The position numbers were made by a program, and so were the translations under genes. From NCBI RefSeq assembly GCF_012027425.1, contig NZ_SNUE01000002.1, positions 124,001-188,000 on the forward strand: a DNA stretch of 64,000 nt. Reading direction: 5' to 3'. This document shows, piece by piece, positions 1-64,000 of this stretch (its first letter is position 1; the number at the start of each line of letters is the position of its first letter). The notes beneath the pieces were generated by a model. That model was not told the DNA's origin, did no database searches, and saw only the letters and a list, made by a program, of their open reading frames with translations. Source of the stretch: Thermococcus sp. MV5 (GTDB lineage: Archaea > Methanobacteriota_B > Thermococci > Thermococcales > Thermococcaceae).

Positions 1-141
1 ATTAAAGTAAAAGTCAAGGTAAAAACCGACGCCGATGAAGAAACTCTTGAGAAATGGCTTAAACAAGTTGAAGAGCGCTGTCCTATAAGTGATAATCTTG
101 TAAACCCAACTCCTACAGAAGTTGAATTTGAAAAATTCTGA
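1..141 (+). CDS. OsmC/Ohr-family protein, C-terminal fragment (cut by window edge)
   Basis: An open frame runs from the first base to a TGA at 139-141 and gives 46 residues. The end contains the stretch VEERCPISDNL, which matches the second redox cysteine region of OsmC/Ohr-type proteins, where a Cys near the C-terminus in a CP(V/I)SD(N/T)L context completes the peroxidatic pair. Members of the family reduce organic hydroperoxides. The first cysteine and the start lie outside the window, so the subfamily cannot be decided. Confidence 0.7.
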   Translation: MKVKVKVKTDADEETLEKWLKQVEERCPISDNLVNPTPTEVEFEKF

Positions 142-184
142 AGACTTTTAAATCCTTTTTCTCCACCTTTTTCTGGTGAAGCTA

Positions 185-511
185 ATGTGGCGTGAAAAAC
201 TTAAACAAGGTTTTCTAGAGAACGATGAGATAATGATTGAACTCAGTATAGGAGGAGAATGTGGAGAATGGTTCCCTAGCATAGCTTTATATGATAAAGA
301 GAATGACACCTGGTACTATTTTGATAATGACATCCCTCCTGGAGCAGATCAGGAAGAAGGCTTACGAAATGCTATTGAGTTTTTTGAGAAACTCGTAATT
401 GGGCTTGAAATCCCCGTGCTTAAACTTTCTCCTCTAAAAGAAGCCCCTCAAGAAGTCTACAAAAAATTAACAAGGTTTCTGGAGGGGCTGAGAGATGAAT
501 ATAAAAGTTAA
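185..511 (+). CDS. Conserved hypothetical protein
   Basis: A 108-residue protein that I do not recognise. It is acidic, with the stretch CGEWFPSIALYDKENDTWYYF suggesting a small beta-rich fold, and a helical C-terminal third. ATG 185 is preferred over GTG 176 because GGTGA lies 5 bases upstream of it. The stop overlaps the start of the MoaD-like gene by 17 bases, so the two are probably translated together, which hints at a role near sulfur-carrier or cofactor chemistry. That link is inference from overlap only. Confidence 0.6.
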   Translation: MWREKLKQGFLENDEIMIELSIGGECGEWFPSIALYDKENDTWYYFDNDIPPGADQEEGLRNAIEFFEKLVIGLEIPVLKLSPLKEAPQEVYKKLTRFLEGLRDEYKS

Positions 512-716
512 ACTCTATGGAGAACTTGCTTTAAAGTATAAACCCGAGATAGAAATTGAGGTTAGAGAAAATGCCCTTGTTAATGATGTTCTTACACTGT
601 TAAAAATTAGCGAAAATGAACATCATTTACTTATAAATGAAAAGAAAGTTTCGAAAGATTATCCTTTACAAGAAGGAGACATTTTGAAGATTCTCCCTGT
701 GGTATATGGAGGTTAA
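495..716 (+). CDS. MoaD/ThiS-family ubiquitin-like sulfur carrier protein
   Basis: A 73-residue protein with a beta-grasp pattern: a strand near residues 2-9, a helix near 30-37, and hydrophobic strands toward the end. It finishes in VVYGG, the C-terminal di-glycine that is adenylated and thiocarboxylated in MoaD, ThiS, TtuB and archaeal SAMPs. The exposed GG end with no extension argues for a functional carrier. It could serve molybdopterin or tungstopterin synthesis or tRNA thiolation; a TtuA-type tRNA sulfurtransferase lies at 26584-27531. The gene overlaps the hypothetical gene upstream. The family is clear, the specific partner is not. Confidence 0.85.
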   Translation: MNIKVKLYGELALKYKPEIEIEVRENALVNDVLTLLKISENEHHLLINEKKVSKDYPLQEGDILKILPVVYGG

Positions 717-997
717 CCCTCCCCTAACCCGACGTCCTCTCCAAAAGTTATTGTTAAATAAAGTTCAACAATTCCTTTTTCGATGTTCTCAATTATTTTT
801 CTTTCAAGATTCTTAATTTCTTCATCAGAAAGATACCTGTTTTCTTCGATAATTTTTAACTTTCCGTTTTTTCTATCTAATACTATAGTGGTGCCTTCTA
901 TTATAAGCGGGAGGTAATTTATTTTAAACCCATAGAGCTCCTCTACATAACTTACTTTTTGATTCAGAGTCTCAAGATAGGTTCTTAATTTACTCAT
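713..997 (-). CDS. Conserved hypothetical protein
   Basis: A 94-residue protein with no recognised family. The first half holds a coiled or helical segment and a short beta pair around IIEGTTIVLDRKNGKLKIIE; the second half is a charged helix. The start at 997 follows GGTGAG, so the in-frame extension up to 1057 is unlikely and would run into the promoter of the divergent GH57 gene. Its stop overlaps the stop of the MoaD-like gene on the other strand (convergent). Confidence 0.55.
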   Translation of the reverse strand: MSKLRTYLETLNQKVSYVEELYGFKINYLPLIIEGTTIVLDRKNGKLKIIEENRYLSDEEIKNLERKIIENIEKGIVELYLTITFGEDVGLGEG

Positions 998-1055
998 TTT
1001 ACTCACCGTAACCCTTAATACTTCCAACCAACTTAAAAATCTTGGTGTGAATGAC

Positions 1056-2855
1056 ATGTACCAAAAGTTTGGTTATCATTTTCATGCATACCAACCAGGA
1101 GATATCATCTATATCCATGATGGTTCTGGGTGGGACCCAATAAAGTATTCAGAGCGATTAAGCCCAGTTTCTTTAAGAATAAGAGAGACAGAAGTAAAGT
1201 CCAGAAACTGGACAAGAACAGTTATCAAGGCCTACGAATACACAAGTGACACCCTAGGTTCTTTAAAATCCGGATGTGCAAGTGTTGACTTTGAACCCTT
1301 CACGCTCTACATGATCCTACGATACAAACCAAGGATTTACGGAGAGATAGTCGAGTTGCTTATGAATAAGGTAGAAGCCGTGCCAACAACTCCGTTTCAC
1401 CCTATAATGCCACACTTAAGCGTTTTTGAGCAAGCGATACTCGCAAAAGTTTCTTTTGACTTTTATGAACCTTTCACTAAGAATAAAGATGTTGTGGGGT
1501 ATTGGCTTCCAGAAAATGTGATAACAAGAGAAACTGCTAAAATTGTTGCTGAATCCACTACCAAAGATATCGTATTCTTGCTTGATGAAAGGCAGTTTGT
1601 TGGATTAAACTTTCCTCAGGCCAAGTTTTCCTGTAACACATATAAATGCAATGAGAAAGTAGCATATGTTTTTGGAAGAGATCATCAACTAAGTGATGCA
1701 TTTGCTTTTAATACACTAGATATCAACGGTCTAGTTAGAGGAGTTGTCGAAGGAAGGATAGATGTCTTCAAGGAGAATGCAAAAATTCCATACTTGGTCT
1801 ACCTAGCAAGCGATCTCGAGGCCCTCCTTGCTAATCCACAACAACTTGATAGATTTCTTGCATGGGTAACAAAACTTGAAGAAAAGGATGTTGAGACAAT
1901 AAATACAGTAGAATTCGTTAGAAAGAAGAAAAGTGGAGAGTTCAAATGCTTAGAAGGAGAATGTAGCGGATATTTCAGAATAAATGTAAAAGACTACTCC
2001 AGCTGGAGCGACTATTACGACCTAAGCATAGACGGAAGAACGAGTGATATACGATGGGTTGGTATGAGACGGGAAGATGGCAAAGTAATCCACAGATTCT
2101 ACAAAAAACAAAAAATATCCCAACTTTGGAAATATGCATTCACAAAACTATTTAGAGAACTCAACAGAAGCATACGCTTTGGTGTAATTGACATGATTCA
2201 CAAATATCTTCCTGAAGCTAGCATAGATGAAATAAAGGAGTTCTTGATAAGGTATTCGAGAATATTCTTCAGAGAACATTACGAATACTTTGAAATGGAC
2301 ACTACTGTGGACTACGTCATGGAACCTCTAAAAGATCTTGACCCAACTCTTGCCTTAAAGCTTGGAAGGATATATTACCTAATGCTCCTTGCAAATCACT
2401 CGGATCCGAGATTTTGGGAAAACATAGATACGAGAGTCACTTTTGAAAACGTGGCTACAATAAGTAAAGCCCTCATAGAACTCATGAAGGTCTACATCGA
2501 TGGGAACATGCACGAAAGAGCAAATTACATTCTCCTAGAATATATGAAACTTCTAGCATTCGCACAGCTCTATTATGATTATGAACTTTTCAAAATGCCC
2601 GGTCTGGAGGGCTGGGAAACTACCGAAAAAGCATGGTTTGACAGCCTAAAGAGCGAAGTTCCAAACTGTAATTACAATGTGATTACACGAGCTGCTTTAT
2701 ATGTTGGAAAGGAGGACCTTCCCAAAGACATAAGAAATGCTTTGGAGGCCCTCTATGATATGAAAAAGGCTGTTGCAGATACAGGTCACATCTCTGGAGA
2801 AATGCATGGAAATTGGGAAAACAAAGAATGGTGTGAGCATAGAGCAAAAGTTTAA
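1056..2855 (+). CDS. Glycoside hydrolase family 57-type protein
   Basis: A 599-residue cytoplasmic protein (no signal peptide). The N-terminus carries the GH57 signature region around HFHAYQP (residues 8-14), and GYWLPEN near residues 148-154 is the region that holds the family nucleophile Glu (about E153). A later YLASDLEAL stretch could carry the acid/base Asp. GH57 enzymes include 4-alpha-glucanotransferases, amylopullulanases, branching enzymes and alpha-galactosidases; I cannot assign a substrate here. ATG 1056 is chosen over GTG 1047. The gene ends 4 bases inside the convergent cca stop region. Confidence 0.75.
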   Translation: MYQKFGYHFHAYQPGDIIYIHDGSGWDPIKYSERLSPVSLRIRETEVKSRNWTRTVIKAYEYTSDTLGSLKSGCASVDFEPFTLYMILRYKPRIYGEIVELLMNKVEAVPTTPFHPIMPHLSVFEQAILAKVSFDFYEPFTKNKDVVGYWLPENVITRETAKIVAESTTKDIVFLLDERQFVGLNFPQAKFSCNTYKCNEKVAYVFGRDHQLSDAFAFNTLDINGLVRGVVEGRIDVFKENAKIPYLVYLASDLEALLANPQQLDRFLAWVTKLEEKDVETINTVEFVRKKKSGEFKCLEGECSGYFRINVKDYSSWSDYYDLSIDGRTSDIRWVGMRREDGKVIHRFYKKQKISQLWKYAFTKLFRELNRSIRFGVIDMIHKYLPEASIDEIKEFLIRYSRIFFREHYEYFEMDTTVDYVMEPLKDLDPTLALKLGRIYYLMLLANHSDPRFWENIDTRVTFENVATISKALIELMKVYIDGNMHERANYILLEYMKLLAFAQLYYDYELFKMPGLEGWETTEKAWFDSLKSEVPNCNYNVITRAALYVGKEDLPKDIRNALEALYDMKKAVADTGHISGEMHGNWENKEWCEHRAKV

Positions 2856-4201
2856 CCTTTTACATTCCACTTTTCTTTACTTAAAAAAAGATATGCCTCT
2901 TTTTCGAGCTTAGGGGGGACAAAATTAACAAGAATATCACTGTTAATTATCTCATTTTTAATGCTCCTTCCTAAGGCAACCTGATTTTTTATAAAAAGTT
3001 CTTTAATAACATCCACAATATTTTCAGTGACCTCCTTTTCAGAATAGAGTCTTTTCCCTCTTATCCATACTTTTTTATTCTTTTTATAGAATTCAGCTCC
3101 ACTCTCAGTAAGGAACTCCGGACCTATCTTTAGAGATATCTTTGGTCTGTGAACTTTATCAACCTCGAGCATTATAAACGCTTTCTCCATGTATCCCCAG
3201 TTGATGTCAATGACATCAAATCCTTTCTTTTTTAATACTTTTTCAAGGCCTTTTGCACTTTTCTCCAGCTGAGGCAATAAGATATCATCAACAAGATCGG
3301 GCTTTTGGAAAAGGATGGTCACCAAGTTTGTTCCTTTTTCTCTAAGCAGGCCTCTATAATTACCAGTTTTTTTCTCCGGGGGAAAGAAGAATTCAAGCCT
3401 CGGGCCCTCTTTAAATTCTCTAGCCTTAAAGTAAAATACCCCAAATTTTTCCCAACTCAAGGCTGATGCCACATTCCTCCTGGGATCCACAGGATCTATA
3501 ACTATAAGAGGACTCCCACTCTCTCTTTCTATAGTTTTATACGCTATTTCAGGCTCCTTTCTAATCCACCCCTCGAGATCAACTATCTTGCTTTTTCCTA
3601 GAAATTCAATATCCTCAACCAACTTCATAAATGAGCCGTACTTAATAATCAGGAGTTCTGTTAGATACCCCGAGAACCCCCTAACATATACTTCACTCCC
3701 ATAAACATTTATTCCTTTAAGAAATCTCTTAAGGAGTCTCACTTCATCATTTTTTCCGTCTAAATGCTCAATTATCCATTTTGTATGCAGAATAGATCTG
3801 TCAACTGCTGTTCTAACTTCTTTCCAGTTCTCCACATTATAACACGGTACCAGATCAACTTCAAATCCTTTATAAGTAGCCTTTACATAGGGATGTTCTG
3901 CATAGGCGATTTCATAAGTATTAAGTTTTCTTCCAATTGCCGTAGCAAGTTCCAGTCCTGTTTTTTTCAACTCTTCGAGGGGGGTATTAGTGGGAAATGC
4001 CAAGAAAAGATCAATGTCATGATCCCCTGAGAGGTAAGTATCTTTTGCGATCGACCCTACAAGATACGGAACTATGTCAAGGTTATAGTTATCAATTTCC
4101 CCTTTCGCAATTTGAAAAACTGCCTCAGTTACAGCATTAACTACCTTCTCCTCTTCCTTGGAGGGTTTTATCATGCTCAAAACTTCTTTCAGTAACTCCA
4201 T
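2852..4201 (-). CDS. cca: CCA-adding enzyme, archaeal class I tRNA nucleotidyltransferase
   Basis: Adds or repairs the 3-prime CCA of tRNA from CTP and ATP. About 449 residues, the usual length of archaeal class I enzymes. The nucleotidyltransferase core shows GS at residues 49-50 and a GDHDIDLF motif at 59-66 that supplies two metal-binding Asp; a third Asp is in FEVDLVP. The rest matches the archaeal tail and body domains. ATG 4201 is preferred to GTG 4210 because AGGTG sits just upstream. It is the last gene of a three-gene minus-strand operon with the phosphoribosyltransferase and thpR, whose stop abuts this gene. Confidence 0.95.
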   Translation of the reverse strand: MELLKEVLSMIKPSKEEEKVVNAVTEAVFQIAKGEIDNYNLDIVPYLVGSIAKDTYLSGDHDIDLFLAFPTNTPLEELKKTGLELATAIGRKLNTYEIAYAEHPYVKATYKGFEVDLVPCYNVENWKEVRTAVDRSILHTKWIIEHLDGKNDEVRLLKRFLKGINVYGSEVYVRGFSGYLTELLIIKYGSFMKLVEDIEFLGKSKIVDLEGWIRKEPEIAYKTIERESGSPLIVIDPVDPRRNVASALSWEKFGVFYFKAREFKEGPRLEFFFPPEKKTGNYRGLLREKGTNLVTILFQKPDLVDDILLPQLEKSAKGLEKVLKKKGFDVIDINWGYMEKAFIMLEVDKVHRPKISLKIGPEFLTESGAEFYKKNKKVWIRGKRLYSEKEVTENIVDVIKELFIKNQVALGRSIKNEIINSDILVNFVPPKLEKEAYLFLSKEKWNVKG

Positions 4202-4210
4202 CAAAGACAC

Positions 4211-4768
4211 CTAATCTTGAAGCTCAAATCTTGCAAGGGTTTCATATATTGGGCCTTTGGGGGTTAAAGTACTCTTTTTAAGTTCTATTGCCTCAACATT
4301 AAAACGACCAAATTCCTGAGCAACAAGTTCTTTTAAGACTAACATAAGCTCTGCTTTGTCCTTTACAAATTTTACCCTTCCTATTGTAACGTGAGAGACA
4401 AAATTTTTCTCCCTTTTAAATCCAAGGTTAAAAAGAGCATCGTCTATTTTCCGGGCAATCTTTTTTATAATTTCATCCCCCTCAATCCCTGCCCAAATAA
4501 CTCGTACATAATTGTAACTAGGAAATACTCCTATCCCTTTTACATTAACCTCATGTTTTGGATGTTCCTTTGCAATGGATTCAAGAATCCTTTTAATATC
4601 TTCTACTTGTTCCTCTGTTATTTCTCCCAGGAATTTTAAAGTAAGATGAAGGTTTTCTGGCTCAACGAACTTAATTTTTGCAGCCTTAGTTTTTTCTATC
4701 CTTTCTTGAACTTCAACTAACTTTTGTCTGACTTCATCATTTATCTCAATAGCTATAAAAGCCCTCAT
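4211..4768 (-). CDS. thpR: RNA 2',3'-cyclic phosphodiesterase (2H family, formerly 2'-5' RNA ligase)
   Basis: A 185-residue 2H phosphoesterase. The two catalytic motifs are intact: HLTL at residues 41-44 and HVTI at 126-129. The family opens 2',3'-cyclic phosphate ends to 2'-phosphates, and in archaea is often linked with tRNA processing. Here it lies directly between a phosphoribosyltransferase and the CCA-adding enzyme: its ATG overlaps the upstream stop, and its TAG abuts the GTG/ATG region of cca. The co-transcription with cca suits a role in tRNA end or splicing metabolism, which is inference. Confidence 0.93.
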
Positions 4769-5226
4769 TCCCTAGCCACCACCGGGAATTCCTCCCAAGG
4801 AAACACAATCCACTTATCTGTCCTAAACACATAAAAGTCAGGTACAACTGAAGTCCATGGCTTCATGGCCAAACATGCTACTTTAATGTCCTTTGCCCCT
4901 TTCTTTTTAACCTCTTTAATGACTACCTGAAGCGTTTTTCCCGTATCACTAACGTCATCTACTATTATTACTTTTTTTCCTCCTATGTCCCCATGAATGG
5001 GAATTGTTATTGTAGGCTTCTCTGCTCTTTCATCAATTCCTTTATAGAATTTTACATCAATTACCCTAAGCTCCACTTCTCCCAGGATATGACTAAGTCT
5101 TACTGCGGGGATCAATCCACCTCTCGCTATTCCTATAATAACATCCGGTCTATAATCCCTCAGAACCTCAGCCAGTGAGAATATCGCTCTATCAACCTGC
5201 CACCATGTGAGATAAACTTTATCCAT
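4765..5226 (-). CDS. Purine-type phosphoribosyltransferase (xanthine/guanine/hypoxanthine)
   Basis: A 153-residue type I phosphoribosyltransferase. The PRPP-binding loop [13 protein letters not shown] lies at residues 86-98, and GIARGGL near 32-38 is the pyrophosphate-binding loop. It resembles the archaeal small purine PRTases that salvage xanthine, guanine or hypoxanthine with PRPP; the short C-terminal hood does not let me choose the base. It is first in an operon with thpR and cca. GGAGGGTGAG stands upstream of the ATG. Confidence 0.85.
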
Positions 5227-5321
5227 TTTCTCACCCTCCTATGATATATGGTAAAGTAAAAGAGTCATGGTTTAAAAACCCAGCGTTCAGTGACCCACCC
5301 ATCCTGAAAGCCAATGTTTCA

Positions 5322-5334
5322 TTATCTATAAATA
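5322..5334 (-). promoter_or_regulatory. Probable TATA promoter of the PRTase-thpR-cca operon
   Basis: On the minus strand CTATTTATAGA fits an archaeal TATA box. A start about 25 bases downstream would give a leader of roughly 75 bases before the ATG at 5226, longer than usual for this group. The leader contains a CTGA and GGATGGG but not a full set of C/D boxes. Confidence 0.4.
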
Positions 5335-5354
5335 GTTAAAAGAAAAGCCTAAGC

Positions 5355-8177
<2,823 letters not shown>

Positions 8178-8235
8178 TTACTTCTGTCGGAATAATAAAA
8201 AGTAAGAAACGAGTAAGTCGGATATTTTATCCAAG

Positions 8236-8676
8236 TTATTTGGTCAATCCTTCATATATAATTTTCAATCTATAGCCATGTCTCAGTTCTTCTTGGCTCA
8301 TCATTTGAAATATATCCCTCAAGCCTCCTTCCACTATCTCACTAAGTTTTTTGTAAAGTTCATAACTATGTTTCTCCCTTATTAATGCTTCCAAGACTAG
8401 ATTTTCAAGCGTCTTTGGCTCTGCTCGAGTATCTTGAAAATAGGGTTCTAGGCTTAATATATCTAAATAATCTATGACTGCTGTTTTCTCTAAAACATTC
8501 TCTTCGAGAAATCTTTCTACCGTATGTTTATGCCTTAATTCCTCGCTTGCAAGCCATTGGAAGTGATCAACTAAAGAGGGATTTTCATAGGTTGCAAAAG
8601 TTTCTCCAAGCTTGTACAAGTTGTAAAGTTCATTTTCCTGATGAATTATGTTTTTCAAGAGATCCCTAATCTTCAT
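8236..8676 (-). CDS. Ferritin-like (rubrerythrin-type) diiron protein
   Basis: A 146-residue four-helix bundle with two repeats of the diiron ligand pattern: an early Glu helix (QENELYNLY, near 14-22) with ASEELRH (near 43-49), and REKHSYELY with SQEELRH near 127-133. The rubredoxin domain of rubrerythrins is absent, so this is the stand-alone ferritin-like form. It likely handles peroxide, oxygen or iron. It follows the CDF transporter gene by 6 bases on the same strand, suggesting a metal-homeostasis operon. Confidence 0.85.
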   Translation of the reverse strand: MKIRDLLKNIIHQENELYNLYKLGETFATYENPSLVDHFQWLASEELRHKHTVERFLEENVLEKTAVIDYLDILSLEPYFQDTRAEPKTLENLVLEALIREKHSYELYKKLSEIVEGGLRDIFQMMSQEELRHGYRLKIIYEGLTK

Positions 8677-8682
8677 CCTTCT

Positions 8683-9543
8683 CTACTCCGTTACACCTTT
8701 AATATCTATATGAATAAAGGCAGTCTCAACTTCTTCTACTTCTTCAATTCTTTTTTTAACTTCTTCACTTATATCATGAGCCTCTTTAAGGGTAAGTTCT
8801 GGCAACACTTCTATATGCACCTCCACATGTAATCTTGGACCTACATAATGTGCTCTTAAATCGTGCATTCCTTTAACTCCCTCAACACTCATCACTTTCT
8901 CCACTATCCTCCTGTAAATATCTTCTGGTGGAGAAACCCCAGTCAGGTGATTTATATTTTTGACAACTATCTCAAAGGCAACTTTTGCAATAAAAAATGC
9001 TACGATAATGCCTGCTATAGAATCCCCATAAGAAATTCCAAACTTTTGAAGGAAAAGACCAACTAAAACAACTACACTACTTAGAGCATCGCTTCGGTGG
9101 TGATAAGCATCAACAATAACTATCTGATTCCCAAGCTTTTTTCCAACCCTCAGAGAGTACCGAGTCATCATTTCTTTGGAAATTATGGAAACCACTGTAA
9201 TCCCAATCATAAGTACGTTTACCTTAATTACATGTCTTTCAATAATTCTCTCCAAAGCATCTCTTCCTATCTCATATGCCACTAAGAATAACAACACACC
9301 CATGAAAAACGCAAAAAGAGACTCGAATCTCGAATGCCCAAATGGATGACTCTGATCTGCCGGTTTTGAGGCAATTTTAACTCCAAGATATCCTACAACA
9401 CTAGTCACAACATCTGAAAGAGAATGAATCCCATCCGATATCAAAGCCAAACTTGAATGAAGGGCACCCACAATAATCTTCGCAATACCCAGAACAATAT
9501 TTCCCACAATACTCACTATTAGGGGCTTGTAAATTGTTTCCAT
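8683..9543 (-). CDS. Cation diffusion facilitator (CDF) metal transporter
   Basis: A 286-residue inner-membrane metal/proton antiporter. Several transmembrane helices are visible across the first 200 residues; the metal site motifs are SDGIHSLSDVV in helix 2 and DAYHHRSDALS in helix 5. The C-terminal 80 residues form the usual cytoplasmic ferredoxin-like domain (VEVHIEVLPELTL). Substrates of the family are Zn, Fe, Mn, Cd and Co; the HHxxD in helix 5 leaves several choices. It is first in an operon with the ferritin-like gene, which makes iron or manganese export a fair guess. Confidence 0.93.
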   Translation of the reverse strand: METIYKPLIVSIVGNIVLGIAKIIVGALHSSLALISDGIHSLSDVVTSVVGYLGVKIASKPADQSHPFGHSRFESLFAFFMGVLLFLVAYEIGRDALERIIERHVIKVNVLMIGITVVSIISKEMMTRYSLRVGKKLGNQIVIVDAYHHRSDALSSVVVLVGLFLQKFGISYGDSIAGIIVAFFIAKVAFEIVVKNINHLTGVSPPEDIYRRIVEKVMSVEGVKGMHDLRAHYVGPRLHVEVHIEVLPELTLKEAHDISEEVKKRIEEVEEVETAFIHIDIKGVTE

Positions 9544-9561
9544 GAGATCACCACAATTGAA

Positions 9562-9618
9562 TCCCTCAGTCCGTCACTCCTTCATCACGAATCAGGTAAG
9601 GCTGAACTCTTCATTGGG
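9562..9618 (-). ncRNA. C/D box sRNA (2'-O-methylation guide)
   Basis: Read on the minus strand, all four boxes appear with archaeal spacing: C box ATGAAGA (9608-9614), a 12-base guide, D-prime CTGA (9592-9595), a 3-base spacer, C-prime GTGATGA (9582-9588), a 12-base guide, and D box CTGA (9566-9569). CCC before C and GGG after D can pair as the terminal stem of the K-turn. The D-prime guide GTTCAGCCTTAC contains a 9-base complement to AAGGCTGAA of the conserved 16S rRNA region near E. coli 906-914 (from memory). The D guide target is not assigned. Confidence 0.8.
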
Positions 9619-9701
9619 TGTTATAAAATTCTTCACATGCTTTTAAAGGTTTTTTCAAAAGACTTTTATTATTAGCTCTCCAGTATCTGATGGTGGAAAA
9701 T

Positions 9702-10058
9702 ATGGCAAACAAGCCGAGATATACCATACGAGTTTACATGGGATCAAAAGACAAGTATATTGCTCTGAGCTTGTGGGAAGCACATACCGATGAACATGGC
9801 AAGTTTAGGCCAGCCAACATAAGCATGGTTATTCATAATAGAGAGACTGAAACAAAAGCGTCCATGAGAACTGAAACTGCTGCTAGATTAGCTGCGGTTC
9901 TTTTAAGTATGGTAGCCGAAGCCGAAAAATTAACCATGAAGAAAAGGAGGAGAATTAACATTGAAGAAAGATTTGAAGAACAATTCCTCCTTGAAGACGA
10001 GGAAGAAGAAATTCTAGAAAATGTGGAAGAAATAGAAGCAACTGTTAATGAGGAGTGA
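9702..10058 (+). CDS. Conserved hypothetical protein
   Basis: A 118-residue protein with a compact N-terminal beta-rich region (PRYTIRVYMGSKDKYIAL), a central helix and a very acidic tail of Glu residues. I do not recognise a family. ATG 9702 is chosen because GGTGG lies 6 bases upstream; ATG 9690 is in frame. The stop overlaps or touches the start region of the radical SAM gene downstream, so the two are probably one operon. Confidence 0.6.
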   Translation: MANKPRYTIRVYMGSKDKYIALSLWEAHTDEHGKFRPANISMVIHNRETETKASMRTETAARLAAVLLSMVAEAEKLTMKKRRRINIEERFEEQFLLEDEEEEILENVEEIEATVNEE

Positions 10059-10063
10059 TTCAT

Positions 10064-10891
10064 GTGAAAAAGCTTAAAGTTTATATTCCTGGAATCTCCT
10101 TTCCTTCTCTTTCACTTACAGGGAATTACTGCGCACTAAACTGTGCTCATTGCGGAAAGCATTATCTTGAGAGTATGAAAAAAGTTGAAAAATCAAACCT
10201 TGTAGAGTACTGTAAGAACTTAGAAAAAGAAGGATACAAAGGGTGTCTCCTAAGCGGGGGAGTAGATTCAAGACTAAAAGTACCTTTAGACCTATACACC
10301 AATGAGATAAAGCAAATAAAAAAAGAAACAAAGCTCAAGCTCAATGCCCATGTGGGGTTCATCGATGAAAGTGACTTAGAGTGGTTAAAATACGTTGATG
10401 TGGTTTCTCTGGATTTTGTTGGTGAAGATGATGTCATTAAAAGAGTGTACAAAATCAAGAAACGAGTTGAAGATTACCTTGGGATAATTGAGCTATTGAC
10501 ATCAAATGGGATTAAAGTTGCTCCTCATATAACAGTGGGTTTGGATTTTGGGAAAATTTGGTGGGAGTACAAAGCTATTGAATTACTCGCCCACTATCCG
10601 GTTGATGTTCTTGTTCTTGATGTTCTAATCCCTACTAAAGGTACTGAAATGGAAAACACAACTCCTCCTTCTGTGGATAAATCCTTAGAGGTTGTTAAAT
10701 ACGCACGGAAGGCGTTCAATGGAGAACTAAGCATTGGATGCATGAGACCCCTTGGGAAATGGCGTTTAGAATTTGACAAAGAAGCCATATTAATAGGGGT
10801 TGACCGAATAACAAATCCACCAAGAAAAATTATTGAATGGGCAAAGAAAATAAGAGATATTGAAATTATCCATGAATGTTGTGTCATGTGA
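10064..10891 (+). CDS. Radical SAM protein, biotin synthase-related (COG1856-like)
   Basis: A 275-residue radical SAM enzyme; the cluster-binding cysteines are C23, C27 and C30 in NYCALNCAHCG. The overall sequence looks like the archaeal biotin-synthase-related family (COG1856). Archaeal lipoate synthesis uses two BioB-like radical SAM proteins (LipS1 and LipS2), and a lipoate-protein ligase gene sits at 30164-30913, so a sulfur-insertion role is possible, but I cannot establish it from the sequence. The protein ends in ECCVM, an unusual Cys-Cys tail that could bind an auxiliary cluster. GTG 10064 fits the TGAGGAG site best; GTG 10055 is the alternative. Confidence 0.75.
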   Translation: MKKLKVYIPGISFPSLSLTGNYCALNCAHCGKHYLESMKKVEKSNLVEYCKNLEKEGYKGCLLSGGVDSRLKVPLDLYTNEIKQIKKETKLKLNAHVGFIDESDLEWLKYVDVVSLDFVGEDDVIKRVYKIKKRVEDYLGIIELLTSNGIKVAPHITVGLDFGKIWWEYKAIELLAHYPVDVLVLDVLIPTKGTEMENTTPPSVDKSLEVVKYARKAFNGELSIGCMRPLGKWRLEFDKEAILIGVDRITNPPRKIIEWAKKIRDIEIIHECCVM

Positions 10892-10892
10892 G

Positions 10893-11819
10893 CTAGAAAT
10901 AGAGAGCATAAACAAAGTATGCATAAAGAATTAAAAGCACGACACTTGTCTTCCGTCCTACCCTGTTGTTAAGCCTTAGGGAAATAGCGAGTATTCCCAT
11001 TACAAACAAGGTTAATGGTGCAATAAACGTATAAATCGTATGATCTACCTTTATAGGCCTGATTAATGCTGCAATACCAATTACCATTAGGATGTCTAAT
11101 ATGTTTGCCCCAACGACATTTCCAACACTTATATTGGGAATTTTCTTTAACGTGGCAGTTAATGAATTTGCGAACTCTGGGAGGGAAGTTCCTACAGAAA
11201 CTAGTGTTAATCCAATGACTACCTCTGGAACCCCCAAAGCCGTGGCAATCTTTACAGCACTGTCTACCACAAGTCTAGCCCCAATAACTACGATTAATCC
11301 ACTCACAAATAAGATTGCAATCTCTTTTTTGGGATTTCCCTTCCCCTCTTTGGCTTCTTCGAGGGTTATATGCTTTTTATAAAGGTAATAGAGAAATCCA
11401 ACATAGATCAAGATCAGGGAAAACCCTTCAACTCTTGAAATCAATAGATCTCTCATCAAAAACCATGCGTAAAGCGTAACAGCGATCATAAAAAGAGAGT
11501 TTTTCCATGCTATTTCATCCACATCAAGGGGCATTATAAGGGATGAAACCCCTAAAATCAAGGCAATATTTGCTAAAGCACTTCCAATAGCATTCCCAAG
11601 TGCTATGTCGCCAAGTCCCTTATAAGCCGCTATTGCAGAGGTTGTAACCTCTGGAAGCGTTGTGGCGATACTAGCCAACACTAGGGCTATCAAAAACTCG
11701 CTAACTCCAAATCCTTTGGCCACTCTTGTTGCAGATTCTACAAATAAATCACTTCCTTTGATCAACATTGCCAAACCTAGGACAAAGAGACCAAAAGTTA
11801 TAATGTAGTCCATCGCCAT
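10893..11819 (-). CDS. Calcium/sodium antiporter-type cation exchanger (CaCA family, YrbG-like)
   Basis: A 308-residue membrane protein with two homologous halves of about five helices each. The repeat signatures are present: GNAIGSALANI with a preceding TTLPEV in the first half, and GNVVGANILDI with TSLPEF in the second. These Gly/Glu motifs form the cation site of CaCA exchangers. It likely exchanges Ca2+ or another cation for Na+ or H+. Convergent with the radical SAM gene; GGAGGG precedes the ATG. Confidence 0.92.
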   Translation of the reverse strand: MAMDYIITFGLFVLGLAMLIKGSDLFVESATRVAKGFGVSEFLIALVLASIATTLPEVTTSAIAAYKGLGDIALGNAIGSALANIALILGVSSLIMPLDVDEIAWKNSLFMIAVTLYAWFLMRDLLISRVEGFSLILIYVGFLYYLYKKHITLEEAKEGKGNPKKEIAILFVSGLIVVIGARLVVDSAVKIATALGVPEVVIGLTLVSVGTSLPEFANSLTATLKKIPNISVGNVVGANILDILMVIGIAALIRPIKVDHTIYTFIAPLTLFVMGILAISLRLNNRVGRKTSVVLLILYAYFVYALYF

Positions 11820-11917
11820 TTTGCCCTCCCGAGGGGATTAAAAGGTAGGGATTTTAAAAGCCTTTGGGTGAAAAGCCTAAAAGAGATTAGTACCAAAATC
11901 CAGCAGAGGTGGCGAAG

Positions 11918-12577
11918 GTGAACATTGCCAAATATATTGACCATACAAACTTAAAATCGTATGCAACTAAGGAAGATATAATAAAACTATGTGAAGAAGC
12001 GAAGAAGTATGGATTTTATGCAGTCTGTGTAAATCCATATAGAGTAAAACTAGCAAAAGAGCACCTCAAGGGTACAGAGATTAAGGTAGCAAGTGTGATA
12101 GGGTTCCCTCTAGGAGCAACACCAACAGAAGTAAAGGTCTTTGAAGCAAAAAAAGCTCTCGAAAATGGAGCAGATGAGCTTGACATGGTAATCAACATTG
12201 GAGCACTGAAGGATAAAGACTACGAATATGTCAAGAAGGATATAGCGGAAGTTGTTAAAGTAGCACATGAAAAGGGAGCAATAGTCAAAGTAATTATTGA
12301 GACATGCTATTTAACTGAGGAAGAAAAGGAGATTGCATGCAAACTTGCCGTGGAAGCTGGAACTGACTTTGTTAAGACTTCAACCGGTTTTGGAACTGGT
12401 GGAGCTACTATTGAAGATGTAAAACTAATGCGCAAAATAGTTGGGGAAAAAGTGGGTGTCAAAGCGGCAGGGGGCATAAGAACTTACAAACAGGCAATAG
12501 AAATGATACAAGCGGGGGCAAATAGAATAGGTACTTCAAGTGGTGTAAAAATTGTCGAAGGGGCAAGAAATGAGTGA
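11918..12577 (+). CDS. deoC: Deoxyribose-phosphate aldolase
   Basis: Cleaves 2-deoxyribose 5-phosphate to glyceraldehyde 3-phosphate and acetaldehyde. The 219-residue TIM barrel keeps the Schiff-base Lys in [10 protein letters not shown] (about K153), the catalytic Asp in ELDMVIN (about D89), and VKAAGGIRT with the second active Lys. GTG 11918 is preferred over GTG 11909 because GAGGTG lies 6 bases upstream. The last 8 bases overlap the start of the next gene, an A-domain encapsulin-like protein, so the two products are made together and DeoC is the probable cargo. Confidence 0.95.
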
Positions 12578-12857
12578 ACTTTTAAGACTCTTAACAACTG
12601 TTATAAGAGAAATAGAAGAGGATGGTTTCCAGCCAAAAATCGCATTAGTAGGCCCTAAATTTGCAGAAAAGGGCATGAAAGAGCTGAAAGATCTCAATCT
12701 AAAGGTATACATTGTAGAAGAATTAAACTGTGATGCAATAATTGGGGATCCCCGATTTATAGGACATCTCCGAAAAGCCTCAAGACGGGTGTCATTGGAA
12801 CCATTAATGGAGGAAAAAGAGTTCTGGGAAGAAATAGAAGAAATACAAAAGCTCTAA
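12570..12857 (+). CDS. Probable family 4 (A-domain) encapsulin-like protein
   Basis: A 95-residue protein: a long N-terminal helix ([18 protein letters not shown]), then an alpha/beta core ([35 protein letters not shown]) and an acidic tail. Size, order of elements and position after deoC match what I recall of family 4 encapsulins, which consist only of the HK97 A-domain and were described from hyperthermophilic archaea such as Pyrococcus furiosus next to enzymes including DeoC. ATG 12570 lies inside the end of deoC (8-base overlap) with AAGGGG upstream. The protein is not known to me to be biochemically characterised with DeoC; function is inferred from family and overlap. Confidence 0.75.
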
Positions 12858-13456
12858 ATTTGGAGAGAGACCAATACATCCTTTATTCTTCTTTTTATAA
12901 CATGTCCCAAGCCACCGCCAACCACAATACCAGTGACTGCTTGGAGGGTATTTCCAGGAATCTCTGCTATGGCCCCGCCCCATCCATAAACGTAGACTTC
13001 TACAAAAAAGTAGCCAAGAACCATTAAACCTCCACCAAGGATCGTTGCAAGGAGTATTGCAGTGAAATCATCTTTCTTGGAGGTAATATATCCTATAACG
13101 AATCCTTCTACACCTTTTATTACCAAAGTAAACGGTGCCCAATGAGCATAGCCAGTTATAATGTCTGCCATTGCCGATCCAAAACCGCCGGCAAAAGCTC
13201 CTATGGTAGGACCAAAAAGAACGGCCACCAACATTACCATAGTATCTCCAATGTTGATATATCCACTGGTCAAAGGAGTAGGCACCTGAATTGCCATTGT
13301 AACCACTGCAACAAGAGCTGCCATTACTCCAGAAAGGGCTACACCAACTGCAACCTCAAATACTCTTTTCTTAAGTATGAACAAATAAGCAAAATAAAGC
13401 ACTGCCACAGCAATTATAATCCATTTGGCATATGGAGCTACTGCCTCAATCACCAT
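12854..13456 (-). CDS. ECF transporter S component (membrane substrate-binding subunit)
   Basis: A 200-residue membrane protein with about six hydrophobic helices. GYINIGDTMVMLVAVLFGP followed by GGFGSAMADIITGYAHWAPFT is the pattern of ThiW/HmpT-like S components, which bind vitamin precursors and work with a shared EcfA/EcfT energising module. No ATPase or T component is next to it, as in the group II arrangement. The vitamin cannot be named from sequence. ATG 13456 follows GAGGTGATG. A palindrome 30 bases upstream may be an operator. Confidence 0.75.
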   Translation of the reverse strand: MVIEAVAPYAKWIIIAVAVLYFAYLFILKKRVFEVAVGVALSGVMAALVAVVTMAIQVPTPLTSGYINIGDTMVMLVAVLFGPTIGAFAGGFGSAMADIITGYAHWAPFTLVIKGVEGFVIGYITSKKDDFTAILLATILGGGLMVLGYFFVEVYVYGWGGAIAEIPGNTLQAVTGIVVGGGLGHVIKRRIKDVLVSLQI

Positions 13457-13482
13457 TGTCATCACCTCACTTTATTTATTAT

Positions 13483-13498
13483 TCAAGTTAAAACTTGA
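13483..13498. promoter_or_regulatory. Inverted repeat upstream of the ECF S-component gene
   Basis: TCAAGTT-AA-AACTTGA, two 7-base arms around a 2-base centre, about 27-42 bases before the start codon of the minus-strand ECF gene and just downstream of an AT-rich TATA-like stretch. The position suits a repressor site that responds to the vitamin. Confidence 0.4.
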
Positions 13499-13566
13499 GA
13501 TAAAGGTTTAAAAATTTTTCTCTCAAAAACGCAAGAACATAAAAGCAAAAGAAAAAAGAATAGAAA

Positions 13567-14916
<1,350 letters not shown>

Positions 14917-15068
14917 TCACCGTTGTATAAAGTATTTTCCACCTATATAATTTTATGTTCACTAAAAGCTACTTTTGGTCGAAAAAGTTTCGGGATTCAT
15001 GAGAAAGAGAAAGTAGTTTTACAATAAAACTAAAAGAAAAAGTTGCAAAATAAATTCACAAAAAGAAT

Positions 15069-16064
15069 TTATTCTTCTTGTACCTGAGATTTCCAATTTT
15101 CCAAGAGATCCTTTGCAGAGTTTGCTGCAACGGCTCCCTGGCCAACTGCAACTGCAATTTGCTTGAATACATTTGTTATATCACCTGCAGCAAAAAGCCC
15201 TTTTATCTTTGTTCTCATGTACATGTCAACAGGTATGTACCCTTGCTCGTCTGTAATATTCAAATGCCTAACAAAATCAGTTTTTGGTTCGTAACCTATG
15301 AAAACGAATACCCCATCAATTTTTTTCTCAAATACCTCGCCAGTCTTAACGTTTTTCAATACAACGCTCTCAACTTTTTTGTCTCCCTTGATTTCTACAA
15401 CGATGGTATTCAACAATGTAGGAATCCCTCTCTGCTTGAATCTATCTTGAAGTATTTTGTCCGCTCTAAACTGCTCTCTCCTGTGTACTAGGGTTACATT
15501 AACCCCAATTTCATTAAGATATAAGGCCTCCTGAAGTGCAGTGTTTCCTCCACCCACAACTATAACATCCTTGCCCTTAAATAAGGGACCATCACATGTT
15601 GCACAGTAACTAACACCTCTTCCATAGAATTTATCTTCCCCAGGAACCCTAAGCTTTCTAGGCTCAGCTCCCACTGTTATTATAACACTCCTAGCTTTGT
15701 AGATCTTTCCGTTCTTTGTTTTTACTTCAAATTTACATGGGCCTTCGTAGTAAGCACACTCTGCCAAATCTATCCTCTCTACTTCATCAAAAATTATTGG
15801 CACATCGAGCTTTTTTACTTGTTCGTGCATCTTATTAGCTAGCTCAGAGCCTTTTACTCCATCTGGAAATCCAGGATAATTTTCAATGATGTCTGTGAGG
15901 GCAACGTTTCCCCCTATGTCCTTCGAGATTATCAATGTATCAAACCCATAACGAGCTGAGTATATAGCTGCTGTAAATCCTGCAGGACCTGCTCCAATTA
16001 TTAGAACATCCCAAGTCTTTGTCTCGTCAATACTGCCTTGTGATAAACCTCCCAAACTGAACAT
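15069..16064 (-). CDS. trxB: Thioredoxin reductase (NAD(P)H:FAD, CxxC type)
   Basis: A 331-residue flavoprotein: FAD-binding GAGPAG at residues 24-29, redox CATC at 154-157 (YCATCDGP), NAD(P)H-binding GGGNTA after it, and the FAD-binding GLFAAGDIT near the end. It passes electrons from NAD(P)H to a thioredoxin or glutaredoxin-like protein (Pdo) in the cytoplasm. The start at 16064 is set by GGAGGTGGGAAG; the 19 upstream in-frame residues are not credible. Monocistronic. Confidence 0.95.
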   Translation of the reverse strand: MFSLGGLSQGSIDETKTWDVLIIGAGPAGFTAAIYSARYGFDTLIISKDIGGNVALTDIIENYPGFPDGVKGSELANKMHEQVKKLDVPIIFDEVERIDLAECAYYEGPCKFEVKTKNGKIYKARSVIITVGAEPRKLRVPGEDKFYGRGVSYCATCDGPLFKGKDVIVVGGGNTALQEALYLNEIGVNVTLVHRREQFRADKILQDRFKQRGIPTLLNTIVVEIKGDKKVESVVLKNVKTGEVFEKKIDGVFVFIGYEPKTDFVRHLNITDEQGYIPVDMYMRTKIKGLFAAGDITNVFKQIAVAVGQGAVAANSAKDLLENWKSQVQEE

Positions 16065-16130
16065 CCTTCCCACCTCCAGTTTACAACTTTTGGTTGAATA
16101 CTTAAAAACATTATGGAACAACTTTGAGAA

Positions 16131-16664
16131 CTAAATTAATTTCACCTCTTTATCCACTATTAAATGAAGAACATACCCTAGAAAGGCCACAAATCCCATA
16201 AACAAAGCCTCTCCAAATTTAAAAACAAGACCATGCCTACATAACGCAAAGACGGACAAGCCATAAATAGTGGCGAAGGTGAGAGAGTGGACTATCCCTC
16301 TATGCTTCGGAAGCATGGCAGAAAATGCATACCACGCCCCCACTGCAAAAAGAGCTCCCACTACCCATGCAACGCCCCCATCCATCCAAGTCTCATTTCC
16401 GAACGAAACATAATCTCTAATCCTAATGAATACCGCACTGCCTACGAACACTGAAACTATAGGCTTTATTCCTCTATGTATTAGTGCCTCTGGATGATCA
16501 AGATCAGGTAAATCAGCTCCAAGAACGTAAACACCATACCCAAAAATCATTGCCATCAAACTCAATTCAAACGGAATATTTGCATAGTGTTTTAGAAAAG
16601 ATGCAAATAAAACCACCAAAGGATAAGTTAGAAGGCCACTGAGAACATGGCCATTATAATTCAT
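16131..16664 (-). CDS. Membrane-bound metal-dependent hydrolase, DUF457/YdjM family
   Basis: A 177-residue membrane protein with about five helices. The conserved polar residues of the family lie at helix ends: an early His (NGHVLSG), GADLPDLDHP, PKHRGIVHSL and a late HLIVDKE. They probably form a metal site facing the membrane. The substrate is unknown; the E. coli relative YdjM is SOS regulated. The ATG overlaps the stop of the AAA ATPase gene by 4 bases (ATGA), so the two are translationally coupled. Confidence 0.82.
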   Translation of the reverse strand: MNYNGHVLSGLLTYPLVVLFASFLKHYANIPFELSLMAMIFGYGVYVLGADLPDLDHPEALIHRGIKPIVSVFVGSAVFIRIRDYVSFGNETWMDGGVAWVVGALFAVGAWYAFSAMLPKHRGIVHSLTFATIYGLSVFALCRHGLVFKFGEALFMGFVAFLGYVLHLIVDKEVKLI

Positions 16665-17866
16665 TGCTTTTCCTCCACCTCTTGCTCCTCGAGGAATTTT
16701 CTGACATAATCCGGGACTTTGTAATTCCCCTTCGGATCTCCTACTAAAAAGCCCAACCTTATTAGTTCTTCCAAGTGATCATAAACCTGAACTCCTGGCT
16801 TTTTCACTTCTTTAGCGATTTGGATATAGCTCGCTGGCCCTCCATTGAACTGATATACTATAGTCTCTACTAAATCTTTGTAATCTTTTGGTATTCTCAT
16901 CAGATATTCCTCCAAGTTCTTGGGCTCTTCCAATATGGTTGTAACCACATAGTCATCTATTGGGTCAAATTTATGTTTACTAGCCTCACTTAATACATAA
17001 TGGAGAAGCCTTAAGATTTGTCTCGGATTGCCCTTTGCAAGTTGGTGAATAAGTCTTATCGCCTCATCAGTAAATGGATACACCGGATCGTCAGTATCTC
17101 TAATTCTAACTTTATTAAGTCTCTTTTTAACGAGTTCAAAAGTTTCATCAAGACTCATTGGTCTTAACTTAAATTCATAATGCAATCTCATAAAAAAGGC
17201 GGGGAAAATTTTTGAGTACTCCTCATAGGCATCGGGTATACAGGCAAAACCAACGATACACCCAGAGGGCATGTTGCTTATAAAGTGCCTTAACATTTCA
17301 AAAAAGAGAATCTTTTCTTCTTCACTTGCAGTTTGCATATTCTCCAACTCATCAAGAAGCACTGTAGAATAAGAGTACTTACTCAATTCCTTTGTCAGCA
17401 TTTCAGCAATATCTCTCGATTTATACTCTTTAGTTGAAGATAACATCTTTTCAAGACGATCTATAAAACCTAACTTTCTGGAGAGGTTTTCAAGAAAGAT
17501 ATTGGTCCTAGTTTTTGGTGGCTTTAAGCCATTAAACATGTCTCGCGTGAGTTTTAAGATATCATTTGTATCGACTTTAATATAAATTGCTTTTCCTCCT
17601 TGCTCCGATATAGTCTTATAAATACTTTTAAGTCTCTGGGTTTTTCCCATTCCTAGAGGACCCACTAAAGAAAATGCTATTGAACTTTTATTCCCAATTA
17701 CCTCTGAGATTATCATGGATAAGCGCATATCCACCTCTTGGTAAACATGTATACTCTCTACGTCTTCTATTCCTTCACTTGCCAATTGTTCAAAAGGATT
17801 TTTTGCTAGACCATATACTTCATAAGATGGAGGGGAATAAACTTTAAGTGTGCTAGGCCTTTCCAT
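16661..17866 (-). CDS. AAA+ ATPase with C-terminal winged helix (Orc1/Cdc6-like archaeal ATPase)
   Basis: A 401-residue protein. Walker A GPLGMGKT is at residues 69-76, Walker B VLLDELEN near 169-176, followed by a sensor region and an arginine-rich stretch (GNPRQILRLL) typical of the Cdc6/STAND side of AAA+ ATPases. The last 80 residues look like a winged helix (YIQIAKEVKKPGVQVYDHLEELIRLGFLV). The start at 17866 follows GGTGGG; an in-frame extension to 18385 lies opposite the real THUMP gene and is rejected. It is translationally coupled to the DUF457 membrane protein. It could be a regulator or a replication-related factor; not the main Orc1/Cdc6. Confidence 0.8.
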   Translation of the reverse strand: MERPSTLKVYSPPSYEVYGLAKNPFEQLASEGIEDVESIHVYQEVDMRLSMIISEVIGNKSSIAFSLVGPLGMGKTQRLKSIYKTISEQGGKAIYIKVDTNDILKLTRDMFNGLKPPKTRTNIFLENLSRKLGFIDRLEKMLSSTKEYKSRDIAEMLTKELSKYSYSTVLLDELENMQTASEEEKILFFEMLRHFISNMPSGCIVGFACIPDAYEEYSKIFPAFFMRLHYEFKLRPMSLDETFELVKKRLNKVRIRDTDDPVYPFTDEAIRLIHQLAKGNPRQILRLLHYVLSEASKHKFDPIDDYVVTTILEEPKNLEEYLMRIPKDYKDLVETIVYQFNGGPASYIQIAKEVKKPGVQVYDHLEELIRLGFLVGDPKGNYKVPDYVRKFLEEQEVEEKQ

Positions 17867-17930
17867 TTTACCCACCAAGTTTAAATTTTGAGTAAGAGGA
17901 TATATAAACTTGTCCATAGAGGTGAAGAAA

Positions 17931-18425
17931 ATGACCACACTGCTTGTAACGGTACCTGGTGGAAGAGAGGGTGATGCTGCTCTCGAGCTTGAATGGGCTC
18001 TTGAAGATGCAAGGGTTAGACGTGCAAAGTGGAGAGGAGTGTTAATAGTCAAAACACGCCTCGAAAAAGACGAAGCATTGGAGAGAATAAAAGAGTTTGA
18101 CACTACAGCAATTTTTAAAGTTCTACCTCTAGAGAAACTAGTCATGAGCAAAAAGGAAGTAATAATGGAAGAAGCCTTCGAAATGGCTAAAGAACGTATT
18201 AAAGAGACAGAGAGTTTTGCAGTTAGATGTAAAAGAAGAGGTAACTGGATATCTTCTGGGAAAGAAATAGAAATTGAACTTGGAGCAAAAATAAAGGAGA
18301 GTCTAAACGCCAAAGTTGATCTCACTAATCCCGATTGGTACGTTTGGATAGAAGTTCTCGGAAAGCAAACTGGCATAAGTGTCATTAAACCGAAAGAAAT
18401 AATAAAGAAGAAAGTAGAGTTTTAA
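17931..18425 (+). CDS. THUMP domain protein (Tan1-like RNA-binding protein)
   Basis: A 164-residue stand-alone THUMP protein. The N-terminal half is a ferredoxin-like region (LLVTVPGGREGDAALELEWAL) and the second half is the THUMP core (FAVRCKRRGNW ... NPDWYVWIEVLGKQTGISVI). THUMP domains bind the acceptor stem of tRNA; eukaryotic Tan1 helps N4-acetylation of tRNA cytidine and archaeal homologues are of the same shape. ATG 17931 follows GAGGTGA. It is divergent from the AAA ATPase, sharing a short promoter region. Confidence 0.88.
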   Translation: MTTLLVTVPGGREGDAALELEWALEDARVRRAKWRGVLIVKTRLEKDEALERIKEFDTTAIFKVLPLEKLVMSKKEVIMEEAFEMAKERIKETESFAVRCKRRGNWISSGKEIEIELGAKIKESLNAKVDLTNPDWYVWIEVLGKQTGISVIKPKEIIKKKVEF

Positions 18426-18445
18426 AAAAGCCCTTTGAAGATCTA

Positions 18446-18470
18446 CTGACCTCCCCCCACCCGGGGAGAG
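18446..18470 (-). mobile_element. IS605-type right-end-like hairpin, degenerate copy (copy D)
   Basis: On the minus strand an 8-base stem (CTCTCCCC / GGGGGGAG with one wobble, loop GGGT) runs into GGTCAG. It shares the hairpin plus GGAGGTCAG layout of the two near-identical copies near 54.2 and 55.9 kb. No tnpA or tnpB is present, so this is a solo end or relic. It lies in the convergent spacer between the THUMP gene and queC, where it could also act as a transcription-stop structure. Confidence 0.4.
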
Positions 18471-18502
18471 AAAATTTCGGGTAGTAGAACGTTGAACTGC
18501 AT

Positions 18503-18528
18503 AAGTTATAACTTATAAGTTATAACTT
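18503..18528. repeat. 26-bp perfect palindrome in convergent spacer
   Basis: AAGTTATAACTTA followed by its exact complement; the whole 26 bases read the same on both strands, and it contains two copies of the 11-base AAGTTATAACT palindrome. It lies between the convergent THUMP and queC genes, so it is not at a promoter of either. A cruciform, protein-binding site or bidirectional terminator are all possible. Confidence 0.8.
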
Positions 18529-18592
18529 TTCATACCACTTTAGTTTTTAGAAAATTTAAAGCTAAAAGAGATGCAAATATATTACCAAGCTC

Positions 18593-19312
18593 TTAGATTC
18601 TTGGTTGCACTCTATAAACTGTCCTATCTTCCCCTACACCATCAATAAGACCACGATGTCTCCTTATACAGCTTTCACATTCCCCACAGTGAATCGGCTT
18701 TCCATCTTTTGTAAATCCTTTAGGCATATAACATGAGTTGGAATACTCATACTTCGCACCAAATTCTTTCAGAAGTCTTGCTATTCCTTTTTTGTCCAAT
18801 TCTATTAGCGGTGCAACTACTTTGATATCACTCATTGCTCCATATTTTAACATATTGTTCATTTTTTCAACGAATTCAGGAGTATTATCAGGAAACGTCA
18901 CACCTTCTTCAGCGTTGAAACCCACAATTATATCTCCACCACCAAGAGCATCCAAGAGAGATGCTGCTACTGCTATAAGTACAACATTTCTAGCGGGTAC
19001 CCAAACGCTTTTTGCCGTTTCTTGTGCTATTTCTAAATTTTCAAGCTCTTGAGCAGTCACTTTTGGGGTTTCTCCGCCTACTAGGGTGGTTCCGCGAAGT
19101 TTTGAAAATTCCTCGAGAAAGCCAAGTCCAATAATTTTTAACGGAATATTGAGCTCTTTAGAGAAAAACTCTGCGACTTTATTTGTAACTCTTTCCTCAT
19201 TGCTACCATAGTTTATAGTGAGCATAATAACCTCATCATAATTCTCTTTTGCCCAATAGAGGCAAGCAGTACTGTCAAGTCCTCCGCTAAATAATACCAC
19301 AGCTCTTGTCAT
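18593..19312 (-). CDS. queC: 7-cyano-7-deazaguanine (preQ0) synthase
   Basis: Converts 7-carboxy-7-deazaguanine to preQ0 with ATP and ammonia; in archaea preQ0 is inserted into tRNA position 15 and becomes archaeosine. The PP-loop SGGLDST is at the N-terminus, and the zinc-binding cysteines are in the C-terminal NSCYMP...[14 protein letters not shown]. Length of about 239 residues is normal. ATG 19312 has GGAGG at proper spacing; ATG 19318 is too close to it. No other deazaguanine genes are adjacent. Confidence 0.95.
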
Positions 19313-19348
19313 TTTCATCCCTCCAACTATTTGATGGTCTTTAGTATG

Positions 19349-19777
19349 TTATGAACTTTTCCAGAGAAAGACCAACACGAGAATGCATGGAAGTAAGAGA
19401 GCCGCGTGCAAAAGGATAAAAAACCAGAAGATGTTGGGCTCAAACCTTCCTGAGAATATCTCTAGTGCAATGCTGCCTAAAATCAGTGCCGAAAGAATAC
19501 CCCAGAGTAGAGAGGGCAAAAGCACGAAGATAGTAGGAAGTCTAAACTTTTCAACTTGTAAAAATGAGTACAGCAAAACCAAAATGCCCCAGAATGTCCA
19601 GAATACTCCATCATTTCCACCAACATCATCCCAATCATAAAGGGCCACATCATATGGCCAGGTAAATTTTACATAATAAGCATGGGCTAAATAAGACATA
19701 CCAATTAAAATTTGGGCAACTCCTATAAGAAAGACCAGTTTTTGAACCTTTGGCCTTTTAGAGAGATTAAACATCAT
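19349..19777 (-). CDS. Hypothetical membrane protein
   Basis: A 142-residue protein with four predicted membrane helices (around residues 11-30, 53-75, 80-105 and 115-138). A polar loop between helices 1 and 2 is rich in Trp, Tyr and Asp (WPYDVALYDWDDVGGNDG). I do not recognise a family. It lies upstream of queC on the same strand with a 36-base gap, so co-transcription is possible. Confidence 0.6.
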   Translation of the reverse strand: MMFNLSKRPKVQKLVFLIGVAQILIGMSYLAHAYYVKFTWPYDVALYDWDDVGGNDGVFWTFWGILVLLYSFLQVEKFRLPTIFVLLPSLLWGILSALILGSIALEIFSGRFEPNIFWFFILLHAALLLPCILVLVFLWKSS

Positions 19778-19786
19778 ACTCCCCAT

Positions 19787-20198
19787 TACAGTATTTGATG
19801 TAGATCTCTAAAAACTTTATTCTGAATACCATTTTATCTATTTAAACGAAAAAACGCTCAGATGGTCTCCAAACCACTAACAATATGTGAAAGCGTGTTG
19901 AAATATTTTTTAAACTTTAGTCATGGTAATTATTGATAATCTCCAATGCCAAGAATATTCAGAATCTAAAAGTCAATAGGAGGCTTCTCAGCTATTTCAT
20001 TGCATATTACTAATAAAAAAGCGATAATTCTTTCATTTTCTTGTTCTTTTCCAAATATACTATTAAAAAATATTCGACCTTTTAGCTCCTATATTTTCCC
20101 ATTCCCTAAAAAGATGCTATTTGACTCAATTCTGAATCATACACAGAGAACAGTCAAGTGCAGTGATCCTTAGAGCAAAGATTACGTTTAATTTTTAC
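19787..20198. other. AT-rich spacer without a visible gene
   Basis: About 410 bases upstream of the membrane protein gene and downstream of the SRP RNA. I see no credible coding frame, tRNA or box-type RNA. TATA-like stretches near 19800-19850 could serve the membrane-protein gene. Confidence 0.6.
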
Positions 20199-20515
20199 GG
20201 CGGCGGACGCACCCGAGGGTGGGAACCCTCCTCCAGCGGCTTCCACCGAGACTTGCTCGCCCCCGCTACCCCACGAGCGCCGAACGTCCCGCCTACCGCT
20301 GCTCCCTTCCGGGCCTCGCGGGGTTCAGCGGACAAAGGGAGTTAGTGGAGCCCTTCAGCTCCACCTCTCCCACCGCCGGCCCCGTGGGACAAGGGCTCAT
20401 GACTCCTCTCGGCTTCCGCCGCTGGATTTGGGAACCGCCCCTCGGGCTTCGGCCCCCGCATATCGACGGTTTCGGGTCCCAGGGGACGCCGAACCCCCCA
20501 GCCTAGTCCGCCGCC
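20199..20515 (-). ncRNA. Signal recognition particle RNA (7S RNA)
   Basis: A 317-base GC-rich island in AT-rich surroundings, read on the minus strand. The 5-prime end GGCGGCGGAC pairs with the 3-prime end GTCCGCCGCC, closing the long helix seen in archaeal SRP RNA. The 5-prime domain TAGGCTGGGGGGTTCGGCG and the internal GGGCCGAAGCCCGAGGGGCGG match the Thermococcales 7S RNA as I remember it. It scaffolds SRP19 and SRP54 for co-translational membrane targeting. Open frames across it are artefacts of the high GC content. An excellent TATA box lies 27 bases before the start. Confidence 0.95.
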
Positions 20516-20537
20516 ATTCAAAATTATAATGTAAAGG

Positions 20538-20546
20538 TTATATAAA
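20538..20546 (-). promoter_or_regulatory. TATA box of the SRP RNA gene
   Basis: TTTATATAA on the minus strand, centred 27 bases upstream of the first base of the SRP RNA helix, the standard archaeal distance. Confidence 0.8.
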
Positions 20547-20608
20547 GGTTTGGGATTCCCACAATCAGAGGAGAACATGCATTTGAGTATCGTCTTATCA
20601 AAAAAGCC

Positions 20609-21196
20609 CTATTCCTTTTTGGATTCTCCACTCATAACCGCAGACGCTATCATATGAGCCAACCTTAAAGGCTCGGGAATTAAAGAATTTTTTTGAGTTA
20701 GTCTTATTATTTCTTCGGCTTGTTCATGAGAAACTCCAATAGCCTGATAGTACAACTTTCCGGGGATTAGCTCCTTTATTTTGCCTGCTTTGTGTAAGAG
20801 GCTTATTCTCTCCTCAGCATCGGTAAAATGCTTCTTTAAAGCCTTTTCCATAGCCTGCAAGTCAGGTTTTTTCCTTATTACTACTATAACTGGCAGACCA
20901 GTCTCCTTATTGAGTCTTACAACATCCACTACATTAAAACCTGCATAGGTGACTCCTTTTAGCATTATGATCCTCAAATCCTTAAAACGGGAATTGACTA
21001 TAGCTTCAATCATTTTCTCAGTTGCATCTTTTCCATCAACCTCAATCCATCGCGTTACAATTCCCATGACATCCTGAGAACCTTTCATAATAACACCAAC
21101 TAAAATAGTCCTACCCCGGTTAAGTTTGGATTTAAAAGAAAAAGTCCCATCATCAAATCCAACGATTCTTATCTGAGATTTGACTTTCCTTATCAT
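20609..21196 (-). CDS. DUF99 family protein (endonuclease V-like fold)
   Basis: A 195-residue protein of the archaeal UPF0215/DUF99 family, related in fold to endonuclease V/RNase H-like nucleases. It begins [14 protein letters not shown], with Asp residues that correspond to the metal-binding strand, and continues with the conserved [12 protein letters not shown] and [15 protein letters not shown]. The biological substrate is unknown. The ATG at 21196 overlaps the cutA stop (ATGA), so the pair is translationally coupled. Confidence 0.85.
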
Positions 21197-21507
21197 TCCG
21201 TAACCTCTATCAACCAATCTAAATATTCCTTATTCACATGATCGACATCTATTCTTATTATTGCTGGTACAGTGTAAGGATGGAGCTCTCTAAGAGTCTT
21301 TTTAAGTTCACTCCAGAGATCAACTTTCGTTTTTAAGACTGCTCCAACTTCAGTATCTTCCTCAACTTTTCCTTGCCACCAGTAAAAAGTCTTATGCTCC
21401 TTGAGGTTTGCACATGCAATTAATCTCCTCTCTAAAAGCTCTTTCGTGATTCTTTCAGCGCTCTCCCAATTAGGAAAAGTTGTGTAAACAAGTATCATTT
21501 CACTCAT
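21193..21507 (-). CDS. cutA: CutA1-type divalent cation tolerance protein
   Basis: A 104-residue PII-like ferredoxin fold that forms very stable trimers. It shows the family order: [42 protein letters not shown] and [12 protein letters not shown]. The link with copper tolerance comes from E. coli; the molecular role is unsettled. The start at 21507 follows a GGTGGGG stretch. Coupled to the DUF99 gene downstream. Confidence 0.95.
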
Positions 21508-21580
21508 GTTTATCCCCACCTAGAGGTATAAGTAAGATAAACTTAAATTTTGTGCTGGTGATTCTTAATGGGGGGAATGG

Positions 21581-21856
21581 ATGGAGATAGTAAGAGCACA
21601 TTTAAGAATATATGGAAGGGTCCAGGGTGTGGGATTTAGATGGAGCATGCAAAGAGAGGCCAGAAAACTTGGAGTCAGTGGCTGGGTAAGGAATCTTCCC
21701 AATGGTAGTGTTGAGGCTGTGATCGAAGGAGAAAGAGAAAGGGTAGAAGCCCTCATTGGATGGGCCCATCAAGGCCCTTCATGGGCAAGAGTTACGAGAG
21801 TAGAAGTAAGCTGGGAAACCCCAAAAGGAGAAAAGGGATTTAGAGTTGTAGGTTAA
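21581..21856 (+). CDS. acyP: Acylphosphatase
   Basis: A 91-residue ferredoxin-like enzyme that hydrolyses carboxyl-phosphate bonds. The active-site loop [10 protein letters not shown] is at about residues 12-21 with the catalytic Arg, and the catalytic Asn is in [17 protein letters not shown]. Normal length and complete. It is convergent with the COG2150 regulator, whose stop it overlaps by 4 bases. Confidence 0.97.
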
Positions 21857-22446
21857 TTCTTCACATTTAACCCTTCAACAGCAACTTTCTTGGGACAATA
21901 CTTTACTTCACAATAACTGCAAACTACTCTCTCCTTGCTTTTCTCAGGAGTATGAAGAACCAGTTTCTTAAATCCAGGTATGTCTTTTATTTTTACAAAC
22001 ACGTCCACGGGTAATGTCCCATCTATAACTATATATGCCTTGGCGTCTTCTTGTCTCAAATTTCTACTAAAAATCTCCATAATCGGCACATTACTCTCGT
22101 GAAGGTACCTCAAGAGTTCAGAAAGAGCAAATGAGTAATCTGCCTTCTCAAGCTCTATTTCTAATACTTCCCACCCCATAATTGGTGCCATGGTTATTAA
22201 ACTTGGGAGGGGATTTAATTTTTCGAATATCATCTTTAATGGGTAGGTCTTTTCTATGTACTCAATGGTATGATAGACTATTTTTCTGTTAACTCCAATT
22301 ATACGAGATAGTTCACTTATTGGGACTTCCACATTTCTCAGATATATCTTACTGTTCCTTACACTCAGTCCATTCTCAAAAAGAAACTCCGCAACTTTTC
22401 TTCTTGCTGGGAAATTCTTAAAATAAGCATCTAATATGAGCATCAT
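21853..22446 (-). CDS. Transcriptional regulator with HTH and ACT-like domain (COG2150 family)
   Basis: A 197-residue protein. The N-terminal 75 residues form a winged helix ([13 protein letters not shown], then [24 protein letters not shown]); the middle looks like an ACT-type amino-acid sensing domain ([36 protein letters not shown]). It ends with [10 protein letters not shown], a cysteine cluster that may bind metal. The archaeal COG2150 family is annotated as regulators of amino acid metabolism. A palindrome 14-33 bases upstream of the ATG is a likely autoregulatory site. GAGGTGA precedes the start. Confidence 0.78.
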
Positions 22447-22459
22447 CTTTGATCACCTC

Positions 22460-22479
22460 TTATACAACATTGTGTATAA
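22460..22479. promoter_or_regulatory. Palindromic operator candidate of the COG2150 regulator
   Basis: TTATACA and TGTATAA arms of 7 bases separated by 6 bases, placed between the promoter region and the ribosome-binding site of the regulator gene. The position fits autorepression. Confidence 0.5.
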
Positions 22480-22572
22480 ATGAATATTTAAGCTTTTCTA
22501 CACTCAAATTGCGGCAAGTTTTAAAACATCTCTCCCAATATGCAAAACAGTGGAGAAAACATCAGAAAGGTG

Positions 22573-24561
22573 ATGCTTATTCTAGTTATTGGTATAGATA
22601 TAATCAGTGAAGAGACAAAACGCTTCGCTGTGGTTAGTTGGTTTAATGGAAGATTAATTAAAAATGGCGAGTTTACATTTTATCGATTAGTACGATTTAT
22701 ACGGGCTAAACAGCCGAATATAGTTGCCACAGATAATATATATGAACTTGGAGAGTACTTAAGAAAATTCATAAGAGCTCTACCTCAAGGGACAAAGATT
22801 GTTCAAGTAACTGGAAGACCCGGAGAACAGAGATCACTCTGGAGTTTAGCTAGAGAACATGGAATTAGAGTTGGGGATAAGTTTAATCCCTATGAAGAAG
22901 CAAAAGTATGTGCTCTCCTAGCCGCTAGGGGAATTGGTTATGAAGTTTTGGCCTTTGAAGATGAAGTCATTATCAAAGTTTCAAGAGGAAGAAGTCAGGG
23001 AAAGGGTGGTTGGAGCCAAGACCGTTATAGAAGAAGAGTCCACAACTTAATACAAAACAAAGTGAGAGAGATTGAAGAGAGCCTAAAAAAAGCCAATATT
23101 CCCTTTGACCTAGAGATCAAAGAAAAAGACCAAGGATTAGAAAGAGGGGAGTTCAGAGTATATGCATCTAGAGAAGAACTTACAGGACTAATAAAACCTA
23201 TGCGTGGAGGAGATGTTGAAGTACGGATACATCCTGTCGAGAGAAAAACCTTTGAGTTTGTCCCACTAAAAAGCGAAAGTGCAATAAGAGAGAGAAAGAG
23301 TATCATTGTTGGGCTTGATCCAGGCATAACAGTGGGAATTGCTGCTTTAGACCTCAATGGACAGGTATTGACAACATACAGCGAGCGAAATATGGCAGTT
23401 AGTGACATAATCAGATTCATAAGTGAAATCGGACACCCCATAATAATAGCTACTGACGTAAATCCAGCTCCGGGATTAGTGGAAAAAATGGCACGATCCT
23501 TCAAGGCTGTTCTCTTTGTGCCAAGAGAGAGTCTAAAGGTGGAAGAAAAGAACGAGCTTTTGAGAAACCTTGGAGTGACTGTAGAAGATGACCACCAAAG
23601 AGACGCCCTAACAGCAGCCTATAAGGCATATCTACGTTTAAAACCGAAGCTCGATCATGTAGACGCAAAACTTAGAGAGTTGGGGATTGCGGGAAAAGGA
23701 GAAGAGATAAAAGCCCTTGTTTTACAGGGATATAACTTGGGCGAGGCCATACTAAAAGCAAAAGAGAAAGAAAAACCAAAAGAAGAAATTAGAGTAGTAG
23801 AAGAGAAAGAGCCCTCTGTGGACCTTGGCCCATACCTCGAAAAAATAAAAGAACTTGAAAAAACCATAGAATTTCTAGAGAAAGAAAACCAAGAACTAAG
23901 AGCCATGATTGAAGAACAACGGAAGGTCATTGAAAATCTAGAAACTAAGATTGCTACATACGATGAGAAAATTAGGGAAAAGATACTCAGGACCAAAGAG
24001 ATAGAAGTAAAAGAAAAGAGGATAGCATATCTTGAAAAAGAACTAAGAGAGGCAAAATCTATCATAGAAAAATTAAGCAAAGACCTGGTTTTAGCTAAGA
24101 GAATGCACCTCTTGGAGCTTAAAGGAAGTGCTGTGCCCATTAAAGTCATTGAAAACTTAACCTGGAAAGAACTCGAAGAATTGGAACGTTCCACTGGTAT
24201 CAAAAAAGACGATGTCCTTTACATCCTCAACCCTGCTGGTGCTGGCAGAAGTATAGGAGAACACTTATCAGAAAAAAGAATAAAAGCCATAATAAGTGCA
24301 AAGCCCCTGCCCAATGTTATTTATGAAGCGTTGAAAGATAATAAGATTCCAATCTTCTATGAAGATGAAATTGAAGTAAAACGAGTAGATGAATTCGCCA
24401 TAGTAGATAGAAAAGAGCTTGAAAAAGCTATAGAAAAAAAATTAAATCAATGGAAAGAAGAAGAAAAACAAAAAGAAATTCAAGAGTTCTTAAGACTTGT
24501 CGAAGAATACAAGCTGGAGAGGATTAAAGAGCTTAAGAAAAAGGCTGATGAAGAACATTAG
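22573..24561 (+). CDS. DUF460 protein: RuvC/RNase H-fold domain plus long coiled coil (COG2433)
   Basis: A 662-residue archaeal protein. An N-terminal region begins with LVIGIDIISEETKRFAVVSW, a first RNase H-like strand. After about residue 240 a second RNase H/RuvC-like domain follows: IIVGLDPGITVGIAALD, then IIIATDVNP, and DDHQRDALTAAYKAY, whose Asp residues match the metal-binding set of RuvC-type resolvases. A Glu/Lys-rich coiled coil covers about residues 410-530 and a mixed C-terminal domain ends the protein. The family is uncharacterised to my knowledge. ATG 22573 follows AGGTGATG; the upstream in-frame ATG at 22540 is less likely. Confidence 0.85.
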   Translation: MLILVIGIDIISEETKRFAVVSWFNGRLIKNGEFTFYRLVRFIRAKQPNIVATDNIYELGEYLRKFIRALPQGTKIVQVTGRPGEQRSLWSLAREHGIRVGDKFNPYEEAKVCALLAARGIGYEVLAFEDEVIIKVSRGRSQGKGGWSQDRYRRRVHNLIQNKVREIEESLKKANIPFDLEIKEKDQGLERGEFRVYASREELTGLIKPMRGGDVEVRIHPVERKTFEFVPLKSESAIRERKSIIVGLDPGITVGIAALDLNGQVLTTYSERNMAVSDIIRFISEIGHPIIIATDVNPAPGLVEKMARSFKAVLFVPRESLKVEEKNELLRNLGVTVEDDHQRDALTAAYKAYLRLKPKLDHVDAKLRELGIAGKGEEIKALVLQGYNLGEAILKAKEKEKPKEEIRVVEEKEPSVDLGPYLEKIKELEKTIEFLEKENQELRAMIEEQRKVIENLETKIATYDEKIREKILRTKEIEVKEKRIAYLEKELREAKSIIEKLSKDLVLAKRMHLLELKGSAVPIKVIENLTWKELEELERSTGIKKDDVLYILNPAGAGRSIGEHLSEKRIKAIISAKPLPNVIYEALKDNKIPIFYEDEIEVKRVDEFAIVDRKELEKAIEKKLNQWKEEEKQKEIQEFLRLVEEYKLERIKELKKKADEEH

Positions 24562-24851
24562 ACTCCATTTAGAAGTTCTCGAAGTAATCTTAAATATTTT
24601 CCAGTCTCTTCAGCTCCTTTGTTTGTTATTTCAATAGCAGTTCTTGGTCTGTCTGCGAAGACTTTTGTTAACTTTACGTAGCCAGCTTTTTCTAATGTCC
24701 TTAAATGGGAATCCAAGTTACCTGGAGTTACATCTAAAATTTTTTGTACTTCTTTAAACAGAACCCTTCCTCTTGGGAGGAGATAAAGCATAACACCTAA
24801 CCTGATGGGATTTCCAAGCACATGGTTTTTCACCAGCTCCTTTAGTTCCAT
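24558..24851 (-). CDS. Winged-helix DNA-binding regulator
   Basis: A 97-residue wHTH protein. The recognition region is FKEVQKILDVTPGNLDSHLRTLEKAGYVKLTKVF, followed by the wing RPRTAIEITNKG. This pattern is common in small archaeal regulators of the HTH_27 type that sit next to a membrane protein. It is last in a two-gene operon with the membrane protein at 24856 (4-base gap) and probably represses it. A perfect palindrome at 25518-25534 upstream of that operon is the best operator candidate. Confidence 0.85.
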   Translation of the reverse strand: MELKELVKNHVLGNPIRLGVMLYLLPRGRVLFKEVQKILDVTPGNLDSHLRTLEKAGYVKLTKVFADRPRTAIEITNKGAEETGKYLRLLRELLNGV

Positions 24852-24855
24852 GGGA

Positions 24856-25467
24856 TCACCCTAGAGTTTTAAATGCTGAGTAGATATATGCTAGGGCTGT
24901 TAACCCGAATGCAAACGCTACAGCGAATCCTGCATAGACCATTGCAACGTTGGCAACTTTTGGAATCAGTGGAATAGCCAACGCTGGAATCAAAAACGCT
25001 GGAATCATCTCCTTCTCTAGCCTTTTTCCAAAGTGCCAGAATGCCAGAAACATTCCAAAAACTGCCCAGCTTATGAAGATTAAATATCCAATCCCCAATG
25101 CTACTAAAGATTCAAACGTTTCTGAAAGGTATTTTGGTATAGCAATCCAGCCAACTGCGAACCCAGATATCCAGGAAAGGGTTATTGCCCATCCAAACGC
25201 TGAGGAGCTTTCCATTTTTCTTCCTGCGCTCAAGTGTAGCTTTACTATCCTTTCCCAAATTATCTTCGTAAAATATGCAAACACCCCGAATGCCAAAGTC
25301 CAATATATAGCTGTTAACTGCCATGGAATTGTTTTTAGTGGCCCAATTATGAGATAATAAAACACCATTATAACTACCCAAACCTGAAACTGCATTGCTA
25401 CATATATCTTTCCTACAGCAATAAGCTTTTCCTCAACCCTCTCTAACACAGCCTTCAGTTCTTCCAT
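24856..25467 (-). CDS. Multi-spanning membrane protein paired with wHTH regulator
   Basis: A 203-residue protein with an N-terminal charged helix (MEELKAVLERVEEKLI) and five to six hydrophobic helices from about residue 25 onward. No transporter signature is visible. Gene pairs of this kind (membrane protein and small wHTH) recur in Thermococcales and Methanosarcinales and are thought to sense membrane or solute stress, but the role is unknown. The start at 25467 follows GGTGAG. Divergent from the radical SAM gene at 25568. Confidence 0.7.
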   Translation of the reverse strand: MEELKAVLERVEEKLIAVGKIYVAMQFQVWVVIMVFYYLIIGPLKTIPWQLTAIYWTLAFGVFAYFTKIIWERIVKLHLSAGRKMESSSAFGWAITLSWISGFAVGWIAIPKYLSETFESLVALGIGYLIFISWAVFGMFLAFWHFGKRLEKEMIPAFLIPALAIPLIPKVANVAMVYAGFAVAFAFGLTALAYIYSAFKTLG

Positions 25468-25517
25468 GGTTCTCACCATTCCTAAATTTAACTTTGAGAT
25501 ATTTAAACCAATAAGAC

Positions 25518-25534
25518 TTTCTGAAATTCAGAAA
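25518..25534. promoter_or_regulatory. Perfect inverted repeat in divergent promoter region
   Basis: TTTCTGAA-A-TTCAGAAA, 8-base arms around one base, lying between the membrane-protein/wHTH operon (minus) and the radical SAM gene (plus). A small TCTCGAGA palindrome follows at 25545-25552. The first site is the natural candidate for the wHTH regulator encoded in the operon. Confidence 0.55.
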
Positions 25535-25567
25535 AAATTTAAGTTCTCGAGACTCTAAATTAAAATG

Positions 25568-26581
25568 ATGAAGATTGAAGAACTTTACCAGAAAAAAGGC
25601 AATAAAATTAGATGCCTTGTTTGTGAGAGGCAATGTATAATTGCTGAGGGGAAACGAGGAATATGCAAAAACTATGCCAACTTAAGTGGTAGGCTAATTC
25701 ATCTCGGGTATGGAAAGCTGAGTGCAGTCGAGAGCAGACCAATTGAGATAAAGCCCTTTTTCCATTATTATCCAAATTCAACTGCATTAACTTTTTCTGG
25801 CTTTGGGTGTAACTTTTACTGTCCATGGTGCCAGAATTACCATTTAAGCTTCTCCGAGCCACCAGAGGATACTAGAGAGGTTCTTCCGGAGGAACTTGTG
25901 AACTTAGCCCTAAAAAGCGGAGATAATGGCCTTTGCGCGAGTTTTAATGAACCCGCTACCCTTTATACCTACCTCCTTGACAGCTTTGAGTTAGCAGGGA
26001 GGGAAGGCCTCTACAGTTGCTTGGTAACGAATGGTTATTTCACCACTAAAGCCCTGAAAAGACTTATCGAAAGCGGGGCTTCTGGTTTCAGCATAGATAT
26101 CAAAGGGTGCCCTGAAATGAAGGTTTTAAGTACCGTAGATCACAAAAAGGTTTTTAGAAACGCAAAAGAGGCCCTAAACTTAGGTGCCCATGTTGAAATG
26201 GTTTATCTCATTGTTACCAACACCAACGATTTTGAAGAGTGCTATCGCTGGATCTTCAAAAAGCACGTAGAATTGCTTGGAGAAGACACTCCTCTCCATA
26301 TAAACCGCTATTATCCCATGAATTACTGGGGGGAGAAAGAAACCCCTGTAAAGAGACTGCTGATGTTAAAAGAGGTGGCTCAAAGGGAGTACAACTTAAA
26401 TTATGTCTACATTGGAAATATCGGCTCAATTAAACACGAAACTACTTACTGTCCAAAATGTGGAGAGAAACTTATAATTCGCTCCGCTTACAGGGTTTTA
26501 ACATGGCGACTAACAAAAAACAATAAATGTCCAAAATGTGGAACTAAAATTCCGATCTATGGAGAATTCAACCCATTTTGA
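25568..26581 (+). CDS. Radical SAM protein, PflA/AmmeMemoRadiSam-like, with C-terminal zinc ribbon
   Basis: A 337-residue protein of the COG1180 activase type. An N-terminal cysteine set (C16, C19, C23, C33) precedes the radical SAM cysteines C81, C85 and C88 in GCNFYCPWCQN. NEPATLYTYLLD and GFSIDIKGCPEM follow the usual barrel. The last 55 residues form a zinc ribbon with two CPKCG knuckles, an extra over ordinary PflA proteins. The substrate is unknown; AmmeMemoRadiSam proteins are often linked to two other genes that are not seen next to it. ATG 25568 and 25565 are both possible. Confidence 0.82.
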   Translation: MKIEELYQKKGNKIRCLVCERQCIIAEGKRGICKNYANLSGRLIHLGYGKLSAVESRPIEIKPFFHYYPNSTALTFSGFGCNFYCPWCQNYHLSFSEPPEDTREVLPEELVNLALKSGDNGLCASFNEPATLYTYLLDSFELAGREGLYSCLVTNGYFTTKALKRLIESGASGFSIDIKGCPEMKVLSTVDHKKVFRNAKEALNLGAHVEMVYLIVTNTNDFEECYRWIFKKHVELLGEDTPLHINRYYPMNYWGEKETPVKRLLMLKEVAQREYNLNYVYIGNIGSIKHETTYCPKCGEKLIIRSAYRVLTWRLTKNNKCPKCGTKIPIYGEFNPF

Positions 26582-26583
26582 AA

Positions 26584-27531
26584 TTATTCCTTTTTTCTTT
26601 GCCTTTGTTGAACTTGAAATCTAAAATTGCATGCTTTACAAATTTCTCCCGTTGTAGGTTGACCACAAATTTTACAACGATTAAGGTCTCTATGAGCATA
26701 AGTCTTTGCTAGGAGAGGAAACATTTTATCATAACTCCTCAAAATTTGATACTTGGTTCCAGGATGTTTTTCCTCCATTTCATTTACCCAATCCCTTATT
26801 TCGGCTCTAAAGGCTTCTATAGCATATGGGCATTCGCTGAAATCTACTTCAATATTGTTTAAGACTGCATAGAGAACTATCTCCTTTTCTGGAACTTCTC
26901 TAAGGGGTTTTATTCTTGGAACAAGTCCCTCATGGATCACTTCATAATATGGACCTGTCCTTCCAAGTCTTGCCACGTCTCCTCTCATTATATTCATAAG
27001 GAACATCTGCACTTCATCATCTAGGTTGTGTCCAACAGCTAGTTTATCGGCTTCCACATCTTGAGCCGCATAGTTTATAAGCCACCTTCTCCATACGCCA
27101 CAATAAGAACAAGCCCCCACACGTTCTCGCTTTTCAAAGCTCCCCATTATACTAACAGTTTCATCTAGAGAGAACCCAATATACTCTTTAAACGAATAAA
27201 TTCTATGTTCAATTCCAAGTTTTTCAGCATTTTTTTTGGCAATCTCAACGCTTTCGGGCCTGTAACCTTCTATTCCCTCATCTATGGTGATCGCAACTAT
27301 TTCAAATGGAAACTTTTGGCTCAATTTGTGAAGAATGTGAAGCAAGACGACACTATCTTTTCCACCACTCACGCCAACTGCTATTCTATCCCCTCTCTTA
27401 ATCAAAGCGTATTTCCTTACAGTTTGCTTTACTTTACTCTCGACCATTTCATTAAAATGTTTGTGACAGTAAAACTTGCCTTCATACTTAGCATGATATA
27501 CAGCGTCCCTTCCACATTTTGTGCACTTCAT
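26584..27531 (-). CDS. ttuA: tRNA-5-methyluridine(54) 2-sulfurtransferase (TtuA/Ncs6 family)
   Basis: A 315-residue PP-loop enzyme. The N-terminal zinc site is C3, C6, C22 and H25, the ATP-binding SGGKDS is at residues 55-60, and C141/C144 in CSYCG with a later Cys (SECPY) match the iron-sulfur cluster ligands known in Thermus and Pyrococcus TtuA. A second zinc site CKICG...CKAC is at the C-terminus. It thiolates U54 of tRNA, a thermostabilising change, with sulfur from a TtuB-like carrier. The MoaD-like protein at 495-716 is a possible donor. Ncs6 (U34) specificity is the alternative. Confidence 0.88.
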   Translation of the reverse strand: MKCTKCGRDAVYHAKYEGKFYCHKHFNEMVESKVKQTVRKYALIKRGDRIAVGVSGGKDSVVLLHILHKLSQKFPFEIVAITIDEGIEGYRPESVEIAKKNAEKLGIEHRIYSFKEYIGFSLDETVSIMGSFEKRERVGACSYCGVWRRWLINYAAQDVEADKLAVGHNLDDEVQMFLMNIMRGDVARLGRTGPYYEVIHEGLVPRIKPLREVPEKEIVLYAVLNNIEVDFSECPYAIEAFRAEIRDWVNEMEEKHPGTKYQILRSYDKMFPLLAKTYAHRDLNRCKICGQPTTGEICKACNFRFQVQQRQRKKE

Positions 27532-27646
27532 CTTTTACTCGCCTCACTGCAGAAAAAAGATTCTCTTTTAAAAACCTTTCCTCATAGCAAAAAAGTTTAA
27601 ATAAATTTCACTCCAACTTATATCAATAGTTTTTGCGGTGATTACT

Positions 27647-28381
27647 ATGAAACTGATAAAAACAAATATTTCATCATTGGACGAAACCCTTGGAGGAGGG
27701 CTTATAGAAGACAGCATCCTTCTCATCACCTATGACACCTATTCACAAGGATGGACTCTGGGTTTTGAAATCCTAAGAAACAGGATAAAAGAAGGGGACT
27801 TTGGAGTTATAATAAACTCGGTAGTCCCACTCTCAATGCTCAATCTAGAATTAAAACGAATAGGATTTGATCTCTTTGAAGAAGGGGAGAAAAACAGGTT
27901 GGGAGTCATAGACATTTTCGCTTCATTCTACGGAATAGAGTATCCGCAACCATACGTCTTCTATGAAAAAATGGATCCTGAAACGTATCTTCCCAAAGTT
28001 ATGGGGATTTATAGAAAAATGTTAAAAAAACAAATAAAAGACAGAAGACCCATTGGGATCCAAGTAACTGCAGATGGTTTTGCATTTTTAATAGGAGAGG
28101 AAGCTGAAATCCGAAATCTCCATAAAAACCTTGCAGCAAAGGAAAACGCCCTCATTCACGAAAAAAGAAAAAGGCCAATAAACATAACCCTTCTCAATAG
28201 AGATCGTGTTTCTCAAAGATTCCTCTCATGGATCTCCCTTTATAGTCAATATCAAATAGACTTCAGTTCACAAGAAGGACAAGTGGAGGAGAAAATGTTC
28301 ATTAGAAAATCCCCGTTGCCGAAATTCAAGCCAACAACACGCATTTTCAAACTGAAAAATGGGCGGATAAAAATCATTTAA
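27647..28381 (+). CDS. KaiC/RecA-like protein with degenerate Walker A
   Basis: A 244-residue protein with the KaiC-type opening SSLDETLGGGLIEDSILLIT. Where a P-loop GxxGxGKT is expected it reads YDTYSQGWTLGFEIL, so ATP binding by the usual loop is lost. The remainder follows the RecA fold (FGVIINSVVPLSMLNLELKRIGF), then a charged segment and a basic tail. I know no function; inactive KaiC-like proteins are frequent in Thermococcales. ATG 27647 follows GCGGTGAT. Two other KaiC-related proteins lie at 39118 and 45211. Confidence 0.65.
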   Translation: MKLIKTNISSLDETLGGGLIEDSILLITYDTYSQGWTLGFEILRNRIKEGDFGVIINSVVPLSMLNLELKRIGFDLFEEGEKNRLGVIDIFASFYGIEYPQPYVFYEKMDPETYLPKVMGIYRKMLKKQIKDRRPIGIQVTADGFAFLIGEEAEIRNLHKNLAAKENALIHEKRKRPINITLLNRDRVSQRFLSWISLYSQYQIDFSSQEGQVEEKMFIRKSPLPKFKPTTRIFKLKNGRIKII

Positions 28382-28886
28382 CGAGTTCTATAACAAACTT
28401 GACAGCCTCTTTCACACTTTTTGTAAACCTAACCTTTACAAGTTTTTTATGATCAAAATAGCCATCAATGGCCAAAAACTCCAATCTATCGCTTGCATAT
28501 CCCGTATCCACTAGGATAACTACAGGTTTTGAGTAGTCATATGCCATTAGCGCTTCTACCATGGTACCAATTCCCCCACCCAGAACTACTAAGACATCTG
28601 CAGAGTTAAGCATGATAGCGCTTCTCTCAACAAAATCCATCCCTGTTTTTATCCTAATTGTGTTAAACTTGTTCCCTTCCTGTTTTTCAGGGAGTATTCC
28701 TACCACAATGCCTCCGAGTTTTGTAAACTCTTCGCTCACAATCTCCATTATTCCTCCTCTGCCACCGGTAAGTAGAACAACATGATCTTTATACTTAGCC
28801 AATTCCCTAGCAAACTCTTTTGCCTTTTCAACAGCTTTTGGAAATGGTTGGGAATCACTTGACCCGGCTATTGCTATCTGAATCAT
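28374..28886 (-). CDS. LOG/TIGR00725-type Rossmann-fold protein
   Basis: A 170-residue SLOG-fold protein. GGRGGIMEIVSEE and VLGGGIGTMVEALMAY are the two conserved nucleotide-contact stretches; the family was once called putative lysine decarboxylase and includes cytokinin-riboside monophosphate hydrolases and molybdenum-cofactor carriers. The typical PGGxGTxxE motif is here LGGGIGTMVE, which fits the TIGR00725 subgroup (moco-carrier-like). The exact role is open. It lies 4 bases from the S2P gene on the same strand. Confidence 0.82.
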   Translation of the reverse strand: MIQIAIAGSSDSQPFPKAVEKAKEFARELAKYKDHVVLLTGGRGGIMEIVSEEFTKLGGIVVGILPEKQEGNKFNTIRIKTGMDFVERSAIMLNSADVLVVLGGGIGTMVEALMAYDYSKPVVILVDTGYASDRLEFLAIDGYFDHKKLVKVRFTKSVKEAVKFVIELVK

Positions 28887-28890
28887 GTGA

Positions 28891-30024
28891 TCACCCCAAT
28901 AGGTTTCTTAAAGCAGGAAATAGATTAATTGCCAATAGAAACAGTCCTACACCCACAAAAAGATATGTTATGGACTTTGCTATCTTCGAAGGTAAGAAGC
29001 TCTTGAGAATATCGTCCAACATTTTTCCTCCATCTAAAGGTATAATGGGAAAGAGGTTCATTAACCCTATGCCTAAGTTAAGTATGTATATCCAGTACAG
29101 AGAGAAAGAGATTGGAAGGATAATGGTGTCAAATCCTATTTTCGATGTTATGTGTTGGGCTGGATAAACCCCTAAATATCCCTTCTTGGGATTATCTGGA
29201 TGTGAACCGAGGGAAATATTGAATTTTAACATGTTACCATTCCTAAGTACTCCAACCTCTATCATTTGACCAGCAGTTGTTTTATTCATTATGTCAAAAA
29301 ACTCTTCCACTGCCTTGATTTCTTGCCCGTCTATACTAATTATAACATCCCCTTTTTGTAAATAGTTCTGAGCAGGCCCTTCTGGAACCAAATTCGAGAT
29401 TTCAACTCCTGCAGGTTGTATAATAGGAGTTAAGACAAAACTCAACAGCAAGAGTGCAGTAAAAGCTGCCACGATATTCCCCATGGAACCAGCGGCATAT
29501 ACCCGTAATCGACTCAATAACGATGCCTTATTGAGTGCCTCTTCATCAGGTTCAACAAACGCCCCAGGAATTACAAAAAAGAGCACAAGACCCACAGATT
29601 TTAATGGTAACCCTTCTGCTCTTGCAACAAACCCATGACTAAGCTCATGGACAAACATAACTACAATTAGACCGACCAATCCATACCACAATGGAATAGT
29701 AACCCCTGGAATCACGAGTTGAACACCAGGAGTGGCCGTTTTCGTCTTAAGACTTTGTAAAGCCAAGTTAAAGAGAGTATAGAACACATATGCCATTCCT
29801 ATAAAACCAATCCCTATAGCAAGGGTAGAGTAAGTTTTCCAGAACTTCCTAAATTTTGTACCCACGTGATCTATAAAATCTACAAAACGTTTGGTTCTCC
29901 ATAAAGCAACAAAAAAGTCAATTTGCAGACCTTCTTCTTTTTCCTCTCGATAATTCTTTCCAATGATATAAAGTATCCCCCAAAAACCAATGATCACTGC
30001 CACTACTGTGATTAAATCCACCAT
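28891..30024 (-). CDS. Site-2 protease-like M50 metallopeptidase with PDZ domain
   Basis: A 377-residue intramembrane protease. The zinc site HELSH sits in a membrane helix (MFVHELSHGFVARAEG) and the third ligand Asp is in NLFPIIPLDGGKML. Between them a PDZ domain is visible (ISNLVPEGPAQNYLQKGDVIISIDG). About eight membrane helices. S2P enzymes cut transmembrane anchors of regulators or signal peptides. The start at 30024 follows GGTGGAG. Co-directional with the LOG protein gene, suggesting a shared transcript. Confidence 0.92.
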   Translation of the reverse strand: MVDLITVVAVIIGFWGILYIIGKNYREEKEEGLQIDFFVALWRTKRFVDFIDHVGTKFRKFWKTYSTLAIGIGFIGMAYVFYTLFNLALQSLKTKTATPGVQLVIPGVTIPLWYGLVGLIVVMFVHELSHGFVARAEGLPLKSVGLVLFFVIPGAFVEPDEEALNKASLLSRLRVYAAGSMGNIVAAFTALLLLSFVLTPIIQPAGVEISNLVPEGPAQNYLQKGDVIISIDGQEIKAVEEFFDIMNKTTAGQMIEVGVLRNGNMLKFNISLGSHPDNPKKGYLGVYPAQHITSKIGFDTIILPISFSLYWIYILNLGIGLMNLFPIIPLDGGKMLDDILKSFLPSKIAKSITYLFVGVGLFLLAINLFPALRNLLG

Positions 30025-30105
30025 TCTCTCCACCAGATTTCACTTCTAAAGGGGGTTTAAAAAGATAGTGCATATCCTTAAAAAGAAAAGATACCAATAT
30101 AAAAA

Positions 30106-30163
30106 TGCAATGATGATTGATGGGCGAACCGAGGGATGAGGAAGGTTAGGTGATCGCTGAGCA
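30106..30163 (+). ncRNA. C/D box sRNA (2'-O-methylation guide)
   Basis: Boxes in order: C ATGATGA (30110-30116), 12-base guide, D-prime CCGA (30129-30132), GGG spacer, C-prime ATGAGGA (30136-30142), 14-base guide, D CTGA (30157-30160). TGC before C and GCA after D can form the terminal stem. The D-prime guide TTGATGGGCGAA is complementary, with one G-U, to TTCGCCCATTAA of 23S rRNA domain V next to the peptidyl transferase centre (recalled archaeal sequence); the fifth base from D-prime would direct methylation of the C after TTCG. It occupies the whole gap between the S2P and lplA genes, on the opposite strand. Confidence 0.85.
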
Positions 30164-30913
30164 CTACCTTTGGAAATTCCAACTCTCATTGCCATACTTT
30201 TCTTCTATTAGCATTTCTACGAGTTCCAGTTCATAGTCAGTTAATTTATCCTCCTTAAGGGGAAACTTTTCAAAGAACTTCATTTTCAAAAGGGCATAAA
30301 CTTCCTCCCTGGAGAGTTTAACTCCCTCTCGTTCTAGTGTTGTGACCCGTTCCCATATACTCGTGAGGCCTTTATCTTGAAGTTTCTTTTGAGAGACCTT
30401 AAGAACTGAGGCAAGAATATCAAGACGTGTAGCATACATTAATGTACCATGCTGTAAAATAACTCCTTTTTTCCTAGTTTGAGCAGATCCACTTATCTTT
30501 TTTCCATTAGCAACTATATCGTTTAAACCTGAAAACCTGCCATCTAGTCCAAGTTCCTTTATAGCTTCAACAAGTGGGCTTGCAAGGAATCTGTAACTTT
30601 CATCAACATTTCTCAAACTCTCATGAAAGTCTTCTCCTATAATGACACTATACGTTATCTCTCCATATTGATCATGAAAAACACTCCCTCCACCAGTTAT
30701 CCTCCTCACTACTGGGATCCCAAGCTCTTTGCACTTCTCTAAGTTTACATCATACTCAACACTTTGAAATCTACCTATTGTAATAGAACTCGGTTTGAAA
30801 ATATAAAGCCTGACAGTATCCTCGACTTTCCCTTCGATTCTTGCCTTTAATATAGCTTCATCCATAGCCATTTGAATCTCGGGCCTTGCAACGATTAGAG
30901 GAACAAATCTCAT
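30164..30913 (-). CDS. lplA: Lipoate-protein ligase A (LplA family)
   Basis: A 249-residue ligase fold. RRITGGGSVFHDQYGEITYSV is the lipoyl-AMP binding signature, the catalytic Lys is in NDIVANGKKISGSAQTRKKG. It has the large domain only plus a short C-terminal part, as in archaeal LplA-N which needs a separate LplB. It attaches lipoate to E2 or GcvH-like proteins. ATG 30913 has GGGGGGT upstream; the longer frame to 30940 is not needed. Upstream signal peptidase and DUF531 genes are co-directional. Confidence 0.92.
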   Translation of the reverse strand: MRFVPLIVARPEIQMAMDEAILKARIEGKVEDTVRLYIFKPSSITIGRFQSVEYDVNLEKCKELGIPVVRRITGGGSVFHDQYGEITYSVIIGEDFHESLRNVDESYRFLASPLVEAIKELGLDGRFSGLNDIVANGKKISGSAQTRKKGVILQHGTLMYATRLDILASVLKVSQKKLQDKGLTSIWERVTTLEREGVKLSREEVYALLKMKFFEKFPLKEDKLTDYELELVEMLIEEKYGNESWNFQR

Positions 30914-30959
30914 CCCAGTACCCCCCCATCTTTTACTCATAACGGATTGCTCAACTTCG

Positions 30960-31472
30960 TTATCCTAAACCAAGCTCTTCCCTTACGATTAATGGAAGAT
31001 ATCCTATTTTTGGAAATACTAACAAAGCTTTTGACTCAATAGCCTCTTCCGGAATACATGGAAGCACATCACCTTCAGCCAGCGGGAGATAACTTTTTAG
31101 ATATGGGAACTCATTAATATCAAGGGGATAAAAATCGTGAACCCAGTTATTATCCCCTTGTATAACAAAGCACCTTTTTCCATTGTATTCTAAAATCTTC
31201 CTAACTCTGTGAATTATTGGATACTTTGTATATGGTCTCCTATAGACCACCACATCCCCTACTTCTATTTCGTTAGAGGGCACTCCTTTAAGAAGTACCA
31301 CATCCCCTCTATAGAAAGTTGGTTCCATAGAGCCACTTATCACAATGACTAAGGGCGAATCCGTGTGCAGTGCCACTTTTAACCCACTATGCACCATGAA
31401 GACTACCACCAAACTAATAAGCAAAAACACAGCATCAGCCTTCCAACCACCTAGTAAATTCCTTTCCGCCAT
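30960..31472 (-). CDS. Signal peptidase I, archaeal/ER type (S26B)
   Basis: A 170-residue membrane protease. A transmembrane helix (DAVFLLISLVVVFMVHSGL) is followed by the catalytic Ser in VISGSMEPTF and by PIIHRVRKI, where archaeal and ER enzymes have His in place of the bacterial Lys. A short hydrophobic C-terminal part (LLVFPKIGYLPLIV) is typical. It removes signal peptides of secreted proteins. ATG 31472 lies 22 bases inside the end of the upstream DUF531 gene. Confidence 0.92.
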   Translation of the reverse strand: MAERNLLGGWKADAVFLLISLVVVFMVHSGLKVALHTDSPLVIVISGSMEPTFYRGDVVLLKGVPSNEIEVGDVVVYRRPYTKYPIIHRVRKILEYNGKRCFVIQGDNNWVHDFYPLDINEFPYLKSYLPLAEGDVLPCIPEEAIESKALLVFPKIGYLPLIVREELGLG

Positions 31473-32002
31473 TTCAATGCCTCCATTAGTGTTACAATTT
31501 TTGTTGGTATTGAGCCAATTGCAGTACACGTCTCTAGGCTGATTCTTTTTCCATCAGTTATGTCCAAATGATATCTAGCTAACTTAAATATTTCCTTCGG
31601 TAAACCATGTCTTCCAAGACCTACAACTAGCATAAAACTTTCTCCCCTAAGCGCTCGTTGAGCAAGTTGATACGAGGAAATTTCCTTGTTCTCATCTGGT
31701 TTTCTCGTGGTTGCAACCACATTGCCAAACTGTGGAGGAAAACCCGATTTAGGAAATTCCAGAATGTGAAACTTATTACTCTTTGCCAATTCTAGGAGAT
31801 ACTTTCCACTTTCTCCTATTGTAGTATTTTCCGATATCTCCATAGCAATGTCTACTGGCTTTTTTTTCTCAAATGGGAACCCTACAAGTGCAAGATGGAA
31901 ATTAAAAGCATAACAAATTGGTGCTGCCCTAGCAATTGCCCTTAAATGGGCCTCATGAATCTTTTTTGGATCATATGAATTGTATAATGACAGAGTGAGC
32001 AT
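31451..32002 (-). CDS. DUF531 family protein (SPOUT-like)
   Basis: A 183-residue archaeal protein matching DUF531: LTLSLYNSYDPKKIHEAHLRAIARAA at the start, LALVGFPF, and a C-terminal LVVGLGRHGLPKEIF...TCTAIGSIPTKIVTLMEALKW. The glycine-rich loops with a C-terminal Gly-x-x-Pro stretch resemble the SPOUT methyltransferase knot, so an RNA methyltransferase role is plausible but unproven. The gene overlaps the signal peptidase gene by 22 bases. Confidence 0.75.
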   Translation of the reverse strand: MLTLSLYNSYDPKKIHEAHLRAIARAAPICYAFNFHLALVGFPFEKKKPVDIAMEISENTTIGESGKYLLELAKSNKFHILEFPKSGFPPQFGNVVATTRKPDENKEISSYQLAQRALRGESFMLVVGLGRHGLPKEIFKLARYHLDITDGKRISLETCTAIGSIPTKIVTLMEALKWRKGIY

Positions 32003-32073
32003 TTTTGCCTCCCCACCAAATAAAAATCAACAATGTTTATTAACTTGTTTATCAAATATAATTTTTGGTAACC

Positions 32074-33144
32074 ATGGTCAAAATTGAGGACATTGTGTAC
32101 CTAGTAAAAAACAAAAGGTATGAAGAGGCTTTAGAGCTTGTTCGCCAATTAAAAGACAATTTAGAAAAAGTCTTAGCCTTAAGTGGCATGGCCAGAGAGG
32201 CTTTTTATACAGATCCAACCGCAGCATATAGTTTCTTAGAAGATGCAGAATATTTCTCTGAAAAGATAAAGAACAAAAAAGAAAAAGCAATCGCTCTTGC
32301 AGACATTGCCTCAGTATACTTCTTAGTGGGGGATGTTGATTATAGCATGAATCTTTTTGAAGAGGCTATAAAAGAAACAGAGAAAATTAAAAACCCAGAA
32401 ATAAAAGTAAAAGCATTAGAGGAAATAGCATACTATATGGGTATCTCTGGATTAGTAGAACTTTCATTTGAACTCTTTGAGAGGATTTTTGACATAATAG
32501 TGAATCTAAAAATCAACTATGTGAAAAAAACTGAGTATCTACTCGATCTCGGGGATATGGTGGAGAGAGTTGGAGATAGACTCTCTTCCCAAGAAGCCAT
32601 TACCTTTTACAAGCGAGCTCACGACTTATTTGAGAAACTTCATGTCCCTGCAAAAGCTGCCACTGTTGAGAAAAAACTTGATCTAGCGAAGACTCTTATC
32701 ACTGTAGGACTTCCAGAAATCAGAAATGCCGTTAGAGAAGGGAAATATGTATATGCCACAAAACTTGTTATTAGAAAATTTGATGATGAGAAGATGATCA
32801 CAGGTCTTTTAGAAATTGCGCTCTGGATGAAAAAGAATGAAACTCTCGGTTATAACCAAATTGTAGATTCTGCACTTAAATATCTCGAGAAAATCACATT
32901 TTCTCCAAGCTTACTAAAGTATATTATTAGGCTCCTGGTAAACCTAGAACGTTTCGAAAAAGCATTAAAGCTTTCTGTGAAAATAGAGGATACATATGTT
33001 CGTTCAGAAATCATGAGAGAGATCACTATTGGTATGTTAAAAAGTGGTGAGATAGAAGGAGCCTTAAAACTCGCTGAAATGATACCAGATGAAGAGATAC
33101 GCCTTTCCACTTTGATTGAACTCAAGAAAATGATAAAGTATTGA
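32074..33144 (+). CDS. TPR-like alpha-helical repeat protein
   Basis: A 356-residue, almost entirely helical protein. Repeated helix pairs with a TPR-like pattern are visible (YEEALELVRQLKD, AIALADIASVYFLVGDVDYSMNLFEEA, YRSREI-like stretches later). No enzymatic motif, signal or membrane segment. Such scaffold proteins mediate complex formation; the partner is unknown. ATG 32074 is chosen; it has little Shine-Dalgarno sequence and a TATA-like TATAATTTTT just upstream, so the message may be near leaderless. Confidence 0.6.
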   Translation: MVKIEDIVYLVKNKRYEEALELVRQLKDNLEKVLALSGMAREAFYTDPTAAYSFLEDAEYFSEKIKNKKEKAIALADIASVYFLVGDVDYSMNLFEEAIKETEKIKNPEIKVKALEEIAYYMGISGLVELSFELFERIFDIIVNLKINYVKKTEYLLDLGDMVERVGDRLSSQEAITFYKRAHDLFEKLHVPAKAATVEKKLDLAKTLITVGLPEIRNAVREGKYVYATKLVIRKFDDEKMITGLLEIALWMKKNETLGYNQIVDSALKYLEKITFSPSLLKYIIRLLVNLERFEKALKLSVKIEDTYVRSEIMREITIGMLKSGEIEGALKLAEMIPDEEIRLSTLIELKKMIKY

Positions 33145-33163
33145 GGAACAATGGTGGTGAAAA

Positions 33164-34099
33164 ATGATTTTTGATGTCCATTCAGATTTGCCTACTTATA
33201 TTTATGAAGAACGAAAAAAGGGGAGAAGCGCTGTTCTAGAAACTGAATTCTCCAAATTTTTTAGCGGACATGTGACCTCCAGAGTAATGGCCGTTTGGAG
33301 TAGACCTGAAAAGAGAGCCACTGCACTCAGATATGCACTTGAGGTTATAAATAATCTACACAAGGATATTATAGAAAGTCCAAGTTTTGTTTTCGTGACA
33401 AATGTCACTGAAATGCGAGAAGTAATTAAAGGTAACAAAGTAGCACTTTGGCTAGGATTAGAAGGCGGAGAACCAATAGAAGACAGCCTAGACTTGCTTG
33501 AAGTCTTCTATAATCTAGGTGTAAGGGTCCTAACACTCACCTGGAATCTCAGAAATGCTATTGGTGACGGTGTTCTTGAACGAACTAAAGGGGGACTCAC
33601 AAACTTTGGGGTCGAAGTTCTAGGGAAAGCGGAAGAGCTTGGAATACTCATCGATATCAGCCACATTAATGAAAATGGCTTTTGGGATGTGATTGAAACA
33701 ACAGCTTTTCCCGTTATAGCCTCCCATTCAAATGTATATTCCTTATGCAAACACTCAAGGAATTTAAAAGATGAACAGATAAAAGCAATAGCCGAAAGAG
33801 ATGGAGTAATTGGGATTAATGCTATTCCGAGTTTTATAGACCCTGAAGTTCCAACGCTCAAGAAAATGATAAACCATCTCAAATATATAGTTGAGTTGGT
33901 GGGGTATAAATATGTAGGCTTTGGATTTGACTTTGTTTATTATCTCGGAAACCAAAGTGGAAAACGAGTTAAGGGATTCGAAAATGAAAGTGATATCCCT
34001 AAATTAGTGAGGGCATTAGAAGACATTTTCAGCAAAAAGGAAATTGAAGCAATCGTATTCAAGAACTTTGAACGGGTTTTTGAGAGAGTTGTTGGATGA
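33164..34099 (+). CDS. Membrane-dipeptidase-like M19 peptidase
   Basis: A 311-residue TIM-barrel metallopeptidase of the renal dipeptidase family. The zinc ligands are HSD in IFDVHSDLP at the start, Glu in LGLEGGEPI, His in LIDISHINE and His in VIASHSNVYSLCKHSRNL. The catalytic core is complete. It cleaves dipeptides, possibly with D-amino acids; a class III racemase-like enzyme at 13567 could give related substrates (inference). GGTGGTGAAAA precedes the ATG. Confidence 0.92.
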   Translation: MIFDVHSDLPTYIYEERKKGRSAVLETEFSKFFSGHVTSRVMAVWSRPEKRATALRYALEVINNLHKDIIESPSFVFVTNVTEMREVIKGNKVALWLGLEGGEPIEDSLDLLEVFYNLGVRVLTLTWNLRNAIGDGVLERTKGGLTNFGVEVLGKAEELGILIDISHINENGFWDVIETTAFPVIASHSNVYSLCKHSRNLKDEQIKAIAERDGVIGINAIPSFIDPEVPTLKKMINHLKYIVELVGYKYVGFGFDFVYYLGNQSGKRVKGFENESDIPKLVRALEDIFSKKEIEAIVFKNFERVFERVVG

Positions 34100-34145
34100 C
34101 TAAAAGCTTTTTAACCTCTCCTTTCTTTTCTAAGTTGTGAGAAAT

Positions 34146-34985
34146 ATGCAGGAAATATACTTCCTTACCTTCAGGGAAGCTAGAAGGCTACTGCTCCTGA
34201 GTGGTGAAGTGAGAGTAAACCTAGACTTAAGAAAAACAAACAGAACTCACACGGTTGTAGTTAAAGAAAGCAAAGTACTATTTCCCAACGGAGATGAAGT
34301 TGAAAAGAGTGTTCTTAAAAGGATAGCAAAAGATGAGAACACTGTTTATTTCATGAAAGATGGACACGTATACAAGGCCGCAATAGCTCGTAATGGATTT
34401 TACAAACTAGTTCCAACAATTCCCCCCACAATAGAGATAAATGGGATCAGAATGCACCGTACCAAAGACACGAATCCACTAAAAGACACAAGAAGTAAAG
34501 TAGATACTATAAATCCTCAAGAAGGAGATTTTGTTTTGGATACTTGTATGGGATTAGGATATACAGCTATAGAAAGTGCAAAACGTGGTGCTTATGTAAT
34601 GACTATTGAAAAAGACCCCAATGTCATTGAACTGGCCCGTCTAAACCCTTGGAGTTCAGAACTTTTTAGATCTCAAAATATCCAAATAATTCAAGGAGAT
34701 GCATATGAAATCGTCCGAAGATTTAGCGATAAAACCTTTGACATAGTCATTCATGACCCTCCTAGATTTTCTCTAGCTGGACATCTTTACAGCGAGGAGT
34801 TCTATAAAGAACTGTTTAGAGTCTTGAAACCAAAAGGAAGAGTTTTTCACTATGTGGGCAAGCCTGGAGGTAAGTATAGGCGAAAAGACTTGCAAAAAGG
34901 TGTCATGGAAAGACTAAGGAAAGTTGGATTCATAAAAGTGAGACGGGTTGAGGAGGCCCTAGGGGTTGTGGCTTTTAAGCCATAG
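34146..34985 (+). CDS. Class I SAM-dependent methyltransferase (COG2521-like)
   Basis: A 279-residue protein: an N-terminal RNA-binding-like region, then the Rossmann MTase core with FVLDTCMGLGYTAIESAKRG (motif I), VMTIEKDP (motif II), and FDIVIHDPPRFSLAG, a DPP(R/Y) motif IV seen in N-methylating enzymes of RNA, DNA or protein. The archaeal COG2521 group is uncharacterised. ATG 34146 with a GTGAG upstream; GTG 34137 possible. Confidence 0.85.
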   Translation: MQEIYFLTFREARRLLLLSGEVRVNLDLRKTNRTHTVVVKESKVLFPNGDEVEKSVLKRIAKDENTVYFMKDGHVYKAAIARNGFYKLVPTIPPTIEINGIRMHRTKDTNPLKDTRSKVDTINPQEGDFVLDTCMGLGYTAIESAKRGAYVMTIEKDPNVIELARLNPWSSELFRSQNIQIIQGDAYEIVRRFSDKTFDIVIHDPPRFSLAGHLYSEEFYKELFRVLKPKGRVFHYVGKPGGKYRRKDLQKGVMERLRKVGFIKVRRVEEALGVVAFKP

Positions 34986-35042
34986 GGCTAAGATTGTTAA
35001 AACCTAATTCTTTCCTTTTAAAACCAAAAAGGAGGCTTTCAA

Positions 35043-36050
35043 ATGCTCCCACTTGGCAAGATTAGGAGTGAAATCCTTAAGGAAATAGTCCTCAAAAACC
35101 TGCCTTTAGACGATGCAAAAATCATCTATGGGCCAAGAGAAGGGTTCGATTCCGCTGTTCTAGAATATGATGAGGATAGTTACCTTGTCATTGCCACAGA
35201 CCCTATTCTAGGAGTCCCTAAAGAGAAATTTGGCTTTTTCACTTACCATTTTGCATCAAGCGATGTGGCCGTCTTTGGAGCAAATCCAAGATGGATAATA
35301 GTCGATCTCTTACTTCCCCCCAAAACCACAAAGGAAGATTTAACACTCATTATGAAAACACTAAAGGACGAGTGCAACAAATATAACACATCGATTCTTG
35401 GGGGTCATACTGGGGTTTACAATACTATCAAAGAGATAACCGCAACAACAACAGCCATGGGATTAGTAAAGAAAAATGAACTAAAACTTCCATTAGCAAA
35501 GGCCGGAGACGATATCATCATCACAAAAGGTATCGCAATAGAATTTGCAGTTGGTGTCGCATGGTTCAAGACAGACGAACTCAGAAAAATACTTTCTCCA
35601 TCAGAAATAAATACCCTGAAAGAGATGTACAGACTCGAGACAGTGATTCCCGATGCCTTAGTAGCAAGAGAATTTGCCCGTGGTATGCACGATGCAACTG
35701 AGGGAGGATTAACGGCATTACATGAGATTGCCAATAATTCCGGAGTAGGATTTAAGGTTTATTATGAGCGGCTTTATATTCCATCACTTGTCAAAAGAGT
35801 AGTGAATCATTACGAAGTTGACCCATTAACGATCTCCTCTACAGGCACATTGATAATAATTTCCCCAAAAGAGAAAACAAAGACTCTAATCGAAGAACTC
35901 CATAGCCACGGGATTAAAGCCTTTAGGATTGGAAAGTTCACAGAAAGCAAGGAAAGAATACTCATTAAAAAAGGAAAAGAAGAAGAATTCCCAGAATTTG
36001 AGAGCGATGCATACGCCGAGATTTACTCACCTGAAAGCATCGACCTTTAG
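35043..36050 (+). CDS. AIR synthase-related protein (HypE/PurM-like)
   Basis: A 335-residue member of the AIRS superfamily: KIRSEILKEIV at the start, YGPREGFDSAVLEY, then DPILGVPKEKFGFFTYHFASSDVAVFGANPRW with the ATP-binding Asp residues, ILGGHTGVY, and HDATEGGLTALHEIA, the Gly-rich part of the C-terminal domain. HypE itself ends with a PRIC cysteine tail, which is missing, so this is not the hydrogenase maturation HypE but a paralogue of unknown substrate. GGAGG precedes the ATG. Confidence 0.85.
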   Translation: MLPLGKIRSEILKEIVLKNLPLDDAKIIYGPREGFDSAVLEYDEDSYLVIATDPILGVPKEKFGFFTYHFASSDVAVFGANPRWIIVDLLLPPKTTKEDLTLIMKTLKDECNKYNTSILGGHTGVYNTIKEITATTTAMGLVKKNELKLPLAKAGDDIIITKGIAIEFAVGVAWFKTDELRKILSPSEINTLKEMYRLETVIPDALVAREFARGMHDATEGGLTALHEIANNSGVGFKVYYERLYIPSLVKRVVNHYEVDPLTISSTGTLIIISPKEKTKTLIEELHSHGIKAFRIGKFTESKERILIKKGKEEEFPEFESDAYAEIYSPESIDL

Positions 36051-36070
36051 GACGGGAAATGGACCAGTAA

Positions 36071-37141
36071 TCACTTTATTTTATATCTTAATAACGCGGC
36101 AATCCCTCCCAGAGCCTTGAGCTTCTCCCCACCCTCATGTTCAGAGCTCACTATTACTATATTCCCTCTTGTCCCTCTTACAAATTCCATTATTTCTTCT
36201 ATCTTTTCCTTAAGTTCGTCTTTTAAGAGTTCATCCAGAACAAGGAGTGTCTCTATAGCCCCATAGTTAGCTGCTTCTTCAACTTCTCCTAGACCATATA
36301 CAACAAGACCATTCTTTGCTATTTCCTTGATCACTTTCTCTACAAGCTGAATTTCTCTAGCAACCCTATTCTCATGGTAAACTTTATCTACTGTCCCTCT
36401 TCTAATCACTTCATAGATTCCAGTTCTTCCAGTAACACTTGTATCTTCTATAACAACTTTTTTTGCCAGTTCTGGGTAATTCTCACTTACAAATTTGTAA
36501 AAGTTTTCTTTTGTAAAGCCTGGCCCAGCCACAATAGCTTTTTCCACATTTTCCCTTTTCATTATCTCCATTATGGTTTTTGCCAGATCATGGAAAAACT
36601 TCTTTTCTTCACTCTCTCTATCCGCATTATACCTCTTTCCTCCAAGGTTATGAACTATATTTGCTATTGTCTCAACACCGTATTCCCTAACAACTGCTAT
36701 ATCTGCTTCTCCTTCATCAATCACAACAATCATGACTCGTGCCCTTTGAGAAGCTTTTACTGCTTCTTCTAAGCGTTCTATATGGTGTTTTTTCCATTTC
36801 TCTTTCTGAATTGTGATCGTATTGTTCTCCTCAATCGCTATTGTGTGGTACTTTCCAAGAGGTACTTCCTCTCTCGAAGTGTAAATTATAGGGCCAGTTA
36901 TTCTTAGGGCATTAGCAAACTTATGAAAGTTTATTTTTTCAACCTTTATTCCTAAAAATACTGGAATCGCCTGAACCTTTTCTGGCCTTAAAGAGTCACT
37001 CCTCTGGCTTTGCTTCCTGAGAGTTTTGGCATAAACAATGTCCTCCTCATCAATAATATGATAAAGGTGCCAGAGATCATCAAGAGTCTCCACCTTCACC
37101 TTGATTTTGCCCTCTTTAGGATCCTGATGAATTATCTTCAC
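36071..37141 (-). CDS. pelA: mRNA surveillance protein pelota (Dom34)
   Basis: A 356-residue archaeal pelota. The N-terminal Sm-like domain reads [29 protein letters not shown]; central and C-terminal eRF1-like domains follow, without the GGQ motif of release factors. It rescues stalled ribosomes with aEF1A and ABCE1. GTG 37141 is chosen because GGTGGTGAGA lies right before it and homologues start at the IIHQD stretch; the longer frame is not likely. Divergent from rpl15e. Confidence 0.95.
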
Positions 37142-37194
37142 TCTCACCACCCATCTGAAATTCACATCTCGCTTTTTAAAATATACAGCGCAAC

Positions 37195-37203
37195 TTTTAA
37201 AAA
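37195..37203 (+). promoter_or_regulatory. TATA box of the rpl15e transcript
   Basis: TTTTAAAAA in the pelA-rpl15e divergent spacer. A start about 25 bases downstream, near 37224, would place the following GC-rich hairpin in a 5-prime leader of about 74 bases. Confidence 0.45.
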
Positions 37204-37222
37204 GCAACCTTGTTTATTCACC

Positions 37223-37276
37223 TTGACTAGGCGGTGGAAACCGCGGGATGTTCCGCTCTGCGGAGAACCACAAACA
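37223..37276 (+). ncRNA. GC-rich structured leader element upstream of rpl15e
   Basis: A GC-rich block in AT-rich surroundings. It can fold with nested stems: GTGG (37234-37237) with CCAC (37268-37271) and CCGC (37241-37244) with GCGG (37260-37263); an alternative stem joins GCGGG with TCCGC. It ends 10 bases before the GAGGTG site of rpl15e. It might be an autoregulatory site for a ribosomal protein or a separate small RNA; an ACA follows the stem but the geometry is poor for an H/ACA guide. Confidence 0.5.
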
Positions 37277-37297
37277 GTAAAGAACGAGGTGAAAAGG

Positions 37298-37882
37298 ATG
37301 GGAATGTACAAATACATTAGGGAAGCTTGGAAAAGCCCAAAGAAGACATATGTGGGAGATCTCTTAAAGCAAAGGATGATTAAGTGGAGAAGAGAACCAA
37401 GCATTATTAGAATCGAAAGACCAACTAGGCTTGACAGGGCCAGGAACTTAGGTTATCAAGCAAAGCAAGGTTATATTCTTGTGAGGGTTAGAGTGAGAAA
37501 AGGTGGACGAAAGAGACCAAGGTGGAGAGGAGGAAGAAAACCCTCAAAGATGGGTCAGGTTAGATACTCACCAAAAAAGTCCTTACAATGGATTGCTGAA
37601 GAGAAAGCTGCAAGAAAGTTCCCCAACCTTGAAGTCCTCAACTCTTATTGGGTTGGCGAGGATGGAATGTATAGATGGTTTGAGATTATTATGGTAGATC
37701 CACACCACCCAGTGATTAAGTCAGATCCAAAAATAGCTTGGATCGCTGGAAAGGCCCACAAGGGCAGAGTCTTTAGAGGACTAACATCAGCCGGCAAAAA
37801 GAGCAGAGGCCTTAGAAACAAGGGTAAGGGTGCTGAGAAGATTAGACCAAGCATTAGGGCTCACAAAGGAAGGGGTAAGTGA
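37298..37882 (+). CDS. rpl15e: 50S ribosomal protein L15e
   Basis: A 194-residue, very basic protein. [18 protein letters not shown] at the start, [22 protein letters not shown], and [28 protein letters not shown] at the end are unmistakable L15e. It sits deep in the large subunit. GAGGTG at 37286-37291 fixes the start; the longer open frame back to 37010 is opposite pelA and is not coding. First of a conserved cluster with the COG1325 protein and rnp3. Confidence 0.97.
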
Positions 37883-37971
37883 CCCCATTCTTCTTTAATT
37901 CATCTTTTCTTGGTCCCCTAATTTGCAATATCTTTTAAACTTCTATTACAAAACTTCAAGGGGTGAGAACA

Positions 37972-38427
37972 ATGCCAAAACTTCAAGCTCATCATATAAG
38001 AGTCTCAACATTTGCTCACGCAACTGAAGATCCTGAAAAAGTCTTAGAAGCCATGGGGATATTTTTCCCAGAAGACATCCCTTCAGAAGATATCGAATTT
38101 GAAATACTCGAAACGGAAGGTTACTTTGGAAATCCAATCAAAGTGATAAATGCCGAGGTTAAAAGAAGCAAAAGTGTTAGGAAAATGCTTGAACATCTCA
38201 AAGGGCTTTTAAATGATAAGGATAAAGAATACCTCCTTGAAAACCTCGAAGAGAAAGTTGATGAAACAGGGACATTCTTTATCCGCTTCAACAAACAAAA
38301 AGCATATCTAGGAGAAGCCGAAGTTGACGAAGGCGAAGATGTTATACAGACCAAGATAAAGATAAAAGCATTTCCAATGAAAAAGGAAACGGTAGTGAAA
38401 ACCGTTCGGGAGTGGTTGAGTGAATGA
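37972..38427 (+). CDS. RNA-binding protein, COG1325 family (predicted exosome-associated)
   Basis: A 151-residue protein with HHIRVSTFAHATEDPEKVLEA at the start and conserved GNPIKVINAEV in the middle. The archaeal COG1325 family is annotated as RNA-binding and lies near exosome and RNase P genes across euryarchaea. Its stop overlaps the start of rnp3 by 4 bases (ATGA), so both products are made together. ATG 37972 follows GGGGTGAG. Confidence 0.85.
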   Translation: MPKLQAHHIRVSTFAHATEDPEKVLEAMGIFFPEDIPSEDIEFEILETEGYFGNPIKVINAEVKRSKSVRKMLEHLKGLLNDKDKEYLLENLEEKVDETGTFFIRFNKQKAYLGEAEVDEGEDVIQTKIKIKAFPMKKETVVKTVREWLSE

Positions 38428-39104
38428 AATTCATTGAAATGGACGTAAGGAGTAAAGATGCATATGAATTTGCTAAGGAATGGTATGAGGAGGTAGTCTT
38501 TACAAAAAAACTTATTCTAAAAAGTTCTTCAAATTTTGATGAGCTCAAAAATGAAGTTAATGAACTCAAGAAAGAATATGGGAACGTTGCACTTCTCATT
38601 ATCACAGATAAGCCTTCCTTAATACGAGAGATAAAACGGAGGGTCCCAAAAGCTTTAATTTATGTTCAAGGTGGGAACTTGAGAGTTACCCGTTTTGCTA
38701 TAGAAAGTAAAGTTGATGCTGTAATTTCCCCTGAACTCGGGAGGAGAGACAATGGATTCGACCATGTTCTTGCAAGACTTGCATCAAGAAATGATGTAGC
38801 CATAGGATTCTCCCTTTCTCAATTATTAAGGAAAAGTTCCTATGAGAGAGCTACCTTGTTAAAGTTTATGATACAGAACTGGAACCTCGTAAATAAATAC
38901 AAAGTGCCAAGGTTTCTAACATCTTCTGCTGAATCTAAATGGGAAGTTCGGCCACCAAGAGACCTCATGAGCTTTGGAATAGCCCTAGGGATGGAAATTC
39001 CCCAAGCAAAAGCATCTTTAACCCTTTACCCAGAAAAAATTTTAAAAAATAGGAAGATCATGACCTCTCCCCTAAAGGCCGAGATTTTCAGAAGAAAAAA
39101 GTAA
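38424..39104 (+). CDS. rnp3: Ribonuclease P protein component 3 (Rpp30)
   Basis: A 226-residue TIM-barrel-like subunit of archaeal RNase P. MKFIEMDVRSKDAYEFA, VYVQGGNLRVTRFAIES and PRDLMSFGIALGMEIPQAKASLT match Rpp30. With Pop5 it forms the catalytic-domain-binding pair for the RNase P RNA that matures tRNA 5-prime ends. Coupled to the COG1325 gene. Confidence 0.95.
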   Translation: MKFIEMDVRSKDAYEFAKEWYEEVVFTKKLILKSSSNFDELKNEVNELKKEYGNVALLIITDKPSLIREIKRRVPKALIYVQGGNLRVTRFAIESKVDAVISPELGRRDNGFDHVLARLASRNDVAIGFSLSQLLRKSSYERATLLKFMIQNWNLVNKYKVPRFLTSSAESKWEVRPPRDLMSFGIALGMEIPQAKASLTLYPEKILKNRKIMTSPLKAEIFRRKK

Positions 39105-39117
39105 AAGATCAAGTTGA

Positions 39118-40236
39118 TTATGTCTCTTCAAGCAAACGCGTTAAAATACCCCACTGTGGATCTTCAAAAGCGTCTTTTTCTGCAACGATTATAAGAGTTC
39201 CATTGTGATGCATGACAAAATCTTTTACTTTATTTAGGAACTTCATCACACTCCTGAAATCATTGTACATTAGCAAGTACTCTAAGCAGTCAAAAACCAC
39301 AATTCCTCTGCTTCCTTTCTCTTCCATCATTCTTAGGTATCTATATGAAAGTTCAGTCATTCTCTCTAAATTGGTTGGGGAGATAAAGTTATCCTTGCCT
39401 TCTTTACTGATTGTGGTTATGAAATAGCGCTCCCAAACATCAGGCACTTCTTTTAGATCTCTAACAAATGCCAATACTGGAATATCTTTCAATGTTTCTT
39501 TTAGAATTGTATATTTTTCCTTGTTCACTATCAAAACCCCAGGTTCTATTGTGATCTGAGGAACTTCTAATGCCCTCAATTCACTGAATTCATCAGAATA
39601 TGTCAGTTTTATTGTGACGGTTGTTAAGAGGACAATCAGCACTGCCGAAACAGCATATCCAATTATTGGATATATTGCTTGGAGATGTTCAGGAAGACCG
39701 TAAATTATTGGAATTGGAAAGAGATGAATTCCAAAAAGTACCAGTCCAATAAAAAGATATCGTGCTTTCCTTCCGTATATGTCCTCTATACTCCTGATAG
39801 AATATCCAGCCAACAGGAAGAATATCCCAGCAGTTGCATGAGAACCCGCCATTACAAGAAAACCTTCTATTATGTCAATTATCTCCATTTTTGCTAAAAT
39901 CTCAAGACCAACAAAGTACAAAGCCAGTAATGGACCTATTAATGAAAACGGCATTACATCTAGAAGTGGTACTTCTCTATCCTCTTCTTTGCAGAGTTCT
40001 ACAGTACCACCAAACATTAAAACAGAAGTTATACTCAAGAACAACCCAATTGCATATGGATTTAGTGTAGTATAATTGATTACTACTAAAAAGTCAAAAA
40101 ACCAAGCCAATGAAATAAACAATGCAGATCTACGTTTGGTTTTTCGATAAACATGGAGAATAAGAGCAAACGCCAAGAGATCTGCTATTAACACAACCAT
40201 TCCCTGAATAGTGGAGACCATTGAGTAGTCTACCAT
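39118..40236 (-). CDS. Seven-helix membrane protein with cytoplasmic DUF835 (KaiC-like) domain
   Basis: A 372-residue protein. The first 215 residues contain about seven membrane helices; the last 150 form a DUF835 domain (PGVLIVNKEKYTILKETL, VPVLAFVRDLKEVP, GIVVFDCLEYLLMYND), a RecA/KaiC-derived fold without a P-loop that is abundant in Thermococcales. Its ATG follows directly the TAA of the upstream PaaK-like gene (TAAATG), so the two are coupled. A sensory or scaffold role is inferred; ligands unknown. Confidence 0.8.
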   Translation of the reverse strand: MVDYSMVSTIQGMVVLIADLLAFALILHVYRKTKRRSALFISLAWFFDFLVVINYTTLNPYAIGLFLSITSVLMFGGTVELCKEEDREVPLLDVMPFSLIGPLLALYFVGLEILAKMEIIDIIEGFLVMAGSHATAGIFFLLAGYSIRSIEDIYGRKARYLFIGLVLFGIHLFPIPIIYGLPEHLQAIYPIIGYAVSAVLIVLLTTVTIKLTYSDEFSELRALEVPQITIEPGVLIVNKEKYTILKETLKDIPVLAFVRDLKEVPDVWERYFITTISKEGKDNFISPTNLERMTELSYRYLRMMEEKGSRGIVVFDCLEYLLMYNDFRSVMKFLNKVKDFVMHHNGTLIIVAEKDAFEDPQWGILTRLLEET

Positions 40237-41295
40237 TTAAATCACCTTCTTGCCCCGTTTGGGGTTTCCAAATCCATCCCATCCAAATGGACCCACGGGA
40301 GGAACTCTACTCATACTCTCATCTTCCATCTTCACGATAAGGAGTTCAGGTCTTGCGATTATTAATCCCATCCTTCCTCGTTCCCCATATCTAGCTATTT
40401 TGTATTGGCCATCTTCTTGAACTAATGGAAATATTATAGTAAATGGATAATTAGGATAATATACAACCTCATTATTTTTAAGCATTCCCACTATATCTCC
40501 AAATGCATAATACCCATAGAGGGGGATGATAGTCGAATCTTTAAAAGTGTTTTGAATTTCTTTGAGAGAGTTAACAGTAATACCGAGTCCACTCAAGATT
40601 ACGGTTTCTATGTTTTCCGGCTCTGGAACAAGAGCAAGCATCTGTGGGCCGGTTCTAATTGTATTGATTCTATCCTTTTCAAAGATTCTTTTAGTATATC
40701 TTGTCAAAGGGGCTAATCTCCCCCTTAATACCTCTTCTAATCTTTTTTCCTCAAGTTCTCGCTTTATTCCGTCAGTCTCTACCCCAATAAAATAGAGTAA
40801 ACCACCATAAGACCATACCAGTTCACTTATCTCCTCCTGATACCAGCCATATGGACCATGAGCTATTGCTCTCATCCTGTGGTTTTCATTATATTTTTTA
40901 TCCAAGCCATAAACCTCATCAAATGAAACTCTCAGATATTTTACAAGAAGCTTTAGATAGTCATATGCCCAGTGTCCAATTGCTCTCTCCCTTGTTGTAC
41001 CTGAGGATTGATAAAAACGAATTCTACCATTGTAATTTTCTGGGAGGAAGTCCAGCCAGTTATTCCGTAAATAATCTTCATCAACAACCAAGCCAGCGTT
41101 AAATATCTTCTCAAAGACCTCATTCAAGCTTCCTTCAAAAATCTGATTTAACTCTATTTTTCCCTTTATTTTTTTCCAATATGGAGTGTTGTCAAAATGA
41201 TGTTCAAAAACTCTTCGAAGATACTCCACGGTCTCTCTTTCGCTGATATTTAAGGGATTCTCATACTCCTCGATTATATCCTTATACCTTAGCAT
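40237..41295 (-). CDS. PaaK-like adenylate-forming enzyme, short form
   Basis: A 352-residue protein similar to phenylacetate-CoA ligase/coenzyme F390 synthetase: NTPYWKKI near the start, P-loop-like YQSSGTTRERAIGHW, then ILSGLGI and YGYYAFGDIVG in the place of the GE..T...YG.TE motifs. The C-terminal swivelling domain is short. It is divergent from a second PaaK-like gene at 41425 and coupled to the DUF835 membrane protein. The acyl substrate is unknown; motif changes may mean a modified chemistry. No good ribosome-binding site is seen apart from GGAGG 8 bases before the ATG. Confidence 0.75.
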   Translation of the reverse strand: MLRYKDIIEEYENPLNISERETVEYLRRVFEHHFDNTPYWKKIKGKIELNQIFEGSLNEVFEKIFNAGLVVDEDYLRNNWLDFLPENYNGRIRFYQSSGTTRERAIGHWAYDYLKLLVKYLRVSFDEVYGLDKKYNENHRMRAIAHGPYGWYQEEISELVWSYGGLLYFIGVETDGIKRELEEKRLEEVLRGRLAPLTRYTKRIFEKDRINTIRTGPQMLALVPEPENIETVILSGLGITVNSLKEIQNTFKDSTIIPLYGYYAFGDIVGMLKNNEVVYYPNYPFTIIFPLVQEDGQYKIARYGERGRMGLIIARPELLIVKMEDESMSRVPPVGPFGWDGFGNPKRGKKVI

Positions 41296-41328
41296 TTATA
41301 ATCCTCCCAGCAACTTTCGAAAACATGA

Positions 41329-41344
41329 TGTATAAAATTACACA
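41329..41344. promoter_or_regulatory. Inverted repeat between divergent PaaK-like genes
   Basis: TGTATAA-AA-TTACACA: arms TGTnTAA/TTAnACA with one mismatch per side, about 35 bases upstream of the minus-strand start and 80 bases upstream of the plus-strand start. It could be a shared operator for both transcripts. Confidence 0.4.
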
Positions 41345-41424
41345 CAGAGGTTATTAATTTTTCTTTATGGTCCAAAAACTAAATAGTTAAATACTAAAAC
41401 TGCATTATTAAAGAGGGTGGTAGC

Positions 41425-42696
41425 ATGACAGGGGTAGTGCTTGGAGATATTAATACCAACGATTTGAGATATACAGCTGAAAAAGCATGCGAAACTACAG
41501 AATTCTGGAAAGAAAAATTCATGGAGACGAATATTGATGAATTGACTCCCAAAAGCCTACTTTCAGCTACTGACAAAATCTTCATAACACCCCACGATTT
41601 GTACAGTACAGATAAACTGTGGCCCACATATATAAAGAATGTGGAAATCTTCCACGGGGTGATGAGAACAAGTGGAACTACTGGGGATCCAAAAAGAGTA
41701 CCTTTTACACATGATGACAAAAAGAGATATCGCCGTCAAGCTCGTTCTTGGGCCATAGAATACCTAGAAGGGTCTATTATGGCATCGTTTACCGCTCCAT
41801 TACCGTCTTCATCCGGAGTTTTTGCAATTGAAGGATTTTCAGATGCAAACATTAGGTATCATCAAATTCCCATCCAATATCTGCGAATGAGGGATGCACT
41901 AATAAAGGAACTAAGAGGAATAGGGGCCACAGGAATATTTGGATTAACTGCTGCAGTATACAATCTCAGTCTAACCCTCCCAGAAGATATAAGAAATGAC
42001 ATTCAACTCATAATTATGGGTGGAGAAACTCTAACAAAAGAGTTAGCAAAAGTAGTTCTTGATAACTTTCCAAATGCAGTAATTTTTGATGTATTTGCAA
42101 GCACAGAGGATGGGCTAACCGGGTATAGATTAATCACAAAGAAAAAAGTAACTCCATTTACCTTCTCAGATTCTTTAATAGCTCTTAAACAGACTAAAGA
42201 CGAAGAGTACAAAGAGTATCATGAAATTTATATAACAAAGGTTATGAAAGAGGGAGAGCTTACAGGATTGCCACTGTTTAACTACAAGATTGGTGACTTA
42301 GCAAAGGTGGTTGACGGAAGAATTGTAAATGTTATAAGAGAAAAGGACACAATAAGCCTCGCCGGAGCAAAACTCCACATAGACCAAGTTATAGACATAG
42401 TTCATAGATACCCCTCCCTAATAGACTTTGTGATAATATATCACCCACTCTCCCCAGAAAATCCAAAACCAAAAGCTACAATAAGAGTAGGATACATGGG
42501 AGAAAAACCAGCCGGTGTAGAAGATGAGATAAGAGAGTTGATATATGAGGCAAATAATCCAGTGAGATATGAGGTAGAAGAGGCTAAGTCATCAGAGCTC
42601 AGAATAGAGGCAGTTCCAGCAAAAGAAGTTAGAAAGAACTTACCCCAAAAACCAGGAAAGACTAAAAGAATTTTCATCGTTGGAAAAGATATCTGA
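41425..42696 (+). CDS. PaaK-like adenylate-forming enzyme, long form
   Basis: A 423-residue protein of the phenylacetate-CoA ligase type. MRTSGTTGDPKRVPFTHDD is the P-loop motif, IIMGGETLTKEL and VFDVFASTEDG correspond to motifs A4/A5, and NYKIGDLAKVV to the hinge region. A C-terminal domain with KNLPQKPGKTKR carries the expected catalytic Lys region. It probably activates a carboxylic acid as an acyl-AMP. Divergent from the short PaaK-like gene. GAGGGTGG precedes the ATG. Confidence 0.78.
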   Translation: MTGVVLGDINTNDLRYTAEKACETTEFWKEKFMETNIDELTPKSLLSATDKIFITPHDLYSTDKLWPTYIKNVEIFHGVMRTSGTTGDPKRVPFTHDDKKRYRRQARSWAIEYLEGSIMASFTAPLPSSSGVFAIEGFSDANIRYHQIPIQYLRMRDALIKELRGIGATGIFGLTAAVYNLSLTLPEDIRNDIQLIIMGGETLTKELAKVVLDNFPNAVIFDVFASTEDGLTGYRLITKKKVTPFTFSDSLIALKQTKDEEYKEYHEIYITKVMKEGELTGLPLFNYKIGDLAKVVDGRIVNVIREKDTISLAGAKLHIDQVIDIVHRYPSLIDFVIIYHPLSPENPKPKATIRVGYMGEKPAGVEDEIRELIYEANNPVRYEVEEAKSSELRIEAVPAKEVRKNLPQKPGKTKRIFIVGKDI

Positions 42697-42811
42697 TTTT
42701 TCTATTTTATTTCTTCTAATGTAATAATCATATTAAAAGGACAAGTTTTCTAAACAAAAAATGCAAAATTATTTAACTTCTTTTTCTTAATCTCCAATAC
42801 AGGTGAAGAAA

Positions 42812-44062
42812 ATGAAACCAAAGATAATCCATGATCCCATACATGGGAGTATGAAAATAAGTGGACTCATTTTGGATCTTATAAAGACACCAGAATTCCA
42901 AAGGTTAAGAAACATAAAACAATTAGGATTAGCATATCTCGTTTATCCTGGTGCAAATCATTCACGATTTGAACACTCACTTGGAACTTACAGTATCGCA
43001 AAAAGACTTGCCCAAGAGCTTGGACTAACTGAGGAAGAGAGTACCATTTTGGAAGCCGGAGCACTTTTACACGATATCGGTCATGGACCTTTCTCACATA
43101 CTTTTGAACAGATATACGAGCATTATGTAAGAGAATATGATCATATGCATCTAGGACAAAATATAATCCTTGGAAAAATAGATATAATTGATGGGGAGAC
43201 TGAGGAAAGACAATTTATCCCAGAGGTTTTAGAGTTCTATGGATACGAACCAAAAGAAGTTGCAGATATTATTTTGGGTAAATACGAAAAAAGATACCTT
43301 GGACAGGCCCTTCACGGGGATGTAGATGTGGATCAGATAGATTACCTCATTAGAGACGCTCATTATACTGGTGTGGCACATGGAATAATTGATCTCGAAA
43401 GACTTCTTAAAATACTTAGAATCCATAACAATGAACTAGTAGTGGACGAAAAAGGAGTAGAAGCTGTAGAGGGTATGATGGTAGCCAGAGCATTAATGTA
43501 TTCTAGAGTTTACTTCCATCATACTGTGAAAATAGCTGAAAGCATGCTAACACGAGCCCTTGAGTTTGCCCTTGAAGACGGATATTTGTGGGAATTCTGG
43601 AAAATGACAGACTGTAGAGTTCTTGTCGAACTTGAAGATCTAGAAGACTATCCAGCAGAAATTGTAAAGCGTATTAAATACCGTGACTTATTCAAAGCAG
43701 CATTATTACTAAATGCTGATGAATTAACAACGGAAGAAAAAAGAGAGCTATTGAATATATACAAAGATATTAAAAAACGTCAAGAGCTTGAACGAGCATT
43801 GGCAAATGCAGTAGGAGCAAAAGAGGGAGAAATCCTAATAGAATTCTCCACAGCAGATCTAATGCTAACTGAACCACGACTAAAATCCACAGAAATTGGA
43901 GTATTAATGCACAATGGAGAAATAAGACCCCTCACCAAAGTTACTCCCCTTGCAAATGCCCTAAAACGGAGACAAACACCCAGATGGGTAGTGTTAATTG
44001 CATCACCCGCCAAATACGTTGATAAAATAAGAGAAGTCTGGAGAAAAGTCATCTTCAGCTGA
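42812..44062 (+). CDS. HD-superfamily phosphohydrolase (dNTPase/SAMHD1-like)
   Basis: A 416-residue protein of the HD domain family COG1078. KIIHDPIHGSMKIS at the start, GANHSRFEHSLGTYSIAKRL, then EAGALLHDIGHGPFSHTFE with the HD metal site, and HGDVDVDQIDYLIRDAHYTGV. Relatives hydrolyse dNTPs. A role in nucleotide pool control is likely. ATG 42812 follows CAGGTGAAG. Convergent with the HTH regulator at 44055, overlapping by 8 bases. Confidence 0.92.
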   Translation: MKPKIIHDPIHGSMKISGLILDLIKTPEFQRLRNIKQLGLAYLVYPGANHSRFEHSLGTYSIAKRLAQELGLTEEESTILEAGALLHDIGHGPFSHTFEQIYEHYVREYDHMHLGQNIILGKIDIIDGETEERQFIPEVLEFYGYEPKEVADIILGKYEKRYLGQALHGDVDVDQIDYLIRDAHYTGVAHGIIDLERLLKILRIHNNELVVDEKGVEAVEGMMVARALMYSRVYFHHTVKIAESMLTRALEFALEDGYLWEFWKMTDCRVLVELEDLEDYPAEIVKRIKYRDLFKAALLLNADELTTEEKRELLNIYKDIKKRQELERALANAVGAKEGEILIEFSTADLMLTEPRLKSTEIGVLMHNGEIRPLTKVTPLANALKRRQTPRWVVLIASPAKYVDKIREVWRKVIFS

Positions 44063-45011
44063 ATATCTTCCTTTTTATCTCTTTTTTAAGCTCTTCAATC
44101 ATTTCCATTAACTCATCTGCATCCTTAATTTCATCAAGTTTTTCTTTGGGAATCAATGGAACTTCCCCTACAACCTCAGTTTTTGTCTTTTCAAGAATAA
44201 AAAGACCATCACTATGAATGATCTTGCTCACTTCATTTACCATTTGGGCTCTTCTCACTGTTGAAGTGGTTTTTCTCTCACTTATACCAGTGAGTATTTT
44301 TAGGCCCTCCTCCTTAGAGATTGCATCAAAGGGTGCCTTTTTAATCTTAACAACACCCATGCCAAAGGTCTCTAAACGTCTAAATATTTCTCTCTCTAAT
44401 TCCGTCTCAGGTTCTACTCTCATTTTAGCCTCAACTCTTGAGTTAAGAATATCAATTGGCTTTGCAACGGGAGCATCAAAGATCTCCTCCAACCTCAGGG
44501 CAATTTCAAGACTCATAGCCTGCTCTCCTTTTTCATAATTTTGAAGACTTTTCCTCGAAACTCCAAGCAATTCAGCAAGTTCTCCGACACTATAACCACG
44601 AGTCTCTCTCAGTTCCTTCAGATACTTTCCATCGACTCTAACATAGAATCCCCCCCTCTCAGCAAAAATTGCGGGAAGCTCATTCTGAACAAGCACATCA
44701 TAGAGCGTTTGAGGATTCAACGCATAGAGTCCATATCTCTCATAAACTACCCCCTCTTCAAGCTCTTCATTCTTTGATTTAAGACCTATAATAAGTGGCG
44801 AAGCCTCAAAAAGCTTTGCTAATCGTTTTAGATCCTCAGCTTGGGCTTCACTGAGAGAATCAATATTCTGAAGAACCTTCACAAATAGAAGTAAAAATAA
44901 TCTACTAGCAGCTAAATCAAAACATGATCCTCTAAATTCCATTCTAGCAACTTTAAATCCAGTGCCTTTGAAGATACCTTCAACAATCCGCAATAATCTT
45001 TCTTTTTCCAT
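44055..45011 (-). CDS. XRE-type HTH regulator with archaeal COG1395 architecture
   Basis: A 318-residue protein. The N-terminal 120 residues resemble an inactive nuclease-like fold (FKVARMEFRGSCFDLAASRLFLLLFVKVLQNI), followed by an XRE HTH (LKELRETRGYSVGELAELLGVSRKSLQNYEKGEQ, about residues 132-165) and a C-terminal region rich in charged residues. The archaeal family UPF0290/COG1395 is annotated as a predicted transcriptional regulator; targets unknown. The end overlaps the convergent HD phosphohydrolase gene. Confidence 0.82.
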   Translation of the reverse strand: MEKERLLRIVEGIFKGTGFKVARMEFRGSCFDLAASRLFLLLFVKVLQNIDSLSEAQAEDLKRLAKLFEASPLIIGLKSKNEELEEGVVYERYGLYALNPQTLYDVLVQNELPAIFAERGGFYVRVDGKYLKELRETRGYSVGELAELLGVSRKSLQNYEKGEQAMSLEIALRLEEIFDAPVAKPIDILNSRVEAKMRVEPETELEREIFRRLETFGMGVVKIKKAPFDAISKEEGLKILTGISERKTTSTVRRAQMVNEVSKIIHSDGLFILEKTKTEVVGEVPLIPKEKLDEIKDADELMEMIEELKKEIKRKIFS

Positions 45012-45210
45012 CATCTCATTTATAACTAATATAAAGGAGTTTAAAAGTTTTTATCGTTCCAAATATGTTGGCAAGTCTAACTTCCTCCCCCCTCCTAAGG
45101 AATGTAGCGTGAAAAAGCACCACTTCTTGAGGATTGTGACACTCCCTACACTTCCATTCATAAAAATTTAAATATTAAATATTGCATATGTATCATGAGA
45201 GGTGTACACT

Positions 45211-45852
45211 ATGATTGAAATGTTAGAGAGGATTCTAGATAATCTTAAATGGGGGGAAACCGTTTTAGTAGAACACTCTACATATACCCCAACTTCAAAA
45301 CTCTTTCATTTAATACTAAACTGGGCCAAAGAGCGAGGATACCTAATCCTTATTGACGATATCCTCGATACTCTTAATGTTTACAAACAACACATGAAAA
45401 TTGCAGGACTAGAAACCAAGATGCTAGACGAAAGTAAAGTCATCAAAATTAGAGGAATTCAGAAGACGGGCAATATTATAGGATATATAAGCCGAAGTGA
45501 TATACCTGTGCTTAATAAAAGGTATCAAGAGATTTTTGAAAATTATTTCAATAGAGAAAGGGTTATCAACTGTGTTTTAGGTTATGAAAAACTATTAATC
45601 ACATCTGGTTCCAAAGAAGAAGTACTACAAAACCTTATAACCCAAGTTATGCCATTTATTGGATTTGAAAAGAGGATAGCCTTCTACTACATCCCAACAA
45701 ACGTCTTAGAGAGAGCTTTTCCTGAAGCACTCCCTCTAATTGAAAGCGTTTCCACAACGATTATTAAACTGGATAAAGCTGGGAAAAATATCTTATTCTC
45801 AATTGTCAAATCGATAGACAATGAGCTTGATGGTATAGAGCTCAGGATTTAG
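45211..45852 (+). CDS. DUF257 (KaiC-like, P-loop-less) protein
   Basis: A 213-residue Thermococcales-specific DUF257 protein. It opens MIEMLERILDNLKWGETVLVEHSTYT, where KaiC would have GxPGTGKT after LLI; here it reads VEHSTYTPTSKLF, so the P-loop is lost. The remaining RecA fold is visible (KERGYLILIDDILDTLNVYKQ). Role unknown; one of three KaiC-derived genes in the window. ATG 45211 follows GAGGTG, with a TATA-like TTTAAATATTAAATA upstream. Confidence 0.78.
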   Translation: MIEMLERILDNLKWGETVLVEHSTYTPTSKLFHLILNWAKERGYLILIDDILDTLNVYKQHMKIAGLETKMLDESKVIKIRGIQKTGNIIGYISRSDIPVLNKRYQEIFENYFNRERVINCVLGYEKLLITSGSKEEVLQNLITQVMPFIGFEKRIAFYYIPTNVLERAFPEALPLIESVSTTIIKLDKAGKNILFSIVKSIDNELDGIELRI

Positions 45853-45970
45853 TCTATTTTCCTTTTTATATCTCCTTAAAATGTAATAATGAAATTTTGA
45901 GTACTTTGGCATTAACACACCCCCTGATGGATAAACTTTTAACCACCCCTATGCTTTAAAACCTGAAAGT

Positions 45971-45999
45971 CTCACCTTAAAAGGTGAGAAGGAGGTCAA
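45971..45999 (+). mobile_element. IS605-type right-end-like hairpin (copy A)
   Basis: A perfect 8-base stem CTCACCTT/AAGGTGAG with AA loop, followed by AAGGAGGTCA. It resembles the copies at 54237 and 55926 in layout and tail. The GGAGGT of the tail lies 7 bases before the GTG start of tiaS, so the element appears to supply the ribosome-binding site of that gene. No transposase in the neighbourhood. Confidence 0.5.
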
Positions 46000-46003
46000 G
46001 AGG

Positions 46004-47290
46004 GTGAAACTCCACATAGGTATCGACGATACAGACTCTCCCGAGGGGATGTGCACCACATATTTAGGAGCTTTATTATATAAAGAGATCTCCAAGATAG
46101 CGGAGCCTTTAGATCTACCAAAATTGATCAGGCTAAACCCCAATGTACCTTACAAAACCCGTGGGAATGGGGCCGTTGCGATGAGTTTTGATGCCAAGGA
46201 AGAAGATATACCTAAAATAAAAAATCTTGTGTTAGGAATAGTAAAAGAACTTTCAGACTTTTCTCATCAGAATACTAACCCAGGTGTTGTTTTTATTGAA
46301 GGTGACATTTCTAAAAAGCTAGAAAGATTTGCATACCGAGCTATTTGGGAGCATTTAGATATAACGGAAGCTGAAGATATTGCAGAGGGATTAAATGCTG
46401 AAATTCATAAATTCAGGTTAGGACGAGGGATAATCGGGGCATTGGCAGCCATTGGTCACCCACTCAAAGTCTTTACTTATGAACTCCTTGCTTATCGGAC
46501 AAGAGAGTTTTGGGGAACTGTCAGAAAGGTCAATAAAGAAAGTGTCTTTGCAGTAGATCATCTTACATACCCATTTACCTACGACAATGTTGACCTATCC
46601 AAGGGCAGTGTCTTAATAACCCCTCATGGTAAAGATCCCGTGTTGGTTGGAATTAGAGGAATAGATAAAAATAAAGTTATGTGGGCCTTTGAAAATATTA
46701 TTTTTAAAGAACCCATTGATTTCTTCCAGATTTACAAAACTAATCAGAACACAGATGATCATCTAAGATTCAAAAAAATTGGGGAGTTAAAACCCTTAGA
46801 GAGTGCTATAGTGAGAGGAAAAGTGATAAAAAAGTACTGGGAAAAAGGACGTCATGTCTTTTTTGAGATATGTGATGAGAGTGGAACCCTAAGAGTGGCG
46901 GCATTTGAGCCCACAAAAGGATTTAGAAAATATGTAAGAATGCTCATTGAGGGAGATGAAATAATCGCTGCTGGTGGAGTAAAAGAATTCAATGGTGTGT
47001 TAACCCTCAACCTCGAAAAGTTTTACCCTATAAAACTAGCTGAAAAAATAACATATGAAAAACCAAAATGTCCAAAATGTAAAGGTACTATGAAGAGTAA
47101 GGGAGAGTATCTAAAGTGCAAAAAGTGCGGATACAAAATGAAAAAAGTCTTAATCCCCAAAAGGATTCCACGAGAACTTAAAAGAAAGATCTATGAAGTA
47201 CCTCCAGATGCTCGAAAGCACCTCTCTCGACCATTGGTCCTCCCAACGGCAGAGGACAGGATCTTAGACGTATTAAAATTAAAAAAGTAG
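46004..47290 (+). CDS. tiaS: tRNA(Ile2) 2-agmatinylcytidine synthetase
   Basis: Modifies C34 of the CAU anticodon of tRNA-Ile2 with agmatine so that it reads AUA. The 428-residue protein starts [20 protein letters not shown] with the catalytic Asp residues, and continues [17 protein letters not shown], an OB-fold ([24 protein letters not shown]) and a zinc ribbon [20 protein letters not shown]. Complete. GTG start, with a GGAGGT inside an IS605-like hairpin end just upstream. Confidence 0.96.
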
Positions 47291-47291
47291 T

Positions 47292-48647
47292 TTAAGACTC
47301 TTCAGTTTTCTCTTTTTCTTCTACGTAAGCTATGACATTGTCAACTATCTGAGGGGCCATGCCAATATAGTTTTCAGGCTTCAATGATGCTAAGTCATCA
47401 TCTGTTAAATATTCTCTTACTTCTTCGCTTTCAGATAACACTTCCAATAAATCCCTATTTTCCCTAAAAGCCTTCATTGCAAGTCTCCTTACGAGTTCAT
47501 GGGCCTCTTGTCTCCCCACGCCTTTCTCAGTAAGCTTTAACATTAATGGTTCGGCCATTATTAAGTTCTTTGTAAGGTAAAGGTTCTTCCTTATGTTCTC
47601 TGGGAAAAATTCCAGACCCAAAAGTACTTTCTTCATGTTTTTAAGCATCTCATCTAAGAGTACAAATGTCTCTGGAAGTATTACCCGTTCAACGGAGGAA
47701 TTCGTAAGGTCTCGCTCATGCCATAGAGGGTTATTCAAAAGTGCTGGAATAACGTTTGAATAAATAACTCTCGCGAGTCCACTAATTTTCTCACTTCTTA
47801 TTGGATTTCTCTTATGAGGCATTGTGGAAGAACCCACTTGTTTCTTTCCAAATGGCTCACTAATCTCCAAAATTTCGGTTCTCTGAAGATTTCTTATCTC
47901 AAGAGCGATTTTATCAAGAGTAGATGCTATAATAGCCAAGATACTCATAAGTTCTGCATATACATCTCTCTGGATTATTTGGTTGCTTATTAGAGCAGAT
48001 TTAAGACCAAGGTCTTTCATGAGTAATTCCTGGATTTTTAAGCCCATTTCACCAAAAGAGGCCATTGTCCCGACAGCACCACTCATTTGTCCCACTAAGA
48101 CTCTCTTTTTTGCTTCTTCAATTCTTTCTATGTGTCTCTGTATTTCATCAAGCCATATTGCAAATTTCATTCCATATGTCGTTGGAACCGCATGCTGGCC
48201 GTGAGTTCTTCCTATGCACACGGTATACTTGTGCTCTTTTGCAAGTCTCTTCAAAATTGTCCTCAACTCTTTTAAATCCTTTAGGACAATCTCCAAAGAC
48301 TCTTTAATTAGAAGAGCATTTGCAGTATCTATTATGTCATTGGAAGTAGCCCCAAGATGGATGTATTTCCCATGTTCTCCACAAACTTCACTCAGAGCTT
48401 TAACTACGGCCATTATATCGTGATGTATTTCCTCCTCAATCTCCTGAACCCTTTCAACTCTCACCCACTTAGTGTTAGCCCTTTCACTAATTATCTTTGC
48501 ACTTTCTTTAGGAATGTTACCTAGTTGTGCATGAGCCCTAGCTAAAGCAGCCTCAACATCGAGAAGTTTTTGTAGTTTATTTTCTTCCTCCCAGATACGT
48601 TTCATTTCTTCACTACCATACCTATAATCGATTGGATGAATAGCCAT
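47292..48647 (-). CDS. purB: Adenylosuccinate lyase
   Basis: Catalyses two purine steps: SAICAR to AICAR and adenylosuccinate to AMP. 451 residues. The fumarase/aspartase signature GSSTMPHKRNP is present, as are HLGATSNDIIDTANA and the catalytic His in IGRTHGQHAVPTTYG. Single gene, convergent with tiaS. GGTGAT precedes the ATG. Confidence 0.97.
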   Translation of the reverse strand: MAIHPIDYRYGSEEMKRIWEEENKLQKLLDVEAALARAHAQLGNIPKESAKIISERANTKWVRVERVQEIEEEIHHDIMAVVKALSEVCGEHGKYIHLGATSNDIIDTANALLIKESLEIVLKDLKELRTILKRLAKEHKYTVCIGRTHGQHAVPTTYGMKFAIWLDEIQRHIERIEEAKKRVLVGQMSGAVGTMASFGEMGLKIQELLMKDLGLKSALISNQIIQRDVYAELMSILAIIASTLDKIALEIRNLQRTEILEISEPFGKKQVGSSTMPHKRNPIRSEKISGLARVIYSNVIPALLNNPLWHERDLTNSSVERVILPETFVLLDEMLKNMKKVLLGLEFFPENIRKNLYLTKNLIMAEPLMLKLTEKGVGRQEAHELVRRLAMKAFRENRDLLEVLSESEEVREYLTDDDLASLKPENYIGMAPQIVDNVIAYVEEKEKTEES

Positions 48648-48716
48648 ATTATCACCAATTTTTTGTTATAACCTGGCTTAAAAAAATTTTCTAATCAACA
48701 CAAAGATGTTAAAATC

Positions 48717-48738
48717 AAAACCCAACTTTTTGGGTTTT
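48717..48738. repeat. Hairpin in the purB-alba divergent spacer
   Basis: AAAACCCAA-CTTT-TTGGGTTTT, 9-base perfect arms around 4 bases, about 40 bases upstream of the alba TATA-like box (TTTAACTATATA near 48779-48790). Possible operator or terminator-like structure. Confidence 0.5.
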
Positions 48739-48832
48739 TAGAGAGTATTTGGAAACTTTGCTATTTAACCGAAAAGTATTTAACTATATATCCAAAGTTT
48801 GCTATTGACAAAACTTTCGGAGGGTGTCAAAA

Positions 48833-49108
48833 ATGGCAGAGGAACATGTTGTCTTCATAGGAAAGAAGCCTGTTATGAACTATGTGTTAGCTGTAATAAC
48901 CCAGTTCAACGAGGGTGCTAAAGAAGTTAGCGTTAGAGCAAGAGGTAGGGCTATCAGTAGAGCTGTTGACGTTGCAGAGATCGTCAGAAACAGGTTCCTT
49001 CCAGAGGTTAGAGTTAAAGAGATAAAGATAGGCACAGAAGAGCTTCCAACAGCTGATGGAAGAACTGCAAACACATCAACAATTGAGATCATCCTCGAAA
49101 AGCCATGA
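48833..49108 (+). CDS. albA: DNA/RNA-binding protein Alba
   Basis: A 91-residue chromatin protein. [21 protein letters not shown] contains the two Lys (residues 11-12) that contact nucleic acid and are acetylated in some archaea; [22 protein letters not shown] and a C-terminal beta hairpin [16 protein letters not shown] complete the fold. GGAGGGTG precedes the ATG. The promoter region has two copies of TTTGCTATT(T/G)A flanking the TATA-like box, about 42 bases apart. Confidence 0.96.
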
Positions 49109-49217
49109 ATTTAGCTTTTCTTTCCTTTTCATAACTTAAATTTTTAACTTCAATCACTTTTGAAGTGAAAACAAAGATTTTAATACCTACATTACCAAGT
49201 TTTCTGTGGTGTAGTGA

Positions 49218-49814
49218 GTGGAATTTGAGACGATTGACATCAGAGATGAAAAGGCACGAGAACTCGCCCAAGTTCTAGCTAATGACACTGCTCTTTCAAT
49301 TCTCACTTTGCTCCAAGAAAAAACACTTTCAATGTCTGAAATAGCGAAAGAACTCAATATTCCGATTTCTACAGTTTCTTATCACTTAGACAAAATGGTG
49401 AGAGTTAGTCTTGTTGAAGTAGCTGGAAAAAAGTATGGAAAAAGATTACAAGAGGTAAGACTTTATAGGGCCTCATCAAAGCCTATTTTGCTTCTGCCAA
49501 GGAGAATACCAACTAAAAAGCGATTTTTAAGAGTTTTTGAGAAGATGCAGATTATAAGTTTAAGCATAGCTGGATTATTGGCTTCTAGTGTCTACATAGT
49601 ATCCAATAAGCTTCTTAAAAAACCCCAACCAAGCATTGAAAACATGACATATGCAGTTGAAAGAGCTCCTAGTCCCACAGGCCTTGAAACTATCAACAAA
49701 ACTGTCATGCCCACATTGACCAAAGCTTCACCAATGCCTTATATTTTAGCAGTTTTGGTTTTTGTGGTAAGCTTTTTCCTAGTTTTTCGATACCTATTGA
49801 GCAAAAGAATCTAA
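49218..49814 (+). CDS. ArsR-like winged-helix regulator with two transmembrane segments
   Basis: A 198-residue protein. Residues 10-85 form an ArsR/TrmB-like winged helix (ANDTALSILTLLQEKTLSMSEIAKEL, NIPISTVSYHLDKMVRVSLVEV). Two hydrophobic helices follow, at about 114-130 and 173-192, with an extracytoplasmic loop of about 40 residues between them, so the regulator is membrane-anchored. Such anchored HTH proteins may sense the cell surface. GTG start; TATA-like stretch upstream. Confidence 0.75.
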   Translation: MEFETIDIRDEKARELAQVLANDTALSILTLLQEKTLSMSEIAKELNIPISTVSYHLDKMVRVSLVEVAGKKYGKRLQEVRLYRASSKPILLLPRRIPTKKRFLRVFEKMQIISLSIAGLLASSVYIVSNKLLKKPQPSIENMTYAVERAPSPTGLETINKTVMPTLTKASPMPYILAVLVFVVSFFLVFRYLLSKRI

Positions 49815-49871
49815 GCCCAAAACATTTTTAAGTCTCCTAGCGTAGTTCAACATGAATCAGGAGGGATCACA

Positions 49872-50405
49872 ATGATGCCAAAAATTACTGTAGAGCAGAT
49901 AGTTAAAAGGAAAGCAATTGTTGTTAAACCAGTTGAAACTGTCGAACGAGTAGCAAAAATTCTCGCAAAAAACAAAGTTAGTAGTGCAGTTGTTATGGAA
50001 AAAGATGAAATTATAGGCATCGTTACTGATAGAGACATACTCAATAAGGTAGTTGCCAAGGGAAAAGACCCCAAAGAAGTCAAAGTAAGCGACATTATGA
50101 CAAAAACTCCCATAACAATAGAATATGATTATGACATCCAGGATGCAATTGAACTGATGATGGAGAAAAGTGTTAGAAGACTTCTTGTAACAAAATTGGG
50201 AATGCCAATGGGCTTTGTAACAGCAGCAGATCTACTTGCAGCTTTAAATACATACAATCAAGAGGAAGAAGAGTCCGAAGAAGAAGCTGGAGAGGTCTAC
50301 GGAATATGTGAGGTATGTGGTCAATACGCTCAGCTACACAGAGTCGTTCGCGAGGGTTATGAACGTTGGGTCTGCGAGAGCTGCAAGGACATGCTTGAAG
50401 GTTGA
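49872..50405 (+). CDS. Tandem CBS-domain protein with C-terminal zinc ribbon
   Basis: A 177-residue protein with two CBS motifs (MMPKITVEQIVKRKAIVVKPVETVERVAKIL and VSDIMTKTPITIEYDYDIQDAIELMM) that together form a Bateman module for adenosine-type ligands, an acidic linker, and a C-terminal CEVCGQYAQL...CESC zinc knuckle. The combination is typical of Thermococcales; DNA or RNA contact via the ribbon is possible. GGAGGGATC precedes the ATG. Confidence 0.85.
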   Translation: MMPKITVEQIVKRKAIVVKPVETVERVAKILAKNKVSSAVVMEKDEIIGIVTDRDILNKVVAKGKDPKEVKVSDIMTKTPITIEYDYDIQDAIELMMEKSVRRLLVTKLGMPMGFVTAADLLAALNTYNQEEEESEEEAGEVYGICEVCGQYAQLHRVVREGYERWVCESCKDMLEG

Positions 50406-50501
50406 AACTTCCTTCGCTTATTTTTAAATCTACTTTAACTTAGTGTATACTCCCAAAGGTTTAAAACTCTTCTAAGAAATACACATCAGAGGTGAGAGGA
50501 T

Positions 50502-51101
50502 ATGGAAAAGAAAACCGGGACAACAACAGTTGGAATTAAGCTAAAGGATGGAGTAGTGTTAGCTGCAGATACTCAGGCTTCTCTTGATCACATGGTAGAA
50601 ACTCTTAATATAAAGAAAATTCTCCCTATAACCGATAAAATCGCCATAACAACCGCAGGGAGTGTAGGAGATTTACAAGCCTTAGCAAGAATGCTTGAAG
50701 CTGAAGCAAGGTACTACCAATTTACATGGGGGAAACCAATGACAGCCAAGGCCATGGCGAATCTCCTCAGCAACATACTTAACGAAAGCAAATGGTTCCC
50801 ATATCTGGTTCAGATCATAATTGGCGGTTATGTGGAAGAACCAACCTTAGCTAACTTAGACCCCTTAGGAGGTTTAATCTTCGATAATTATACCGCAACA
50901 GGATCTGGAAGCCCATTTGCCATAGCAATTCTCGAAGATGGATACAAGGAGAACATAAGTATCAAAAAGGCTCGTGAACTTGCAATAAGGGCTGTTAGAA
51001 CAGCAGGTAAAAGAGATGTATATACTGGTGAAAGGAAAATACAAGTAGTTACAATAACAGAAGAAGGCATGAAAGAGGAGTTTGTAGAATTTAAAGACTG
51101 A
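50502..51101 (+). CDS. psmB: 20S proteasome beta subunit
   Basis: A 199-residue beta subunit. A six-residue propeptide MEKKTG precedes the catalytic Thr1 in [21 protein letters not shown]; Lys33 is in [18 protein letters not shown] and [15 protein letters not shown] is conserved. Thermococcales have two beta subunits; this matches one of them. It degrades proteins unfolded by PAN. GAGGTGAGAGG precedes the ATG. Confidence 0.95.
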
Positions 51102-51129
51102 TCCCCCCATTCTTTCTTTGGTGAACTAA

Positions 51130-52221
51130 ATGAAAAACAAGCGAGTTGTTGGGATTTTTATAATACTCCTTTTCCTTGCCGCTTTCTTATATCATAACTA
51201 TTCTTATCCAAGTGACGAAGCACAAAAAGTTCTTAAAATTGCCCTCAATATCTCTAGAGAAGTTGAGAGAATTAGAGAACTTCCTTTTAAAGAAGATCCA
51301 GAAATAAAGCTCCTTACTCGAGAAGAGGCCCTCAAAAAATGGGGCCCAAGCAAGAGAGACTACGAGAATATTAAAAAATGGGAACTCATTTACAAAATGA
51401 CTCTATTAGTGTCTCTAGAATACAATTTAACAAAAACTCGAACTAAAGAAACGGCCTCTTGGATAGCCGTAACTTCAGGTGACAAAGTCTATATTATTTC
51501 AGAGAATTTCTTCAGAATAGGAGACACTTCTCAGAGGGTTTTGGCCCATGAATTCACTCACGTTCTTCAGAAACAATACTTTAACCCAAAGTATCCCGAG
51601 ACACTAGACGGAAGTTTAGCTGTCAAGGCTTTAGTAGAAGGAGACGCAGATTTAACTGCAGACATATACTGCAAAATACATGGGATCAAAATAGAAAAAA
51701 TAACATCCTTTTATTTAGCAGATCCCCCACTAAATTTTGGCTACTTCCCCTATGTTTTTGGAGATCATTTTGTTGAGTATCTTTATTCCATAGGTGGATG
51801 GAACCTTGTTAACAATGCTTACTCAAATCTCCCTCAAACAACTCAGCAAATAATGCATCCTGAGCTCTATTTAAATAAAACTCTCCCTAGAAAACTAGAT
51901 ATTGACATCAATGAAAGTTACAAAATACTCCATGTAGATAGGCTAGGAGAATTTTACTTTTATCTCATTATGATAACAAATGGGGTAAATCCAGACAGCG
52001 CTTTGACAATTACACGTGCTTGGAACGGAGATCGTGTTATCCTAGCAGAAAATTCCACTCACTACATACTTATCTGGAAAAGCTCTTGGAGAAATAAAAA
52101 GAGTGCAAATGAGATGTACAAATTATTTACAGAGAAAGCCAGAAAAACTGAAGTTCTAAAAGTTCAAATTACGCTGGATGGGGATATGCTTACACTAAGA
52201 AGTGTACTCCCAAAACAGTGA
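51130..52221 (+). CDS. Membrane-anchored gluzincin-like metallopeptidase
   Basis: A 363-residue protein with an N-terminal hydrophobic anchor (residues 6-21, GIFIILLFLAAFLYH) and a predicted exterior catalytic part. HEFTH at residues 140-144 is the zinc motif, and EGDADL about 26 residues later has the pattern of the third ligand Glu in gluzincins. No named family fits well. It begins 28 bases after psmB on the same strand, hinting at co-transcription. Function is inferred from motif only. Confidence 0.65.
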   Translation: MKNKRVVGIFIILLFLAAFLYHNYSYPSDEAQKVLKIALNISREVERIRELPFKEDPEIKLLTREEALKKWGPSKRDYENIKKWELIYKMTLLVSLEYNLTKTRTKETASWIAVTSGDKVYIISENFFRIGDTSQRVLAHEFTHVLQKQYFNPKYPETLDGSLAVKALVEGDADLTADIYCKIHGIKIEKITSFYLADPPLNFGYFPYVFGDHFVEYLYSIGGWNLVNNAYSNLPQTTQQIMHPELYLNKTLPRKLDIDINESYKILHVDRLGEFYFYLIMITNGVNPDSALTITRAWNGDRVILAENSTHYILIWKSSWRNKKSANEMYKLFTEKARKTEVLKVQITLDGDMLTLRSVLPKQ

Positions 52222-52388
52222 ACAAGTTTTATGTCTAATTTGGTACTAGTAGTGCCGAAATTTCTTTTTGATACCTAAAGCTAAAATGAAGATTTTTGGA
52301 CGAAGAGTTTCATTAGGCAACAAAAATAGTTATAAATGCCGATATCTAAACATCACCTGTCTAAGCTGAATATTTTGAGGTGATAAAA

Positions 52389-53732
52389 ATGGCAGAAAAG
52401 AAGAGAAAAAGGGTAGTTATTCTTGGAGCAGCTGGAAGAGATTTCCATAATTTCAACACATTTTTCAGGGACAATCCCGAATACGAGGTAGTTGCATTTA
52501 CCGCAACCCAAATTCCCGATATTGAAGGAAGGATTTACCCCCCCGAACTTGCTGGAGAACTTTACCCCAATGGAATTCCAATATGGAGTGAAGATGACCT
52601 AGAAAAAATTATCAAGGAGCATAATATAGACATTGTAGTATTTGCTTATTCTGATGTTTCACATGAACATGTGATGCACCTTGCAAGCAGGGCTCACTCA
52701 GCAGGGGCCGATTTCTGGCTTTTGGGTCCAAAGAGCACCATGATAAAGAGCACTAAACCCGTTGTGGCCGTCACAGCCGTAAGAACGGGATGTGGAAAGA
52801 GTCAAACTTCAAGGAAAGTTGCCCAATTACTTCAAGAGATGGGCTACAAAGTAGTTGCTATAAGACACCCAATGCCCTATGGTGACTTAAGAAAGCAGAT
52901 CGTTCAGAGATTTGCATCATATGAAGACCTCGATAAACACGAATGTACCATCGAAGAAAGAGAAGAATACGAACCATACATCGACAGGGGAATGGTTGTC
53001 TATGCTGGTGTAGACTACGAGAAGATCCTCCGTGAAGCCGAAAAAGAAGCTGACATAATACTTTGGGATGGTGGAAACAATGACTTCCCATTCTATGTCC
53101 CAGATCTCTGGATAGTTGTAACTGATCCACACAGAGCTGGACACGAGCTCAAGTACCATCCAGGGGAAACCAACTTCAGAGCTGCTGATGTTATAATAAT
53201 CAACAAAATTGACACTGCCAACAGGGATGACATTCAAAAGGTTCGCGAAAGTATCGAAAAAGTCAACCCCAACGCTATCGTCATTGATGGTGCTTCACCA
53301 CTCTATGTTGACAAACCCGAGCTCATTAAGGGTAAGCGTGTTCTTGTTGTTGAAGATGGACCAACACTTACCCACGGTGGAATGAGATACGGTGCTGGTT
53401 ACATTGCAGCCAAGAAGTTCGGAGCAAAAGAAATAATCGATCCAAGGCCTTATGCAGTTGGCTCAATTGTTGACACGTACAAGAAGTACAACCACTTAGA
53501 CGTCATTCTCCCAGCCATGGGTTATGGCGCCAAGCAAATTAAAGAACTTGAAGAAACCATTAACAGAGCTGATGCTGACGTAGTTGTAATAGGAACTCCA
53601 ATTGATCTCAGACGCGTTATGAAACTCAATAAACCAGCTGTCAGAGTTAGATATGAGCTCGAAGAAATTGGAGAACCAAAGCTCAGGGACATTCTCAAAG
53701 AATTTGTCGAAAAGCACGTTAAGAAGGAGTGA
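52389..53732 (+). CDS. cpgS: Cyclic 2,3-diphosphoglycerate synthetase (COG2403)
   Basis: A 447-residue protein of COG2403: RVVILGAAGRDFHNFNTFFR, FTATQIPDIEGRIYPPELAG, then a P-loop AVRTGCGKSQTSRK and TDPHRAGHELKYHPGETNFRAADVIIINK. The family makes cyclic 2,3-DPG, a thermoprotectant solute, in Methanothermus. In Thermococcales it is annotated the same way although cDPG levels there are not known to me, so an alternative substrate is possible. ATG 52389 follows GAGGTG. Confidence 0.85.
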   Translation: MAEKKRKRVVILGAAGRDFHNFNTFFRDNPEYEVVAFTATQIPDIEGRIYPPELAGELYPNGIPIWSEDDLEKIIKEHNIDIVVFAYSDVSHEHVMHLASRAHSAGADFWLLGPKSTMIKSTKPVVAVTAVRTGCGKSQTSRKVAQLLQEMGYKVVAIRHPMPYGDLRKQIVQRFASYEDLDKHECTIEEREEYEPYIDRGMVVYAGVDYEKILREAEKEADIILWDGGNNDFPFYVPDLWIVVTDPHRAGHELKYHPGETNFRAADVIIINKIDTANRDDIQKVRESIEKVNPNAIVIDGASPLYVDKPELIKGKRVLVVEDGPTLTHGGMRYGAGYIAAKKFGAKEIIDPRPYAVGSIVDTYKKYNHLDVILPAMGYGAKQIKELEETINRADADVVVIGTPIDLRRVMKLNKPAVRVRYELEEIGEPKLRDILKEFVEKHVKKE

Positions 53733-53788
53733 ACTCTTCTTTTCTTTTATATCTTGTTTTTTGATAATAATTCGTTTTTGGTGGTATC

Positions 53789-54180
53789 ATAAAGAAGCTT
53801 TTGGTTCTTGATTTAGACGGGACACCTTGGGAACAAAAGGATGTACCACAAATGGTTCTTAAATTTGAAGTTCCTCTATTTAAAGATCCTCAATTTAAGA
53901 TTGAAGGAAATCGGCTCATAGATGTTTATGGAAGAGAAGTTAGGCTTTTTGAGGGAACTAAGGAGTTTCTTGAATGGGCAAAGGAAAGATTTATCTTAAG
54001 CATCGCGAGCTGGAATGTAGAAAAAATAATAGGGCCAATTTTAGAAGCATTTGGGATTTGGGAATATTTTCTATTTCCAAAGATGATGTGAGAAAAAAGA
54101 TCCCTAATATAAAATTCATCCATATGTGGGTTGATGTTAAGAGCTTTGAAGAGCTGAAGGAATTTCTCGACAAAGAGTAA
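53789..54180 (+). pseudogene. Truncated HAD-family (MDP-1-like) phosphatase
   Basis: The N-terminal part reads KKLLVLDLDGTPWEQKD, the HAD motif I, and continues to FGIWEYFLFPK; the C-terminal part IPNIKFIHMWVDVKSFEELKEFLDKE is in another frame a few bases later. About 40 residues of the middle, with the Lys and DD motifs of intact homologues, are missing. The start is ATA at 53789 with GGTGG upstream, likely a lost ATG. Dead gene, 57 bases from an IS605-like end at 54237. Confidence 0.8.
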
Positions 54181-54430
54181 ACAAGCATCTATAACCCTCT
54201 TTTTCTTAGTTAAAAGCCACATTTCTCTTTTGAAATCCTCACCCTTCAGGGCGGGGAGGAGGTCAGCACAATAATCTCCTAGAATCTATACCATCCATAT
54301 AAAACAGGCCCCCCATTTGTTAGTTAGTGGTTCTCTAGATATTTAGTATGTGTTTAAGACTTCATCTGATCACTACTGCGCACAAATGTAATTGCAATTG
54401 AGCACTTAACATGAAATCGGTGGTCAAAAG
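54181..54430. other. Spacer before the MFS gene, with an IS605-like end
   Basis: Holds the 30-base hairpin end at 54237-54266 and AT-rich sequence upstream of the MFS gene with an AATTGCAATT palindrome at 54390-54399. No coding frame seen. Confidence 0.6.
54237..54266 (+). mobile_element. IS605-type right-end-like hairpin (copy B)
   Basis: CCTCACCC-TTCA-GGGCGGGG followed by AGGAGGTCAG. Copy C at 55926 is the same 30 bases in inverse orientation, differing at three positions; the stem change C-G to T-A is compensatory. The layout (GC hairpin, then GGAGGTCAG at the boundary) is like the right end/omegaRNA 3-prime part of IS200/IS605-family elements in archaea. No tnpA or tnpB nearby. Confidence 0.65.
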
Positions 54431-55660
54431 ATGCTCAATAAAAACTTTTGGCTCTATGCTATAGGTCGCTTCGTTTCCCAGATAGGATGGGTTATTCAAG
54501 ATATAGCGGTACCCCTATATGTCCTCGACAAAACTGGTAGTGGAACGATGATGGGCCTTTTTGTGATAGCAGAGCTAATTCCAAGACTTCTTGTTAACCC
54601 TTTGGCTGGTGTTATCGGAGATAGGTATAACAGAAAAGCTCTAATGGTATGGCTCGACATTGCAAGAGGCGTTTTGCTCTTTGGAGTCATCGCTTTCAAT
54701 CTGCTTGATCTCCAAAGCTTGCTCATAGTTCAGGTCATCATGAGCATGATGGGTTCCTTTTTCTCAGCAGGCATATCAGGAATGTTTCCTGATCTTGTAA
54801 AGAAAGAACAACTTGCCCAAGCTAATTCGATACTCCAGAGTGGAGGACTCATAATCCGCATGGTTGGACCAGTTGTTGGTGGAGTTATCTATGCCCTTGG
54901 AGGAATAAAACTGGCAATCTTGATAAACGCTGTTAGCTTCTTTGGCTCAGGAGTGTTTGAGACTTTTATTGAGTATCACTGGAAAACAAAGAAATTCTCA
55001 CGCATAGAGGAAGTATGGAGTGATATGCGCGAAGGATTTAGATTTATAAGGAATTCCAGGAGCCTTATAGTTCTTGTGAGCTTTGCAATAATCCTTAACA
55101 CTCTCTTAAATCCAGTATTTGTAGTTGTTTTACCATATGTCTCACGAGTTATTTTAGGGCTTTCTTCTGTTCAATTCGGAAGTATACAAACTGCTGCAAC
55201 AGTTGGTGCTTTAGCTGGGAATATTATAATAGCAGGAAAACTCAAAGAATCTTCAGAGAACCTACTGTTTAAGGCTCTTTTTGCGCAGCTTATCTGCCTA
55301 TTTTTACTCTCAGCCGCCACACATCCCTATTTTGAAGAGATTGCATATCTCATGCTTTTAGGAACCTTCATCACTTTCGGCTTTTTTAATACACTGGTGA
55401 ATGTTCCTCTAATGACAAAGCTCCAAAAAGCCGTCCCCAATGAAGTTCGCGCCAGATTCTTCTCGGCATTCGAGACAGCTATAATGGCAACAACCCCTCT
55501 CGGAATGGCCGTTATTGGGCCCCTCTTAGACATCGTTGACGTTTCACACCTTGTGGCTACATTAGTTATTCTCAGTCTCATGGCATCAATATATTACTAC
55601 ATTAACTTTAAAGAAACCGTTATGAACGTCGGTACCGAAACGAGGGAGATGATAGGATAA
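54431..55660 (+). CDS. MFS transporter (macrolide-efflux-like)
   Basis: A 409-residue membrane protein with about twelve helices; the MFS loop GDRYNRKALMVW follows helix 2 (GVIGDRYNRK). It resembles the DHA3-type drug or macrolide efflux branch. The substrate is unknown. GGTGG precedes the ATG. The gene is flanked by two inward-facing IS605-like hairpin ends and by two broken genes, so it may be a recent arrival. Confidence 0.88.
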   Translation: MLNKNFWLYAIGRFVSQIGWVIQDIAVPLYVLDKTGSGTMMGLFVIAELIPRLLVNPLAGVIGDRYNRKALMVWLDIARGVLLFGVIAFNLLDLQSLLIVQVIMSMMGSFFSAGISGMFPDLVKKEQLAQANSILQSGGLIIRMVGPVVGGVIYALGGIKLAILINAVSFFGSGVFETFIEYHWKTKKFSRIEEVWSDMREGFRFIRNSRSLIVLVSFAIILNTLLNPVFVVVLPYVSRVILGLSSVQFGSIQTAATVGALAGNIIIAGKLKESSENLLFKALFAQLICLFLLSAATHPYFEEIAYLMLLGTFITFGFFNTLVNVPLMTKLQKAVPNEVRARFFSAFETAIMATTPLGMAVIGPLLDIVDVSHLVATLVILSLMASIYYYINFKETVMNVGTETREMIG

Positions 55661-55817
55661 CTGTCGTGTAGGGTGAAAACTCAGACTCACGGACACAATC
55701 AGTGTTTTTTGTAAATCCCATTTTATTTTTTAGTCCCTACTAAGCACAGATAGTGAGGAAGGTTTTCTAAGTTAGCAATTTTAAACTCTTCTCTATCCTC
55801 CCTATATTAACAAAGTG

Positions 55818-56321
55818 CTACAAGCTCACAACCACCTTTAGCATTGCTATGACATAATTTTCAGTCGTCCAATGAACTGGAATAATACCTTCGGGAGTCT
55901 CTCGTTCCCACTGATGCTCTCCTCTCTGACCTCCTCCCCGCCTTGAAAGGCGAGGCTTAGAGAAAGAAAAACGTCAAAGCTTTTATCTTTAAATGGCAAA
56001 TCTACAACATCGGCCGGCACAAACTCAATATTGGCGTCAATTTCTTTAGCCCTCTTTGCAGCAATATTGAGCTGCTTTTGTGAAATATCCGCAGAAGTGA
56101 CTTTACCTCATCCCTGCAAGAGCAAAGACCACCAAGTTATTGCCACTTTCCAAAACACAGACTTTCTTTTCTTTAACATTTCCCAAATATTTAAGTTCAA
56201 GCTCATTTAGAACAATCTTTGGATCTTCATAGGCTTTTCTCCATAGTTTTTCTACTCTCTTTTGCCACTCTTCAGCTGTGACATCCCATCCTCTTTTATT
56301 ATCCTCATGATAGTGATCCAT
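55818..56321 (-). pseudogene. Disrupted class I SAM methyltransferase
   Basis: The gene reads MDHYHEDNKRGWDVTAEEWQ to KKVCVLESGNNLVVFALAGM at its start (motif I with E in place of G), then a frameshift near 56105, then VTSADISQKQLNIAAKRAKEI and DVVDLPFKDKSFDVFLS. Immediately after, the 30-base IS605-like end (copy C) appears, and then a third segment in another frame, EHQWERETPEGIIPVHWTTENYVIAM, with a TAG at 55818. The 60 or so residues that normally join FDVFL and EHQWE are absent. So the element marks a deletion junction. Confidence 0.8.
55926..55955 (-). mobile_element. IS605-type right-end-like hairpin (copy C)
   Basis: On the minus strand: CCTCGCCT-TTCA-AGGCGGGG then AGGAGGTCAG. It matches copy B except at three bases and has a perfect stem allowing one wobble. 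It lies inside the methyltransferase pseudogene at the position where the middle of the gene is missing. Confidence 0.7.
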
Positions 56322-56390
56322 CCAAAATGCCTTTGGTGCTTAAAATCCAGCGAACTAGAACTCTCTTAATTCTTCGTTGGATACCCAAAA

Positions 56391-56398
56391 CTATATAA
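56391..56398 (+). promoter_or_regulatory. TATA box of the DUF6544 gene
   Basis: CTATATAA, about 25 bases before the palindrome at 56416-56431, which would then overlap the transcription start. Confidence 0.45.
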
Positions 56399-56415
56399 CG
56401 CCTATGTATAATGAG

Positions 56416-56431
56416 ATTTGTAATCACAAAT
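56416..56431. promoter_or_regulatory. Palindromic operator candidate
   Basis: ATTTGT-AATC-ACAAAT, 6-base arms with 4-base centre, at the expected transcription start of the DUF6544 gene. Suits a repressor site. Confidence 0.45.
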
Positions 56432-56467
56432 TAAGGTAACGAAAGTTCCAAAAAGAGGTAAAACAAA

Positions 56468-57316
56468 ATGATGAAAAGCGTGTTAATTGTATTGGGGGTA
56501 ATTGTTGTTCTACTAGTCTCAACTACTGTTCTCGGTGGCGTTGCATTCACCAAAAGGACAAGAAACGAGGCAAAAGAGCTTTTTAAAGAGAGTGATATGA
56601 CAAAACCCAAAGTCATTACTGAAGAAGATATACAAGATTTGCCTGAACCGGTTCAAAGGTATTTAAGATATACCCAGATCATAGGCAAGGAAGAAATCAA
56701 CACCGTTAGGTTAAAACAAGGCGGGTATTTCCGCATGAAAGAAGATCAAAAGTGGATGCCAATAACAGCAGAGCAGTATTTTAGAGTGGATTCCACTGAG
56801 TTTATCTGGATAGCAAAAGTGAGAGCTGCTCCACTGCTATCAATACATGCGAAAGACGAATTTGTTGAGGGTAAGGGCAATTTAGTGGTAAAACTATTGG
56901 GGTTAATTACGGTTGTTGATGCAAAAGGAAATGAGGTTGATCACGGAGAGCTTTTGAGATTTCTTGCTGAATGCATTTGGTTTCCTTCAGCGTTTTTAAA
57001 CGACTACATCACGTGGGAATCTATAGATAACACCTCAGCAAAAGCCACAATAACTTACGATGGAGTCTCAGCTTCGGCAGTTTTCCATTTTAACGAAAAG
57101 GGCGAAGTAACGAGAATCACTGCAAAACGGTATATGGAGGTTGATGGGGAGTTCGTTTTAGAGGACTGGGAAGGACAGATTGTGGAATACAAAGTGTTCA
57201 ACGGCGTTGTTGTCCCAAACAGGGTCAACATAATATGGAAACTAAAAACAGGGGACTTCTGCTACGATCAAATTGAGATTGTGGACATCGAGTACAACGC
57301 TTTATCAACCTACTGA
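56468..57316 (+). CDS. DUF6544 family protein
   Basis: A 282-residue protein with an N-terminal membrane anchor (VLIVLGVIVVLLVSTTVLGGVA) and an exterior beta-rich domain. LPEPVQRYLRYTQIIGK is the conserved family opening after the anchor, and the end (VNIIWKLKTGDFCYDQIEIVDIEYN) is also typical. The family is frequent in Firmicutes and has no known function. Its own promoter with a palindrome precedes it. Confidence 0.75.
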   Translation: MMKSVLIVLGVIVVLLVSTTVLGGVAFTKRTRNEAKELFKESDMTKPKVITEEDIQDLPEPVQRYLRYTQIIGKEEINTVRLKQGGYFRMKEDQKWMPITAEQYFRVDSTEFIWIAKVRAAPLLSIHAKDEFVEGKGNLVVKLLGLITVVDAKGNEVDHGELLRFLAECIWFPSAFLNDYITWESIDNTSAKATITYDGVSASAVFHFNEKGEVTRITAKRYMEVDGEFVLEDWEGQIVEYKVFNGVVVPNRVNIIWKLKTGDFCYDQIEIVDIEYNALSTY

Positions 57317-57429
57317 TAGCCGCTTTCATATTTTTATTCAATATCGCTTTGACAAAATTTCCAGCTGAGCAAAGGTTTTTATATGGCCAAATGCAACTTG
57401 ATTCATTTAAATACAATGGAGGAAGCTAG

Positions 57430-58173
57430 ATGCAGACGGCTCTTCAAATGGCACTTGGCGCCTTTGGCACAATCCTCTTTGTAATCCTCTCACATAAAAA
57501 GATTGGACGCTATCCTTCACCCCTGGCGAAAAGTGAAAACCCAACAAAGGAACTCTTTGAAGCAGTCACCATCTGGGTGATTATATTTGCATCAATCACA
57601 TACATTGTACTTTTTGGAGCCGAATCCTATCCAAGCGTAGCAATAGGTGGAATTAAGTTTTCCTTACACTTCTTCCTCGTCCTTCTGCTCCCATTCGTGG
57701 TTGAGGTTGTGATCCACAAGCGGGGTGCAAAAGAGCTTGGCTTTAGGATTCCAATAGCATGGAAGCCCACAGCTGCATTTATTGGGTTTGGCATGTTTTT
57801 TGGCGTTTTTGCGTTCCTCTTTGAGGGTTCTATATCCACAAGTATAGATAAGCTGATAATCGGATTCCTCTCCCCTTCTTTCAAGGAGGAGTGGTTTTAT
57901 CGTGCCACACTTCAATCAAAGCTTGAGAGAGCATTGGGACAAAACAAAGCCTGGTTCTTTGGGGGATTGCTTTTTGGGTTAGCACATATTCCAACAAACT
58001 TTTTTGGGCCTCTGTGGGAAGCTTCAGGATACAGTATAACCACAGCTTTATTTAGACTTCTTGGACAGTGTGCATTCGGCTGGCTCTGGGGGATACTATA
58101 TATCAAGAACCGCAGCATTTTTCCAGCTGTAGTTGCCCACTATTTCGCCGATTTTCTCCCAGGGTTGATGTAG
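57430..58173 (+). CDS. CPBP family intramembrane metalloprotease (CAAX protease-like)
   Basis: A 247-residue membrane protein with about seven helices. The catalytic set is complete: EEWFYR with E153, E154 and R158, a His at 186 in FGLAHIPTN and His 237 in AVVAHYFAD. The family removes tails from prenylated proteins in eukaryotes and acts in bacteriocin immunity or unknown roles in prokaryotes. TTTTTATATGG upstream fits a TATA box. Confidence 0.88.
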   Translation: MQTALQMALGAFGTILFVILSHKKIGRYPSPLAKSENPTKELFEAVTIWVIIFASITYIVLFGAESYPSVAIGGIKFSLHFFLVLLLPFVVEVVIHKRGAKELGFRIPIAWKPTAAFIGFGMFFGVFAFLFEGSISTSIDKLIIGFLSPSFKEEWFYRATLQSKLERALGQNKAWFFGGLLFGLAHIPTNFFGPLWEASGYSITTALFRLLGQCAFGWLWGILYIKNRSIFPAVVAHYFADFLPGLM

Positions 58174-58314
58174 CATCGCTTTTTGAGGAAAGCATTTTGG
58201 AAGCCTCCAGGGTGCTATAACACTAAAGAGATGCCAAAAGACTCAAAATTGCTCAGTTTTGACCATTAGAATATTGTAATTTGAGCACTTTAAGAAATAG
58301 TGAGGTGATGTAAA

Positions 58315-58425
58315 GTGTTTGATTTTGAGAGTTTGAGATTTTGGACGAGAGTGAGCAAAGAGGAGAGCAGAGTCGTGAAAGAATGGGCTGTTAAAGAAGC
58401 ATGGGGATTCAGAAACATGATGTGA
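58315..58425 (+). CDS. Small ORF of 36 residues, possible gene remnant
   Basis: GTG start with GAGGTGATG 5 bases upstream; the product begins MFDFESLRFWTRVSKEE and ends FRNMM. It could be a small protein or the N-terminal remnant of a decayed gene, as neighbouring genes are truncated. No family recognised. Confidence 0.35.
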   Translation: MFDFESLRFWTRVSKEESRVVKEWAVKEAWGFRNMM

Positions 58426-58471
58426 GATAGATGGTCGAGATGAAACGGAAGATAAAAAGAGAGCAAATTAA

Positions 58472-58513
58472 GCCAGAGAATCTTTTTCTCTGGCACGCTT
58501 TGAATTTAAAGCG
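58472..58513. repeat. Two adjacent perfect hairpins
   Basis: GCCAGAGAA-TCTTT-TTCTCTGGC (58472-58494, 9-base stem) directly followed by CGCTTT-GAATTT-AAAGCG (58496-58513, 6-base stem). The pair lies in a region without a gene, upstream of a GNAT gene. Possible structured RNA, terminator or element end. Confidence 0.65.
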
Positions 58514-58581
58514 ATAAAAAGTAGCAAAATGCTTGCTATTAGGAGATAGAGCACCTATAAAGTTTTTAGGAGGCATATATG

Positions 58582-59160
58582 ATGGAACGACCAAAAATTA
58601 TGGAAGGGGAAAAAGTTTCATTGGCTGTTATTTTGAAAGAAGACAAAGATAAATGGTTTTTATGGACAAACGACAGCAATATACAGAGCTTTCTTAATGA
58701 TGGGGCAAAAATACATCTCAGAGAAGAATTTGACGAAATCTATGAAATGTCCAAAAAGAACAAGCAGAAGAGGGTAGATTTCGCAATAGTGAATGATACC
58801 AACGGAGAACTTATTGGATTCGTAGGCTTGCAGGGAATTAACTGGGTTTCAAGGCATGCTATGGTCTGGTATGTTATAGCTAGAGAGCACTGGGGGAACG
58901 GGTATGCCAGTGAAGCTTTGAGTTTATTGTGCAAGTTTGCCTTCGAGAACATGAATCTCAATAAGCTCTGGGCAAGAGTGCATGAACCTAACAAAGCTTC
59001 TCAGAGGGTTTTGGAGAAAAATGGCTTCAAGTTTGTTGGTCGCTTAAGGAAGCATGTTTATTTGCCCGAGTTTGGTTATGTTGATGAACTCCACTATGAC
59101 CTGCTGAGAGAGGACAACAAAGGAGGTATGGGATTCTCGTTTAGCGGATGCTGGCTGTGA
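58582..59160 (+). CDS. GNAT N-acetyltransferase, RimJ/RimL-like
   Basis: A 192-residue acetyltransferase. VWYVIAREHWGNGYASEAL is the acetyl-CoA binding region (motif A) and KLWARVHEPNKASQRVLEKNGFKFVGRLRKH is the RimJ-type motif B. Complete. It may modify protein N-termini, an antibiotic or a small amine. TATA-like and GGAGG upstream. Confidence 0.88.
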   Translation: MERPKIMEGEKVSLAVILKEDKDKWFLWTNDSNIQSFLNDGAKIHLREEFDEIYEMSKKNKQKRVDFAIVNDTNGELIGFVGLQGINWVSRHAMVWYVIAREHWGNGYASEALSLLCKFAFENMNLNKLWARVHEPNKASQRVLEKNGFKFVGRLRKHVYLPEFGYVDELHYDLLREDNKGGMGFSFSGCWL

Positions 59161-59179
59161 GCCTGAAGGAGGCTTTATC

Positions 59180-59313
59180 ATAAAAGCGGTGGTTGTTTAT
59201 AACTTGGTCCTCTTTTTACCTTGGGGAGCTTCTTCGTTGTTGAGAAGGGGCCTCTTGAGGAGGGAGAGCTAAAAAAGCGAAAGAATGTGCGCACAAGGTT
59301 TGGCAAAATATAA
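59180..59313 (+). pseudogene. Flavodoxin-like gene remnant with the middle lost
   Basis: IKAVVVYN, the usual flavodoxin first strand, begins at ATA 59180 with GGAGG upstream, again an ATA where ATG is expected. A few bases on, a different frame reads LFTLGSFFVVEKGPLEEGELKK and ends at 59313, which looks like the C-terminus of the same kind of protein. Everything between is missing. Weak but consistent with the two other central-deletion genes nearby. Confidence 0.5.
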
Positions 59314-59405
59314 GATGGAGGATTTAAGGGAGGACAATAATACCCGAGAGTGTGATTGTGAAAGGCAATTGAGGAAAGCGATTCGATGCTTTGGGGGAGT
59401 TTGAG

Positions 59406-60191
59406 ATGGGATATGAGAAACTAATTGCCAAAAATAAAAAAGACTGGCAGTTCGCTTTGGAAATTTTTCTTGAGGAATGGAAGGAAAAAGAGTTTGTTGA
59501 GGCTGCTCTGCTCACGGGAAGTCGAGCGATAAACACCCAAACCGAATATTCGGACGTAGATGTTTACATAATCCTATCTGAAAATGTGAATTGGCGTGAG
59601 CGGGGAAACAAAGTAATTAATGGCGTTTTAATTGAATACTTTGCAAATCCACCCAGACAGATCAGACACTACTTTAAGAAAGAATTTAGGGAAAACAGCA
59701 AGTGCACCGCGAGGATAATTGCAGTTGGGAAGATTCTCTTTGATAAAACCGGCATAGCTAAGGAGCTTAAGAAAGAAGCGCTGGAGTACATGGAAAAGCC
59801 TTTTCAAAAGCCAGATGACATTTGGATCGAGATCGCGAAATATGGTCTGTGGGATATGCTTGACAGTGTAAATGATGCGAAGGAAAGAAACGACCCGAGC
59901 TTCCCATATTTGTATCACCTGACCTTAAATGAAGTCCTTGGGGCCTACTCCCAATTCCTCTCAGTTGAAGCTCCTCCGGCCAGCAAGGTTTACCGCATGT
60001 TTGCCGATGGGGAGTTTAGGGAAACATACATGTTTGAACCTTTTCCGGATGGGGAGTTTACAGCACTGTTCTTGGGCGCCATAGAGAGGGAACAAGTTGA
60101 AACGCTGGAGAAACTAATCCTGCATGTTTTTGAGAGGATGGGAGGGTTTAACATCAATGGCTGGCGATTGAAAACGGAGACGGAGGTTTAG
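59406..60191 (+). CDS. Nucleotidyltransferase-fold protein (aminoglycoside adenylyltransferase-like)
   Basis: A 261-residue protein with the Pol-beta NTase motif GSRAINTQTEYSDVDVYIIL near residues 38-57 (GS and DxD). The rest is helical, with a YLYHLTLNEVLGAYSQFL stretch. Such proteins occur as toxins (MNT), aminoglycoside nucleotidyltransferases or unknown enzymes; no antitoxin or HEPN gene is adjacent. ATG 59406 is preferred after GGGGGAG; the longer frame starts 59391. Confidence 0.75.
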   Translation: MGYEKLIAKNKKDWQFALEIFLEEWKEKEFVEAALLTGSRAINTQTEYSDVDVYIILSENVNWRERGNKVINGVLIEYFANPPRQIRHYFKKEFRENSKCTARIIAVGKILFDKTGIAKELKKEALEYMEKPFQKPDDIWIEIAKYGLWDMLDSVNDAKERNDPSFPYLYHLTLNEVLGAYSQFLSVEAPPASKVYRMFADGEFRETYMFEPFPDGEFTALFLGAIEREQVETLEKLILHVFERMGGFNINGWRLKTETEV

Positions 60192-60265
60192 GATACATTC
60201 CCTATGAAAAGAGAAAGCTTAATATGGGGGATTAATAGACATTAAAAACCTAAGGAGGTATCGTT

Positions 60266-60592
60266 ATGGAAAAAGTTATTGGAGTATGTGGATGTATATG
60301 TAGCGACTGTAGGCTGTACGGAAAAAACTGCGAAGGATGTTATGCCATAGAAGGCAGGCCGTGCTGGCTGCATGAAGTAGGACTTGATGTTTGTGATTTT
60401 TATGAATGCTGTGTAATTGATAAAGGGCTAGAGCACTGTGGACAATGTAGGGAAATCCCATGTAACAAGTTTTGGATGAATAAAAATCCTGCCTGGACGG
60501 AAGAACAGCACAAGAAGATCGTGGAGGAGAGAGTCGCTCTCCTTAAAAGACTATCGTCTCATATTGCCGATTCAAACAAGCTCGATATATGA
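60266..60592 (+). CDS. DUF3795 cysteine-rich protein
   Basis: A 108-residue protein with twelve or so Cys, arranged as GVCGCICSDCRLYGKNCEGC...CWLHEV...CDFYECCV...HCGQCREIPCNKF. This matches the DUF3795 pattern, probably a zinc or iron-sulfur protein. The stop is 10 bases before the GTG chosen for the methyltransferase downstream. DUF3795 is common in clostridia and methanogens; function unknown. Confidence 0.85.
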   Translation: MEKVIGVCGCICSDCRLYGKNCEGCYAIEGRPCWLHEVGLDVCDFYECCVIDKGLEHCGQCREIPCNKFWMNKNPAWTEEQHKKIVEERVALLKRLSSHIADSNKLDI

Positions 60593-60602
60593 GGGAAAGT
60601 AT

Positions 60603-61430
60603 GTGAAGCATAAAGATCAAATTAAGGAATATTATTCCAAATCTAGCACAGGGGAATGGGAGAGACTTGTCAAAGATCCATACCACCAATTAGAGTTTGA
60701 AACAACTATGCAATTTCTCAGAAAGTACTTGCCCAGAAACGGTTTAATTTTAGATGCTGGAGGAGGGCCAGGTAGATATACAATAGAATTAGCAAAGCTT
60801 GGTTACAATGTTGTTCTCCTTGATCTAACTCCAGAACTGTTAGAGATCGCAAAAGAGAGAGTCAAAACGGCAAGAGTTCAAAGAAATGTAAAACAAATAA
60901 TAGAAGGGTCCGTTGATGATCTTTCAGCTTTCGAAAACAACAGCTTTGATGGAGTAATTTGCCTGGGGGGAGTGCTCTCTCACATAGTGGACAAAAAACA
61001 GAGAGAAAAGGCTATTGATGAAATAATTAGGGTGGCAAAGAAAAATGCTCCAATTTTTATTTCAGTAATCGGAAGGTTAGCGGTATTAGTAGGACAGCTC
61101 ATAGATTTTCCAGAGGATACAAAATCAAGACCGGATATATTCGTAAAGATTAGAGAAAGTGGAGATTACTCCGGAGAATTTGGATTTGCTCCAGCTCACT
61201 TTTATCTGCCTGAAGAACTAGAAGAAGAGTTAGAAAGGAAAAATGTAGAGATCCTAGAAATGGTGGGTCTTGAAGGTTTGTCATCTACTCATAGAAGAGA
61301 GCTAAATGACTTTTACACTAATTATCAAGAGGTCTGGAGAATCTGGTGGGAAACCCATTTGAAAACTTGCACTCATCCGAGTGTTGTGGGAATTAGTGAA
61401 CATTTCATGATTATATGCAAAAAGACGTGA
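60603..61430 (+). CDS. Class I SAM-dependent methyltransferase
   Basis: A 275-residue methyltransferase. Motif I is LILDAGGGPGRYTIELAKLG, motif II VVLLDLTPE, motif IV FDGVICLGGVLSHI. Possibly a small-molecule or natural product O/N-methyltransferase. GTG 60603 follows GAGGGA; the open frame extends upstream into DUF3795. The C-terminus CTHPSVVGISEHFMIICKK is unusual. No target known. Confidence 0.85.
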   Translation: MKHKDQIKEYYSKSSTGEWERLVKDPYHQLEFETTMQFLRKYLPRNGLILDAGGGPGRYTIELAKLGYNVVLLDLTPELLEIAKERVKTARVQRNVKQIIEGSVDDLSAFENNSFDGVICLGGVLSHIVDKKQREKAIDEIIRVAKKNAPIFISVIGRLAVLVGQLIDFPEDTKSRPDIFVKIRESGDYSGEFGFAPAHFYLPEELEEELERKNVEILEMVGLEGLSSTHRRELNDFYTNYQEVWRIWWETHLKTCTHPSVVGISEHFMIICKKT

Positions 61431-61463
61431 GATAAATATCAACTACTTTGGAGGGATAACACA

Positions 61464-62273
61464 TTGTCTTTAGAAACCAAGTATATTACATTTCACAGTG
61501 CTCTTATTTCTGCATATCGTGAAAATCCCTGCCAAGTTCTGCCGAATGCACTATGGAAAACTCTAAAAGAAATTAACAAATTTGAAACATCTTTTAAGGT
61601 TAAAAATGGCTTAGTAACACACCTCGAGGCGTGGAATGACGAAAGCTTATACATCTATTGGAGCAGAGCCAGAACCCCACCAAAAATTCCCAAAAAACGC
61701 TTAGACAACCTAAAGTTTGCCCTTGTGCACCAAGAGTTTTTAAGCGCTTTTCCTGCTGAAAATTTTGACATACAAAGGCCATACTTTCGGTTTATCCATA
61801 AAAAGCGGCAAATGAGAGAAGTAGAGCTGCCACAAGGCTTTCACATAGCTAACGTAGACACAAAAAGCGAGAGTGACCTCGTTGCTGAAGTTATTAAAAA
61901 ATGCTATGAAAACATAAACGTGAATCCAGAAATCGTAAAAAGCTGGAGTAAGCATCCCGTATTTGATCCAAATTTGTGGATTTGGATAATTGATGACGAG
62001 AAAGGCACTCCGGCAGGATTGGGAATCGCAGAGTTTGACCCCACAATTCGAGAAGGCTCCCTTGAATGGATACAGGTTCTTCCTGAGTACAGAGGAAAAG
62101 GCATAGGGAAATCCATCGTATTGGAGTTGCTCAGGCGTCTCCAAGGTCGTGCGGCATTTACTACAGTCTCAGGAGAGGTTAACAATAAAACTAAGCCAGA
62201 AATCCTCTATAGACGGTGCGGATTCCAAGGGGATGATGTGTGGTGGCTTTTAATCAAGAATCAAGCAGGGTGA
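61464..62273 (+). CDS. GNAT-family N-acetyltransferase
   Basis: A 269-residue protein whose C-terminal half is a GNAT domain: WIQVLPEYRGKGIGKSIVLELLRRL is motif A with the acetyl-CoA loop RGKGIG, followed by NNKTKPEILYRRCGFQGDDVWW. The N-terminal 130 residues are unassigned. TTG start with GGAGGG upstream. Specificity unknown. Confidence 0.85.
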   Translation: MSLETKYITFHSALISAYRENPCQVLPNALWKTLKEINKFETSFKVKNGLVTHLEAWNDESLYIYWSRARTPPKIPKKRLDNLKFALVHQEFLSAFPAENFDIQRPYFRFIHKKRQMREVELPQGFHIANVDTKSESDLVAEVIKKCYENINVNPEIVKSWSKHPVFDPNLWIWIIDDEKGTPAGLGIAEFDPTIREGSLEWIQVLPEYRGKGIGKSIVLELLRRLQGRAAFTTVSGEVNNKTKPEILYRRCGFQGDDVWWLLIKNQAG

Positions 62274-62280
62274 TAAAACT

Positions 62281-63048
62281 ATGTACCAAAGCCGAAGGTT
62301 GCAGAAGATATTTGAGATCCAGAAAGAGATAATGGGCATCCACCCCCTCTTAGAGAGGGTGTTCCCCGTTGTAATCGCTAAAGCTGGACATTTCTTGATT
62401 TTTGATGTCGACTCGTCAGAAAGAAGGTACGTCTTCATCAAAAAAGAGCCCTCTCCAGTACCTCTACCTGAAAAGCTCAGGGCAGCTTTTCCACTCGAAT
62501 GCTACGAAAACAGGATTGCCTGCGTAGTGTCTGAAGATGCTTTCCAATCCCTCGAAGGCTACGTTTCAATATTTCACGAGTTTGTGCATTGTTACCAGTG
62601 GGAGAGCTGTGAGCAGGAACTCAGGCAGAACTTAACGGTAGCAGAGAAGGAGGTTGCCAGAGGAAACTACATGTGGGAGATAAACTATCCGTTCCCATAC
62701 AGCGACCCGGAATTTGAAAATACATATTTCCGTTTTTTAGACTCCCTGAACACTGGAGACCCTGAAAAAGTTTTCAAACACAGAGAAGTCCTGAAGCAGA
62801 TTCTCAGCAGAGAAGATTTCGAATATATGGTCTGGCAGGAATGGAAGGAGGGATTTGCCCGTTTCATAGAAAACAAAATAAGACACAGGCTTGCTCTTAG
62901 AGAAAACCACAACGGTATAGAGAAGCCCCTTAACAGAGTATTGTTTTATGAAGGTGGAGCGAGGTTCATTGAATTTTTATGCAACCAAGAAAGAGAATTG
63001 CTGACAGGTATAAAAGCAATGTTTTATAAGATTTTGGCGTTAGAATAG
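62281..63048 (+). CDS. Putative zinc metallopeptidase-like protein (HExxH...EGxA)
   Basis: A 255-residue soluble protein. IFHEFVHCYQWESC has HEFVH at residues 99-103, and EGFARFIE at 190-197 is the kind of third-ligand motif seen in gluzincins. I do not recognise the family. It follows the GNAT gene by 7 bases and is followed by a methyltransferase, so a small biosynthetic or modification cluster is possible. Confidence 0.6.
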   Translation: MYQSRRLQKIFEIQKEIMGIHPLLERVFPVVIAKAGHFLIFDVDSSERRYVFIKKEPSPVPLPEKLRAAFPLECYENRIACVVSEDAFQSLEGYVSIFHEFVHCYQWESCEQELRQNLTVAEKEVARGNYMWEINYPFPYSDPEFENTYFRFLDSLNTGDPEKVFKHREVLKQILSREDFEYMVWQEWKEGFARFIENKIRHRLALRENHNGIEKPLNRVLFYEGGARFIEFLCNQERELLTGIKAMFYKILALE

Positions 63049-63077
63049 AGTTAAGAATTCATATTGGAGAAGAGCCT

Positions 63078-63827
63078 ATGGGAGTTTACAAAAAATTTGC
63101 ATATCTTTATGTGAAAGGCCGCTATTCTCATTTCAGTGAAAGAATGGCTGAAATACTCCCCACACTACTTGAAAACTTCAACGTACACCCACAGAAGATT
63201 TTAGATATAGCCTGCGGAGAGGGAACATTTGCAGTCGAAATGGCTAAAAGAGGTTTTCAGGTTGTTGGTGTTGACATTTCCAAGGAAATGTTAAAGTTCG
63301 CTAAGGAAAAAGCCAAAAACGAAAATGTGAATGTAGAGTTTATCTGCCGAGATATGCGTTCTTTAGATTTTGATAAAGAATTTGATCTAGCAACATGCTG
63401 GTTTGACAGCTTAAATTACTTACTAACTTTAGAAGACTTGGAAAAAGCCTTTGCAGGAGTATATAAAGCACTCAAAGAGGGGGGCATGTTTGTCTTCGAC
63501 ATGAATACTAGATATGGTCTGGCCGTCGGATGGTCACGCTATTCGTGCCACATTGAACAAGAAACTGAGGATATTTTTGAGATCCACCAAGTAAGCTATG
63601 ACTTCGAGACGGATATAGCCACCCTGAGGATTATCGGATTTATCAGAAATGGAGAAACATGGATCAGGTTAGACGAGGAGCATAAAGAAAGGGGCTACAC
63701 TCTAAGAGAAATTAGGAATTGCCTAAAACAGGTGGGATTTAAGGAGCTCGCCTGCTGGGGAAACGTAAAAGACATGAGTGAACCTCAACCAGACAGTCGC
63801 AGAGTATTCTTTGTAGTCCAAAAATAA
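63078..63827 (+). CDS. Class I SAM-dependent methyltransferase
   Basis: A 249-residue methyltransferase with KILDIACGEGTFAVEMAKRG (motif I), VVGVDISKEMLKFAKEK (motif II) and FDLATCWFDSLNYLLTLEDLEKAF (motif IV-V). Similar to ubiquinone/small-molecule methyltransferases. It follows the putative metallopeptidase gene by 29 bases with GGAGAAG before the ATG. Substrate unknown. Confidence 0.88.
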   Translation: MGVYKKFAYLYVKGRYSHFSERMAEILPTLLENFNVHPQKILDIACGEGTFAVEMAKRGFQVVGVDISKEMLKFAKEKAKNENVNVEFICRDMRSLDFDKEFDLATCWFDSLNYLLTLEDLEKAFAGVYKALKEGGMFVFDMNTRYGLAVGWSRYSCHIEQETEDIFEIHQVSYDFETDIATLRIIGFIRNGETWIRLDEEHKERGYTLREIRNCLKQVGFKELACWGNVKDMSEPQPDSRRVFFVVQK

Positions 63828-63868
63828 TGTAAGGATGATATGAATAAAAGTTCAACTATGGTGAGACA

Positions 63869-64000
63869 TCAAATATGCACATGCATAAAGTCCCTAGCTA
63901 CCATATATGGCCTTACTATTTCTTCAAGCTCTTCGTGCGGGTAATTGGTGTGGCTTATGTGAGCAAAGACAGTTTTCTTTGCTCCTACTTTTTGAGCAAG
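63869..64000 (-). CDS. Metallo-beta-lactamase-fold hydrolase, C-terminal fragment (cut by window edge)
   Basis: A minus-strand frame from the window end to TGA at 63869-63871, 43 residues. FAHISHTNYPHEELEEIVRP is the C-terminal histidine region of MBL-fold hydrolases of the PhnP/phosphoribosyl cyclic phosphodiesterase or RNase Z-like type. The start lies outside the window. Confidence 0.7.
   Translation of the reverse strand, partial: LAQKVGAKKTVFAHISHTNYPHEELEEIVRPYMVARDFMHVHI

Follow-up and report, generated by a model that had tools for sequence, protein, structure and literature searches.

A conserved three-gene locus of Thermococcaceae encoding a predicted half-ANL enzyme, a predicted PaaK-like ANL enzyme and a DUF835 membrane protein

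The 64,000-nucleotide stretch of Thermococcus sp. MV5 DNA analysed here (the window) contains three adjoining genes of interest: two that encode putative adenylate-forming (ANL) enzymes of different length, here named SHORT and LONG, and one that encodes a membrane protein bearing a DUF835 domain (Table 1). As a preliminary description of the locus had stated, the two enzyme genes are divergent, and the 129-bp gap between them contains TATA-like elements for each direction, as read by eye. The direct coupling of SHORT to the membrane protein gene was likewise confirmed. The stop codon of SHORT abuts the DUF835 start codon with zero gap (junction AAGGTGATT-TAA-ATG), and the GGTGA ribosome site of the DUF835 gene lies within the last codons of SHORT; in most relatives examined, the junction takes the form of TGA-ATG, TAGTATG or a small overlap. 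The description had also placed a palindrome between the divergent genes. Only one perfect palindrome of at least 8 bp can be named there, TTTCGAAA, and it is not conserved past close relatives; since it is missing from 18 of the 21 intergenic regions examined, it was rejected as a regulatory site.

Table 1. Features of the three-gene locus, numbered from the first position of the window
Feature	Position	Strand	Length and assignment
DUF835 membrane protein	39118-40236	-	372 aa
SHORT	40237-41295	-	352 aa; predicted EhpF/GriC-like half-ANL enzyme consisting of the N-terminal adenylation domain
Divergent intergenic region SHORT/LONG	41296-41424	.	129 bp
LONG	41425-42696	+	423 aa; predicted complete PaaK-type ANL enzyme

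The membrane protein displays seven hydrophobic segments at about residues 9-209, followed by a DUF835 domain (PF05763) at residues 239-369 (E 1.1e-32; 113.1 bits against a gathering cut-off of 33.1), in agreement with the seven-helix DUF835 protein first described. Among the 14 orthologues compared, the KaiC-derived domain retains a Walker-B-like stretch (DCLEYL), and none has the Walker A motif (GxxxxGKT) by which an active KaiC-type ATPase would be recognized. Work on archaeal signalling regards DUF835 as an inactivated KaiC (iKaiC) domain (PMC5847659). Whereas the archaeal iKaiC proteins tabulated in that work are response-regulator fusions, the domain is here fused to seven helices and coupled to a putative ANL enzyme.

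SHORT finds no match in Pfam or NCBIfam, and its orthologues return sporadic weak hits at best. In profile comparison, EhpF is matched over residues 20-344 (1.3e-7), and in a Foldseek search with a structure model of SHORT (pLDDT 84) five EhpF chains rank first (best 3.7e-17). Aligned by hhalign, SHORT matches a profile of eight EhpF relatives at 1.9e-20 over 318 columns, compared with a weaker 2.6e-8 for LONG, to which its homology spans 206 columns. The model presents the ANL N-terminal fold with a Gly/Ser/Thr-rich ATP loop (P-loop YQSSGTT at residues 95-101), and the ATP loop, Lys178 and Arg330 are invariant in SHORT and common to the EhpF relatives. Profile and predicted fold, with homology over the full length and no C-terminal domain, identify SHORT as an EhpF/GriC-type half-ANL enzyme. 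The earlier designation of the genes as a PaaK-like pair accordingly stands for LONG but not for SHORT, which both lines of evidence clearly place among adenylate-forming proteins, grouped with the EhpF/GriC half-enzymes; the suggested acyl or aryl activation fits the predicted folds. The A5 glutamate and A7 aspartate are missing in SHORT, which has YGYYxFGD and EDE/ENE instead. In the EhpF relatives the A5 glutamate is missing as well, but ERD is kept where SHORT has EDE/ENE, and with these residues missing or replaced, catalysis by SHORT is not assured. Relatives outside the phylum were sought in plasmids, phages and viral contigs, and genome contigs were scanned by pattern, which returned Thermococci records only.

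LONG gives a significant AMP-binding match in Pfam and, judged by its motifs and modelled fold, is a complete PaaK-like adenylate-forming enzyme. Glu228 (A5), Asp291 (A7) and Arg305/Asp308 (A8) are invariant over 21 orthologues, which also present a TSGTTG loop and a GKTKR C-terminal motif at residues 411-415; the P-loop, the A5, A7 and A8 residues, a C-terminal domain with a basic A10 motif and the predicted fold together place LONG in the ANL superfamily. The structure model, of moderate confidence (pLDDT 75), finds its best matches in BT_0428 and PaaK. LONG has its fold, ANL motifs and similar length in common with BT_0428 and the PaaK-type phenylacetate-CoA ligases, but the identity over the structural alignment is only about 15%, and LONG scores far below the curated NCBIfam cut-offs for PaaK (haloarchaeal model NF041878; 20.9 bits against 700) and for coenzyme F390 synthetase (TIGR03335; 29.8 bits against 458.7). 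The best sequence-profile matches in the PDB are DltA and NRPS adenylation domains, but the carrier-protein acceptor of these systems is missing: a phosphopantetheine carrier protein (PF00550) was found in 0 of 94 genomes, with a control positive in 11 of 14. In this genome, as in many other carriers, LONG is the only Pfam-detectable ANL protein (PF00501), and some carriers have a second protein of about 656 aa, by length an acetyl-CoA synthetase.

Of the 94 Thermococcaceae genomes covered by a gene-neighbourhood survey, 56 carry SHORT, as 54 adequate matches, a broken gene (G078) and a gene cut by a contig end (G058), and LONG is present in the same 56; the two are present or absent together throughout, bar two genomes in which SHORT alone is broken. 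The apparent lack of SHORT in G058 was dismissed as a contig break, the last 27 residues lying on contig 64. LONG adjoins SHORT divergently in all 54 genomes with an adequate SHORT match, across four genera, and DUF835 lies directly downstream of SHORT in 51 of the 51 testable genomes, namely those for which the match table places the two genes on a single contig; among the remaining three, two appear to be cut off at a contig end, and G063 has a partial DUF835 beside SHORT. This linkage is far beyond chance and bears out the conserved three-gene set that had been proposed. Unlinked genes in relatives, named beforehand as the finding that would speak against such a set, were not encountered for the two enzymes. 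No paper describing the set was found in the literature searched, in line with the statement that no known pathway uses it. Taken as a whole, the preliminary description was right about adenylate-forming enzymes of two lengths, the coupling and the conserved set, and needs correction on SHORT as a PaaK-like enzyme, on the palindrome, which is not conserved, and on DUF835, which is less strictly tied to the set. Purifying selection acts on the whole trio, dN/dS being 0.15 for DUF835 and 0.055-0.104 for the two enzymes.

Genomes without the enzymes reveal how the trio comes apart. Neither SHORT nor LONG is found in genus g3 (0 of 9 genomes) or in the sole genome of g6. In G016, G023, G040 and G052, which lack the enzymes, DUF835 remains next to the neighbouring HD gene, and it occupies other sites in G019, G030 and G033. 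Weak extra matches to SHORT in G016 and G040 are N-terminal remnants adjoining DUF835, and a SHORT remnant persists between DUF835 and the HD gene where LONG is gone. In a phylogenetic tree, the DUF835 proteins of enzyme-less genomes nest within the DUF835 clade of the trio, and SHORT and LONG were therefore probably lost jointly while DUF835 stayed. DUF835 is the looser member of the trio, and because some genomes devoid of both enzymes still keep an orthologue of it, its function may not be specific to them. SHORT can also be disrupted alone: in G078 (L035) and G069 (L050), natural SHORT-minus strains, stop codons break SHORT and leave LONG and DUF835 intact, so that SHORT is evidently not always needed. 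These stops are real lesions; read-through of TAG in SHORT was rejected, as the in-frame TAG inspected (L029) lies at the normal C-terminus and not internally. Elsewhere, extra ORFs, perhaps mobile elements, are inserted between SHORT and DUF835 (G077, L034) or between SHORT and LONG (G081, L036).

Beyond LONG lies a conserved neighbouring pair (42803-45014) composed of an HD/HD_assoc_2 protein (419 aa; 42803-44062) and, convergent with it, a regulator of the XRE type (319 aa; 44055-45014). Both genes remain where the enzymes are gone and were thus rejected as members of the module. A DUF257 protein (45202-45852; 4.5e-45) follows, and of the loci mapped, the window and G076 alone have it at this position. 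A link to defence systems was rejected, none of the three proteins having a PADLOC match, and so was an origin from a virus or plasmid, since there was no match to phages, no relative on viral contigs and no hit to thermococcal plasmids.

The known relatives of SHORT provide the closest guide to its chemistry. EhpF from Pantoea agglomerans (PDB 3HGU/3HGV/3L2K), of the D-alanylgriseoluteic acid pathway, is a half-ANL enzyme that, like SHORT, has no C-terminal domain, and it gives both a full-length profile match and the best fold match to SHORT. In the grixazone biosynthesis of Streptomyces griseus, the adenylating GriC and its partner GriD form a reductase that turns an aryl acid into the aldehyde (PMC10179220), and the haloarchaeal homologue of SHORT has relatives among records annotated as 'arylcarboxylate reductase'. 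An aldehyde dehydrogenase (ALDH) gene directly follows the EhpF-group gene in the viewed loci of Pantoea, E. coli, Burkholderia, one Streptomyces and Halalkalicoccus, and other genes adjoin it in three Streptomyces loci. Whereas most of the viewed EhpF-group loci have this abutting gene, and the eight EhpF relatives an EGVY-like tail, SHORT is without both and is coupled to DUF835 instead. An ALDH-family partner, as a split carboxylic acid reductase would call for, is not in the locus, and in contrast to GriC, SHORT is without such a reductase in most carrier genomes also: no ALDH gene was found anywhere in 39 of the 56 (control positive in 14 of 14), and in the other 17 it is unlinked. The carriers have no separate LuxC gene, the LuxC matches found falling on the same ALDH genes. 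With the ALDH gene missing in most carriers and the carrier protein in all, neither known fate of the adenylate, reduction by an ALDH or loading onto a carrier, is generally available.

Two further loci came to light among these relatives. Plasmid 2 of Halalkalicoccus jeotgali (L096 5983-8599) encodes an unannotated relative of EhpF (8e-37 to EhpF) that adjoins an ALDH gene and a sodium:solute symporter, and the pair is likely a haloarchaeal split carboxylic acid reductase. On an E. coli plasmid (L101 3950-6384), an EhpF-ALDH pair and an NRPS gene accompany biosynthesis genes of the phenazine type.

The explanation favoured here, though only tentatively, is that the trio forms an accessory membrane-linked carboxylate-activation module. 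SHORT would make an acyl- or aryl-adenylate and, without a C-terminal domain, could not make a thioester itself; LONG would activate the same or a second carboxylate and perform the second half-reaction, to a CoA thioester or an amide; and the DUF835 protein would hold SHORT at the membrane and regulate it, or else receive its product. We infer the catalytic activity, the pathway shared by SHORT and LONG and the role of DUF835. The module is favoured because of the linkage (54/54 and 51/51), the co-loss of the enzymes, the SHORT remnant left where LONG is gone and the purifying selection, because of the intact motifs of LONG, the predicted folds of both enzymes and the conserved SHORT/DUF835 coupling, and because LONG is the sole PF00501 protein here while ALDH genes occur in only 17 of 56 carriers and the PP-binding carrier protein in 0 of 94 genomes. 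Counting against it are the deviant A5 and ERD positions of SHORT, the two genomes with SHORT broken and LONG intact, the survival of DUF835 in genomes devoid of both enzymes and the moderate confidence of the LONG model.

The main rival, which we hold to be unlikely, assigns SHORT a regulatory or structural role as a catalytically weak partner subunit of LONG, within a hetero-oligomer of two related ANL cores. The homology of the two proteins over 206 columns, their obligate pairing and co-loss, and the deviation of SHORT from the standard A5 and A7 residues would all suit such a subunit, but SHORT keeps the invariant ATP loop, Lys178 and Arg330, as do the EhpF relatives, and LONG survives where SHORT is broken (G078, G069). 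The EhpF relatives, moreover, are likewise without the A5 glutamate, and yet EhpF is reportedly needed in its pathway. A sensory pathway, an idea already raised in the preliminary description, in which the KaiC-derived DUF835 domain binds the acyl-adenylate of SHORT as a signal and LONG makes or removes the acid, appears improbable. The tight coupling of SHORT to DUF835 and the treatment of this domain as an iKaiC of archaeal signalling (PMC5847659) speak for it, but a nucleotide-binding motif is not evident in the domain, and no output gene is conserved with the trio except HD and XRE, which occur without it too. Ranked just behind, and improbable as well, is a split carboxylic acid reductase resembling EhpF-EhpG or GriC-GriD, in which SHORT would supply the adenylate for conversion to the aldehyde by a reductase encoded at another locus; the closest characterised relatives of SHORT do work with a downstream ALDH-family protein (GriC/GriD; PMC10179220), but the absence of an ALDH gene from 39 of 56 carriers and of a separate LuxC gene, and the lack of the EGVY-like tail in SHORT, argue otherwise. 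That the three genes are chance neighbours, adjacent only through common descent, is very improbable, for although the right-hand order (HD, XRE, often TiaS) is conserved as well, the trio is intact and unchanged while its left flank varies by group (RNase P p30 side or a MoeA-like gene, named by eye), adjacency extends over 54/54 genomes from four genera, and loss of the one enzyme goes with loss of the other.

These findings give SHORT, a conserved archaeal family without a Pfam or NCBIfam model, a predicted fold, a family and a testable chemistry, and tie a DUF835 membrane protein, of a family of unknown function, to a specific enzyme pair. They also indicate that half-enzymes of the EhpF/GriC type occur in genomes without their reductase, so that, provided SHORT is active, its acyl-adenylate must have another fate. 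As SHORT and LONG are the only ANL enzymes detected in this genome, the phenotype of a deletion should be clean. A bolder reading, as improbable as the split reductase, is that a half-ANL enzyme has swapped its reductase for a membrane receptor, with DUF835 reading or using the acyl-adenylate of SHORT or the substrate-loaded SHORT itself; if this were true, archaea would have a sensory or membrane-modifying pathway built on carboxylate adenylation.
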